Source: Winogradskyella sp.
GTDB taxonomy: Bacteria; Bacteroidota; Bacteroidia; Flavobacteriales; Flavobacteriaceae
Direction: 5' to 3'
DNA: 44,475 nucleotides
Assembly: GCA_013002225.1 (NCBI GenBank)
Contig: JABDKL010000159.1
Span: forward strand, 1-44,475
The translations under genes were made by a program, and so were the position numbers. Of the stretch, positions 1-44,475 are shown piece after piece (the stretch's first letter is position 1; the number at the start of each line of letters is the position of its first letter). Below the pieces are notes generated by a model that saw only the letters and a program-made list of their open reading frames with translations, had not been told where the DNA came from and made no database searches.

Positions 1-243
1 GGCTATGTCTTGGGCAATGAATATTACCTTGCCAACTACCGAGCCGGTTTACGCATTTTGGATATTTCTAATATTTCTGCATCTACAAATTCCATGACCG
101 AAACTCATTTTTTAGACACTTTTCCTACTAGTAATAGTGCAAACTTTAATGGCACATGGAGTGTATACCCTTATTTTCCGAGTGAAAATATAATTATTAG
201 CGATATTGAAGGCGGCTTGTTTGTAGTTAGAAAAAACAACTAA
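1..243 (+). CDS. C-terminal fragment of a choice-of-anchor-B (LVIVD-type) surface protein
   Basis: The reading frame is open from base 1 and ends at the TAA at 241-243, so only the last 80 or so residues are in the window and the true start lies upstream; an internal TTG at base 10 should not be taken as the start. The visible segment has the pattern NYRAGLRILDIS followed by FNGTWSVYPYFPS and a final IISDIEGGLFVVR. This matches the last blade of the LVIVD/choice-of-anchor-B beta-propellers of Bacteroidota cell-surface proteins (family knowledge). The stop codon directly abuts the ATG of the next gene (TAA-ATG), so the two are surely co-transcribed. In related genomes such proteins often sit beside MbnP/MbnH genes, as here. 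A specific ligand cannot be named. Confidence 0.7.
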   Translation, partial: GYVLGNEYYLANYRAGLRILDISNISASTNSMTETHFLDTFPTSNSANFNGTWSVYPYFPSENIIISDIEGGLFVVRKNN

Positions 244-1581
244 ATGTTAAGCCTCAGAACATATTGGTTCCTATTCATATTCGCCTGTATTAATCTGTCC
301 TGTAATAAGAATAATGTGCTCTTAACGAATCAGAATACTGTAAACATAGATGCGATAATCACTTACGGCGGTTCAAAAAATGATAGTGGGCAATCTGTAA
401 TACCCACAAGCGATGGTGGTTATGCCGTCTTAGGATTTTCCCAAAGTATGGATGGCGATATTTCCGATGCACAAGAGGAGAGTTTTGATTATTGGGTCTT
501 AAAATTTAATGAAGACGATGAAATTGAGTGGAGCAAAACCTATGGTGGCAGTGGCGATGATCGCGGTAAAGACATCATCCAAACGCAAGATGGAGGTTAT
601 GCTATTATAGGCACCAGCCAAAGCAACGACAATGATGTTTCGGGCAATTCGGGCATGCAGGATTTCTGGCTTGCAAAACTTAGCAGCTCAGGAGTTTTGG
701 TCTGGCAAAAATCTTTTGGTTACCAAGGAGCCGATAGAGGTATTTCAGTTATACAGACCAGTGACTTAGGCTATTTTATTTCTGGTGTTTTAGATGTCAC
801 TGCGTCTGGCGGTGCAGGTAACGCGTTAAGAATTGACAACAAACACGCTGGTGGCGACTATTGGGTACTAAAACTAGATAGTTCTGGTGATCGTATCTGG
901 AGTCGTTATTTTGGTGGCAACTTTTCGGATACGCCTGAAGGTGTGGTAGAGACTGCTGATAACGGATTTATAATAGCTGGCAATTCTGACAGTATAGACA
1001 CAGACATTTCTAATAATAAAGGATCTTATGATTTTTGGGTGATCCGAATTTCTGCTTCTGGAGATCTTATTTGGGAAAAATCCTTTGGTGGGAACGAAAT
1101 CGATGAAGCCCGAGCCATTGTACCTTCTGGTGATGGCAATTATATTATAGCAGGCGATACCAGAAGCAACACTAATGATGTTAGCAGTAATAAGGGTGCG
1201 GCTGATTTGTGGATAATTAAAATTTCACCACAAGGCAATTTGATCTGGGAGAAAACAATAGGCGGCACAAATTTTGATGTCGCTAGAGCAATAGTTAAAA
1301 CCCAAGATAATAGTTTTTTATTAGCAGGTAGCTCACGAAGTGACGATGGTGATGTATCCGTTAATAAAGGTCAGAATGATGCCTGGGCACTAAAAATTAA
1401 TAATGAAGGTGATTTGCTATGGGAGACCACCATTGGTGGATCGAATATAGATTTTGCATATGGTATCGCCGAGCTTATTAACGGTGCGGTAGTGGTAGTT
1501 GGTGATACAAGTAGTAACGACGGCGACATCACGGAAAATAAAGGCTTTACTGATTTGCTATTAGTAAAAATTGAAAATTAA
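244..1581 (+). CDS. Lipoprotein with seven ~58-residue YGGS repeats, predicted beta-propeller
   Basis: This 445-residue protein starts with a signal peptide ending in the lipobox INLSC, so it should be a lipid-anchored envelope or surface protein. From about residue 38 to the end I count seven tandem repeats. Each opens with a (T/S)(Y/F/I)GG motif, continues with an (A/D)R-x-I-(I/V)-x(2-3)-(S/D)GG(Y/F)-like strand and a Gly/Asp/Ser-rich loop of the type GDxSxNKG, and closes with a D(Y/F)W(V/A)-(I/L)K(I/L) strand and a W(E/S/Q)K turn. Seven repeats of this size would fit a closed seven-bladed propeller; that is inference. The third repeat carries an insertion of about seven residues. The gene abuts the preceding frame and is three bases from mbnP, so it belongs to the same operon. 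No enzymatic residues are recognisable, and the function is unknown. Confidence 0.8.
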   Translation: MLSLRTYWFLFIFACINLSCNKNNVLLTNQNTVNIDAIITYGGSKNDSGQSVIPTSDGGYAVLGFSQSMDGDISDAQEESFDYWVLKFNEDDEIEWSKTYGGSGDDRGKDIIQTQDGGYAIIGTSQSNDNDVSGNSGMQDFWLAKLSSSGVLVWQKSFGYQGADRGISVIQTSDLGYFISGVLDVTASGGAGNALRIDNKHAGGDYWVLKLDSSGDRIWSRYFGGNFSDTPEGVVETADNGFIIAGNSDSIDTDISNNKGSYDFWVIRISASGDLIWEKSFGGNEIDEARAIVPSGDGNYIIAGDTRSNTNDVSSNKGAADLWIIKISPQGNLIWEKTIGGTNFDVARAIVKTQDNSFLLAGSSRSDDGDVSVNKGQNDAWALKINNEGDLLWETTIGGSNIDFAYGIAELINGAVVVVGDTSSNDGDITENKGFTDLLLVKIEN

Positions 1582-1584
1582 AAG

Positions 1585-2358
1585 ATGAAGAAGATATTAG
1601 TCCTAAGTGTAATTTCAATACTGTGCTTTACAGCATGTGGTGAAGATTTAGATGACAACCAGATCTTAAATGTGCAGCCCTCCTTTAAATTTACGCACAA
1701 CTGGAATGGGCAGTCCGTTACCAACTCAGATTTTAACCTCATCCAATACACAACGGAAAATGGAGAGTTACTAAGTATAGAACGGTTACGCTATTTAATT
1801 TCTAACATTACATTTACTACGGCCACTGGCGAAAATTTAGTGCTCGACCAACATAACTTAGTAGATATCACTAACAACAATGGCCTAAGCTTTTCACCTA
1901 TTGGCTTCATACCAGTTGGAAATTACAGCAATGTATCTTTTACTTTCGGTTTAGATAATGAAGCCAATGCAGAAAATTATATTGATTTAAATTCAGAATC
2001 GTTTAATGTCCCGGACATGTTAGGTGGTGGGTATCACTACATGCAATTTGATGGAAAATTTATAAATTCTAATTCCGATGAACAGGGCTTTAATTTTCAT
2101 GCCATTAGAGCCGTAGATAATCCAGGAGCAAACCCTACATTTCCCCAAGACACCTTTTTTACAGTAAATTTAGGAGCAATAACGGTTACATCTGATATTG
2201 AGATAGAAGTTAAAGCCAATCTGGCAGAATGGTTCAAAAACCCGAATGTCTGGGATTTAAATACATTGAATCAAATGTTAATGCCTAATTCTTCAGCCCA
2301 AATAATGATGTATGAAAACGGCCAAACCGTTTTTACTTTAGGAGACGTTACGCCATAA
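1585..2358 (+). CDS. MbnP-family lipoprotein lacking the WxW motif
   Basis: This 257-residue protein carries a lipoprotein signal (lipobox FTAC, Cys18). The MbnP fold is suggested by the opening strand FKFTHNW, the segment ERLRYLISNITF, the PVGNYSNVSFTFGLDN region and GGGYHYMQFDGKF. MbnP of methanotrophs binds one Cu(I), and this depends on oxidation of the first Trp of a WxW motif to kynurenine by the diheme enzyme MbnH (established knowledge). Here the only tryptophans are W40, W216 and W223, and none forms WxW. The region where I expect that motif reads VPDMLGGGYHYM, which offers His151 and Met153 as possible metal ligands. The gene lies directly before mbnH. No methanobactin precursor or maturation gene is visible, so a general copper or envelope role is more likely. 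Confidence 0.82.
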   Translation: MKKILVLSVISILCFTACGEDLDDNQILNVQPSFKFTHNWNGQSVTNSDFNLIQYTTENGELLSIERLRYLISNITFTTATGENLVLDQHNLVDITNNNGLSFSPIGFIPVGNYSNVSFTFGLDNEANAENYIDLNSESFNVPDMLGGGYHYMQFDGKFINSNSDEQGFNFHAIRAVDNPGANPTFPQDTFFTVNLGAITVTSDIEIEVKANLAEWFKNPNVWDLNTLNQMLMPNSSAQIMMYENGQTVFTLGDVTP

Positions 2359-2365
2359 TAGGATT

Positions 2366-3424
2366 ATGAATTATAGGTTAATCCATATAGCTTGTTTAAT
2401 CTGTCTTTTTTTGAATTGCTCAAATGAAGATTTAGGTTATGAACCCACGCCTATAGATTTGGAAATACCACAACTATTTTCTGATAATATTCTTGCCCCA
2501 ATAATCCCTAATAATAACCCTCTGACTATAGAAGGTGTTGCTTTAGGTAAAAAGTTGTTTTTTGATAAAATTTTATCAGAAGACCAAACTCAATCTTGTG
2601 CAAGCTGTCATTCGCCTCAAAACGCATTTACGGACAATACGCCTACTAGCGCTGGCGTTGATGGTGTTTTTGGTACACGAAATTCTATGCCGTTATTCAA
2701 TCTAGCCTGGAATTATAACGAGCGTTTTACCTGGGATGGAAAAGAATTAAGTTTAGAACTTCAGGCAGAAGAGCCTGTTCAAAATCCCATTGAGTTACAT
2801 AGTGACTGGAATGATGTGGTTCAAAAATTACAAAATCATCCAGAATATCCAGAGCTTTTCAGACGCGCTTTTAAAACCTCATCTATTACTAAGGTATTAA
2901 CTGCACGAGCCATTGCCCAATTTGAGCGTACATTAATTTCGGCGAATTCCAAATTTGATAAATATTCACTAGGTCAGACGCAATTAACAGCACAAGAATT
3001 AAACGGATTGGACGTTTTTTTGAGTGAAGATAAAGGCGACTGTTTTCACTGTCATGGCAACCCTAATAACCCACTATGGACAGACAATGAGTTTCATAAT
3101 AATGGTTTAGATGCCACATTTACTGACTTAGGATTGGGAGCTGTTACAGGCGATCCAAGTGACAATGGTAAATTTAAAACACCATCATTGAGAAACCTTG
3201 CATACACTGCTCCATACATGCACGATGGCAGATTTAGCACATTGGATGAGGTGATTGATCATTATAGTGAAGGCTTACAAAATTCTTCGACCATAGACCC
3301 ACTAATGAAAAAAGTAGATGAAGGTGGTGTACAACTAACCAATGAAGAGAAGGCCAATTTAAAAGCTTTTTTACTGACGCTGAGCGATCCTTCTTTTATA
3401 AATAATTCAGAATTTATGAACTAG
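2366..3424 (+). CDS. MbnH-like diheme cytochrome c peroxidase family lipoprotein
   Basis: This 352-residue member of the bacterial cytochrome c peroxidase/MauG superfamily has two haem-binding CxxCH motifs, CASCH at residues 78-82 and CFHCH at 226-230. It also has the family segment APYMHDGRFSTLDEVIDHY near residue 285, which normally supplies an axial or active-site residue. A lipobox-like LFLNC at the N-terminus suggests membrane anchoring facing the periplasm. It starts seven bases after the mbnP stop. The pairing with MbnP argues for MbnH, which modifies a Trp on its partner, rather than for a peroxide-scavenging CcpA; the sequence alone does not separate the two. It is the last gene of this cluster, followed by a 109-base intergenic region. 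Confidence 0.85.
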   Translation: MNYRLIHIACLICLFLNCSNEDLGYEPTPIDLEIPQLFSDNILAPIIPNNNPLTIEGVALGKKLFFDKILSEDQTQSCASCHSPQNAFTDNTPTSAGVDGVFGTRNSMPLFNLAWNYNERFTWDGKELSLELQAEEPVQNPIELHSDWNDVVQKLQNHPEYPELFRRAFKTSSITKVLTARAIAQFERTLISANSKFDKYSLGQTQLTAQELNGLDVFLSEDKGDCFHCHGNPNNPLWTDNEFHNNGLDATFTDLGLGAVTGDPSDNGKFKTPSLRNLAYTAPYMHDGRFSTLDEVIDHYSEGLQNSSTIDPLMKKVDEGGVQLTNEEKANLKAFLLTLSDPSFINNSEFMN

Positions 3425-3432
3425 CTTAAATT

Positions 3433-3484
3433 TTTAAACGTTATAAATTTGTGTATTTCATCGAAAATTTAAGTATTTAAACCT
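3433..3484. promoter_or_regulatory. Tandem ~20-base elements, candidate LytTR-type binding sites
   Basis: GTATTTCATCG (from 3453) and GTATTTAAACC (from 3473) are in direct orientation exactly 20 bases apart. A weaker match, TTTAAACG, lies at 3433-3440. Similar arrays occur at 17307-17356 and 38037-38089. Spacing near two helical turns is typical of LytTR-family operator pairs; the assignment is inference. Confidence 0.35.
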
Positions 3485-3533
3485 GTTTTTATAATTATTT
3501 AGGTAAGTTAGTTTCCCCTAAATTGCCTAAATT

Positions 3534-3773
3534 ATGAAACCTATCTCTAAAGCTACACTGCCGTGTGCCGTATTTGGTCATAACTATGAAAAGACCTATA
3601 ACTACCGTAATAATACTTCTACCTTAAAGTGTATGCATTGTCAATTGGTCGCAGACACCGATGAAGAAGGCAATTTTATAGAGACAAGAATGCCAAATAA
3701 GGACATACAAATTACACTTCGCAAACTATACCACCTGAAATTAAGGACCTTTAGGACCGCATTTTCGATTTAA
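3534..3773 (+). CDS. Small Cys/His protein of unknown function
   Basis: A 79-residue basic protein with no signal peptide. It shows a first Cys/His group (LPCAVFGHNY, residues 9-18) and a second, CMHC at about residues 33-36. That arrangement (C-x4-H plus C-x2-C) could form a small zinc-ribbon-like site. The C-terminal 25 residues are rich in Lys, Arg and Leu. I do not recognise a named family with certainty; short phage-type zinc proteins have a similar CxxFGH start, but nothing else here is phage-like. It stands alone between the mbn and suf clusters, with candidate regulator sites upstream. The start ATG is preceded by a duplicated octamer CCTAAATT at 3516-3532. It is probably expressed, because codon use resembles that of its neighbours. 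Confidence 0.6.
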   Translation: MKPISKATLPCAVFGHNYEKTYNYRNNTSTLKCMHCQLVADTDEEGNFIETRMPNKDIQITLRKLYHLKLRTFRTAFSI

Positions 3774-3797
3774 TTCATATTCAAAATCAATTATATC

Positions 3798-3822
3798 ATA
3801 TCCTAATATAATGTTAGGTTAT
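3798..3822. promoter_or_regulatory. Inverted repeat overlapping the suf promoter, candidate operator
   Basis: The arms CCTAA (3802-3806) and TTAGG (3814-3818) flank a seven-base centre, and the symmetry continues with ATA (3798-3800) against TAT (3820-3822). It sits where the -33 element of the promoter at 3846-3853 should be, so a bound protein would block polymerase. The regulator is unknown. Confidence 0.4.
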
Positions 3823-3845
3823 ATGGTTAAAAGAGACTTATATCG

Positions 3846-3853
3846 TATCTTTG
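3846..3853 (+). promoter_or_regulatory. Bacteroidota -7 box of the suf operon
   Basis: TATCTTTG fits the TAnnTTTG consensus. It lies 32 bases before the ATG of the first suf gene, giving a short leader. The -33 region is not a clean TTG, which would fit a regulated promoter. Confidence 0.6.
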
Positions 3854-3884
3854 CACTCTATTTAGAGTAAATCTATATAAGAAT

Positions 3885-4214
3885 ATGATAAAAGTTTCTG
3901 AATCAGCTAAAAAGAAAGTCGTTGAACTAATGACTGACGATGGCTTTAACCCAACTACAGATTATGTGAGAGTTGGGGTAAAAAGTGGCGGCTGCTCTGG
4001 CCTATCCTACGATTTAAAGTTTGACAACCTACAGGCAGAAGAAGACAAAGTTTTTGAGGATAATGGTGTAAAAATCATTGTAGACAAAAAAAGTTTTCTT
4101 TACCTCATTGGTACAACCTTAGAATATTCTGGTGGATTAAACGGAACAGGTTTCGTTTTCAATAATCCTAATGCTAACCGCACCTGTGGTTGCGGAGAAT
4201 CTTTTTCACTTTAA
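3885..4214 (+). CDS. A-type iron-sulfur carrier (SufA/IscA/HesB family)
   Basis: This 109-residue cytoplasmic protein has the three invariant cysteines of the A-type carrier family: Cys37 in KSGGCSGLSY, and Cys101 and Cys103 in the C-terminal TCGCGESF. A-type carriers accept a [2Fe-2S] or [4Fe-4S] cluster from the SufBCD scaffold and pass it to apo-enzymes (family knowledge). It is the first gene of the suf operon and lies ten bases before sufB. Position and length support a SufA role, but IscA, SufA and ErpA cannot be told apart from sequence alone, so I give no symbol. Confidence 0.92.
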   Translation: MIKVSESAKKKVVELMTDDGFNPTTDYVRVGVKSGGCSGLSYDLKFDNLQAEEDKVFEDNGVKIIVDKKSFLYLIGTTLEYSGGLNGTGFVFNNPNANRTCGCGESFSL

Positions 4215-4223
4215 TAAACACGC

Positions 4224-5672
4224 ATGAGTAAATATACAGAAGACGATTTAAGGGAAGAGTTAAAAACCAAAGAGTACGAATATGGTTTTTACACAGACAT
4301 CGAGTCTGAAACATTTCCCGTTGGTCTAAACGAAGATATAGTAAAGGCAATTTCAAAGAAAAAGGAAGAGCCAGACTGGATGACGGAGTGGCGTTTAGAA
4401 GCCTTTAAAGTTTGGAAAGAAATGACGGAGCCAGATTGGGCAAACGTACAGTATCAAAAACCAGATTTTCAAGCGATTTCTTATTATTCTGCACCAAATA
4501 GCAAGCCCAAATACGACAGTATCGACGAGGTGGATCCTGAACTTCTAGCAACGTTTGAAAAACTAGGAATTTCTTTAGACGAGCAAAAAAAGTTGGCAGG
4601 TGTTGCTATGGATGTGGTTGTAGATTCGGTCTCGGTGGCTACTACATTTAAAAAGACCTTAGCAGAAAAGGGTATCATTTTTATGAGTATCTCTGAGGCT
4701 ATAAAGGAGCATCCAGAGCTGGTAAAAAAATATATTGGCACGGTTGTACCACAGAAAGATAATTTTTATGCTGCGTTGAATTCTGCCGTATTTAGTGATG
4801 GAAGTTTTTGCTACATTCCTAAAGGCGTACGCTGTCCTATGGAATTATCGACCTATTTTAGAATAAATCAAGCAGGAACCGGTCAATTTGAAAGAACCTT
4901 GGTGATTGCAGATGAAGGGAGTTACGTAAGTTATCTTGAAGGCTGTACAGCGCCAAGTCGCGACGAAAATCAATTACACGCCGCAGTGGTAGAATTAATT
5001 GCCTTAGAAGATGCCGAAATAAAATACTCTACGGTACAAAACTGGTATCCAGGAAACGCAGAAGGAAAGGGTGGTGTCTTTAACTTTGTTACTAAAAGAG
5101 GGATTTGTGAGAAAAATGCAAAAATCTCGTGGACACAAGTAGAAACTGGATCTGCAGTGACCTGGAAATATCCTTCTTGTATCCTAAAAGGCGATAACTC
5201 CGTAGGTGAGTTTTATTCTATTGCCGTTACCAATAATTACCAGCAGGCAGATACCGGAACCAAAATGGTACACCTAGGTAAAAACACAAAATCAACAATT
5301 ATATCCAAAGGTATTTCTGCAGGTAAATCACAAAATTCTTACCGTGGACTAGTACAGATCAATAGTAGAGCAGAAAACGCACGAAATTTTTCGCAGTGCG
5401 ATAGCTTACTAATGGGTAATGAATGTGGTGCACATACCTTCCCTTACATCGAAGCTAAGAATAAAACAGCACAGATAGAACACGAAGCGACAACGAGTAA
5501 GATTGGTGAAGACCAAATTTTCTATTGTAATCAACGTGGTATAGATACCGAAAAGGCCATCGCCTTAATCGTAAATGGATTTAGTAAAGACGTATTAAAC
5601 AAACTTCCAATGGAGTTTGCTGTCGAAGCGCAAAAACTATTAGAAATTAGTTTAGAAGGAAGTGTTGGATAA
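4224..5672 (+). CDS. sufB: Fe-S cluster assembly scaffold protein SufB
   Basis: This 482-residue protein is full length for SufB. SufB forms the SufBC2D scaffold on which the iron-sulfur cluster is built, using sulfur delivered by SufS/SufE. Family signatures include the [20 protein letters not shown] stretch, [20 protein letters not shown] in the beta-helix core, and the C-terminal [20 protein letters not shown] followed by [10 protein letters not shown]. The Cys in SQCDS and the His in IEHEA correspond to the residues important for cluster assembly at the SufB-SufD interface. The stop codon overlaps the ATG at 5672 of the downstream frame. Confidence 0.97.
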
Positions 5673-5683
5673 TGGATTTTAAA

Positions 5684-6091
5684 ATGAAACATTTTTATTT
5701 AGTCTTCATTTTGAGCTTGGCTATATTAAGTTGTAAAAATGACGCTACAAACGATGCAGATCTAGAGGAAAATCGCTCAAAATCTTACAACCAAAACGAT
5801 GGTTTAATTACGATGCGTGGTGAGTTTGTTTATTATGCAGATGCTGCTGTTTTTCAAACACCAAACGAAATCTATGGTGTGGTCGTTGATGATAAAATGC
5901 ATCTATTGAACGAAAAGGTAAAAGCGTTTAAAACTGAAGCTACCGATATGGTACCAGTAACCGTTCGAGTTAAAAAATTCGAAAAGCCTGAAAATGAAGA
6001 AGGCTGGCAATACAGAGTTGAAATAAAAGAAATATTAAAGGTGGAAACACCAAATCCAGATAAAAAGGACGTTATAAAATTAGCAAATTAA
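5684..6091 (+). CDS. Lipoprotein of unknown function embedded in the suf operon
   Basis: The frame opens with an ATG at 5672 overlapping the sufB stop, but the ATG at 5684 gives a proper lipoprotein signal (MKHFYLVFILSLAILSC) and is preferred. The mature part of about 115 residues is charged, with a strand-rich pattern (TMRGEFVYYADAAVF, EIYGVVVDDKMHLL, VPVTVRVKKFEKPE, YRVEIKEILKVE) that suggests a small beta-barrel or OB-like fold. No enzymatic motif is visible. It lies between sufB and sufC with a four-base gap, so it must be translated from the suf mRNA even though it is exported. That is odd for a cytoplasmic pathway. The family is not recognised. Confidence 0.72.
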   Translation: MKHFYLVFILSLAILSCKNDATNDADLEENRSKSYNQNDGLITMRGEFVYYADAAVFQTPNEIYGVVVDDKMHLLNEKVKAFKTEATDMVPVTVRVKKFEKPENEEGWQYRVEIKEILKVETPNPDKKDVIKLAN

Positions 6092-6095
6092 GATT

Positions 6096-6848
6096 ATGTT
6101 GAAGATAAATAACTTGCATGCAAGTGTTGAGGACAAAAGTATTTTAAAAGGAATTAACCTAGAAGTAAAAGCAGGCGAAGTCCATGCTATAATGGGACCA
6201 AATGGTTCTGGGAAAAGTACTTTAGCATCAGTGATTGCAGGTAAAGAAGAGTATGAAGTTACAAAAGGTAATATCCTACTAGATGGAGAGGATATTGAAG
6301 AATTAGCCGCAGAAGAGCGAGCGCATAAAGGTGTGTTTTTATCGTTTCAGTACCCAGTTGAAATTCCTGGAGTTAGTGTTACTAACTTTATGAAAACTGC
6401 CATAAATGAAACGCGTAAGGCTAAAGGATTAGAAGACATGCCTGCTAACGAAATGCTTAAGATGATCCGAGAGAAATCTGAGCTTTTAGAAATAGATCGT
6501 AAATTTTTATCGCGTTCTATAAATGAAGGGTTTTCTGGTGGTGAGAAAAAACGAAATGAAATTTTTCAAATGGCTATGTTGGAGCCAAAATTAGCGATCC
6601 TTGACGAAACGGATTCTGGTTTAGATATCGATGCGCTTCGTATTGTAGCTAATGGTGTTAACAAATTAAAATCTAAAGACAATGCTGTCATTGTAATTAC
6701 ACACTATCAGCGCTTATTAGATCACATTGTACCAGATTACGTACACGTATTGCACAACGGTAAAATCGTGAAGTCTGGCACCAAAGAATTAGCACATGAG
6801 TTAGAGGCTAAAGGTTACGACTGGATTAAAGAAGAGGTTGGCGCCTAA
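6096..6848 (+). CDS. sufC: Fe-S cluster assembly ATPase SufC
   Basis: This 250-residue ABC-type ATPase energises the SufBCD scaffold. It shows Walker A GPNGSGKST (residues 34-42), the Q-loop in FLSFQYPVEIPG, the signature FSGGEKKR, and a Walker B/D-loop reading ILDETDSGLDIDAL. The D-E-T-D-S-G-L-D form is characteristic of SufC rather than of transport ATPases. The switch His is in VITHYQRLL. There is no membrane partner nearby, as expected. A 94-base gap with two hairpins separates it from sufD. Confidence 0.97.
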   Translation: MLKINNLHASVEDKSILKGINLEVKAGEVHAIMGPNGSGKSTLASVIAGKEEYEVTKGNILLDGEDIEELAAEERAHKGVFLSFQYPVEIPGVSVTNFMKTAINETRKAKGLEDMPANEMLKMIREKSELLEIDRKFLSRSINEGFSGGEKKRNEIFQMAMLEPKLAILDETDSGLDIDALRIVANGVNKLKSKDNAVIVITHYQRLLDHIVPDYVHVLHNGKIVKSGTKELAHELEAKGYDWIKEEVGA

Positions 6849-6863
6849 TTAGCGAAGCTTGAA

Positions 6864-6933
6864 ATTCCTGCGTAGGCAGGAATCCACCTTGTGCTAAAAG
6901 TAAAATTTAAAAATTTCCTGCCATCGCAGAAAT
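6864..6933. repeat. Two short hairpin repeats between sufC and sufD
   Basis: The first is a perfect inverted repeat, ATTCCTGC (6864-6871), loop GTAG, GCAGGAAT (6876-6883). The second is ATTTCCTGC (6913-6921) against GCAGAAAT (6926-6933), with one bulged C. Both resemble the TTCCTG...CAGGAA elements at 34349-34396, suggesting a dispersed intergenic repeat family. Inside the suf operon they could adjust mRNA stability. Confidence 0.55.
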
Positions 6934-6942
6934 GACAGAAAT

Positions 6943-8256
6943 ATGGATTTAAAAGAAAAATTAGTATCATCATTTATGGCTTTTGAGGACACAGTAGATG
7001 TGCACTCACCTATACATGATATACGAACAGAAGCAATAAAGACATTTGAAACTCAAGGTTTTCCGACTAAAAAACAAGAGGCTTGGAAATACACGTCACT
7101 CAATGCTGTTTTAAAGCACGATTATAGCGTGTTTCCGAAGTTAGATAACGATATAGAATTTAAGGATGTTAAAAAGTATTTTATCCACGATATTGATGCT
7201 TACAAAATCATTTTTATCGATGGGAAGTACGCTTCACACTTATCTCAAACTACACACGACGGCATAGATGTTTGTTTAATGTCTTCGGCATTAGCAAAAC
7301 CGAAGTACCGCCTTATTATTGAGAATTATTTTAATAAAATTGCGCCAAATGAAAGTTTATCGGCACTAAACACAGCTTTTTCTGCAGAAGGTGCCTATAT
7401 CCATATTCCAAAGAATAAACTGGTAGAAAAGCCTATACAGATCATTCATTTTTCTACGGGTAATGAAGCCGCTTTAATGCTTCAGCCTAGAAATCTTGTG
7501 GTTGTAGATGAGAATTCTCACGTGCAAATTATTGAGCGTCATCAAAGCTTAACGGATAATCCGGTATTAACCAATAGTGTCACAGAAATTTTTGCCAATA
7601 AACGCGCCATAGTAGATTATTATAAAATTCAGAACGACAGGCAAAGTGCTACTTTAATTGATAATACCTATGTAAATCAAAAACAAGAGAGCTTAGCTAA
7701 AGTACATACCTTCTCTTTTGGTGGGAAATTAATAAGAAATAATCTTAACTTTTATCAAAATGGTGAGCGTATTGATTCTACCATGAAAGGCATCACTATA
7801 ATTGGAGATAAGCAACATGTAGATCATAACACCTTAGTGCACCACATCGAACCCAATTGCGAAAGTCATCAGGATTACAAAGGTATATTTGGAGATAGAG
7901 CAACAGGAGTGTTTAATGGTAAAGTAGTGGTTGAGAAAGAAGCTCAAAAAACAAACGCATTTCAGGCCAACAACAATATCTTGGTTAGCGACAAAGCCAG
8001 CATCAATACTAAACCTCAACTCGAAATTTTTGCAGATGATGTAAAATGTTCTCATGGTTGTACCATTGGACAGTTAGATGAAAGCGCAATGTTTTACCTG
8101 CGTTCTAGAGGTATTCCGGAAAAAGAAGCCAGGGCTTTACTGATGTTTGCATTTAGTAATAACGTGTTAGACTCCGTAAAGATTCCTGAAATTAAAAACA
8201 GAATTACTAAAATTATTGCCAATAAACTTGGTGTAAATATTGGCTTTGAACTCTAA
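6943..8256 (+). CDS. sufD: Fe-S cluster assembly protein SufD
   Basis: This 437-residue protein is the SufB paralogue that completes the SufBCD scaffold. The N-terminal helical part contains TKKQEAWKYTSL, a typical SufD motif. The beta-helix core has HVQIIERHQSL and FSFGGKLIRNNLNFY. The C-terminal region reads DVKCSHGCTIGQLDESAMFY followed by LRSRGIPEKEARALL. The His in CSHG is the residue implicated in iron handling at the SufB-SufD interface. The ATG at 6943 follows the second hairpin closely, and no Shine-Dalgarno-like sequence is apparent, as is common in this phylum. It is three bases from sufS. Confidence 0.96.
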   Translation: MDLKEKLVSSFMAFEDTVDVHSPIHDIRTEAIKTFETQGFPTKKQEAWKYTSLNAVLKHDYSVFPKLDNDIEFKDVKKYFIHDIDAYKIIFIDGKYASHLSQTTHDGIDVCLMSSALAKPKYRLIIENYFNKIAPNESLSALNTAFSAEGAYIHIPKNKLVEKPIQIIHFSTGNEAALMLQPRNLVVVDENSHVQIIERHQSLTDNPVLTNSVTEIFANKRAIVDYYKIQNDRQSATLIDNTYVNQKQESLAKVHTFSFGGKLIRNNLNFYQNGERIDSTMKGITIIGDKQHVDHNTLVHHIEPNCESHQDYKGIFGDRATGVFNGKVVVEKEAQKTNAFQANNNILVSDKASINTKPQLEIFADDVKCSHGCTIGQLDESAMFYLRSRGIPEKEARALLMFAFSNNVLDSVKIPEIKNRITKIIANKLGVNIGFEL

Positions 8257-8259
8257 TTA

Positions 8260-9501
8260 ATGATGAGCGTAGCAGAAAAACATATGATGTTAGATGTTGA
8301 ATCTATAAGAAAGGACTTCCCTATTCTTAACCGAAAGGTTAACGGTAAGCCACTTGTGTATTTTGACAATGCTGCGACCTCACAAACCCCTCAACAGGTT
8401 ATAGATGTTATTGTAGATTATTACAGTAATTACAACGCTAATATTCATAGAGGTGTACACCGTTTAAGCCAAGAGGCTACTGATGCTTATGAGCAATCGC
8501 GACTTAAAATACAGCAACATTTTAATGCGAAGCATCCTTACGAGATAATCTTTACATCAGGCACTACGCATGGTATTAATTTAGTAGCCAGCGGTTTTTC
8601 GTCTTTATTAAAGAAGGGAGATGAAATTATCGTTTCTGCCTTAGAACACCATAGTAACATCGTACCATGGCAAATGTTATGTGAGCGTACAGGTGCTACT
8701 TTAAAAGTGCTACCAATGAATGAGAACGGAGAGTTAATCCTTTCCGAATTTGATTCATTATTAAACGATAACACAAAACTCGTTTTTGTTAATCATATCT
8801 CTAATGCTTTAGGAACTATAAATCCTATAGAATCTATTATAGAAAAAGCACATGAAGTTGGAGCTGCAGTTTTGGTTGATGGCGCTCAATCCTGCCCTCA
8901 TATAAAACCAGATCTGCAAGGGCTCAATGTTGACTTTTACGTCTGCTCTGCGCACAAAATATGTGGACCGACAGGTGTAGGTATGTTGTACGGAAAAGAA
9001 GAATGGCTAAATAAATTACCACCTTATCAAGGCGGAGGAGAAATGATTGCTGAGGTTACCTTCGACAAAACAACTTACGCAGATTTACCACACAAGTTTG
9101 AAGCGGGTACTCCAAATATTTGTGGAGGTATTGCCTTTGGTGCTGCACTCGATTATATGAATTCTATTGGCTTTGATGCTATTACTCAATACGAAAATGA
9201 GCTTCTAGAATATGGTACAAACGAACTGCTTAAAATTGAAGGCTTAAAAATTTACGGAACCGCTAAAGAAAAAACATCGGTGATTTCTTTTAATGTAGGC
9301 AACATTCATCCTTACGACATCGGTACTATTTTAGACAAAATGGGAATAGCGGTAAGAACAGGTCATCATTGCGCTCAGCCCATTATGGATTTTTACCAGA
9401 TTCCTGGGACTATTAGAGCTTCATTCATGTTTTATAATACTAAAGAAGAAATAGATACATTTATTTCTGCACTTAAAAAAGCTGTATTAATGCTGTCTTA
9501 A
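8260..9501 (+). CDS. sufS: Cysteine desulfurase SufS
   Basis: This 413-residue PLP enzyme of aminotransferase class V releases sulfur from L-cysteine as an enzyme persulfide for SufE and SufB. The PLP lysine is Lys233 in CSAHKICGPTG, cofactor contacts are in ALEHHSNIVPWQ and LVDGAQSCPH, and the persulfide-forming residue is Cys371 in VRTGHHCAQP. Two adjacent ATGs (8260 and 8263) could start translation and differ by one residue. The short active-site loop places it in the SufS/CsdA group rather than IscS/NifS. The partner sufE follows 0.9 kb downstream. Confidence 0.96.
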   Translation: MMSVAEKHMMLDVESIRKDFPILNRKVNGKPLVYFDNAATSQTPQQVIDVIVDYYSNYNANIHRGVHRLSQEATDAYEQSRLKIQQHFNAKHPYEIIFTSGTTHGINLVASGFSSLLKKGDEIIVSALEHHSNIVPWQMLCERTGATLKVLPMNENGELILSEFDSLLNDNTKLVFVNHISNALGTINPIESIIEKAHEVGAAVLVDGAQSCPHIKPDLQGLNVDFYVCSAHKICGPTGVGMLYGKEEWLNKLPPYQGGGEMIAEVTFDKTTYADLPHKFEAGTPNICGGIAFGAALDYMNSIGFDAITQYENELLEYGTNELLKIEGLKIYGTAKEKTSVISFNVGNIHPYDIGTILDKMGIAVRTGHHCAQPIMDFYQIPGTIRASFMFYNTKEEIDTFISALKKAVLMLS

Positions 9502-9547
9502 GCTTTGGCATTAATAATGTAACTTAGTTTATAAAAAAGTATTAATT

Positions 9548-10369
9548 ATGAAATTCTTTTTAAGTCTATTCTTTGTTTTTATGATTACAGAATCGTGCAG
9601 CTCTGCAAAGGAAAGTGTCACGTCTAAAGAAATAAATCAAGAATCACTCTTAGGAACTTACAGTATTAAACAGATTGGGCCTAACACATCACTTCCTAAT
9701 GATCTATCAATTACGTTCGAAACAGCATCTAACAGGGTTTCAGGTTTTGCAGGGTGTAATACTTTTTTTGGCAACTACGCTTTAGAAAAAAACACCATAA
9801 CTTTTCAAAATATAGCCACTTCAAAAAAATTCTGTCAAGAAAAAATTAATACAATAGAACGCCACCTACTCTCAGCATTAGATCAAATCAACACCTTACA
9901 AATTAAAAATAACAAACTCGTTTTTTCTAATAGCACATCAGATTTACTGATAGCAGAAGAAAAAGACGTTGCAGCTAAACAAAAAAATGTTGAAGACTAT
10001 TATTACACCTCAAGTGTTACTTATAAAGCGATTAGCCGAAATACGTTTGAATACGTTGAGATTACAGGTCCAAAAGTAACTATTTCAACAGATAGGGACC
10101 TTAAAGAATTTAATAACTATTCTTGTAGCGAAACCGATTGGAATAGTATCGAAAAAATGATTCAACGCATCAATTTATCGAAAATAGACAGGTTAAAAGC
10201 ACCAACAGAGAAAAGACTCTACGATGGCGCTGCACATGCTACTTTAACTATAAGAACAGGTGATGTCATTGCTACGTCCTCCTCTTTTGATCACGGTTAC
10301 CCTCCTCAAGAAATCGAAGCTTTAGTTAATAAAGTGTTATCCATAAAGGAAAGCGTAATAAAACACTAG
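9548..10369 (+). CDS. META-domain lipoprotein with a second C-terminal domain
   Basis: This 273-residue protein has a lipoprotein signal ending in TESC. Residues about 30-135 match a META (HslJ-like) domain: LLGTYSIKQI, then VSGFAGCNTFFGNYAL and ISTSKKFC-like elements with paired cysteines. The rest (from about residue 150, YYYTSSVTYKAISRNTFEYV to the end) is a separate alpha/beta unit containing a DGAAHATLTIRTGD segment, which I do not recognise by name. It lies between sufS and sufE and may be exported while its neighbours are cytoplasmic. Whether it is read from the upstream suf promoter is unclear: the 46-base gap shows no terminator. Confidence 0.75.
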   Translation: MKFFLSLFFVFMITESCSSAKESVTSKEINQESLLGTYSIKQIGPNTSLPNDLSITFETASNRVSGFAGCNTFFGNYALEKNTITFQNIATSKKFCQEKINTIERHLLSALDQINTLQIKNNKLVFSNSTSDLLIAEEKDVAAKQKNVEDYYYTSSVTYKAISRNTFEYVEITGPKVTISTDRDLKEFNNYSCSETDWNSIEKMIQRINLSKIDRLKAPTEKRLYDGAAHATLTIRTGDVIATSSSFDHGYPPQEIEALVNKVLSIKESVIKH

Positions 10370-10377
10370 CTATTTTG

Positions 10378-10385
10378 TAATTTTG
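10378..10385 (+). promoter_or_regulatory. Bacteroidota -7 box before sufE
   Basis: TAATTTTG fits TAnnTTTG and lies 17 bases before the sufE ATG. It suggests that sufE, the sufT-like gene and the DUF2480 gene can be transcribed separately from the first suf unit. No clear -33 element was found. Confidence 0.45.
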
Positions 10386-10402
10386 CTAAAAAGAAGAAGA
10401 CT

Positions 10403-10825
10403 ATGACTATTGAAGAAATTCAAAATGAAATTATAGATGAGTTCGCCATGTTCGAAGATTGGGAAGAACGCTATCAATATATGATCGATCTGGGAAAAAC
10501 ATTGCCTTTAATTGACGAACAATTTAAAACTGAAGATCACATTATAAAAGGATGCCAAAGTAAGGTATGGGTACATGCAGATATGGATAATGAGAAGGTT
10601 AATTTTACGGCAGATAGTGATGCTGTAATTACTAAAGGTATAATTGCTATATTAATTAGAGTGTTTTCTAATCAGCACCCTAAAGATATCATTGAGGCAA
10701 ATACAGATTTTATAGATAAAATAGGTCTAAAAGAGCATTTATCACCGACACGGGCTAATGGTTTAGTGAGCATGATAAAACAACTAAAATTATATGCTAT
10801 AGCATATCAAACACAATTGAATTAA
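10403..10825 (+). CDS. sufE: Sulfur acceptor protein SufE
   Basis: This 140-residue protein takes persulfide sulfur from SufS and delivers it to SufB. The catalytic Cys51 lies in the loop IIKGCQSKVW, which is the family signature. The N-terminal helix DWEERYQYMIDLGKTLP and the C-terminal helix NGLVSMIKQLKLYA are typical. It is separated by one base from the next gene, so translation is likely coupled. The alternative CsdE assignment is less likely in a suf context. Confidence 0.95.
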   Translation: MTIEEIQNEIIDEFAMFEDWEERYQYMIDLGKTLPLIDEQFKTEDHIIKGCQSKVWVHADMDNEKVNFTADSDAVITKGIIAILIRVFSNQHPKDIIEANTDFIDKIGLKEHLSPTRANGLVSMIKQLKLYAIAYQTQLN

Positions 10826-10826
10826 G

Positions 10827-11153
10827 ATGAGCGAAACAACAATAGACACCAATGTATTAGGAGATAAGATTGTAAGAGTATTAAAAACAATCTTTGATCC
10901 GGAGATCCCTGTAGATATATACGAATTAGGTTTAATATATGACGTAATGGTTAATGAAGATTACGATGTTAAGATCTTAATGACATTAACAACACCGAAT
11001 TGTCCTGTAGCCGAAACATTACCTCTTGAAGTTGAAGAAAAAGTAAAATCCATAAATGAGGTTAAGGATGCGGAAGTAGAAATTACATTCGACCCGCCTT
11101 GGTCTCAAGATTTAATGAGTGAAGAGGCAAAGTTAGAGTTAGGAATGTTATAA
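10827..11153 (+). CDS. SUF-system DUF59 protein, SufT/MIP18 family
   Basis: This 108-residue DUF59 protein has the family core DPEIPVDIYELGLIYDVMV, the MTLTTPNCPVAE strand with the conserved cysteine, and DPPWSQDLMSEEAKLELG at the C-terminus. Stand-alone DUF59 proteins in suf operons (SufT) help mature Fe-S proteins; their eukaryotic relative is MIP18/FAM96 (family knowledge). It lies between sufE and a DUF2480 gene with gaps of one and two bases, a tight three-gene unit. Confidence 0.9.
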   Translation: MSETTIDTNVLGDKIVRVLKTIFDPEIPVDIYELGLIYDVMVNEDYDVKILMTLTTPNCPVAETLPLEVEEKVKSINEVKDAEVEITFDPPWSQDLMSEEAKLELGML

Positions 11154-11155
11154 AG

Positions 11156-11665
11156 ATGGCTCAAGAAATTATAAATAGAGTTGCTAATAGCAAACTCAAA
11201 GTGATTGATCTAGAAGATTATTACCCAAACGGAAAACGGGTCGTCTTTGATATAAAAGACTGGTTACTGGAAGGGTTGGTGTTAAGAGAAAAAGATTTTA
11301 GATCGTATATAGCACAACACGACTGGACAGAGTACCGAGATTGTTATGTTGCCTTACAATGTTCTACAGACGCTATTGTCCCGGATTGGGCTTATATGTT
11401 AATATCACTTCAATTAGAAGATCATGCCAAACTAGTGGTCATTGGCACGTTAGATAATCTGGAGACTATTTTATATACCTCCATTATTAATAATCTAGAC
11501 CTTTCTGCCTATAAAGGTCTACCGGTAATAATTAAAGGGTGTGCAAATAAGCCTGTACCAGCCAATGCTTTGGTTTTACTTTCTCAAAAATTAAAACCTG
11601 TAGCTAAATCGATCATGTTTGGCGAAGCTTGTTCATCCGTACCGCTTTATAAGCAAAAAAAATAA
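11156..11665 (+). CDS. DUF2480 family protein
   Basis: This 169-residue soluble protein matches the Bacteroidota-restricted family DUF2480 by its opening and core: VIDLEDYYPNGKRVVFDIKD, then WLLEGLVLREKDFR and a CSTDAIVPDWAYMLI stretch. The C-terminal half has NLDLSAYKGLPVIIKGCANKPVP and ends with FGEACSSVPLYK. Four cysteines are spread over the protein, two of them in conserved-looking contexts (KGCANK, EACSSV). The function is unknown. Its place two bases after the sufT-like gene suggests a role linked to Fe-S cluster handling, which is inference. Confidence 0.85.
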   Translation: MAQEIINRVANSKLKVIDLEDYYPNGKRVVFDIKDWLLEGLVLREKDFRSYIAQHDWTEYRDCYVALQCSTDAIVPDWAYMLISLQLEDHAKLVVIGTLDNLETILYTSIINNLDLSAYKGLPVIIKGCANKPVPANALVLLSQKLKPVAKSIMFGEACSSVPLYKQKK

Positions 11666-11683
11666 ATGTGACTTTATTTTATA

Positions 11684-11749
11684 ATTAAGGTCTTAATAGT
11701 AATAGACACAAAAAGGATAATTTAAAAAAAACGAATTGTCCTATATTTG
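11684..11749 (+). promoter_or_regulatory. Promoter region of the DUF3078 gene with two inverted repeats
   Basis: TATATTTG (11742-11749) fits the -7 consensus, with TTT at 11721-11723 an acceptable -33 element 18 bases upstream. AGGATAA (11714-11720) and TTGTCCT (11736-11742) form an imperfect inverted repeat that spans the core promoter. ATTAAG-GT-CTTAAT lies at 11684-11697. These could be operators. Confidence 0.45.
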
Positions 11750-11784
11750 TAATTGAATAATAACTATTTTAAAACCATTAAGTT

Positions 11785-12714
11785 ATGATTAAAAAATTCA
11801 TTCTACCTACATTATTTATGTTTGCAATTACCTTTGGTTACGCCCAGACAAAAGAGGAATTACAAACACAAAAAGCTGAAAAACAGGCAGAAGCAGACAA
11901 GTTTCAAAGTGAAGCTGATGCTATACAGGCTCAAATCGATGCCTTGCCAGGATGGAGAACTGGAGCATTTGGAGTTATTGGTGGTAGCTTATCTAATTTT
12001 AATAACTGGTACGCACAAGGTACGCCAAACAACAGTTCTGGTAATATTGGAATAAATTTTAATGCCTTTGCAAATAAAATTGAAGACAGCTATTTTTGGA
12101 GAAATTCTCTTACTGCTAACTTAGCATGGGTAAAGTTTGACAATGAAGATATTTCGACTGATGATGATAGTTTTAAGCCAACAACAGACGTCTTCAATTT
12201 ATCATCGCTTTATGGTCAAAGACTAAGCGATAAATGGGCTGTTTCTGGATTGATGGAATACAGAACAACAATTCTAAATAATTTTAATGATCCGGGTTAT
12301 TTAGATGTTGGTGTAGGTGGTACCTGGACGCCAACAGATAATTTAATAGTAGTAATTCACCCATTAAACTATAATTTTGTTTTTGCAGATAATGATGCTG
12401 TCTTCGAATCTTCTGCTGGAGCAAAAATTGTAGCTGACTATACAAGACAAATCGGTGCAATTGCCTTTAAGTCTAATTTCTCTACATTCCAGAGTTATAA
12501 GTCTAGTGATCTTTCTAATTTTACTTGGACAAACTCATTTAGCTATACTTTATGGAAAATGATTGGTGTTGGGTTTGATTTTGCGCTAAGAAGCAATAAG
12601 CAGGAAGCGCTTAGTTATGCTTTAGCTCAATCACCACCAACAGCTACAGGGTTTGACGATGTCGATAATAAATTACAAACCTATTACACAATTGGTTTAA
12701 GCTATGCCTTCTAG
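11785..12714 (+). CDS. DUF3078 outer-membrane beta-barrel protein
   Basis: A 309-residue exported protein with a signal peptide ending in FGYAQ. The first 35 mature residues form a short coiled coil (KEELQTQKAEKQAEADKF onward), followed by GWRTGAFGVIGGSLSNFNNW, the start of the DUF3078 region. The rest alternates aromatic and polar residues in strands and ends in a terminal aromatic (IGLSYAF), as expected for an outer-membrane barrel. A porin-like or structural role is plausible; the substrate is unknown. It is monocistronic, with its own promoter and a terminator right behind it. Confidence 0.82.
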   Translation: MIKKFILPTLFMFAITFGYAQTKEELQTQKAEKQAEADKFQSEADAIQAQIDALPGWRTGAFGVIGGSLSNFNNWYAQGTPNNSSGNIGINFNAFANKIEDSYFWRNSLTANLAWVKFDNEDISTDDDSFKPTTDVFNLSSLYGQRLSDKWAVSGLMEYRTTILNNFNDPGYLDVGVGGTWTPTDNLIVVIHPLNYNFVFADNDAVFESSAGAKIVADYTRQIGAIAFKSNFSTFQSYKSSDLSNFTWTNSFSYTLWKMIGVGFDFALRSNKQEALSYALAQSPPTATGFDDVDNKLQTYYTIGLSYAF

Positions 12715-12737
12715 AACATAGCATTGAGAATATCAAA

Positions 12738-12770
12738 AAAAGCCTGTCATTAAATTATTGACAGGCTTTT
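12738..12770. terminator. Bidirectional intrinsic terminator
   Basis: A perfect 12-base-pair stem (12738-12749 with 12759-12770, core AGCCTGTCA/TGACAGGCT) has a nine-base loop and A/T tracts on both sides. It lies between the convergent DUF3078 and penicillin-binding protein genes and can serve both. Confidence 0.85.
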
Positions 12771-12771
12771 C

Positions 12772-15051
12772 TTATTTAAAACTATTTCTTTCTTTTTTTC
12801 TTTTAAATAATCTCTCGAAGAAATTTTCAGCCTTTACTGGCTCACAGTCTAAATCTTCAATAACCTGTTTCCATGGGTATTCAAACTTCGATTTCGTAAG
12901 AACGTCAAAGCTTGAATCGTTATTAAGCTTTTGATAAAATTTTGCAAAAATTGGTAATGCTGTGTTGGCGCCTTGACCCAATGAGGTTGTTCTAAAGCCT
13001 ATACTATGATTATCATTACCTACCCAAGTTACAGTTGTAAGATTGGGAGTAATACCTATAAACCAGCCGTCCTTATTATCTTGGGTTGTACCTGTTTTAC
13101 CTGCCATAGCATTTGTTAAACCATATGTACTTCTAAGTCTTGAGGCTGTACCACTATTAACGGTTTCTTTCATCATTTCCAGCAAGACTTGTCTCGTATA
13201 GTTCTTAAACGCTTTTTTCTTTGCTACAGTGGGTTCAAACTCACATAATACGTTACCATACCTATCTTCTATTTTAGTGATATAGTAAGGTTTTACCCAT
13301 TTACTCTCATTCGTATAAGTCGCAAAAGCTCCTGCTATATCCTTTAATTTTATTGCGGCAGTACCCAAAGCTATAGAAGGTTCCTTGGGTAATTTGGTAG
13401 AAATCCCCATACGCTCTGCCATACTAATGACACTTGAAATTCCTATATCATTTAGAACTTTGACAGCAATAGTATTTACGGATTGACTTAAGGCCAGCTT
13501 CAATGAATATTTAGACAGGGAGTCTGCTTCAATTCCACCAGAGTTTTTTGGTGTCCAGTTATTATAATTTGTATAGGTTATTTCTGAAACTGGATAGTAC
13601 GTGCAAGGCTCCATACCTGAATCAATAGCTGCCGTATAAACAAACGGTTTAAATGTGGATCCTACCTGACGCTCACTCTGAGAAACGTGGTCGTACTTAA
13701 AATATCTAAAATCAATACCTCCAACATATGTGCGCACCTTACCCGTTGTAGGTTCTATCGCAATCATACCTGTATTTAAAAATTTGGTAAAATGCTTTAT
13801 ACTATCAATGACAGAAATAGTTTTGACGGTATCGCCCTCCCATCTAAAAAGCTCAATTTTACGTTTTACGTTTAAGCTATCTTCTATTTGCTGATCTGTC
13901 AGTCCCTGACGTTTTAAATTTTTATAGCGTCCTGTGTTTTTTACTGCAGCATCTATCAGAGACCTATTGTTTATCCATGGAGATTGCTTACCATAAGATT
14001 TTTCGAAACTAGCCTGAAGTTTAGATAGATGCTCTTTCATGGCTTCTTCAGCATAGTTTTGCATTTTCGCATCTAAGGTGGTATGTACTATTAATCCATC
14101 TTTATACAGATTATAAGGTCGTCCTAAAGGCGATGGAATGGAGTCCAATATTTTTGCCAGTTCTCGCTTAACCTCAGCTCTAAAATAGGGAGCAAGACCA
14201 ACATCATGACTAAAGGACCTATAGTTTAATTTTACAGGTTCAGATCTATATATGTTTAATGAATCCTGGTTTAAATACCCATATTTTTGCATTTGGTTTA
14301 AAACCACATTTCTTCGCTGCTGGCAGCGTTCTGTATTAATTCTAGGGTTATAATAATGGTTAGCTTTTAAGGTTCCTACTAATGTAGCGGCCTCATTAAT
14401 TGTAAGTTCTTTGGCTGATTTATTAAAGAACTTGCGCGATGCACTTTCAATTCCGTAAGTGTTATCGGAAAAAGGAACCGTATTTAAATAAAGGGTGAGT
14501 ATTTCCTCTTTTGAATATATATCCTCTAGTCGTTTTGCAATGACCGATTCTTTAAACTTATTTACGACTATACCAAAAATGGGGTAATTATCTCTTCCAA
14601 ATAAATTTTTGGCTAATTGTAAGGTTATGGTGCTTCCGCCGCCAGCTGCATCATCTTGTAATAAAACCGACTTAAAAAATACACGCAATAAGCTCGTATT
14701 ATCAATACCTTCATGCTCATAAAAACGAATATCTTCTGTGGCAACGAGCGCTTCTAAAAGGTGTTTAGGGAAGTCCTGAAATTTTAATGGCTGCCTATCA
14801 TAGATATAATATTTCCCAATGAGCACACCATCCTTATCTAATATCTGAGTAGATTGTTCCTGTTTTATAGAACGCAATTCTGCTTTATTTGGCAAATGCC
14901 CAAAAGCACCTAGGTATACACTAACATATAGTGCCGTTAAACAGAGGACGCCCAAACAAACTAATATTAAAGGCCATTTTATCCATCTTTTTCGTGTTTG
15001 GTAATGTGCTTTAGCAATTAGTCGCTTTACGTGTCTTACGGTGAATTTCAT
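12772..15051 (-). CDS. Class A penicillin-binding protein (PBP1A-type)
   Basis: This 759-residue bifunctional peptidoglycan synthase is anchored by one membrane segment (about residues 26-48) after a basic cytoplasmic tail. The glycosyltransferase GT51 domain shows ALVATEDIRFYEHEGID, with catalytic Glu106, and GGSTITLQLAKNLFG. The transpeptidase domain has the catalytic serine in GSTFKPF (about residue 465), the SxN motif SQSVNT (about 522) and KTG in AGKTGTTQDNKDGWF (about 650). It is preceded by hflX on the same strand, with a 14-base gap. The basic C-terminal tail is short, with no extra binding domain. It could be named pbpC/mrcA-like, but I leave the symbol open. Confidence 0.95.
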   Translation of the reverse strand: MKFTVRHVKRLIAKAHYQTRKRWIKWPLILVCLGVLCLTALYVSVYLGAFGHLPNKAELRSIKQEQSTQILDKDGVLIGKYYIYDRQPLKFQDFPKHLLEALVATEDIRFYEHEGIDNTSLLRVFFKSVLLQDDAAGGGSTITLQLAKNLFGRDNYPIFGIVVNKFKESVIAKRLEDIYSKEEILTLYLNTVPFSDNTYGIESASRKFFNKSAKELTINEAATLVGTLKANHYYNPRINTERCQQRRNVVLNQMQKYGYLNQDSLNIYRSEPVKLNYRSFSHDVGLAPYFRAEVKRELAKILDSIPSPLGRPYNLYKDGLIVHTTLDAKMQNYAEEAMKEHLSKLQASFEKSYGKQSPWINNRSLIDAAVKNTGRYKNLKRQGLTDQQIEDSLNVKRKIELFRWEGDTVKTISVIDSIKHFTKFLNTGMIAIEPTTGKVRTYVGGIDFRYFKYDHVSQSERQVGSTFKPFVYTAAIDSGMEPCTYYPVSEITYTNYNNWTPKNSGGIEADSLSKYSLKLALSQSVNTIAVKVLNDIGISSVISMAERMGISTKLPKEPSIALGTAAIKLKDIAGAFATYTNESKWVKPYYITKIEDRYGNVLCEFEPTVAKKKAFKNYTRQVLLEMMKETVNSGTASRLRSTYGLTNAMAGKTGTTQDNKDGWFIGITPNLTTVTWVGNDNHSIGFRTTSLGQGANTALPIFAKFYQKLNNDSSFDVLTKSKFEYPWKQVIEDLDCEPVKAENFFERLFKRKKERNSFK

Positions 15052-15065
15052 AACGAACTTTACGT

Positions 15066-16277
15066 CTAGTCTATATCCTCAACATCTGGATATAAAAAGT
15101 GATTGTATGGAAAGCGTGTGACATGAATTTCTCGCACCTCTTTGTAAACTCTTTTTCTAAATTCGTCTAAGTTTTCTTTATTTAAAGCTGAAATAAATAA
15201 GGCATTATCGCCGAGCCTAGACATCCAGGTTTTTTTCCATTCTTTAATACTATAGTTTGCTTTTGTTCTTTCAGTTGCAATATCCTCTTCATCGAAGGGT
15301 TCAGCCTCATAAGCATCTATTTTATTAAAGACCATTATAGTTGGTTTGTCCTTGCTATCAATTTCGTCTAAAATTTGGTTTACTGAGTCTATATGTTCTT
15401 CAAAATTTGAATGCGAAATATCAACAACATGTAGCAACAAATCGGCCTCTCTCACCTCGTCTAAGGTGCTCTTAAAAGATTCTACTAATTGTGTTGGCAA
15501 CTTTCTAATAAATCCTACAGTGTCACTTACCAAAAATGGTAAGTTCCCGATAACTACTTTTCTTACCGTAGTATCCAAGGTCGCAAACAATTTATTCTCG
15601 GCAAAAACTTCGCTTTTACTAATCACATTCATTAAGGTAGATTTACCAACATTTGTATAACCTACAAGTGCTACTCTTACCATTTTTCCCCGATTCCCGC
15701 GTTGAACGGCCATTTGCTTATCAATGGTTTTAATTTTGGCTTTTAGTAAGGCTATTTTATCTCTTACGATACGTCTATCAGTTTCTATTTCGGTTTCACC
15801 TGGTCCACGCATACCTATTCCACCCTTTTGACGTTCAAGGTGTGTCCACATTCCTTTAAGTCTAGGTAATAAATACTCACATTGAGCTAATTCTACTTGT
15901 GTTCTGGCATAACTAGTTTGTGCACGCTGGGCAAAAATATCGAGAATGAGATTTGTTCTGTCTAAAATTTTACAATTCAGTATTTTACTAATGTTTCGCT
16001 CCTGAGCGGGTGACAACTCATCATCAAATATTACAGTACCAATGTCGTTTTCCTTGACAAAATCCATAACTTCCTCCATTTTTCCCGTACCAATAAAAGT
16101 CTTCGGATTAGGCATGGTCATTTTTTGAGTAAAGCGTTTTACAACCTCACCGCCTGCAGTATAGGTTAAAAATTCTAACTCATCTAAATACTCTTTCGAT
16201 TTTTCTTCGTCCTGTTCTTGTGTTATAACACCTATTAAAACAGTTTTCTCTAAAGCGATATCTTTTTTTTCTATCAT
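15066..16277 (-). CDS. hflX: Ribosome-associated GTPase HflX
   Basis: A P-loop GTPase that splits or rescues stalled ribosomes in other bacteria. It has the HflX N-terminal domain, the glycine-rich linker GGIGMRGPGETEIETDRR, then the G-domain with G1 GYTNVGKST, G3 DTVGFIRKLP and G4 NKID. I place the start at the ATG at 16277 (MIEKKDIALEK, 403 residues) and not at the in-frame ATG at 16304. The longer version adds a hydrophobic nonamer not typical of the family, and a promoter -7 box on this strand lies at 16293-16300, inside the extension. The penicillin-binding protein gene follows and is probably co-transcribed. Confidence 0.94.
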   Translation of the reverse strand: MIEKKDIALEKTVLIGVITQEQDEEKSKEYLDELEFLTYTAGGEVVKRFTQKMTMPNPKTFIGTGKMEEVMDFVKENDIGTVIFDDELSPAQERNISKILNCKILDRTNLILDIFAQRAQTSYARTQVELAQCEYLLPRLKGMWTHLERQKGGIGMRGPGETEIETDRRIVRDKIALLKAKIKTIDKQMAVQRGNRGKMVRVALVGYTNVGKSTLMNVISKSEVFAENKLFATLDTTVRKVVIGNLPFLVSDTVGFIRKLPTQLVESFKSTLDEVREADLLLHVVDISHSNFEEHIDSVNQILDEIDSKDKPTIMVFNKIDAYEAEPFDEEDIATERTKANYSIKEWKKTWMSRLGDNALFISALNKENLDEFRKRVYKEVREIHVTRFPYNHFLYPDVEDID

Positions 16278-16292
16278 AAGTAAACTAAAGTA

Positions 16293-16300
16293 CAAAAATA
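16293..16300 (-). promoter_or_regulatory. Bacteroidota -7 box of hflX
   Basis: Read on the minus strand this is TATTTTTG, a fit to TAnnTTTG, 15 bases before the ATG at 16277. It supports the shorter hflX start. Confidence 0.55.
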
Positions 16301-16339
16301 GCATTCTAAATGCGCTTTAAAAAACCTATATTTAATCCT

Positions 16340-17287
16340 ATGACTAATTCCTCTCATACTTATACGCTGGCATTTTATAATATTGAAAATTTATTTGATA
16401 TTGAGAACGATCCAAAAACTAATGATGATGATTTTTTACCTACTTCTGCTAAGCGCTGGACTATAAAGCGTTATCAAAATAAGCTAAGAAAGCTGGGGAG
16501 TGTCATATCACAGATAGGTGATGAAAAGGCTATTTCAGCGCCTATTATTGTAGGTTTAGCAGAGGTTGAAAACAAAAATGTCATAGAAGATTTAATAAAC
16601 ATTTCAACGCTTAAAGCAGAAGACTACAGTTTTATTCACTACGATTCTTCGGATGAACGCGGCATTGATGTTGCCTTACTTTATAAAAGTGATAGTTTCC
16701 AAGTTGAATATTCAGAAGTATATTCAGTCTACCTTCAAAACGATTTAGGACTACGAGACTTTACAAGAGACATCTTGGTGGTTAAAGGAAAATTAAACCA
16801 TGAAACCCTATACATTTTGATAAACCACTGGTCGTCCAGAAGAGAAGGTGAAGATGAAACGCTATACAAGCGTATGGCTGCTGCAACTAAAGCTATAGAA
16901 ATTATACAAGGCATCAAAGTTGAAACCCCAAAGGCAAAAATTGTTGTTATGGGCGATTTCAACGATAATCCCGACAGTAAGAGTCTGCTACACCTGACTA
17001 AGGAAGGGAATCTTTATAATCCATTTAAGACGGTCTGGAATAAAGATGAAGGTAGTCTTAACCATAATTTCAAATGGAATCAGTTCGACCAAATTTTAAT
17101 TTCAACAAATTTTTTTGATCCTGAAAATACGCTCACCTTACAAAATGCAGATGTATTTAATAATAAATTCTTAACGCAGTATCATGGAAAATATAAAGGT
17201 CAGCCCTTTAGAACTTATGTTGGTAAAAAATACAAAGGTGGATATAGTGACCACTTTCCTGTTTACATACAATTGAAGCAATCCTAG
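16340..17287 (+). CDS. Endonuclease/exonuclease/phosphatase-fold protein
   Basis: A 315-residue protein of the EEP superfamily when started at the ATG at 16340 (MTNSSHTYTLAFYNIENLFD). An upstream in-frame ATG at 16310 adds ten residues and overlaps the divergent hflX promoter region, so it is less likely. Metal-dependent phosphodiesterase motifs are present: FYNIENLFD with the conserved Asn, GLAEVENK with the metal-binding Glu, INHWSSRR with the His, GDFNDNP with Asp and Asn, and the C-terminal SDHFPV with the catalytic Asp-His. No signal peptide is visible. The substrate (DNA, phospholipid or a phosphoester) cannot be inferred. Confidence 0.88.
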   Translation: MTNSSHTYTLAFYNIENLFDIENDPKTNDDDFLPTSAKRWTIKRYQNKLRKLGSVISQIGDEKAISAPIIVGLAEVENKNVIEDLINISTLKAEDYSFIHYDSSDERGIDVALLYKSDSFQVEYSEVYSVYLQNDLGLRDFTRDILVVKGKLNHETLYILINHWSSRREGEDETLYKRMAAATKAIEIIQGIKVETPKAKIVVMGDFNDNPDSKSLLHLTKEGNLYNPFKTVWNKDEGSLNHNFKWNQFDQILISTNFFDPENTLTLQNADVFNNKFLTQYHGKYKGQPFRTYVGKKYKGGYSDHFPVYIQLKQS

Positions 17288-17306
17288 CATAAATTTACAG
17301 TTTTAC

Positions 17307-17356
17307 TCTTTATCGGCAAATAAAGCATTTAGTCTATTATAGCAATGTTAACATCT
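17307..17356. promoter_or_regulatory. Three tandem elements upstream of the adhesin gene
   Basis: CTTTATCGG, GCATTTAGTC and GTTAACATC occur in one direction, with their TC dinucleotides at 17313, 17333 and 17354, that is 20 and 21 bases apart. The pattern is like that at 3433-3484 and 38037-38089. It is about 165 bases before the adhesin ATG. A LytTR-type or similar regulator is inferred. Confidence 0.3.
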
Positions 17357-17472
17357 TGCTCATAGTCTTTTTTTCTATATTAGATTATGGGAAATAGGTA
17401 AGCAAACTTCTCATAAAAAGTACCTCTTGTACTAACTAACTAATAATTAATATTTTGAACTGTATTTAATCA

Positions 17473-17517
17473 ACAGATTACTTGCAGTTTTTCATATTTA
17501 CTAACAAACAGATTACT
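17473..17517 (+). repeat. Direct repeat ACAGATTACT in the adhesin leader
   Basis: ACAGATTACT occurs at 17473-17482 and 17508-17517, just before the ATG of the adhesin gene. It may be a leader or regulatory element, or chance in AT-rich DNA. Confidence 0.25.
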
Positions 17518-17518
17518 A

Positions 17519-20500
17519 ATGAAAAAGACTACTCTCATTATTTTTATGCTGGGTTTTGTTTTAACCGCTAATGCTCAGTACGTATTTGACCCTATTGTGG
17601 GACCAACAAATGTTGCTGCTGGCACACCTGTAACTATAAACCTTAATGATGCTGGCAACACTGAAGGTGTTACGGCGTCATCAACAGGATCATACGATTC
17701 GTTTTCTGTGTCTGTAGACTGGGCCGCTGGCGGAGGAAATCCTTGGTCTAACGAAGCCGATCTAACATTTACGACAACCGCTGGTTCTGTAACCATTGAC
17801 CCACCGACAACGGGTGGAGCCTCCAATGCTAACGCAACGACTCTGACTTTCGAGGGTGATTTAGCAGGTATTTACGATCCAACTGTAGATGGCTATATAG
17901 ATCTGGTTCTTAATCAGAGTTTTGGTGGATCTAATGCAGATTGGTCTAATTTAGTGGTGACATTATTTGAATCACCGACCTGTGTAGGTCCTTTTGGTAT
18001 GAGCACCACAAATCTGACGACCACTTCTGTCGATTTAAACTGGAGTGCTGGAGATAGTGAAACTGTTTGGAATGTTGAATATAATAGTGGTGTAGATTTT
18101 ACACCAGGTAATAGTGAGGCGGAAGCTTCTTTAAATGTAACAACTACACCTTCTGTATCTCTTACGGGATTATCTGCATTTACAGATTATTTTGTGTATT
18201 ATCAAGCAGACTGTGGTGGTAACGGTGTTAGTGAATGGGTAGGACCTTTTAGTTTTTATACGGGTTATTGTGAATCCACACCGTCTTCAAATGACGGTCA
18301 AGGTATTACAGAAGCTATTTTAGGTTCTGAAACTTTTACATCTGCAGGCGATGTTGTCTACGAAGATTTCACTTCACCAACTGTAGATCTAGCTTCGAGT
18401 GTTACGGCTAATTTTCAAATTACATTTGCAACTGGGTATACCTACGATGTAAATGTTTGGATAGATTTTAATAACGATTTAGTTTATGATAATGCCACTG
18501 AACTCGTTTTTCAAGGAGAAACCACAAATGCTAACCCAACAACTTTTGATGCTTCCTTCGTGATGCCAAATGTACCACTGGGAGTTTATAATATGAGAAT
18601 GGGTTCTGCCGATTTTGGTCAAGACCCTCCAGACCCATGTTTTAATGGCTCATTTGGTGTCACTGCAGACTTTACTGTTAATGTTACTGAGACACCTGAG
18701 TGTTTTCCAGCATCCTCATTAACTGCAAATAATCTTACAGAAACTTCAGCCGATCTGTCCTGGACCGATCTGGCCGGAACGGGAGTTTCTTGGGATTTAG
18801 AATGGGGTCCAGATGGGTTTACACCTGGAACTGGAACTACTGTTAGCGGTCTTACCACCACAAACTACCCACTTACTGGTTTGTCTGCTGGCACCTCCTA
18901 TGATTTTTATGTTTTAACAAATTGTGCATCGTCTAGCTCAACACTTGCTGGCCCTTCAAATTTTATTACGTCAACACCAGGTGAAACTTGTGCTAACGCT
19001 TTCCCAATGACTGTAGAGACCCTTTGTGACGGCTCTAACGCTATCACATTTAATTTTGCAAATGGTGGAGATATCGATGCTAATGACGAAAACCCATCTT
19101 GTGATGCGTTTGGAAATTTTGGCTACTTTATGAGTTTTACAGCACCTGCAATAGGCTCGGTGGTGATCTATTTCGATGGCGCTGCTGATAATATTGGATT
19201 AGAAGTTTATGACTCTTGTGGAGGCACAGCAGTATCGGACTGTACTAACAATACATTCGATGCTGGCGATAATTCTGGAATAATTGGCGGTTTAGTACCA
19301 GGTAACACGTATGTTGCTGTTGTATGGAGAGACACGGCCTCAGGAACAGCAGATATTTGTATTGAAGAAGGACCGTCATGCCCATTCCCAATTGATTTAG
19401 ATGCTGTAAATATTACAGAAAACTCAGCGGATTTGAGCTGGACAGAAAACGGAATAGCCACGTCTTGGAATATCGAATGGGGTCCAGAAGGTTTTACACA
19501 AGGCACAGGTACAACTATTAATAATGTCACAACAAATCCTTATAACCTAACAGGATTAGCACAGAATACATCTTACGATTTTTATGTACAGGCTAATTGT
19601 GCCACTGAGACTTCTAACTTTTCAGGCCCTTTTACCTTTACGACAACGCCACAATCTAACTTTACTTTAGATTGTACTAGTGGTGGTCCTCTAACACAAG
19701 ATTATTGTTACGAGAATGGAGGTGCTACAAATCCTTTCATCTTTACGTTTACGAGTAATGATGGGACTCCATTAAATCTGGTATTTAACTCTGGTAATGT
19801 TGAAAACAACTGGGACGAGCTAGTAGTTATGGATTCGGACGGCACACCATTTCCGGGCTACGCTCCGGAAGATGACAATTACGGAAATGCCGGAGATATT
19901 GGCGGCCTTTCTTTTCAGTCTACTGGAGATACGATTTCATTTTACATAAACTCTGATGGTTCAGTGAGCTGTGGAAGTGGAAGCGCTTCTTTATCGGCTG
20001 GAATAAATTATACCGTATCATGTGCAACCTGTATTAATCCGCAAGCATCTTTCCAGGTGGTGGACGATTGTGATAATGGTGAACAGTTTTTAATAGACGT
20101 AGATATTGCTTCATTAGGTGATGCTACTTCCCTAACCATTTCTAACAATATTAATGCAGACACGACACCTGTATCAGCAACAGGGACTTATCAAATTGGG
20201 CCTTTTCCATTTTTGGTTGATGTTATTGTTTCTGTAAATAATGATCAAGACGTCAACTGTGTCGTGAACAGCCAACCTATTCAATTACTAGCATGTCCAC
20301 CAGACAATGATAATTGTGATGGAGCTACCGTTGCGGTTGTTAATGATGGTCCTGCTTGTGACGCTACAACACCAGGTACAATTCTAGCGGCAACGCCATC
20401 TGGTGTACCAAACGGTAGTTGTACAGGAAATACGGGTGATGATGTTTGGTTTGAATTTACGGCCTTGAACGAAGTACAAATTATTTCGATATTAAATATT

Positions 20501-22573
20501 TCTGGCGGTACCTTTAATATAGATCACGCTGTTTACGAAGGGAGTTGTGGTACATTAACAGAACTTTATTGTTCTAATGACGATGCAAGTGTTACACCAC
20601 AACTCGTGGTAGGCGACACTTATTACATTAGAATTTTTAGTGGAGGAAGTGACAATGATGAAACCTCTACATTCGATTTATGTATTAGAGAAGCACCTTC
20701 AAACATCATTTGTGAGAATGCAGAGAACTTTTGTTCTGTAGGCGGCGCACTTTCTACTCCAAACATAATTGGTATACCAGACCCTAATGATTTAGCATGT
20801 TTGGGTTCGGCGCCAAATCCAGTTTGGAATATAATTCAGATTGGAGACTCTGGACCAATAGAAATTGAGATTAATCAATTTGATGATAATGGCAATGGAC
20901 TTGACGTTGACTTTGTTATTTGGGGACCGTTTACTTCAGTGGAACAAGCCTGTACAGATATTGCTTTTGAAGATTGTCCTTCATGTCCATTCTCTAATAA
21001 CCCAGATACCGGTTTTTATCCTTTCGGAAATATTGTAGACTGTAGTTATTCTGCAGCTTCAGTAGAAAACTTAAGTATAGATAATGCTATGGCAGGAGAA
21101 ATATATATGCTTCTGGTTACAAACTTTAATGGTAATCCTGGAACGATTACAATTGAACAAACGAATGCTGGAGGAACAGATAATGGAACAATTGAGGCAG
21201 AAATTACTGCGCAGCTTGTAAGTAATGAAGTTGTAATAGATGACACAAATGATCCTAATGAAACTGATGAAGTTTCGGTTTGTGGATTTGATTTTGTCAC
21301 TATTGAAACAGACTCACCATTTGCAGACTCTTATGTGTGGTATAGAGATGGTTTTGTGATAGATGGTGAAACTTCTTCATCCCTTGTAGTTACAGAATCT
21401 GACAATTATCAGGTACAAGCATTTGATGAACAGTGTGGTGCAGAAGCCTTTTCACAAATAGTTATAGTGAATCTGTATCAGGATGTAGGATCTGTAGACC
21501 CTCAAAACTTTACGGTTTGTGATGGACCAGAAGCAGACGGAACTGAAGATTTTGATTTAGATGCTTTTTCTGACACCCTTGGTTTCGGTGCCGATTTTAC
21601 TGTAACCTATTATACCAATACGGCAGATGCAAATCAAGCAATAAATGCTGTTAGCTCCCCTTATAATTCTTCTGGTGAAACTTTAATTATGAGAGTGGAA
21701 GATACAGATGCTGCCAACGATAATTTCTTAGGATGTCGCCAACTCGCAGATTTAGAATTGGCTGTAAACCCGAGACCAGATATAAACCAGCCTATGGATT
21801 TTATTGTCTGCGATGATAGTGATGGATCGGTTGATGGTTCTACAGAATTCGATTTAGAATCTATTAGCAGTGAGGTTACAACCGATGCTAATGTAACTGT
21901 AACGTATCACACCTCACAGGCAGATGCAGATGCAGGTGCAAATGCTTTAATTAGCCCATACACCAGCAGTGGAGAAACAATTTTTATTAGAGCAGAAGAT
22001 AATACGGCGCTATGTTATGATACCACTTCATTTAATTTAGTAGTTAATGAAGTGCCATTAGGAACATTTGATTCAGAATTTGATTATGTCGTATGTCCAA
22101 ATGCTACAGTTCCAATTCAAATTGGCATTAGCCCTTCAAACTTTAATGAATCTGAAGTTAGTGTTAATTGGTATTTAGACGGAGACCTAATTGCAGGAGC
22201 TAGTGGCTTAACTTTAGACACAGTTCTTTTAGAGGGTGACTATACTGCAGAAATTACCTTTAACGATTCGGGATGTTCTAATTCTATAACCGTATTTGTT
22301 GAAGAGTTGGAATCTTGTATTTTCCCAGAGGGAATTTCTCCTGGAGTCACACCAGGACAAAACGACAACTTTGACTTAAGTAGCTTTAATGTCACTAAAC
22401 TGGAGATCTTTAATAGAAATGGTACACTTGTCTATTCCAAGACCAACTATACTGATGAATGGTTTGGGCAAACTAATGATGGTACAGAACTACCTGTTGG
22501 AACTTATTTTTATACAATAATATATGAAGGTGGTGCCAAAAAACGCAGTGCTTGGGTGTACATCAATAAATAA
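17519..22573 (+). CDS. Large T9SS-exported multidomain adhesin (type B sorting domain)
   Basis: A 1684-residue protein with a signal peptide (cut near ANAQ). In order it shows a unique N-terminal region; fibronectin type III units at about residues 152-249, 390-484 and 617-712; a GEVED domain (VNVWIDFNNDLVYDN, around 307); beta-rich CUB- or pre-peptidase-like domains at about 489-617, 714-834 and 930-1057; an Ig-like domain around 1244-1317; and two related repeats at about 1324-1417 and 1419-1510 of the VCDG...FDLD...TYYT/TYHT type. The end (about 1600-1684, KLEIFNRNGTLVYSK...LPVGTYFYTIIYEGG...WVYINK) is the gliding-motility-associated C-terminal domain that targets proteins to type IX secretion. 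It is followed by a PorP/SprF gene, the usual partner. It probably mediates surface attachment. Confidence 0.9.
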   Translation: MKKTTLIIFMLGFVLTANAQYVFDPIVGPTNVAAGTPVTINLNDAGNTEGVTASSTGSYDSFSVSVDWAAGGGNPWSNEADLTFTTTAGSVTIDPPTTGGASNANATTLTFEGDLAGIYDPTVDGYIDLVLNQSFGGSNADWSNLVVTLFESPTCVGPFGMSTTNLTTTSVDLNWSAGDSETVWNVEYNSGVDFTPGNSEAEASLNVTTTPSVSLTGLSAFTDYFVYYQADCGGNGVSEWVGPFSFYTGYCESTPSSNDGQGITEAILGSETFTSAGDVVYEDFTSPTVDLASSVTANFQITFATGYTYDVNVWIDFNNDLVYDNATELVFQGETTNANPTTFDASFVMPNVPLGVYNMRMGSADFGQDPPDPCFNGSFGVTADFTVNVTETPECFPASSLTANNLTETSADLSWTDLAGTGVSWDLEWGPDGFTPGTGTTVSGLTTTNYPLTGLSAGTSYDFYVLTNCASSSSTLAGPSNFITSTPGETCANAFPMTVETLCDGSNAITFNFANGGDIDANDENPSCDAFGNFGYFMSFTAPAIGSVVIYFDGAADNIGLEVYDSCGGTAVSDCTNNTFDAGDNSGIIGGLVPGNTYVAVVWRDTASGTADICIEEGPSCPFPIDLDAVNITENSADLSWTENGIATSWNIEWGPEGFTQGTGTTINNVTTNPYNLTGLAQNTSYDFYVQANCATETSNFSGPFTFTTTPQSNFTLDCTSGGPLTQDYCYENGGATNPFIFTFTSNDGTPLNLVFNSGNVENNWDELVVMDSDGTPFPGYAPEDDNYGNAGDIGGLSFQSTGDTISFYINSDGSVSCGSGSASLSAGINYTVSCATCINPQASFQVVDDCDNGEQFLIDVDIASLGDATSLTISNNINADTTPVSATGTYQIGPFPFLVDVIVSVNNDQDVNCVVNSQPIQLLACPPDNDNCDGATVAVVNDGPACDATTPGTILAATPSGVPNGSCTGNTGDDVWFEFTALNEVQIISILNISGGTFNIDHAVYEGSCGTLTELYCSNDDASVTPQLVVGDTYYIRIFSGGSDNDETSTFDLCIREAPSNIICENAENFCSVGGALSTPNIIGIPDPNDLACLGSAPNPVWNIIQIGDSGPIEIEINQFDDNGNGLDVDFVIWGPFTSVEQACTDIAFEDCPSCPFSNNPDTGFYPFGNIVDCSYSAASVENLSIDNAMAGEIYMLLVTNFNGNPGTITIEQTNAGGTDNGTIEAEITAQLVSNEVVIDDTNDPNETDEVSVCGFDFVTIETDSPFADSYVWYRDGFVIDGETSSSLVVTESDNYQVQAFDEQCGAEAFSQIVIVNLYQDVGSVDPQNFTVCDGPEADGTEDFDLDAFSDTLGFGADFTVTYYTNTADANQAINAVSSPYNSSGETLIMRVEDTDAANDNFLGCRQLADLELAVNPRPDINQPMDFIVCDDSDGSVDGSTEFDLESISSEVTTDANVTVTYHTSQADADAGANALISPYTSSGETIFIRAEDNTALCYDTTSFNLVVNEVPLGTFDSEFDYVVCPNATVPIQIGISPSNFNESEVSVNWYLDGDLIAGASGLTLDTVLLEGDYTAEITFNDSGCSNSITVFVEELESCIFPEGISPGVTPGQNDNFDLSSFNVTKLEIFNRNGTLVYSKTNYTDEWFGQTNDGTELPVGTYFYTIIYEGGAKKRSAWVYINK

Positions 22574-22598
22574 ACTAACTGAATCAACTAAAATTATA

Positions 22599-23504
22599 AT
22601 GAAAAAACTCTCTATTATAGCGGTTCTGCTTTTTGCAATTCAATTGCACGGACAACAAGACCCACAGTACACACAGTACATGTATAATCTCAATATTGTC
22701 AATCCTGCCTATGCAGGCTCTAAAGAGAACCTGTCTTTTGGTTTGCTATATAGAAATCAATGGACTGGTATTGATGGCAATCCGGAAACTGGTACTTTTT
22801 ATGGGCACTCACCTGTTGGCAACAATTTAGGTTTAGGGCTCTCATTAATATCAGATAGGTTGGGTCCTGTACAAGAAACTAATGTATACGCAGATGTCTC
22901 TTATACCTTAAATTTGGGTGGCGAACATAAACTAGCTTTTGGAGTTAAAGCTGGTGCCACTTTCCACGATATAGGCTTAGCATCAGTTGCGGTACTTGAT
23001 CCTTCAGATCCGTTTTTTAATCAAAATATAACAGAAGTTACGCCTAATATTGGTGCTGGTTTCTTTTATTATACAAATAAGTATTACGTGTCTTTATCGG
23101 TGCCAAATATGCTATCTTCCGTTCATCTAGACTCCAATGGAAATAAAATAGGGTCAGAAACACAACACTATTTTTTAACTGGTGGATATGTATTTGATTT
23201 ATCACCTAACACAGAACTCAAACCATCGGTAATGGTGAAATCTGCATTTGATGCACCAACTTCTTTTGATGTTAATCTAAATGCCAGATTCTTTAAAAAG
23301 TTTGAAATTGGAGCGTCATATAGATTGGATGATTCATTTTCAGGGCTTGTTAATTTCGCCTTGACATCTGCTGTTAGAGTAGGTTATGCATATGATGCTA
23401 TCTCATCAGATATAAAAGCTTATGCACCAGCATCGCACGAGGTATTCTTACTTTTCGATCTTGATTTCCCTAAGCGCGTTTCTCGTTCACCTAGATACTT
23501 TTAA
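22599..23504 (+). CDS. PorP/SprF family type IX secretion membrane protein
   Basis: A 301-residue exported outer-membrane protein. The ATG at 22599 gives a normal signal peptide (MKKLSIIAVLLFAIQLHGQQ); an in-frame ATG at 22524 lies within the preceding gene and should be ignored. The start of the mature protein, QDPQYTQYMYNLNIVNPAYAG, is the hallmark of PorP/SprF proteins, followed by a barrel and the C-terminal VGYAYDA...HEVFLLFDLDF. Such proteins work with the adhesin encoded just upstream, helping attach type B-domain substrates to the cell surface. It lies 25 bases after the adhesin stop and 21 bases before the OmpA-family gene, one operon. Confidence 0.93.
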   Translation: MKKLSIIAVLLFAIQLHGQQDPQYTQYMYNLNIVNPAYAGSKENLSFGLLYRNQWTGIDGNPETGTFYGHSPVGNNLGLGLSLISDRLGPVQETNVYADVSYTLNLGGEHKLAFGVKAGATFHDIGLASVAVLDPSDPFFNQNITEVTPNIGAGFFYYTNKYYVSLSVPNMLSSVHLDSNGNKIGSETQHYFLTGGYVFDLSPNTELKPSVMVKSAFDAPTSFDVNLNARFFKKFEIGASYRLDDSFSGLVNFALTSAVRVGYAYDAISSDIKAYAPASHEVFLLFDLDFPKRVSRSPRYF

Positions 23505-23525
23505 TCCGTTAAGCTAAACACAATT

Positions 23526-25436
23526 ATGAAAAACTTTAAAATAGTATTATTTATCACCTTGATGAGTAGTTTATGCTTAACTGCTCAAACTAATGACACA
23601 AAAAAAGCAGACAAACAGTTTGCACGGTATGAATTTGTAAAAGCAGCCGAAAGCTATAAAGAATTGGTAGAAGACGGTAAAGGTAGCCCTTACATATATA
23701 GCCAGCTCGCAGAGAGTTATTACAACATTTATAATACAATGGAAGCAGAGCGCTGGTATGCAAAAGCACTTGAGACCAACCCTGAACCTGAGGCCATTTT
23801 TAAATATTCTGAAATGCTAAAGGCCAACGGTAAGTATGAAGCATCTAATGAGCAAATGGAACGCTTTGCATCGATGCGCCCTTCGGATGATAGAGCCAGG
23901 GCCTATAAAAGAAATCCTAATTACCTACCTAAAATCTTAGAACAGAGTAAAAAGTTTAACATGCAAAATGCAGACTTTAACTCTAACCAGTCCGATTTTG
24001 GAGGTACATTACAAGATGGGAAACTGTACATAACATCTGCCAGAAATGATAGTAGAAGAACCTATGGATGGAACCAACAACCTTTTTTAGATATATATTC
24101 AATGACTAAAAATTCTGATGGTTCTTATCAGACAGCAATCCTTGTCAATGATAAAATCAATACAAAATATCACGAAGGCCTAGTTTCTTTTTCACCAGAT
24201 GGAAATACCATGTATTTTTCAAGAGAAAGTTATTTTGAAAAGGACTATGAAAAAGATACACTGTCCGATAGACGCTATAGCCAGCTATATTTATATAAAG
24301 CGACAAAGCTTGGTAGTGACTGGGATACGGTTGAAGCCTTATCTTTAAATAGCGAGAATTATTCTGTAAAAAATCCTTCGGTTAGTCCTGATGGTAAAAC
24401 ACTATACTTTGCGTCGAATATGCCAGGAGGTTTTGGGAAATTTGATATATATAAAGCACCTATAAATTCTGATGGTACTGTTGGTGAAGCCGTAAATTTA
24501 GGCCAAAAAGTAAATACCGAAGGACAAGAAATGTTCCCTTACATCAGTAGCAATAATACCTTATATTTTTCATCTACAGGTCATCTTGGATTAGGCGGAA
24601 TGGATGTTTTCTATACAAAGGAAATTGATGGTCGAATGGCTCCTATAAGAAACGTTGGTATTCCTATTAGTAGTAATGGAGATGATTTTGCCTTTAGAAT
24701 AGACGAAGAAACCGAAGAAGGATTTGTTTCATCAAATAGAGATGGCGGACAAGGCAGTGATGATATCTATGCATTTAAAAAATTACAACCGCTTTGTGAC
24801 GTTTTAATTACTGCAACGGTATTAGATGATAAAACCAGAGAGCCATTAAATGGTGCTTCAATCTCATTATTAGATAGTGATGGAAATAACCTAGTCTCAA
24901 AAACAACCAATGCACTGGGCGTAGCTGAATTTATAGTAGAATGCGAAATGGATTCTGAACTCCAAGTAACTATGGAAGGTTATAACAATAAAAAAGTTAC
25001 GGTAAGTGGAACCAATGAAGAAGAGATCGACGTACAAATTTATTTAGATCCTATTGAATCTATTATTGCTGCAGACCGAATCGAATTAGATCCAATATAT
25101 TTTGACTTTGATAAATCTAACATCACTGCTCAAGCCGCTTTTGAACTTGATAAACTTGTTCAAATTATGAACAAGTATCCTGATATGATTATTAAAGCAA
25201 CGTCACATACAGACTTTAGAGGATCTAATGCGTATAACGACAGCCTATCAGAGCGCAGAGCCAATAGCACTATTCAATATGTGATTTCAAAAGGAATCGA
25301 TGAGTCTCGTATATCAGCTATCGGTAAAGGAGAAACAGAACCAAAGGTAGAGTGCGGTAATAGCTGTACAGAGGAAGAACATCAAATGAATAGAAGATCT
25401 GAATTTATTATTGTGAGCGGTAAACCTGGCGCATAA
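23526..25436 (+). CDS. OmpA-family protein with TPR, PD40 and carboxypeptidase-regulatory domains
   Basis: A 636-residue exported protein. After the signal peptide (cut near LTAQ), TPR-like helices span about 25-130, followed by PD40/WD40-like strands (SFSPDGNTMYFSRE, SVSPDGKTLYFASN, YISSNNTLYFSS) at about 150-400. A carboxypeptidase-regulatory-like beta-sandwich follows at about 425-500 (ATVLDDKTREPLNGASISLL), and an OmpA C-terminal peptidoglycan-binding domain at about 515-630 (YFDFDKSNITAQA...SHTDFRGS...LSERRANST...GKGETEP...NRRSEF). This architecture is that of the third gene in adhesin/PorP/OmpA cassettes and probably links the secretion complex to the cell wall. It ends the operon before a strong terminator. 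Confidence 0.92.
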   Translation: MKNFKIVLFITLMSSLCLTAQTNDTKKADKQFARYEFVKAAESYKELVEDGKGSPYIYSQLAESYYNIYNTMEAERWYAKALETNPEPEAIFKYSEMLKANGKYEASNEQMERFASMRPSDDRARAYKRNPNYLPKILEQSKKFNMQNADFNSNQSDFGGTLQDGKLYITSARNDSRRTYGWNQQPFLDIYSMTKNSDGSYQTAILVNDKINTKYHEGLVSFSPDGNTMYFSRESYFEKDYEKDTLSDRRYSQLYLYKATKLGSDWDTVEALSLNSENYSVKNPSVSPDGKTLYFASNMPGGFGKFDIYKAPINSDGTVGEAVNLGQKVNTEGQEMFPYISSNNTLYFSSTGHLGLGGMDVFYTKEIDGRMAPIRNVGIPISSNGDDFAFRIDEETEEGFVSSNRDGGQGSDDIYAFKKLQPLCDVLITATVLDDKTREPLNGASISLLDSDGNNLVSKTTNALGVAEFIVECEMDSELQVTMEGYNNKKVTVSGTNEEEIDVQIYLDPIESIIAADRIELDPIYFDFDKSNITAQAAFELDKLVQIMNKYPDMIIKATSHTDFRGSNAYNDSLSERRANSTIQYVISKGIDESRISAIGKGETEPKVECGNSCTEEEHQMNRRSEFIIVSGKPGA

Positions 25437-25458
25437 TTAAAACCTGAAATCATGTAAA

Positions 25459-25490
25459 TAAAACGCTCTGTACCTATTCAGAGCGTTTTA
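25459..25490. terminator. Bidirectional intrinsic terminator
   Basis: A perfect 12-base-pair stem (TAAAACGCTCTG at 25459-25470 with CAGAGCGTTTTA at 25479-25490), eight-base loop, followed by a T tract. It separates the OmpA-family gene from the convergent YciI-like gene. Confidence 0.88.
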
Positions 25491-25494
25491 TTTT

Positions 25495-26001
25495 TTACCT
25501 AAGCGCATATCCTTTAGCAGCCCACCAAGGGTGTGTCTCAATAATTAAACGACCTGCCCTTACCATAGGGTCAGATTTGGCCAGACTGTCCGCCATTTCA
25601 AAAGTAGGTACGTTATAAATTGTTATTCCCCTGATATCACCATTATCTGCAAAGGGTCCAGAGATGTCTGCATACCCTAATTCGTACATTTTAGTCAAAT
25701 GAGCCAAGTGCTCATTTTGGAGTCTACTGGCCTCTTCTTCATTTTGATTTCGGATTGGGCCGCTTTTTAAGAAGGCAATGAAGTATTGTTGCATCAATAC
25801 TGTGTCTTGCGTTTTTTCGTCTACATAATCAAACACCTGAAATCCCTTCTCTACAAGGTTGCTTTTTAACTCAGAAACTGATAGACTATCATTCATCTCA
25901 TCCTTTATATCTTCACTAGCATCATCTTTGGTGTTTTTGGTTTCATCTTTGCATGAAACTATTACACTAAAAAGTGTAAATATTAGAACTAAATTTCTCA
26001 T
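25495..26001 (-). CDS. YciI-like domain lipoprotein
   Basis: A 168-residue protein with a lipoprotein signal (lipobox VIVSC), an acidic linker, then a YciI-type alpha/beta domain: YFIAFLKSGPIRNQ, LQNEHLAHLTKMYELGYADI with the conserved His, SGPFADNGDIRGITIYNV, and ADSLAKSDPMVRAGRL. YciI domains are small ferredoxin-like units of uncertain function, normally cytoplasmic; the lipid-anchored form is common in flavobacteria. Its ATG overlaps the TAA of the upstream CYTH gene by one base (TAATG), so translation is coupled. Confidence 0.83.
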   Translation of the reverse strand: MRNLVLIFTLFSVIVSCKDETKNTKDDASEDIKDEMNDSLSVSELKSNLVEKGFQVFDYVDEKTQDTVLMQQYFIAFLKSGPIRNQNEEEASRLQNEHLAHLTKMYELGYADISGPFADNGDIRGITIYNVPTFEMADSLAKSDPMVRAGRLIIETHPWWAAKGYALR

Positions 26002-26474
26002 TATTTCCAGTTTTTATAAGGGTTTTTACTCAACATAGAATTATAATATTTTGCATCGCCAGTAACTTCTTCACCTAACCAGTGTGGCTTTTTAAAAGAT
26101 TCGTCCTCGGAGCTTAACTCTACTTCAGCAAGTATCAATCCTTCATTATCCTCAAAAAACTCATCGATCTCAAATAGATGCTTCTCATAATTAACTTCAA
26201 ATCGACGCTTTTTAATAACCCCTTTTTCGCACAATTTAAATAGAGCTTCTGCATCTGTCAATGAAATCTCTTTTTCCCACTCGTATCGCGTTAAGCCATT
26301 AGTGGTAGATTTTCCCTTTATAGTTAAAAACCCTTTATTATTTTTAATTCTTACTCTAACGGTTCTTTCTGCATCACGGTTTAAAAAGCCTTGTTTTATC
26401 ATATAACTTATTGAGGCTTCTTTTTTAAAGTCATGAGAAATGGTTAAAAATTTACGTTCAATTTCTACTGGCAC
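26001..26474 (-). CDS. CYTH-domain protein, triphosphate tunnel family
   Basis: This 157-residue cytoplasmic protein begins PVEIERKFL, the EIERKF signature of the CYTH superfamily (triphosphatases, class IV adenylate cyclases), then shows alternating charged strands lining a tunnel: TVRVRIKNNKGFLTIKG, RYEWEKEI, KRRFEVNY, FEIDEFF, LILAEVELSSEDE. The start codon is GTG at 26472-26474; no in-frame ATG lies closer to the motif, and the signature begins at residue 3. An inorganic tri- or polyphosphatase is the usual activity. It is divergent from dinB with a 42-base gap. Confidence 0.9.
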   Translation of the reverse strand: MPVEIERKFLTISHDFKKEASISYMIKQGFLNRDAERTVRVRIKNNKGFLTIKGKSTTNGLTRYEWEKEISLTDAEALFKLCEKGVIKKRRFEVNYEKHLFEIDEFFEDNEGLILAEVELSSEDESFKKPHWLGEEVTGDAKYYNSMLSKNPYKNWK

Positions 26475-26516
26475 AAATGCTACTTTTTAAAGACTTATAA
26501 TGCCTAAATTTACATC

Positions 26517-27626
26517 ATGCCAAACGATTTACCAATTAGAAAAATTATCCATGTAGATATGGATGCGTTTTATGCTTCGGTTGCTCAGATGGATTATCCA
26601 GAATTAAAGGGTAAACCTATCGCAGTAGGTGGTGGTGGAAATCGAGGCGTAATAAGTGCAGCCAGTTATGAAGCGCGGAAATTTGGCGTTAAAAGCGCAA
26701 TGTCTGGTCGTTTAGCCGAAAAACTTTGTCCTCAGCTCATATTTGTAAAAACTGATTTCCCACGGTATAAAGAAATTTCTAATCGTATTCGTAAAATCTT
26801 CTTTGATTATACGGATCTGGTTGAACCCCTTTCACTTGATGAAGCTTACTTAGATGTAACAGAAAATAAACTTGGGCTACCAAGTGCTACAATAATCGCT
26901 CAAAAGATTAGAGCAAGGATTTTCGACGAAGTTGGATTAACCGCCTCTGCCGGAATTTCCATCAATAAGTTTATTGCTAAAGTTGCAAGTGATTACAATA
27001 AGCCTAATGGACAAAAAACTGTAAACCCAGAAGATGTTTTAGCATTTCTCGAAAATTTAGATATAAGAAAGTTTTACGGCGTAGGAAAGGTTACTGCTGA
27101 GAAAATGTACCAAAAAGGAATATTTACAGGTAAAGATTTAAAATCTAAATCTATGGAGTATCTCGACGACAACTTTGGTAAATCAGGGCGATATTATTAC
27201 CAAGTAGTTAGAGGAATACATCATAGTGAGGTTAAACCTAACCGTATCAGAAAATCCTTAGCAGCAGAGCGTACATTCAATGAAAATCTATCTTCGGAAA
27301 TTTTTATGCTAGAAAAACTAGAGCACATTGCAGAAGAAGTTGCAAAGCGCTTAGACAAGACTAAGATTGCTGGAAAAACCATTACACTTAAAATCAAATA
27401 CAGCGATTTTACACTACAAACCAGAAGCAAAACATTGCCATATTACGTAAGTGACCGTGCTGTAATACTAGAAACTGCAAAAGATCTGTTATACCAGGAT
27501 AAGCTCAATAATTCTGTACGTCTTTTAGGCATTTCCCTGTCTAATTTAAACACAGACAAAAATAACAGTAAGATAATTGAGACCAACCATAAGTCTGTTA
27601 GCGTACAGTTAAAATTTGAGTTTTAA
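26517..27626 (+). CDS. dinB: DNA polymerase IV (Y-family)
   Basis: This 369-residue translesion polymerase carries the catalytic carboxylates Asp14 in IHVDMDAFYASV and Asp108-Glu109 in PLSLDEAYLDVT, plus the YEARKFGVKSAMSG finger motif and GISINKFIAKVASD with helix-hairpin-helix elements after it (FYGVGKVTAEKMYQKG). The little-finger domain is complete. The final residues QLKFEF could serve as a sliding-clamp binding peptide, which is inference. It has a leader of about 40 bases shared with the divergent CYTH gene. Confidence 0.96.
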   Translation: MPNDLPIRKIIHVDMDAFYASVAQMDYPELKGKPIAVGGGGNRGVISAASYEARKFGVKSAMSGRLAEKLCPQLIFVKTDFPRYKEISNRIRKIFFDYTDLVEPLSLDEAYLDVTENKLGLPSATIIAQKIRARIFDEVGLTASAGISINKFIAKVASDYNKPNGQKTVNPEDVLAFLENLDIRKFYGVGKVTAEKMYQKGIFTGKDLKSKSMEYLDDNFGKSGRYYYQVVRGIHHSEVKPNRIRKSLAAERTFNENLSSEIFMLEKLEHIAEEVAKRLDKTKIAGKTITLKIKYSDFTLQTRSKTLPYYVSDRAVILETAKDLLYQDKLNNSVRLLGISLSNLNTDKNNSKIIETNHKSVSVQLKFEF

Positions 27627-27670
27627 TTTTTGATTTTATTAAGTTTATACAACTGACTAATTATACAATT

Positions 27671-28663
27671 ATGAAATTTCTTAATTTCCTACTTATTTTT
27701 TCACTGGCATTTGTTTTAGTCTCGTGTAATGAGAATGGTAAAACAAATAAACAATCACCTCCTTTAGAAACCGAGACATCATTAGAAAGCATTCAACCTG
27801 TTGCCAAAAATCTGTTTTCAAAGTTTACAAATGTTAGAGATTTTACGATAAGTACAGACGAGACCGAGGCTTATTTTTCACTTCAGAGTCCAGCGAGAGA
27901 ACTATCTGTTATAATGAAAATCGAAAAAAAAAATAATGTTTGGCAAGCCCCTGAAATTGCAGATTTTTCTGGTCGCTTTACAGATTTGGAACCCTTCTTG
28001 TCACCAGATAACTTAAAACTTTATTTCGTGTCTGATCGACCGGTTTCAGAAGACAGCACTGATACTAAAGATATGGACATATGGTATGTAGAACGTGAAA
28101 ATAGGTCGTCTAGCTGGTCAGAACCAAAAAATATTGGACCACCCATAAGTACAGAAGCTGATGAGTTTTACCCAGCAGTAGCAAGTAATGGTAATCTATA
28201 CTATACCACCATAAGAAAGGAATTAAATTCAGAAGATGATATACTTATGAGTAAATGGGAAAATAGCACTTACAACGAACCAAAGCTCTTAGGTGATGGA
28301 GTTAATACTAAGGGTGCAGAATACAACGCATATATAGCACCAGATGAATCCTACATAATTTTTGGCGCATGGAGACGACAAGATGGATTAGGATCAGGAG
28401 ATCTTTACATGAGTAAATATGTAAATGATGAATGGACCAAGGCAGTAAATCTAGGTGACAAAATCAATTCTAAAGACATGGAATTTTGTCCATTTGTAAA
28501 TGATGGCGTTCTCTATTTTACAAGTCGGAGAAGTACTGTAAAAAGAAACACAGAAGGATTTAAAACTACAGAAGAGTTACTTCGTGAAATAAATAAATAC
28601 GATAACGGTGCCAGTAGAATCTATAAAGTGAATTTCAGTAAACACCTCCCTAATTTATATTGA
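27671..28663 (+). CDS. PD40-repeat (TolB-like propeller) lipoprotein
   Basis: A 330-residue lipoprotein (lipobox VLVSC) made of PD40-like propeller strands: FSLQSPARELSVIMK, FLSPDNLKLYFVSDRP, DMDIWYVERE, VASNGNLYYTTIRKE, IAPDESYIIFGAW, GSGDLYMSKY and FVNDGVLYFTSRRS. These resemble the propeller part of the OmpA-family protein at 23526, but there is no OmpA domain. It lies six bases before an intradiol-dioxygenase-like lipoprotein, so the two are probably made together. The ligand is unknown. Confidence 0.82.
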   Translation: MKFLNFLLIFSLAFVLVSCNENGKTNKQSPPLETETSLESIQPVAKNLFSKFTNVRDFTISTDETEAYFSLQSPARELSVIMKIEKKNNVWQAPEIADFSGRFTDLEPFLSPDNLKLYFVSDRPVSEDSTDTKDMDIWYVERENRSSSWSEPKNIGPPISTEADEFYPAVASNGNLYYTTIRKELNSEDDILMSKWENSTYNEPKLLGDGVNTKGAEYNAYIAPDESYIIFGAWRRQDGLGSGDLYMSKYVNDEWTKAVNLGDKINSKDMEFCPFVNDGVLYFTSRRSTVKRNTEGFKTTEELLREINKYDNGASRIYKVNFSKHLPNLY

Positions 28664-28669
28664 TTCGTC

Positions 28670-29251
28670 ATGAAAAAAATTGCTGTATTATTTTTTTGTT
28701 TACTGTTTACACATTGTGCTTCAGACAGTTCAATTGACACGCTTTCAAAGAATGAAAATAATGAATTAGCAAAGTTTCAAAATTTCAATAACACCAATAA
28801 ATTAATTATTACAGATAATAGCGAACCTGGAGAAGAACTACTGCTCTGCTTGACCTTTATAGATAAAGCATCAAAAAAAACACTTTCAAATCAACGTATA
28901 AGTTTTTATCACACCTCAACTGAAGGTGACTATGAACCATCTGTTCCAAATGATGAAACTACCGCAAGATTAAATGGAACCACCGTAACCAATAGATCAG
29001 GAGAGGTATATGTTAAGACGATATTACCTGGAGATTACGGAAATTCAAAAAATAACCGGCACATACATACAACGGTTTATGATGCTGCGCCTGTCGCTTA
29101 TGATATATTTTTCAAACAATATTCTGGCGGGATGGGTAGTCTTATGAATTCTGGCAATGACCAAATATTTTATGCTGACCTCAAAAAAACAGCTAACAAT
29201 AAATTGGTTTGTTTTCTCACTATAGAAGTAAAAAACCCGCAATTAAATTAG
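28670..29251 (+). CDS. Intradiol-dioxygenase-like lipoprotein
   Basis: This 193-residue protein has a lipoprotein signal ending in THCAS. Residues about 50-185 look like the beta-sandwich of intradiol ring-cleavage dioxygenases: RISFYHTSTEGDYEP, TVTNRSGEVYVKTILPGDYG, then RHIHTTVYD. In characterised enzymes two Tyr and two His bind Fe(III). Here the Tyr in EGDYEP, the Tyr in PGDYG and both His of HIH occupy the expected places, although the spacing between the second Tyr and the His pair (8 residues) is shorter than the 13 in protocatechuate dioxygenase. Secreted relatives of unknown substrate are annotated in flavobacteria. Enzymatic activity is not shown. Confidence 0.62.
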   Translation: MKKIAVLFFCLLFTHCASDSSIDTLSKNENNELAKFQNFNNTNKLIITDNSEPGEELLLCLTFIDKASKKTLSNQRISFYHTSTEGDYEPSVPNDETTARLNGTTVTNRSGEVYVKTILPGDYGNSKNNRHIHTTVYDAAPVAYDIFFKQYSGGMGSLMNSGNDQIFYADLKKTANNKLVCFLTIEVKNPQLN

Positions 29252-29299
29252 TACGTACTTAGTTGTTTTATTTTAACTCTCAAAATCTGTAATAGCTTT

Positions 29300-30742
29300 C
29301 TAAAAACTACAACTCTCAATTTCGGTAACGCGCAATGTATTAACCATTCCTTTTGCCTTAATAGGCATTGCCGCTAAACTAACTAACATATCTCCGACAT
29401 CTAAATACCCTTTTTTACATGCAATCGCATTTACGTCTTCAATGGTTTCATCGGTACTTACAAATTTGTCGTAGTAAAACGCTTTTACGCCCCAAAGTAA
29501 ATTAAGTTGTGTAAGTATACGTTTGTTGGAGGTAAAGACTAAAATATGAGCTGATGGTCTCCATGCTGAAATTTGAAAAGCAGTATATCCACTATTGGTT
29601 AATGTAGATATGGCTTTTGCATTGATTTCGTTGGCCATATTAGCGGCGTGGTAACATATCGATTTAGTAATATAACGCTTTGTACGAATATGTGGTGGTT
29701 TTTGTGGCACTTTAATAAGAGGAGATTCTTCTACACTACGAATAATGTTTGCCATCTGGCGTATAACCTGCACTGGATATTGACCGACAGACGTTTCTCC
29801 AGATAACATCACCGCGTCCGCACCATCCATCACTGAATTTGCCACATCATTTACTTCTGCACGCGTTGGTGTTAAACTAGTTATCATAGTCTCCATCATC
29901 TGTGTTGCTATGATCACCGGAATCCTTGCGCGTTTTGCCCTTAAAACTAATTTTTTCTGAATTAATGGCACTTCTTCAGCAGGTATTTCTACACCTAAAT
30001 CACCTCGCGCAACCATTAAACCATCACAATAAGCAACAATTTTATCGATATTTTCAACAGCCTCAGGCTTTTCAATTTTTGCTATAATCGGAATTTTATG
30101 TTCGCTATGCTCACTAATTAACTTTTCCAGTTGCATTAAATCCTCAGCATGTCTCACAAACGATAAGGCAATCCAATCGACCTCCTGTTTAATCGCAAAT
30201 ATGGCATCTTCGATATCTTTTTCGGTTAGTGCTGGTTGCGAAATATTGGTATTAGGGAGATTTACCCCTTTTTTAGATTTTAATGGCCCACCCTGAATAA
30301 CTTTTGCTTTAACTTCAGCTTTACCATCTGTGGAAACCACCTCAAAAATTAATTTTCCATCATCAAGTAAAATGCGTTCTCCAGGTTTTGCATCTTGCGG
30401 AAAATTATCGTAGGTCATGTAAACCCGTTCTTTAGTTCCTTCAAATCGCTTTCCTGTTGCGAAAATAATTTCATCACCTTCATTTACAATAACTTCACCT
30501 TTCATAGTCCCAACACGAAGTTTAGGACCTTGCAAATCGCCTAATATTGCTGCATTGTAACCATGCTCTTCATTAAGCTCTCTAATCATTTTAATACGTT
30601 CCTTAACGTCTTTATAATCGGCGTGAGAAAAGTTAATCCTAAACACATTAGCACCTTCGTCTAACATGCCTTTTAAAACGGCTTTTGTACTGGTTGCTGG
30701 GCCTAAAGTGGCTACTATTTTAGTTTTTTTATTTGGCATCAA
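29300..30742 (-). CDS. pyk: Pyruvate kinase
   Basis: This 480-residue enzyme converts phosphoenolpyruvate and ADP to pyruvate and ATP. It has the N-terminal KTKIVATLGPAT and RINFSHADY (substrate and potassium sites), the catalytic-lysine segment IPIIAKIEKPEA, the MVARGDLGVEIP motif, and the family signature ATQMMETMI...PTRAEVNDVANSVMDGADAVMLSGET. The C-terminal regulatory domain is present (ISTLTNSGYTAFQISAWRP); there is no extra PEP-utilising domain. It directly follows the IPExxxVDY gene, with one base between them. Confidence 0.97.
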   Translation of the reverse strand: MMPNKKTKIVATLGPATSTKAVLKGMLDEGANVFRINFSHADYKDVKERIKMIRELNEEHGYNAAILGDLQGPKLRVGTMKGEVIVNEGDEIIFATGKRFEGTKERVYMTYDNFPQDAKPGERILLDDGKLIFEVVSTDGKAEVKAKVIQGGPLKSKKGVNLPNTNISQPALTEKDIEDAIFAIKQEVDWIALSFVRHAEDLMQLEKLISEHSEHKIPIIAKIEKPEAVENIDKIVAYCDGLMVARGDLGVEIPAEEVPLIQKKLVLRAKRARIPVIIATQMMETMITSLTPTRAEVNDVANSVMDGADAVMLSGETSVGQYPVQVIRQMANIIRSVEESPLIKVPQKPPHIRTKRYITKSICYHAANMANEINAKAISTLTNSGYTAFQISAWRPSAHILVFTSNKRILTQLNLLWGVKAFYYDKFVSTDETIEDVNAIACKKGYLDVGDMLVSLAAMPIKAKGMVNTLRVTEIESCSF

Positions 30743-30743
30743 T

Positions 30744-31223
30744 TCAAAAAATTAAATGGTCTTTTGATTTTATTTTTAAGGGATCTACAGTATAGCTTGT
30801 TATAATTTGTGGAATAGTTTGTAATTTACTTAGAACCAATTTCTCATTAACATTCTGAATCTCATTGGAAATTTTTATAAAATAATCTACACGTTTTAAT
30901 TCTGGAATCAGATAATACGTTTTCAATGTCTGTTCAGCTGTGGTAAATAAAGTTCCTGAACTGTAAAGACTCTCAGCTTCTTTTTTACACACATTAGAGA
31001 CTAAATTCCAAGTCACATATTCGGCAACATTATCCCATTCAAAAAAGCTATATGACGATGTTAAGTATTTAAAGTCTAAATCATTCTCGTTTCTTGATAA
31101 ATTGAGACCCAAATTTTTATTAAGCAAATAAGCTAAACGGTAATCTTCTAAACGACAATGTACTGCAATTAGCTTATAAGCATCATCATAAAAGTCATCC
31201 ACCAGAAGTTTGTGTAAAGCCAT
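30744..31223 (-). CDS. IPExxxVDY family protein
   Basis: This 159-residue soluble protein carries the family-naming motif IPELKRVDYFIKI near residue 110. The N-terminal half is helical (HKLLVDDFYDDAYKLIAVHC...YRLAYLLNKNLGLNL). The family is restricted to Bacteroidota, and its function is unknown. It regularly lies directly before pyruvate kinase, as here, so a link to glycolysis or a shared promoter is likely. A -7-like box (TATCTTTA) lies at 31244-31251 on the minus strand. Confidence 0.88.
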   Translation of the reverse strand: MALHKLLVDDFYDDAYKLIAVHCRLEDYRLAYLLNKNLGLNLSRNENDLDFKYLTSSYSFFEWDNVAEYVTWNLVSNVCKKEAESLYSSGTLFTTAEQTLKTYYLIPELKRVDYFIKISNEIQNVNEKLVLSKLQTIPQIITSYTVDPLKIKSKDHLIF

Positions 31224-31355
31224 AAAGTTATAACCCTTAAGTGTAAAGATAATATTTTAACGGCTTAATTATATTAACTTTTGGTTATTCTTAACCTATA
31301 AAATTGCGAAAACGATGTAGTTAGGTTTTAATTGAATGCATAAAGAAATGCCAAT

Positions 31356-32096
31356 TTAATTGTTCTTTGTAATCTCCTTTTGGAAAGCAAAAAATGCACG
31401 TTTAGATGCCTTTTCTTCAGCCTTCTTTTTAGAAGTGGCTCTCGCCTTAGAAACTACTTTATCATTGATACTAAGTTTAACAGAAAAATGCTTGAGTTCG
31501 TCTCTGCCAGTATCTTCATAGACATTATAATCAAACGTATGTTTTTCTTTTTGACACCATTCAATTAGTAAACTTTTATAACTTATAACCTTACCTTCTA
31601 GAGTTTCTATATCTACATAAGGGTTTATTACCCTGTTATATATAAATTTTTCACAAAATTTATAGCCCCTATCTAAATATATAGCTCCTACTAAGGCTTC
31701 AAAAAGGTTGCCGTGAATATTATTACCAAAATTAGATTTAGGTATTTTACTTATTACTAATTCTATTAAACCTAAATCTTTACCTAGTTCGTTAAGATGT
31801 TCTCTACTTACCACTTTAGACCGCATTTTGGTAAGATAACCTTCATCACCATGCGGTACTTGTTCAAATAAATAACATGCTATTACAGAACTCAGCATAG
31901 CATCTCCAACAAATTCTAATCGCTCATAATTTATGGGGTTGCCTTTTTTATCTCTAATATTCATCGAACGATGAGTAAAGGCTTTAATATACAGAGATTC
32001 CGACTTGGGTTTAAAGCCTAAAATCTCTTTAAGCTTTAAAAAAAAATTCCCGTCTTTTGGAGAACGGGAATTTAGTATGTTACGAATGAAACTCAT
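31356..32096 (-). CDS. rnc: Ribonuclease III
   Basis: This 246-residue double-strand-specific RNase processes rRNA precursors and structured mRNAs. The nuclease signature YERLEFVGDAML (residues 57-68) supplies Glu58, Glu61 and Asp65. A second catalytic region is FEALVGAIYLDRGY, and the C-terminal third is a dsRNA-binding domain ending in SKARATSKKKAEEKASKRAF. It lies seven bases after fabF on the same strand, the common order acpP-fabF-rnc. Confidence 0.97.
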   Translation of the reverse strand: MSFIRNILNSRSPKDGNFFLKLKEILGFKPKSESLYIKAFTHRSMNIRDKKGNPINYERLEFVGDAMLSSVIACYLFEQVPHGDEGYLTKMRSKVVSREHLNELGKDLGLIELVISKIPKSNFGNNIHGNLFEALVGAIYLDRGYKFCEKFIYNRVINPYVDIETLEGKVISYKSLLIEWCQKEKHTFDYNVYEDTGRDELKHFSVKLSINDKVVSKARATSKKKAEEKASKRAFFAFQKEITKNN

Positions 32097-32103
32097 TCGG
32101 GAC

Positions 32104-33354
32104 TTAATCTAGTTTTTTAAATAATACACAAGCGTTGTGTCCGCCAAATCCAAATGTATTACTCATTGCGACTTTAATATCTCGTTTCTGAGCTTTATTA
32201 AGTGTTAAGTTTAATTCTGGATCTATGTTTTCATCAACCGTTTCGTGGTTTATCGTCGGTGGAATAATCCCATGCTCTAATGCCATTATAGAGGCAATTG
32301 CCTCAACAGCTCCAGCAGCACCCAACAAATGACCAGTCATAGATTTTGTGGAATTAATATTTATAGTTTTGGCATGCTTTCCAAACACTTCAGATATAGC
32401 TTTTAACTCGGCAACATCACCTAAAGGTGTTGATGTGCCGTGAGTATTTATATGGTCTACATCTTCAGGGTTTAAACCTGCATTCTCTAAACAATTCTTC
32501 ATTACAGCTACAACACCTATACCATCTGGATGCGGTGCTGTCATATGATAAGCATCTGACGACAAACCTCCACCTACAACTTCAGCGTAGATTTTTGCTC
32601 CTCGCGCTTTGGCGTGCTCGTACTCCTCTAAAACAATAGAGCCTGCTCCCTCTCCCAACACAAAACCATCACGGTTGGCATCAAAAGGTCTAGACGCAGT
32701 TTTTGGACTCTCATTTCGAGTACTCATAGCGTGCATAGCATTAAAACCTCCCATACCTGCTATGGTAACTGCAGCCTCGCTTCCACCTGTAATTACAACA
32801 TCACAATGACCTAAACGAATGGTGTTTAAAGCATCGATCATTGAATTGGCAGAAGATGCACAGGCAGAAACTGTTGTATAATTAGGCCCCATGAAGCCAT
32901 ATTTTATAGATATGTTTCCTGGTGCTATATCGGCAATCATCTTTGGAATGAAGAATGGATTAAATCGTGGCGTGCCATCACCCGCAGCAAAGTTTAACAC
33001 CTCGTCCTGAAATGTCTCTAAGCCACCAATACCAGCTCCCCAAATTACACCAACTCTTAATTTGTTAACCTTATCCAGGTCTAGTTTTGAGTCTGCAATT
33101 GCCTCGTCTGAAGCAACCATTGCGTACTGCGAAAACTTATCCATTTTTCGGGCTAACTTTCTATCAATAAAGTCAGTAACTTCGAAGTTTTTTATTTCAC
33201 AAGCGAATTGAGTTTTGAACTTTTCTGTATCAAAATATGTAATTGGAGCAGCTCCACTTTTTCCACTAACCAATGCCTCCCAATATTCATCTTTGGTATT
33301 GCCAATTGGTGTAAGTGCACCTAAACCGGTAACTACGACTCGCTTTAATTCCAT
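32104..33354 (-). CDS. fabF: 3-oxoacyl-ACP synthase II
   Basis: This 416-residue condensing enzyme elongates acyl-ACP with malonyl-ACP. The catalytic triad is complete: Cys165 in TVSACASSAN, His305 in HINTHGTSTPLGD and His342 in SMTGHLLGAAGAV. FabF rather than FabB is supported by length, by the GAGIGGLETFQDE segment and by the FFIPKMIADIAPGNISI stretch. It lies ten bases after acpP and before rnc. Confidence 0.97.
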   Translation of the reverse strand: MELKRVVVTGLGALTPIGNTKDEYWEALVSGKSGAAPITYFDTEKFKTQFACEIKNFEVTDFIDRKLARKMDKFSQYAMVASDEAIADSKLDLDKVNKLRVGVIWGAGIGGLETFQDEVLNFAAGDGTPRFNPFFIPKMIADIAPGNISIKYGFMGPNYTTVSACASSANSMIDALNTIRLGHCDVVITGGSEAAVTIAGMGGFNAMHAMSTRNESPKTASRPFDANRDGFVLGEGAGSIVLEEYEHAKARGAKIYAEVVGGGLSSDAYHMTAPHPDGIGVVAVMKNCLENAGLNPEDVDHINTHGTSTPLGDVAELKAISEVFGKHAKTININSTKSMTGHLLGAAGAVEAIASIMALEHGIIPPTINHETVDENIDPELNLTLNKAQKRDIKVAMSNTFGFGGHNACVLFKKLD

Positions 33355-33364
33355 AAAAATAAAG

Positions 33365-33601
33365 TTATTTTTTTGCTTCTTCTATGTAAGAAATAGCTTG
33401 ACCAACTGTTGCAATATTCTCAGCTTGATCGTCTGGGATCTGAATATCAAATTCTTTTTCAAATTCCATTATTAATTCAACAGTATCTAATGAATCCGCT
33501 CCTAAATCGTTAGTGAAGCTAGCTTCAGTTACAACCTCGTTTTCATCAACACCTAATTTATCTACGATAATCGCTTTTACTCGTGATGCAATGTCTGACA
33601 T
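33365..33601 (-). CDS. acpP: Acyl carrier protein
   Basis: This 78-residue acidic protein carries growing fatty-acyl chains. Ser37 in [19 protein letters not shown] is the phosphopantetheine attachment site. Length and helical pattern are those of the housekeeping AcpP. It is the first gene of the acpP-fabF-rnc unit, with a promoter on the minus strand at 33633-33640. Confidence 0.97.
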
Positions 33602-33632
33602 AATCTTTTAATTTTAAGTTTTAATTAGATGG

Positions 33633-33640
33633 CAAAAATA
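33633..33640 (-). promoter_or_regulatory. Bacteroidota -7 box of acpP
   Basis: On the minus strand this reads TATTTTTG, matching TAnnTTTG, 31 bases before the acpP ATG. The shared 182-base divergent region also holds the purN promoter. Confidence 0.5.
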
Positions 33641-33783
33641 AAAAACTTTATTTTAATAATCATCTTTACTGTTAAAATGTGCTTTTAAATTAATAAAAAA
33701 GATAGAAGTATTTCGGTTTTGCCCTAATTGTTAATTATTATTCTTTTTTTTGTTTGAATAAATATAAGAACTATAGCCTGTAA

Positions 33784-34347
33784 ATGAAACGTGTGGTAAT
33801 TTTTGCGTCCGGAAGTGGAAGTAATGCTGAAAATTTAATAAAGTTTTTTCACAACAGCGATAATGTGTCTGTTATTCAGGTATTAACTAACAATCCCCAT
33901 GCCAAAGTCCTTGACAGGTGTAAAAACCTAAAGGTTAGCGCATTGTCCTTTAATAGGTTTGCATTTTCAAAATCTAAAGATGTTTTAAATGTTTTAAAAG
34001 CCTCAGAACCTGATCTTATTGTGCTGGCAGGATTTTTATGGAAATTTCCTGAATTTATTTTGAAGGAATTTGAAGGTAAAGTCATTAATATTCATCCTGC
34101 CCTTCTACCAAAATATGGCGGAAAGGGTATGTATGGAAAATTTGTTCACGAGGCTGTCGTTGCGAATAAAGAAACCGAGACAGGTATCACTATTCATTAT
34201 GTAAATGAAAATTATGATGAAGGCGCTATTATTTTTCAAACAAAATGTAGTGTTTTAGCTTCAGATACGGCAGAGGATGTAGCACATAAGATTCATTTGT
34301 TAGAAATGGAGCATTTTCCTAAAATAGTTAAACGTTTATTAGAATAG
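33784..34347 (+). CDS. purN: Phosphoribosylglycinamide formyltransferase
   Basis: This 187-residue enzyme transfers formyl from 10-formyl-tetrahydrofolate to GAR in purine synthesis. It has the GAR-binding start SGSGSNAENLI, and the catalytic residues Asn102 and His104 in INIHPALLPKYGGKG and Asp145 in NENYDEGAIIF. It is divergent from acpP, an arrangement common in this phylum. Confidence 0.96.
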   Translation: MKRVVIFASGSGSNAENLIKFFHNSDNVSVIQVLTNNPHAKVLDRCKNLKVSALSFNRFAFSKSKDVLNVLKASEPDLIVLAGFLWKFPEFILKEFEGKVINIHPALLPKYGGKGMYGKFVHEAVVANKETETGITIHYVNENYDEGAIIFQTKCSVLASDTAEDVAHKIHLLEMEHFPKIVKRLLE

Positions 34348-34348
34348 C

Positions 34349-34396
34349 TTCCTGTTTTTACAGGAATGAAAAATAGGATTCCCATTTTCACGGGAT
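34349..34396. repeat. Two hairpin elements between purN and the RNase H gene
   Basis: TTCCTGT (34349-34355), loop TTTT, ACAGGAA (34360-34366) is a perfect seven-base-pair hairpin. ATTCCC (34378-34383) against GGGAT (34392-34396) forms a shorter one with a bulge. They resemble the elements at 6864-6933. Confidence 0.5.
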
Positions 34397-34402
34397 GTAA
34401 GC

Positions 34403-35044
34403 ATGAGTAAAAAGAAAAAGAAATACTATACCGTTTGGAAAGGACACCGTACTGGCGTTTTTGAATCTTGGAACGATTGTAAAGCTCAAATAAAAGATTA
34501 TCAAGGTGCACAATACAAGTCCTTTTCTACCTTTGCTCAGGCAAAGAAAGCACTAAACGGTAACTACAAAGATTATATTGGTAAATCAAAAGCTTTTAAG
34601 AGTGAACTTTCTGAAGCTCAACTCAAATCAATTGGGCAGCCCAATTATAACTCAATCTCTGTTGATGCAGCCTCAAGTGGTAATCCTGGGAAAATGGAAT
34701 ACCGTGGTGTCGATACAAAAACTAAAAAGCAGCTATTTATTCAAGGACCATTTGAAGAAGGCACTAATAATATAGGTGAATTTCTTGCTTTAGTCCATGG
34801 CTTAGCGTTTTTAAAGCAACATAAAAGCAACCGTATTATGTATACCGATTCTAAAACAGCAATGAGTTGGGTGCGCAAAAAAAACTGTAATACTAAATTA
34901 AAACGCAGCGCTAAAAACAAACCTGTGTTTGATCTGGTAGATCGCGCCATACATTGGCTAAAAACAAACGAGTACTCTACTACTATCGTAAAATGGGAAA
35001 CCAAAGCTTGGGGAGAAATTCCTGCGGATTTTGGAAGAAAATAA
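34403..35044 (+). CDS. Ribonuclease H1 with N-terminal hybrid-binding domain
   Basis: This 213-residue protein removes RNA from RNA:DNA hybrids. Residues 7-52 (KYYTVWKGHRTGVFESWNDC, then the FSTFAQAKKAL helix) form the viroplasmin-like hybrid-binding domain. The catalytic domain supplies Asp88 in SISVDAASSGNPG, Glu126 in NNIGEFLAL, Asp149 in IMYTDSKTA and Asp209 in PADFGRK. All four are present. The gene follows purN after 55 bases. It could be annotated rnhA, but the two-domain form is distinct, so I leave the symbol empty. Confidence 0.92.
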   Translation: MSKKKKKYYTVWKGHRTGVFESWNDCKAQIKDYQGAQYKSFSTFAQAKKALNGNYKDYIGKSKAFKSELSEAQLKSIGQPNYNSISVDAASSGNPGKMEYRGVDTKTKKQLFIQGPFEEGTNNIGEFLALVHGLAFLKQHKSNRIMYTDSKTAMSWVRKKNCNTKLKRSAKNKPVFDLVDRAIHWLKTNEYSTTIVKWETKAWGEIPADFGRK

Positions 35045-35093
35045 TTAGCATTTAAAGGTCTTGTTCTAGGTTTCACATGGAATTTATTTTATG

Positions 35094-35101
35094 TAAATTT
35101 G
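35094..35101 (+). promoter_or_regulatory. Bacteroidota -7 box of the PfkB-kinase gene
   Basis: TAAATTTG fits TAnnTTTG and lies 23 bases before the ATG. The -33 element is poor (TTTC). Confidence 0.5.
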
Positions 35102-35124
35102 CACCTTAATTCAAACTTACTTTA

Positions 35125-36051
35125 ATGAGTAAATTAGTAATTGTAGGAACAGTAGCATTCGACGCTATTGAAACCCCATTTGGCAAAACCGACAAAATAC
35201 TGGGAGGTGCAGGCACTTTTATCGGTTTGGCAGCCTCAAATTTTAATATTGACTCTACTGTTGTTTCCATAGTTGGTGGCGATTTCCCAAAAGACTATTT
35301 AGATATTATGTCTAATAGAAATATAGATGTGTCGGGAATCGAAATTGTAGAAGACGGTAAAACGTTTTTTTGGAGTGGTAAGTATCATAACGATATGAAC
35401 TCTAGAGATACGCTGGTCACAGAACTTAATGTACTTGAACATTTTAACCCTATAGTTCCAGAATCCTATAAAGATGCGGAAGTTGTAATGCTTGGGAATT
35501 TGCATCCATCTGTGCAAATGAGCGTTCTTAATCAAATGCACAAAACACCTAAACTTGTTGTATTAGACACCATGAATTTTTGGATGGATTGTGCGCTCGA
35601 CGATTTAGTTAAGACCATAAAACATGTCGATGTTATAACAATTAACGATGAAGAAGCTAGGCAACTTAGCGGAGAATACTCATTAGTTGTTGCGGCGAGG
35701 AAAATTCACGAAATGGGTCCGAAATATGTAGTAATTAAGAAAGGTGAACATGGCGCATTACTCTTCCATGATGATAATGTATTCTATGCACCTGCTTTAC
35801 CATTAGAGGAAGTATTTGACCCTACTGGCGCAGGTGATACATTTGCTGGCGGTTTTACAGGATATCTCGCTAAAACGGGAGATTATTCTTTCGAAAATAT
35901 GAAGACTGCGGTTATTTACGGCTCCACATTAGCTTCTTTCTGTGTCGAAAAATTTGGCACTGAACGAATGCTTAACTTAACAGATAAGGAAATTTACAAA
36001 CGCTTAGACCAGTTTAAGAGTCTAACACAATTTGATATAGAATTAACATAA
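35125..36051 (+). CDS. PfkB-family sugar or nucleoside kinase
   Basis: This 308-residue kinase of the ribokinase superfamily has an N-terminal GGAGTFIGLAASNF and the C-terminal signature DPTGAGDTFAGGFTGYLAK, which contains the catalytic Asp near residue 239 and the anion hole GAGD. Substrate preference cannot be read from sequence; adenosine, inosine or sugars are possible. It is separated from purF by a terminator, so the two are not simply one operon, although neighbouring purine genes hint at a nucleoside substrate (inference). Confidence 0.88.
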   Translation: MSKLVIVGTVAFDAIETPFGKTDKILGGAGTFIGLAASNFNIDSTVVSIVGGDFPKDYLDIMSNRNIDVSGIEIVEDGKTFFWSGKYHNDMNSRDTLVTELNVLEHFNPIVPESYKDAEVVMLGNLHPSVQMSVLNQMHKTPKLVVLDTMNFWMDCALDDLVKTIKHVDVITINDEEARQLSGEYSLVVAARKIHEMGPKYVVIKKGEHGALLFHDDNVFYAPALPLEEVFDPTGAGDTFAGGFTGYLAKTGDYSFENMKTAVIYGSTLASFCVEKFGTERMLNLTDKEIYKRLDQFKSLTQFDIELT

Positions 36052-36056
36052 AAAAA

Positions 36057-36076
36057 GCGTTCAATTTATTGAGCGC
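36057..36076 (+). terminator. Intrinsic terminator after the PfkB-kinase gene
   Basis: GCGTTCAA (36057-36064) pairs with TTGAGCGC (36069-36076), including one G-U, around a TTTA loop, with an A tract before it and a T tract soon after. Confidence 0.75.
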
Positions 36077-36121
36077 ATTTTTTTTAATCTTATTTTAAAA
36101 ATTAATAGCAGATAACTAAAA

Positions 36122-38020
36122 ATGAGTGATGCTTTAAAACACGAGTGTGGTATTGCACTTATAAGACTTTTAAAACCATTAGAATACTACAAAAAAAAAT
36201 ATGGTAGTGCTTTTTATGGTGTAAATAAGATGTATTTAATGATGGAAAAACAGCACAACCGTGGGCAAGACGGAGCTGGTTTTGCTAGTATAAAATTAGA
36301 TACCAAACCTGGAGAGCGCTATATAAGTCGCGTTCGTTCGATTGCGCAACAACCCATACAAGACATTTTTGCTCAGATTAATGAACGGATTAATGAAGAG
36401 TTTGCTCAAAATCCCCAATATCAAGATAATGTAAACTTACAAAAGCGACACATCCCTTATATCGGTGAACTTTTGTTAGGTCATGTACGTTATGGCACGT
36501 TTGGAAAAAACAGTGTCGAGAGTGTACACCCCTTTTTACGTCAAAATAACTGGCAGCATCGCAATCTAATCGTTGCGGGAAATTTTAATATGACCAATGT
36601 AAATGAGTTATTTGATAACCTAATTGAAATTGGGCAGCATCCAAAAGAAAAAGCAGACACTATTACGGTAATGGAAAAAATAGGTCATTTTTTAGATGAC
36701 GCCGTTGCTAAGATTTATAAAGACTTGAAAAAAGAAGGCTATAGCAAAAATGAATGTTCCCCTTTAATTGCAGAACGATTAAATGTTGCTAAAATTCTTA
36801 AACGAGCGGCCAAAAACTGGGATGGCGGTTACGCTATGGCTGGTCTTTTAGGTCATGGAGATTCTTTTGTCCTAAGAGATCCTGCAGGTATTAGACCAAC
36901 ATATTATTATAAGGATGATGAAATTGTGGTAGTGGCGTCAGAGCGACCTGTAATACAGACGGTCTTTAATGTTCCTTTTGAAGCGGTTTGCGAACTAGAT
37001 CCGGGTCATGCCATAATTACGAAAAAATCAGGCAAAACCGAAATAAAAAAAATATTAAAACCCTTAGAGCGCAAGGCATGTTCTTTTGAGCGTATTTACT
37101 TTTCGCGTGGAAGCGACGCAGAAATATATGAAGAACGCAAGAAACTTGGTAGATTATTAATGCCTAAAGTGCTGGAAGCCATTGAAAATGACACCGAAAA
37201 CACCGTTTTTTCGTTTATACCCAATACCGCAGAAACTTCATTCTATGGAATGATCGATACGGTCGAGGAACATCTAAATGAAAAGAAAACAAAATCAATT
37301 TTAGCTGGCGGAGGCAAGTTGTCTGCGGCACGTGTAACGGAGATATTATCTGAACGACCAAGAATTGAAAAGATTGCCATTAAGGATGTTAAGCTTAGAA
37401 CCTTTATTACAGAAGATAGCAGTAGAGATGATTTAGTAGCGCACGTTTATGATGTTACCTATGGGGTTATTAAGCCAACTGATAACTTAGTCATTATTGA
37501 CGATAGTATTGTACGTGGCACAACACTTAAGAAAAGTATCATCAAAATGATGGACCGACTGAAACCAAAAAAGATTGTTGTGGTTTCTTCTGCGCCGCAA
37601 ATTCGTTATCCTGATTGTTATGGCATCGACATGGCCAATCTTGAAGGGTTGGTAGCATTTAGAGCTGCTTTAGAGCTACTAAAGGATAACGATCTTTATC
37701 ATATCGTTGAAGAAGTATATAAAAAGTGCTTGTCGCAAGTAGATTTAAAAGATAAAAAAGTCGTCAACTACGTTAAGAAAATCTATGAAAACTTTACAGA
37801 CGAACAAATTTCAGATAAAATATCCGAATTATTAAGCGACAGTGATGTAAACGCTGAAGTTAAAATTATCTTTCAACCTGTTGAGAACCTACACAAAGCT
37901 TGTCCTAAAAATTTAGGGGATTGGTATTTTACTGGAGACTACCCAACATCTGGTGGCAATAGGGTTGTAAACAAAGCTTTTATTAACTTTTATGAGGGAA
38001 ATAAGGAGCGCGCTTATTAG
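36122..38020 (+). CDS. purF: Amidophosphoribosyltransferase, long flavobacterial form
   Basis: This 632-residue protein carries out the first committed step of purine synthesis (PRPP plus glutamine to phosphoribosylamine). Cys9 after MSDALKHE is the Ntn nucleophile freed by removal of the propeptide. The glutaminase domain follows (GHVRYGTFGKNS, QHNRGQDGAGFAS). The phosphoribosyltransferase domain has the PRPP loop NLVIIDDSIVRGTTLKKS at about 455-470. The protein is about 130-160 residues longer than E. coli or B. subtilis PurF. The extra sequence is partly inside the glutaminase domain (residues about 85-115 and 190-225) and partly a C-terminal extension. It ends before a long non-coding region. 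Confidence 0.94.
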   Translation: MSDALKHECGIALIRLLKPLEYYKKKYGSAFYGVNKMYLMMEKQHNRGQDGAGFASIKLDTKPGERYISRVRSIAQQPIQDIFAQINERINEEFAQNPQYQDNVNLQKRHIPYIGELLLGHVRYGTFGKNSVESVHPFLRQNNWQHRNLIVAGNFNMTNVNELFDNLIEIGQHPKEKADTITVMEKIGHFLDDAVAKIYKDLKKEGYSKNECSPLIAERLNVAKILKRAAKNWDGGYAMAGLLGHGDSFVLRDPAGIRPTYYYKDDEIVVVASERPVIQTVFNVPFEAVCELDPGHAIITKKSGKTEIKKILKPLERKACSFERIYFSRGSDAEIYEERKKLGRLLMPKVLEAIENDTENTVFSFIPNTAETSFYGMIDTVEEHLNEKKTKSILAGGGKLSAARVTEILSERPRIEKIAIKDVKLRTFITEDSSRDDLVAHVYDVTYGVIKPTDNLVIIDDSIVRGTTLKKSIIKMMDRLKPKKIVVVSSAPQIRYPDCYGIDMANLEGLVAFRAALELLKDNDLYHIVEEVYKKCLSQVDLKDKKVVNYVKKIYENFTDEQISDKISELLSDSDVNAEVKIIFQPVENLHKACPKNLGDWYFTGDYPTSGGNRVVNKAFINFYEGNKERAY

Positions 38021-38036
38021 TCATCCTATAAAAACA

Positions 38037-38089
38037 GCATTTAATCCGAAAAAATATGTATTTCATCTAAGATAAGTGTATTTTGTCGG
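38037..38089. promoter_or_regulatory. Three tandem elements upstream of RNA candidate copy 1
   Basis: GCATTTAATCCG (from 38037), GTATTTCATCT (from 38058) and GTATTTTGTCGG (from 38078) are direct repeats 21 and 20 bases apart, about 40-95 bases before the expected transcript start. This is the clearest of the three arrays in the window. LytTR-like binding is inferred. Confidence 0.4.
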
Positions 38090-38118
38090 ATATATGTAGG
38101 TGTTTTAACAATTTAAAT

Positions 38119-38126
38119 TACATTGG
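38119..38126 (+). promoter_or_regulatory. Weak -7 box of RNA candidate copy 1
   Basis: TACATTGG stands at exactly the same distance from the RNA module as the consensus box of copy 2. It deviates from TAnnTTTG at one position, and no clear -33 TTG is present. Confidence 0.35.
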
Positions 38127-38128
38127 TA

Positions 38129-38202
38129 TCACCATAACATAAGTAGGTTAAGTTCATGGTAGATTTGGGGCAAAAAAAGGTGAACACTGTTCACCTTTTT
38201 TT
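38129..38202 (+). ncRNA. Candidate small RNA, copy 1
   Basis: The module starts with ACCATAAC (38131-38138), which pairs with GTTCATGGT (38152-38160) around a 13-base loop. A linker AGATTTGGGGC and A tract follow, then the terminator stem GGTGAACA (38179-38186) / TGTTCACC (38188-38195) and a T run to 38202. The 5' 45 bases differ from copy 2 at only one position, which falls in the bulge of the first stem. There is no open reading frame. It resembles no RNA family I can name; it could belong to a catalogued flavobacterial motif such as Flavo-1. Confidence 0.6.
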
Positions 38203-38333
38203 ATGGACTTAGTTAACGTTTTACTTTAAGTAATATCACTGGCATTAAACTCAAGACTGTAAGTAATTAGTCAGTAATCATAGTAGATTCCACGCTTAGA
38301 CTAATATATAGGTCGTTTATCCAAAAAATTGAC

Positions 38334-38361
38334 TTGTTGGTTTAATGTAATCCTATATTTG
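38334..38361 (+). promoter_or_regulatory. Bacteroidota promoter of RNA candidate copy 2
   Basis: A perfect -7 box TATATTTG (38354-38361) with TTG at 38334-38336, 17 bases upstream, fits the flavobacterial consensus. The expected transcript starts at about 38366, at the first stem of the module. Confidence 0.65.
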
Positions 38362-38363
38362 AC

Positions 38364-38437
38364 TCACCATAACATAAGTAGGTTAAGTTTATGGTAGATT
38401 TGGGGCAAAAAAGGTGAACTCTCTGTTCACCTTTTTT
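38364..38437 (+). ncRNA. Candidate small RNA, copy 2
   Basis: Same layout as copy 1: first stem ACCATAAC (38366-38373) with GTTTATGGT (38387-38395), linker AGATTTGGGGC, terminator stem GGTGAAC (38413-38419) / GTTCACC (38425-38431), T run 38432-38437. Relative to copy 1 the terminator loop is changed but the stem is kept, and the flanks are unrelated. With its promoter the expected transcript is about 70 bases. Confidence 0.65.
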
Positions 38438-38481
38438 CATTTTATCACATTAAAATATTACACGTTTTATACCATATAGGC

Positions 38482-38519
38482 ATAAAAAAATCCAAGTCAA
38501 TGAACTTGGATTTTTTTAT
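38482..38519 (-). terminator. Terminator of sodA
   Basis: TCCAAGT/ACTTGGA (38491-38497 with 38504-38510) plus long paired A and T tracts forms a strong hairpin directly after the sodA stop on the minus strand. It would also stop rightward transcription. Confidence 0.85.
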
Positions 38520-38536
38520 TAAATTCTACTAATTAT

Positions 38537-39145
38537 TTATTTGGCTTCTGCATAGCGTCTCTCAACCTCGTTCCAATTAATAACCTTGAAAAAAGCATCA
38601 ATATAATCTGGCCTTCTATTCTGATAATTTAAATAATAAGCATGCTCCCAAACATCTAATCCTAAGATTGGCGTACCACCACATCCAACTCCTGGCATTA
38701 GGGGATTATCTTGATTTGGCGTAGAACAAACCTCTACTTTACCTCCTTTATGTACACATAGCCATGCCCATCCTGACCCAAATTGGGTTGCTGCAGCTTT
38801 ACTAAATGCATCTACAAATACCTCTTTTGAACCAAAAGCAGATTCAATAGCATCCTTCAAATCTCCTGAGAGACGCCCTCTGTCTTCTGGGTTTAAAACA
38901 TCCCAAAATAAGGAATGGTTATAATATCCTCCTCCGTTATTTCTTACTGCCTTGTTATTCATATCTAAATTAATAAGAATATTTTCAATAGTCTTACCTT
39001 CAAGATCTGTTCCTTCAATGGCATTATTAAGTTTTGTAGTATACCCATTATGATGCTTAGAATGGTGAATTTCCATTGTTCGAGCATCTATATGTGGTTC
39101 TAACGCGTCATACGCATATTTTAATTCTGGTAATTCAAAAGCCAT
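38537..39145 (-). CDS. sodA: Superoxide dismutase, Mn type
   Basis: This 202-residue cytoplasmic enzyme converts superoxide to hydrogen peroxide and oxygen. Metal ligands His27 ([11 protein letters not shown]), His77 ([11 protein letters not shown]), Asp164 and His168 (LDVWEHAYY) are all present. The Gly-rich NNGGGYYN together with the later Gln in PNQDNPLM fits Mn- rather than Fe-enzymes; cambialistic use is possible. There is no signal peptide. The promoter is at 39185-39192 on the minus strand. Confidence 0.95.
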
Positions 39146-39184
39146 AATATTTTGTGTTTTAAAGTGTTAATTTTACTATTATAA

Positions 39185-39192
39185 CAAATTTA
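39185..39192 (-). promoter_or_regulatory. Bacteroidota -7 box of sodA
   Basis: On the minus strand this reads TAAATTTG, 39 bases before the sodA ATG. Confidence 0.55.
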
Positions 39193-39259
39193 CAATTTTG
39201 AAAATAAGATTTTCTAAATAAATTATTAAGATTACTTATTTTGGTATAAAATTTTTCTT

Positions 39260-42200
39260 TTGCAAAACAATGCTTTTAAAATCTTTAATGCCTCTGCAGG
39301 AAGTGGAAAAACCTACACCCTGGCTAAATCTTACATTAAGCTTTTAATAAGTTCAAAAAAAAATGACCAGTTCAAATCCATACTAGCTCTAACTTTTACA
39401 AATAAAGCTGTTGGCGAAATGAAAGAGCGCATAATTAAAATGCTCAAACATTTTGCCTCCAATGAGAGTCTTACAAACCCTAACCCGATGTTTCTGGATA
39501 TTTGCGCCGAGTTATCCATCACACCAAATGAATTACATCAAAAATCTAAACAGGTTCTAAAGCGCATTATTCATAATTATGGCGGTTTTGATATTTCTAC
39601 AATTGACGGGTTTACACATCGTTTAATCAGAACATTTGCAAATGACCTAAAATTACCTGTGAATTTTGAGGTAGAATTAGACCAAGAGCGTTTATTAAAT
39701 GAGGCTGTTGAAAGCCTTATATCTAAAGCCGGTAGCGACAAAAAACTAACTAAGATATTAGTTGATTTTGCTATTGAAAAAGCAGATGATGATAAGAGTT
39801 GGGATATTAGTTACGACTTTAATAAGATTGCAAAACTTTTAGTTAACGAAAATGACTTTACCGAGATACAAAAATTTAAAAACAAATCTTTAGATGATTT
39901 TGAAAAGCTAAAAAAACAGTTGTCTCAAAACATAAAAACACTTGAGAATGAAATTAAAAACACTTCTAAAGAGGCATTAATGCTCATTGAAGAAGCTGGC
40001 TTAGAATTTGAGGACTTTTCTGGAGGCAAAAAAGCTTATCTGCCAAATTACTTTCTAAAGTTAGAAAACCTTAATCTCGATATTAATTTTGAGACGTCCT
40101 GGATTATCAATATAGAGGATAAGCCGTTATACCCTAAAACCTCTACAACCGATGACATAAAAAACACCATAGATAGCATCCAACCCCAATTAGTAAAAGC
40201 ACTTAAAAAAACTAAAAATCTTGTTTTTGAGATTAAACTTCAAAAGGCATTTTTTAAAAATATTACACCGCTTTCCGTTTTAACTACTATTAAGAAAGAA
40301 TTAGACGCCATAAAAGCTGAACAGAATAAATTACTGATTTCAGAATTTAACAAAATAATTAGTGCCGAAATTAAAGACCAACCAACACCATTTATTTACG
40401 AACGTCTCGGAGAAAAATTTAAGCATTTCTTTATTGACGAGTTTCAAGACACGTCTGTAATGCAATGGGGCAACCTCATGCCATTAATTGATAACACTTT
40501 GGCTTCGGCTAATGGTTCGGTAATGTTAGTAGGCGACGCAAAACAAGCTATTTACAGATGGCGTGGTGGTGAGGCTGAGCAATTTATTAACTTGTATAAT
40601 AAAACTAGTAATCCTTTTCAAACAGAGGCCGAAGTACTATCCTTAAGTACTAATTACAGAAGTGCACAGGCCATTATTAATTTTAATAATTCTCTTTTTA
40701 AATATATTAGTGAAACACAATTTAGCAATTCTCAGTTTGCTCAATTATTTCATGATGCAAGTCAACAAACTCAATTAGCTTTAGACGGGTTTGTAAACCT
40801 TAATTTTTTAGAAATAAATAAAGAGGATAATGCGGGTGAATTATATGCCAATGAAGTTTTGCAAACTATTAATCAATGTATTTACAAAGGGTATGAATTA
40901 CACGAGATTTGCGTTATAACCCGTAAACGAAAAGATGGGATTACAATAGCTAATTATCTAAGTGAAAACGGAATTAAAATTTCTTCATCCGAAACCTTAT
41001 TACTCGTAAATTCTGAAAAAATAATCTTTATAAATAGCTTATTAAAATTACTTCTACAACCTACAAATTACACTTTGAAAATTAAGGTTCTTTCATTTAT
41101 TGCAAAGCTTAATAATATAACCGATAAGCATCATTTTTTCTCAACATTAATTAAAAGTGATCTAGATTCGATATTCGAAAGCCTTAAGAGTTTAGGGATA
41201 TCTATTGATAAAAAAAGTATCCTTCAATTACCCTTATACGAACTGGTAGAGGCTATAATAAGAGCATTTAATTTAAATACCACATCAGATGCGTATGTTC
41301 AGTTTTATTTGGATTTTGTTTTAGAATTTACACAAAAGTTCAATTCCGACTTAGCCGCATTCCTCAATTATTTTGAAAAAAAAGAAGATAATCTAAGCAT
41401 AGTTTCCCCAGAGGGATATAATGCGGTAAACATTATAACCATACATAAGTCCAAGGGCTTAGAGTTTCCGGTGGTCATTTTTCCTTTTGCGGATTTAAAT
41501 ATATACAGAGAACTCGAACCGAAAGTTTGGTTTAATGTTGATGAAGATAGTTATAGTGACTTTGAATCTCTGCTAATTAATTACAATAAGGACCTAGAAC
41601 ATTTTGGAGATACAGGCAAGCAGATTTACAGCGCTCGCCAGTCTCAACTCGAATTGGACAATATCAATCTGCTTTATGTTGCGCTGACCAGAGCTGTAGA
41701 ACAGCTATATATAGTTTCTAAGAAAGACGTAAATTCAAAGGGTGAGCCAAAGGAGAATACCTATTCGGGCATACTTATATCTTATCTTCAAAACATTGGT
41801 GAATGGGATGCAAATAAATTAAACTATAACTTCGGTTTGTCCGAAAATAAACCAGAGCAACAAATTAATAAATCCATAACTGAGCCACTTCCGTTAATTT
41901 CTGTACCTAAAGAAATGCATAATCTCAATATAATTAGCAGAGCAGGTATGCTTTGGGATACTCAGCAAGAACAAGCTATAGAACGGGGCAACCTCATTCA
42001 TTTATTATTGTCTAAAATTAAAACTATACACGATGTAGATTTTGCCATTAATGATTTAATAAATTCTGGCGATTTAAATAACCAAAATAAAGAGGATCTT
42101 AGAAGGACTGTTCTTCTAGTGGTTACAAATGCTCAACTCAAAACGTACTTTAGTGATAAATACAAGGTATTGAATGAATGTGATATAATAACGAGTACTG

Positions 42201-42400
42201 GCGAAATTTTGAGACCTGACCGTTTAAACATTGAATCCGATAATCAAGTAACAATAATTGACTATAAAACTGGTGATCAAAAATCAAATCACAAATATCA
42301 ATTAAATGATTATGAGGCAGTTTTAAAAACTATGAATTATAGGATCAGCAAAAAAATTCTGGTTTATATAAATGACTCCATTGAGTTAATTGTAGTCTAA
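39260..42400 (+). CDS. UvrD/RecB-like helicase with C-terminal nuclease motif (AddA-type)
   Basis: A 1046-residue protein that probably unwinds and resects double-strand breaks. Helicase motifs: Walker A NASAGSGKTYT at residues 10-20, DEAD-like FFIDEFQDTSVMQW near 392, MLVGDAKQAIYRWRGGEAEQ, LSTNYRSAQAI, IITIHKSKGLEFPVVIF near 726 and LLYVALTRAVEQLY near 803. The C-terminus carries RPDRL and IIDYKTGDQ at about 987-1007, the PD-(D/E)xK nuclease core of RecB/AddA. The start is TTG at 39260; there is no in-frame ATG before the Walker A motif, and the nearby ATG at 39270 is out of frame. The usual AddB-like partner is not in the window. Confidence 0.9.
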   Translation: MQNNAFKIFNASAGSGKTYTLAKSYIKLLISSKKNDQFKSILALTFTNKAVGEMKERIIKMLKHFASNESLTNPNPMFLDICAELSITPNELHQKSKQVLKRIIHNYGGFDISTIDGFTHRLIRTFANDLKLPVNFEVELDQERLLNEAVESLISKAGSDKKLTKILVDFAIEKADDDKSWDISYDFNKIAKLLVNENDFTEIQKFKNKSLDDFEKLKKQLSQNIKTLENEIKNTSKEALMLIEEAGLEFEDFSGGKKAYLPNYFLKLENLNLDINFETSWIINIEDKPLYPKTSTTDDIKNTIDSIQPQLVKALKKTKNLVFEIKLQKAFFKNITPLSVLTTIKKELDAIKAEQNKLLISEFNKIISAEIKDQPTPFIYERLGEKFKHFFIDEFQDTSVMQWGNLMPLIDNTLASANGSVMLVGDAKQAIYRWRGGEAEQFINLYNKTSNPFQTEAEVLSLSTNYRSAQAIINFNNSLFKYISETQFSNSQFAQLFHDASQQTQLALDGFVNLNFLEINKEDNAGELYANEVLQTINQCIYKGYELHEICVITRKRKDGITIANYLSENGIKISSSETLLLVNSEKIIFINSLLKLLLQPTNYTLKIKVLSFIAKLNNITDKHHFFSTLIKSDLDSIFESLKSLGISIDKKSILQLPLYELVEAIIRAFNLNTTSDAYVQFYLDFVLEFTQKFNSDLAAFLNYFEKKEDNLSIVSPEGYNAVNIITIHKSKGLEFPVVIFPFADLNIYRELEPKVWFNVDEDSYSDFESLLINYNKDLEHFGDTGKQIYSARQSQLELDNINLLYVALTRAVEQLYIVSKKDVNSKGEPKENTYSGILISYLQNIGEWDANKLNYNFGLSENKPEQQINKSITEPLPLISVPKEMHNLNIISRAGMLWDTQQEQAIERGNLIHLLLSKIKTIHDVDFAINDLINSGDLNNQNKEDLRRTVLLVVTNAQLKTYFSDKYKVLNECDIITSTGEILRPDRLNIESDNQVTIIDYKTGDQKSNHKYQLNDYEAVLKTMNYRISKKILVYINDSIELIVV

Positions 42401-42418
42401 TTTTACTTAGTATCTTTG
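42390..42418 (+). promoter_or_regulatory. Bacteroidota promoter of kbl
   Basis: TTG at 42390-42392 and TATCTTTG at 42411-42418 are 18 bases apart, a full match to the consensus. It lies over the end of the helicase gene, 18 bases before the kbl ATG, so kbl can be transcribed independently. Confidence 0.7.
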
Positions 42419-42436
42419 TGCATTAATTGAAAAAAT

Positions 42437-43630
42437 ATGTACGGAAATATCAAATCTTATTTACAAAACGAAATAGAATCTATAAAGGACGCAGGACTCT
42501 TTAAAGAAGAGCGAATTATTACCTCACCTCAAGGCGCAGAAATTACACTGAGTTCAGGACAAAAAGTATTAAACTTTTGTGCTAATAATTACTTAGGGCT
42601 CTCGTCACACCCAGATGTGGTACAGGCTGCAAAAGATACTTTAGACTCACATGGTTTCGGTATGTCGTCAGTACGTTTTATCTGCGGTACTCAAGACATA
42701 CACAAAGAACTGGAACAAAAAATTGCAGACTTTTATGGGACGGAAGATACTATATTATATGCAGCTGCATTTGATGCTAATGGTGGTGTTTTTGAACCTT
42801 TGTTGACTAAAGAAGATGCCATAATATCCGATTCACTTAATCATGCTTCCATTATTGACGGAGTGAGGTTATGTAAGGCCGCAAGATATCGTTATAAGAA
42901 CAATGATATGGCCGATTTAGAGCAACAGCTTATTGCTGCAAATGAAAATGGCGCACGATTTAAGATTATTGTGACGGATGGCGTGTTTTCTATGGACGGT
43001 TTAGTTGCTCCACTAGATAAAATATGTGATTTAGCAGATAAGTATGATGCTTTGGTTATGATTGATGAATGCCATGCCACAGGATTTATAGGAGAAACTG
43101 GTATTGGAACACTTGAAGAAAAAGGCGTACTTGGTAGAATAGATATTATAACGGGAACCCTAGGAAAGGCCATGGGTGGAGCAATGGGAGGTTACACAAC
43201 TGCAAAGAAAGAAATTATAGAAATACTCCGCCAGCGATCAAGACCTTACTTATTTTCAAACTCTTTGGCACCAGCAATTGTTGGCGCATCAATTAAGGTG
43301 TTTGATATGCTTAAAAATGACAACACGCTAAGAAATAAGGTAGACTGGAATACCAAGTATTTTAAGAAGGGAATGAAAGAGGCAGGTTTTGACATTATTG
43401 ATGGTGACTCTGCAATTGTACCCGTAATGCTGTATGATGCAAAATTATCCCAAACTATGGCAAATATGCTTTTAGATGAAGGGGTATATGTTATCGGATT
43501 TTTCTTCCCTGTCGTTCCAAAGGAAAAAGCCCGTATAAGAGTACAATTATCAGCCGCCCATAATAAAGAACAACTCGATAAAGCAATTACTGCATTTATT
43601 AAGGTTGGCAAAAAACTTGAGATTATTTAA
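42437..43630 (+). CDS. kbl: Glycine C-acetyltransferase (2-amino-3-ketobutyrate CoA ligase)
   Basis: This 397-residue PLP enzyme splits 2-amino-3-ketobutyrate with CoA into glycine and acetyl-CoA, the second step of threonine breakdown. It has [16 protein letters not shown] at the N-terminus, [17 protein letters not shown], the [13 protein letters not shown] motif and the PLP-lysine segment [14 protein letters not shown] near residue 242. Length and the RFICGT segment favour Kbl over 8-amino-7-oxononanoate synthase or serine palmitoyltransferase. The usual threonine dehydrogenase partner is not visible here. Confidence 0.93.
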
Positions 43631-43682
43631 AATGGTTCCAAACTCACTATTTAAGCGGGTTTTAACAATATTTTTATATATT

Positions 43683-43690
43683 TATCTTTG
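43683..43690 (+). promoter_or_regulatory. Bacteroidota -7 box of the OmpA-family porin gene
   Basis: TATCTTTG fits the consensus and lies 64 bases before the ATG at 43755, implying a leader of about 55 bases. Confidence 0.55.
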
Positions 43691-43754
43691 TTAATAAAAT
43701 TTAACAACTTACATTTGTCATTAATTAACACTTAAAATTTAAACTAATTTGAAT

Positions 43755-44475
43755 ATGAAAAATCTTAGCAGATTATTATTTGTATCCGTGCTTTTGATAA
43801 GCTTCAGCACCTCAAATGCGCAAGATAAAAACAATCCATGGGCAATAAGCCTTGGTATTAATGCCGTGGATCTTTATCCTGTAGGTGAAAATGCACCATC
43901 AGGAGAATATTTTGACGAATTTTTTAACGTAGAAGATCACTGGAATATTTTTCCTTCAATTTCAAGAGTTGGAGTATCTAGATATTTAAGTGATGGATTT
44001 ACCTTAACCGTAGACGGAACTGTAAATAAAATTGACAAACGAGGATCAATTGATGTTCCTGGAAGTCCTTCAATTTTAGTTTCAGCTAACGATTTAACAT
44101 ATTACGCTTTAGACGGAACTGTTTCATACAGCTTTAGAGATCTAGTTAACGGACCAGGTGGCTGGTTTGATCCTTCTTTAGGTGTTGGTGGTGGTTACAC
44201 ATGGTTAGATAACTCTGGCTTCGGAACCTTTAACGGAACTGTTAATTTAAAGTTTTGGTTCTCTGAGCAATTAGGTTTAGAAGCGCAAACAAAATATAAG
44301 CATGCTTTTGATGATAACTCGCCAAAGCACTTTCAACATTCTTTAGGTCTTATCGTACAATTTGGTGGTACTGACACTGATGGTGATGGTATCTATGACA
44401 AAGACGATGCTTGTCCAGAAGTTGCTGGTTTAGCTGCTTTCAACGGATGTCCTGATTCTGACGGTGATGGTATCG
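43755..44475 (+). CDS. OmpA-family outer-membrane protein, N-terminal part (cut by window end)
   Basis: The frame opens at the ATG at 43755 with a signal peptide ([20 protein letters not shown], cut after NAQ) and stays open to the end of the window, 240 codons, so the C-terminus is missing. The mature part is an eight-strand-like barrel: [55 protein letters not shown] and [11 protein letters not shown]. Then come thrombospondin type 3 calcium-binding repeats ([28 protein letters not shown]). In flavobacteria such proteins usually end in an OmpA peptidoglycan-binding domain, which would lie beyond the window. This is a major porin or structural protein; the promoter is at 43683-43690. Confidence 0.88.

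Follow-up and report, generated by a model that had tools for sequence, protein, structure and literature searches.

The window, a 44,475-nucleotide stretch of Winogradskyella sp. DNA (GCA_013002225.1, contig JABDKL010000159.1), contains two short modules of about 75 and 74 nt on the forward strand, at 38130-38204 and 38365-38438 respectively, in the interval between purF and sodA. The ORF that we take to be purF, for which Pfam gives a glutamine amidotransferase domain only, ends at 38020 on the strand of the modules, and the superoxide dismutase ORF runs from 39145 to 38537 on the opposite strand. The names SodA, CAP, fasciclin, YidC-type, response regulator/LytTR, integrase and AlkB-type oxygenase, as well as the MnmA-type flank of one locus discussed below (L512), are based on Pfam; the other gene names are presumptive, given by recognition. 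A preliminary description of this DNA had noted two modules, 235 bases apart, with some 49 bases in common and one difference between them. Coordinates and a core search bear this out: positions 38129-38177 and 38364-38412 carry the same 49 bases except for a C at 38155 and a T at 38390, the spacing is 235 bases, and a 42-base core (up to three mismatches) has two matches in the window versus none in 100 dinucleotide shuffles. Beyond the common 49 bases the copies differ in the terminator loop. The genome as a whole has only these two sRNA copies.

Both copies are predicted to fold as described earlier, into a 5′ hairpin with the C/T difference at its bulge, a linker (UAGAUUUGGGGC) and a perfect terminator hairpin. 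Whole modules are more stable than shuffled sequences (z of -4.0 and -3.6, with 0 of 200 shuffles equally stable), whereas the 5′ part folded alone is not (z about -0.7, with 43 and 40 of 200 shuffles equally stable). Terminator prediction and folding place the intrinsic terminators at 38172-38202 (copy 1) and 38407-38437 (copy 2). The proposed transcription starts are predictions in both cases and fare unequally: the promoter-like −7 box of copy 2 (TATATTTG, 38354-38361) fits TAnnTTTG, while that of copy 1 (TACATTGG, 38119-38126) shows one departure from it. Upstream of copy 1, on the same strand, lies an operator-like direct repeat with a 20-base pitch (38058-38083), which matches the pattern with three mismatches, is degenerate in relatives and resembles the repeats of the small-protein target described below and of other genes. 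Copy 2 is preceded by a 33-base forward-strand element (CCACGCTTAGACTAATATATAGGTCGTTTATCC, 38290-38322) that is strongly conserved in the consensus of 30 genus loci. Since this element is unlike that of copy 1, the two copies may be regulated differently.

A covariance model, R1, was built from 26 copies, among them both window copies, which it matches at 38130-38203 (E 2.6e-15) and 38365-38439 (E 6.6e-15). With R1 the sRNA was found in 238 of 299 sampled genomes of the Flavobacteriaceae, a large family with marine and soil members, corresponding to 191 of 236 genera, and an order-level draw gave matches in 33 of 246 genomes, all 33 within the same family; stricter filters were used for these family and order-level counts, and weak matches were lost. 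A separate search showed the sRNA to be present in 59 of 60 genomes of the genus, the 60th (78% complete) matching at the target locus only; of the 39 genomes from other families that it covered, 5 gave a single weak match apiece (E 3.8e-4 to 0.007). Synteny, which had been suggested as a check together with covariation, is evident as well: both purF and sodA flank the sRNA at 55 of 60, 85 of 120 and 15 of 17 loci in partly overlapping sets, and the remaining loci of the survey reach one flank only, with five showing neither gene. The copies form tandem arrays of 1-7 near-identical members, mostly 180-300 bases apart. Several near-identical copies are also what a mobile or selfish repeat of the REP or MITE kind would produce, but nearly all copies sit at one genomic place, the window's genome has only two, and orthologous copies mostly retain the base that distinguishes copy 1 from copy 2, which leaves this explanation with next to no probability.

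The anatomy of the gene was assessed in 552 copies. Of these, 533 carry a TAnnTTTG-like box in the 20 bases upstream (58 after shuffling), and in 448 the box sits exactly 3 bases away from the hairpin (10 in shuffles). Terminator stems of at least 8 pairs occur in 550 (20 in shuffles), and the terminators are diverse, using 51 stem starts and 99 loops. The selector used here, TAGGTTAAG, fixes positions 15-23 by construction, in the 552-copy and stem/loop analyses as well as in those of 45 hairpins and 49 leaders below. Together with the recurrence of the same place family-wide, the box and stem counts strongly support the duplicated small-RNA gene that had been proposed from the window, and each copy appears to have the autonomous promoter and terminator expected of a trans-acting antisense sRNA. 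The position of the modules directly downstream of purF and on its strand would also suit terminators or other 3′-end elements of purF, or repeated DNA sites. Each copy, however, comes with a promoter-like box at a fixed distance and a terminator of its own, and up to seven consecutive copies with independent terminators would be senseless as one 3′ end, so that we regard this reading as very improbable.

Fifty genus loci yielded 98 copies; among positions 26-41 of these copies only the first, position 26, varies (45 C, 53 T). Most first copies have C at this position and second copies have T, and since the base mostly follows copy order, the duplication probably predates the genus. The first putative seed comprises the hairpin loop and arm (CATAAGTAGGTTAAGT, 38138-38153 in copy 1); it is the complement of CTTAACCTACTTATG at start codons and shows single exceptions at most per position in the 98 genus copies. 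The second (CATGGTAGATTTGGGG, 38155-38170 in copy 1) is the complement of CCCCAAATCTACCAT in partner RNAs and is invariant in the genus copies at all but its first position; in copy 2 it occupies 38390-38405 and begins with the T (38390) that distinguishes this copy from copy 1. Variation in the 5′ hairpin is one-sided only, turning A-U into G-U or breaking the pair, and the covariation looked for there did not appear, with no compensatory change in the 26 aligned copies or in 45 distinct hairpins. The preliminary description had seen a selected structured RNA; this is true of the terminator, which is kept through many stem sequences, and finds no such support in the 5′ hairpin. A nearly invariant core and the lack of compensatory hairpin change, alongside terminator stems that vary freely, point to a constraint on sequence, as expected of an antisense RNA.

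Two core types occur, GGTAGATTTGGGG (that of the window) and GGTAAGATTTGGGG; because genomes G184 and G303 carry both, the clade split is not clean. Among the matches listed, the extra-A type occurs in Maribacter, Zobellia, Flagellimonas/Muricauda, Robiginitalea, Eudoraea, Arenibacter, Kordia and Cellulophaga; the pattern of this genus-name scan matches GGTAAGATTT and GGTAGGATTT only. Two other genera hold a divergent sRNA (L400 and L409, position 1500) in which much of both seeds surrounds an unrelated hairpin, at L400 next to a LytTR response regulator (Pfam).

The third match in the window's own genome (G000:C139) was considered as a third sRNA copy and rejected: it is the complement of the sRNA, no terminator is seen on that strand, and it is hence a target. 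The ORF at this locus is small; its start codon is covered by the reverse complement of the sRNA, and both the leader and codons 5-12 contain additional sites. Counting G-U pairs, the unbroken complement is 19 bases long in the window's genome and 14-32 across 50 genus loci, and the locus itself gives a match of at least 157 bases in 66 of 68 genus genomes. The ORF encodes a conserved protein of ~41 amino acids with a hydrophobic/basic C-terminal part and no Pfam or NCBIfam family, and its last 24 codons evolve as coding sequence (pN/pS 0.39, versus 0.90 and 1.38 in shifted frames). The 49 leaders contain a mean of 2.33 sites with up to two mismatches (1 to 4 each), compared with 0.013 in shuffles, and their best duplexes reach -32.4 to -55.2 kcal/mol; the coding test and the site count both used 49 of the 50 target loci (L142 left out). 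These tandem sites span the leader, the start codon and the first codons, mostly 1-4 in number and five once (L460). Leader duplexes in 19 other genera are similar, at -32.0 to -53.9, with 0 to 5 sites (up to two mismatches) and at least one site in 18 of the 19; the locus at L476 has no site within three mismatches. The ORF pattern fits 9 of the 20 small-protein loci of other genera, all 20 of which entered the site analysis, and the sRNA type of some of these genera was assigned from the score.

Antisense RNA over the start codon of such a peptide, conserved, without an assigned family and hydrophobic/basic towards its C-terminus, is reminiscent of a trans-encoded type I toxin-antitoxin system, in which the sRNA array would silence a small amphipathic toxic peptide. 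The small protein was detected in 69 of 149 genomes, in many of them weakly, and not in the extra-A genomes G107, G117, G124, G127 and G138, which also weighs against the main reading given below. The sRNA is present where the peptide was not detected (e.g. G107, G124 and G138), the partner in peptide-less genomes has no ORF, and another mRNA has the same complement, all of which make a toxin-antitoxin system improbable. Separately, genome G028, which retains the small-protein gene (L132), contains an RNA without an obvious ORF (L068/L109) in which the operator is joined by a terminator-like hairpin and two sites complementary to the sRNA.

Eight extra-A genomes were searched with CCCAAATCTN{0,1}ACC, and four of them were found to have a ~65-nt gene consisting of a promoter-like box, the sequence CCCAAATCTTACCAAACyAA and a terminator. 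In three genomes this putative anti-sRNA gene lies between fasciclin- and YidC-type ORFs, and in the fourth (L512) it adjoins the MnmA-type ORF. The extra A of the sRNA (GGTAAGATTTGGG) is mirrored by an extra T in the anti-sRNA (CCCAAATCTTACC) in these four of eight genomes, as opposed to none of the 66 CCAAATCT(T)AyC sites at small-protein loci, which come from the window's genus and from 19 further genera. Further matches to CCCAAATCTTACC occur at L507, L508, L511 and L515. Those at L509 and L514 have a common flank (CCCAAATCTTACC...AAAACTTTGCGCATGGATCCTGT), with a phage-type integrase in L514; they are probably the end of a mobile element and were not counted. The shorter search with CCCAAATCTACC in extra-A genomes gave ten places (L517-L526) with no promoter-leader-start arrangement by eye, which we treat as background.

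The matched base bears on whether the sRNA acts through RNA at all. CsrB and 6S RNA act by protein titration, and a frozen sequence with a predicted hairpin in multi-copy arrays would fit a binding site repeated for dosage; the sRNA would then mainly bind and titrate a protein (RRM-type or another RNA chaperone), its complementary RNAs being coincidental or decoys. That the complements are long, repeated and placed at the start codon, and that the extra base is matched between sRNA and anti-sRNA, argues against protein binding as the main function, which we consider unlikely.

The reach of the sRNA beyond the small-protein mRNA was assessed in one relative, where the leaders of the small protein (-43.0) and of a CAP lipoprotein (-34.2) both beat all 321 background start regions (minimum -26.0), and two further operator genes only tie with the background, 2 and 1 of the 321 regions doing equally well. 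By this predicted measure, complementarity to mRNA start regions exceeds background for two targets, the other candidates not rising above it. The two-seed pattern CCCAAAN{4,30}CCTACTTATG retrieves the sRNAs themselves, the CAP gene in each of the 5 genus genomes (confirmed by Pfam in the window's genome) and two further genes, with 0 matches for the reversed pattern. Since in 24 other genera this pattern mostly picks up the sRNA's own complement, the regulon turns over and the target set is not common to the family. A looser search of the window's genome with CCCCAAATCTA and one mismatch found 66 sites versus 46 for the reversed pattern and was set aside as mostly noise.

A direct repeat, GTATTTCATCGA-n8-GTNTTT, links several of these genes: allowing up to three mismatches it has 25 matches in four genomes versus 7 reversed, although one of the four gives 4 versus 3. 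It stands upstream of the small-protein gene in 4 of 4 genomes, of a noncoding RNA beside an AlkB-type oxygenase gene in 3 and of sRNA copy 1 in 2, and it also precedes several surface or small proteins; several genes with this repeat have a short leader that follows nAGTCCCAAA...CCTACTTATG. The pitch of the repeat, together with the LytTR neighbour at L400, suggests that a LytTR-type regulator may read it. The window contains a second operator-like repeat (3453-3478, forward strand), upstream of a 79-aa Cys-containing ORF with no Pfam family (3534-3773). The leader of this ORF (TTTCCCCTAAATTGCCTAAATTATG) is weakly complementary to the sRNA (duplexes of -21.5/-22.9, 3 of 1000 shuffles as good) and is tentatively a marginal target. 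Two relatives (L149 and L152) have look-alikes of the 3453-3773 arrangement with the same operator.

The AlkB-side noncoding RNA is a conserved element with the same operator and its own terminator (L111-L113, L116-L122, L124-L126 and L155), containing an almost invariant AGTTCAATGGATTAATTAATTAATATTTGCATTATGT and a weak sRNA-complementary site, ACCCTAAATCTAC. As a strong sponge it was rejected and is kept as tentative, its pairing being mostly within shuffles (1 of 16 at 0/200). The same operator also accompanies a similar very short ORF of the MKN-KRI-LLV type at L110, L115, L158 and L169, most of which have a CCTA(A/T)TTATG-like start region.

The anatomy, conservation, array arrangement and complementarity of the sRNA, the coding selection on the small protein and the matched extra base can all be read from the sequences. 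On these grounds we think it likely that the modules belong to a family-wide trans-acting antisense sRNA with two seeds, which most probably prevents translation from starting and is in turn titrated by partner RNAs. Each module would be transcribed separately as a ~75-nt antisense RNA with two seeds, CAUAAGUAGGUUAAG in the loop/arm and GGUA(A)GAUUUGGGG in the linker, and would pair in trans with the complement CCCCAAAUCUACC...CCUACUUAUG over the leader and start codon of an mRNA, most likely blocking translation initiation. The multi-site small-protein mRNA and the ~65-nt anti-sRNA of the extra-A clade would also titrate the sRNA, so that its effective level would depend on how many array copies there are relative to partner sites. 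That the RNA is expressed, pairs with its partners in the cell, represses and is titrated is what we infer, with differing confidence: base-pairing is very probably the mode of action, repression is probably its main effect, with less assurance, and the chances that titration is the selected function of the multi-site mRNA and the anti-sRNA are about even. A more speculative extension, which we hold to be possible though doubtful, is a two-sided, family-wide RNA dosage system. Here the number of sRNA copies (1-7) against that of partner sites (0-5, or a separate anti-sRNA) would set a threshold for the translation of surface and secreted proteins. A common operator, possibly read by a LytTR-type regulator, would activate one sRNA copy as well as the sponge or target, whose mRNA would have the ~41-aa protein as a second output.

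A search of Rfam 15 gave no family at the gathering score or at E<=10 that accounts for the RNA: nothing reaches the gathering score in the window, in the relatives or at the partner loci. Flavo-1 is a flavobacterial RNA motif, and membership in it had been thought possible; the likeness is by name only, and Flavo-1 is absent both at the gathering score and from the 31 Rfam matches at E<=10. Qrr, LhrC and AbcR are multicopy paralogous antisense sRNAs, and the chbBC decoy of ChiX and SroC are sponge RNAs that titrate sRNAs. Paralogous antisense sRNAs and the titrating partner RNAs proposed here recall these systems, which differ in lineage and sequence; here, moreover, the tandem sites of the partner mRNA run into the coding region. 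In Bacteroides, FopS/GibS (RF04319) are described as multi-copy sRNAs with their own promoters, an intrinsic terminator, a 5′ seed and start-codon pairing; FopS has 14 members in B. thetaiotaomicron and a single-stranded 5′ stretch, and represses SusC-like transporters (PMC11697453). The window RNA is likewise a multi-copy Bacteroidota sRNA with its own predicted promoters, an intrinsic terminator and, as proposed here, a 5′ seed and start-codon pairing, but it differs in forming a tandem array at one place and in its other seeds. It may also differ at the 5′ end, where both copies have a predicted hairpin that alone is no more stable than shuffles. The RF04319 model scores 21.0 bits at 38147-38205, compared with a gathering score of 56. 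Rfp18 of Flavobacterium psychrophilum is a genus-conserved sRNA for which metalloprotease and adhesin mRNAs have been proposed as partners, and which is said to pair via a third stem-loop (PMC9723704). The window RNA resembles it as a conserved flavobacterial sRNA proposed to pair with mRNAs and differs in having two predicted hairpins instead of three stem-loops. It may be identical with one of the Rfp1-89 RNAs. Searches of open-licence literature turned up neither a description of this RNA nor a purF-sodA sRNA array.

Known targets are, to our knowledge, few among the antisense sRNAs of flavobacteria, and the model derived from enteric bacteria, with Hfq at its centre, does not transfer to Bacteroidota. 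An sRNA present in 191 of 236 sampled genera, with a fixed address, visible seeds and a partner with long complements, would make post-transcriptional control in this family directly testable, and the tandem arrays and multi-site partner mRNAs would allow copy numbers to be compared across hundreds of species.
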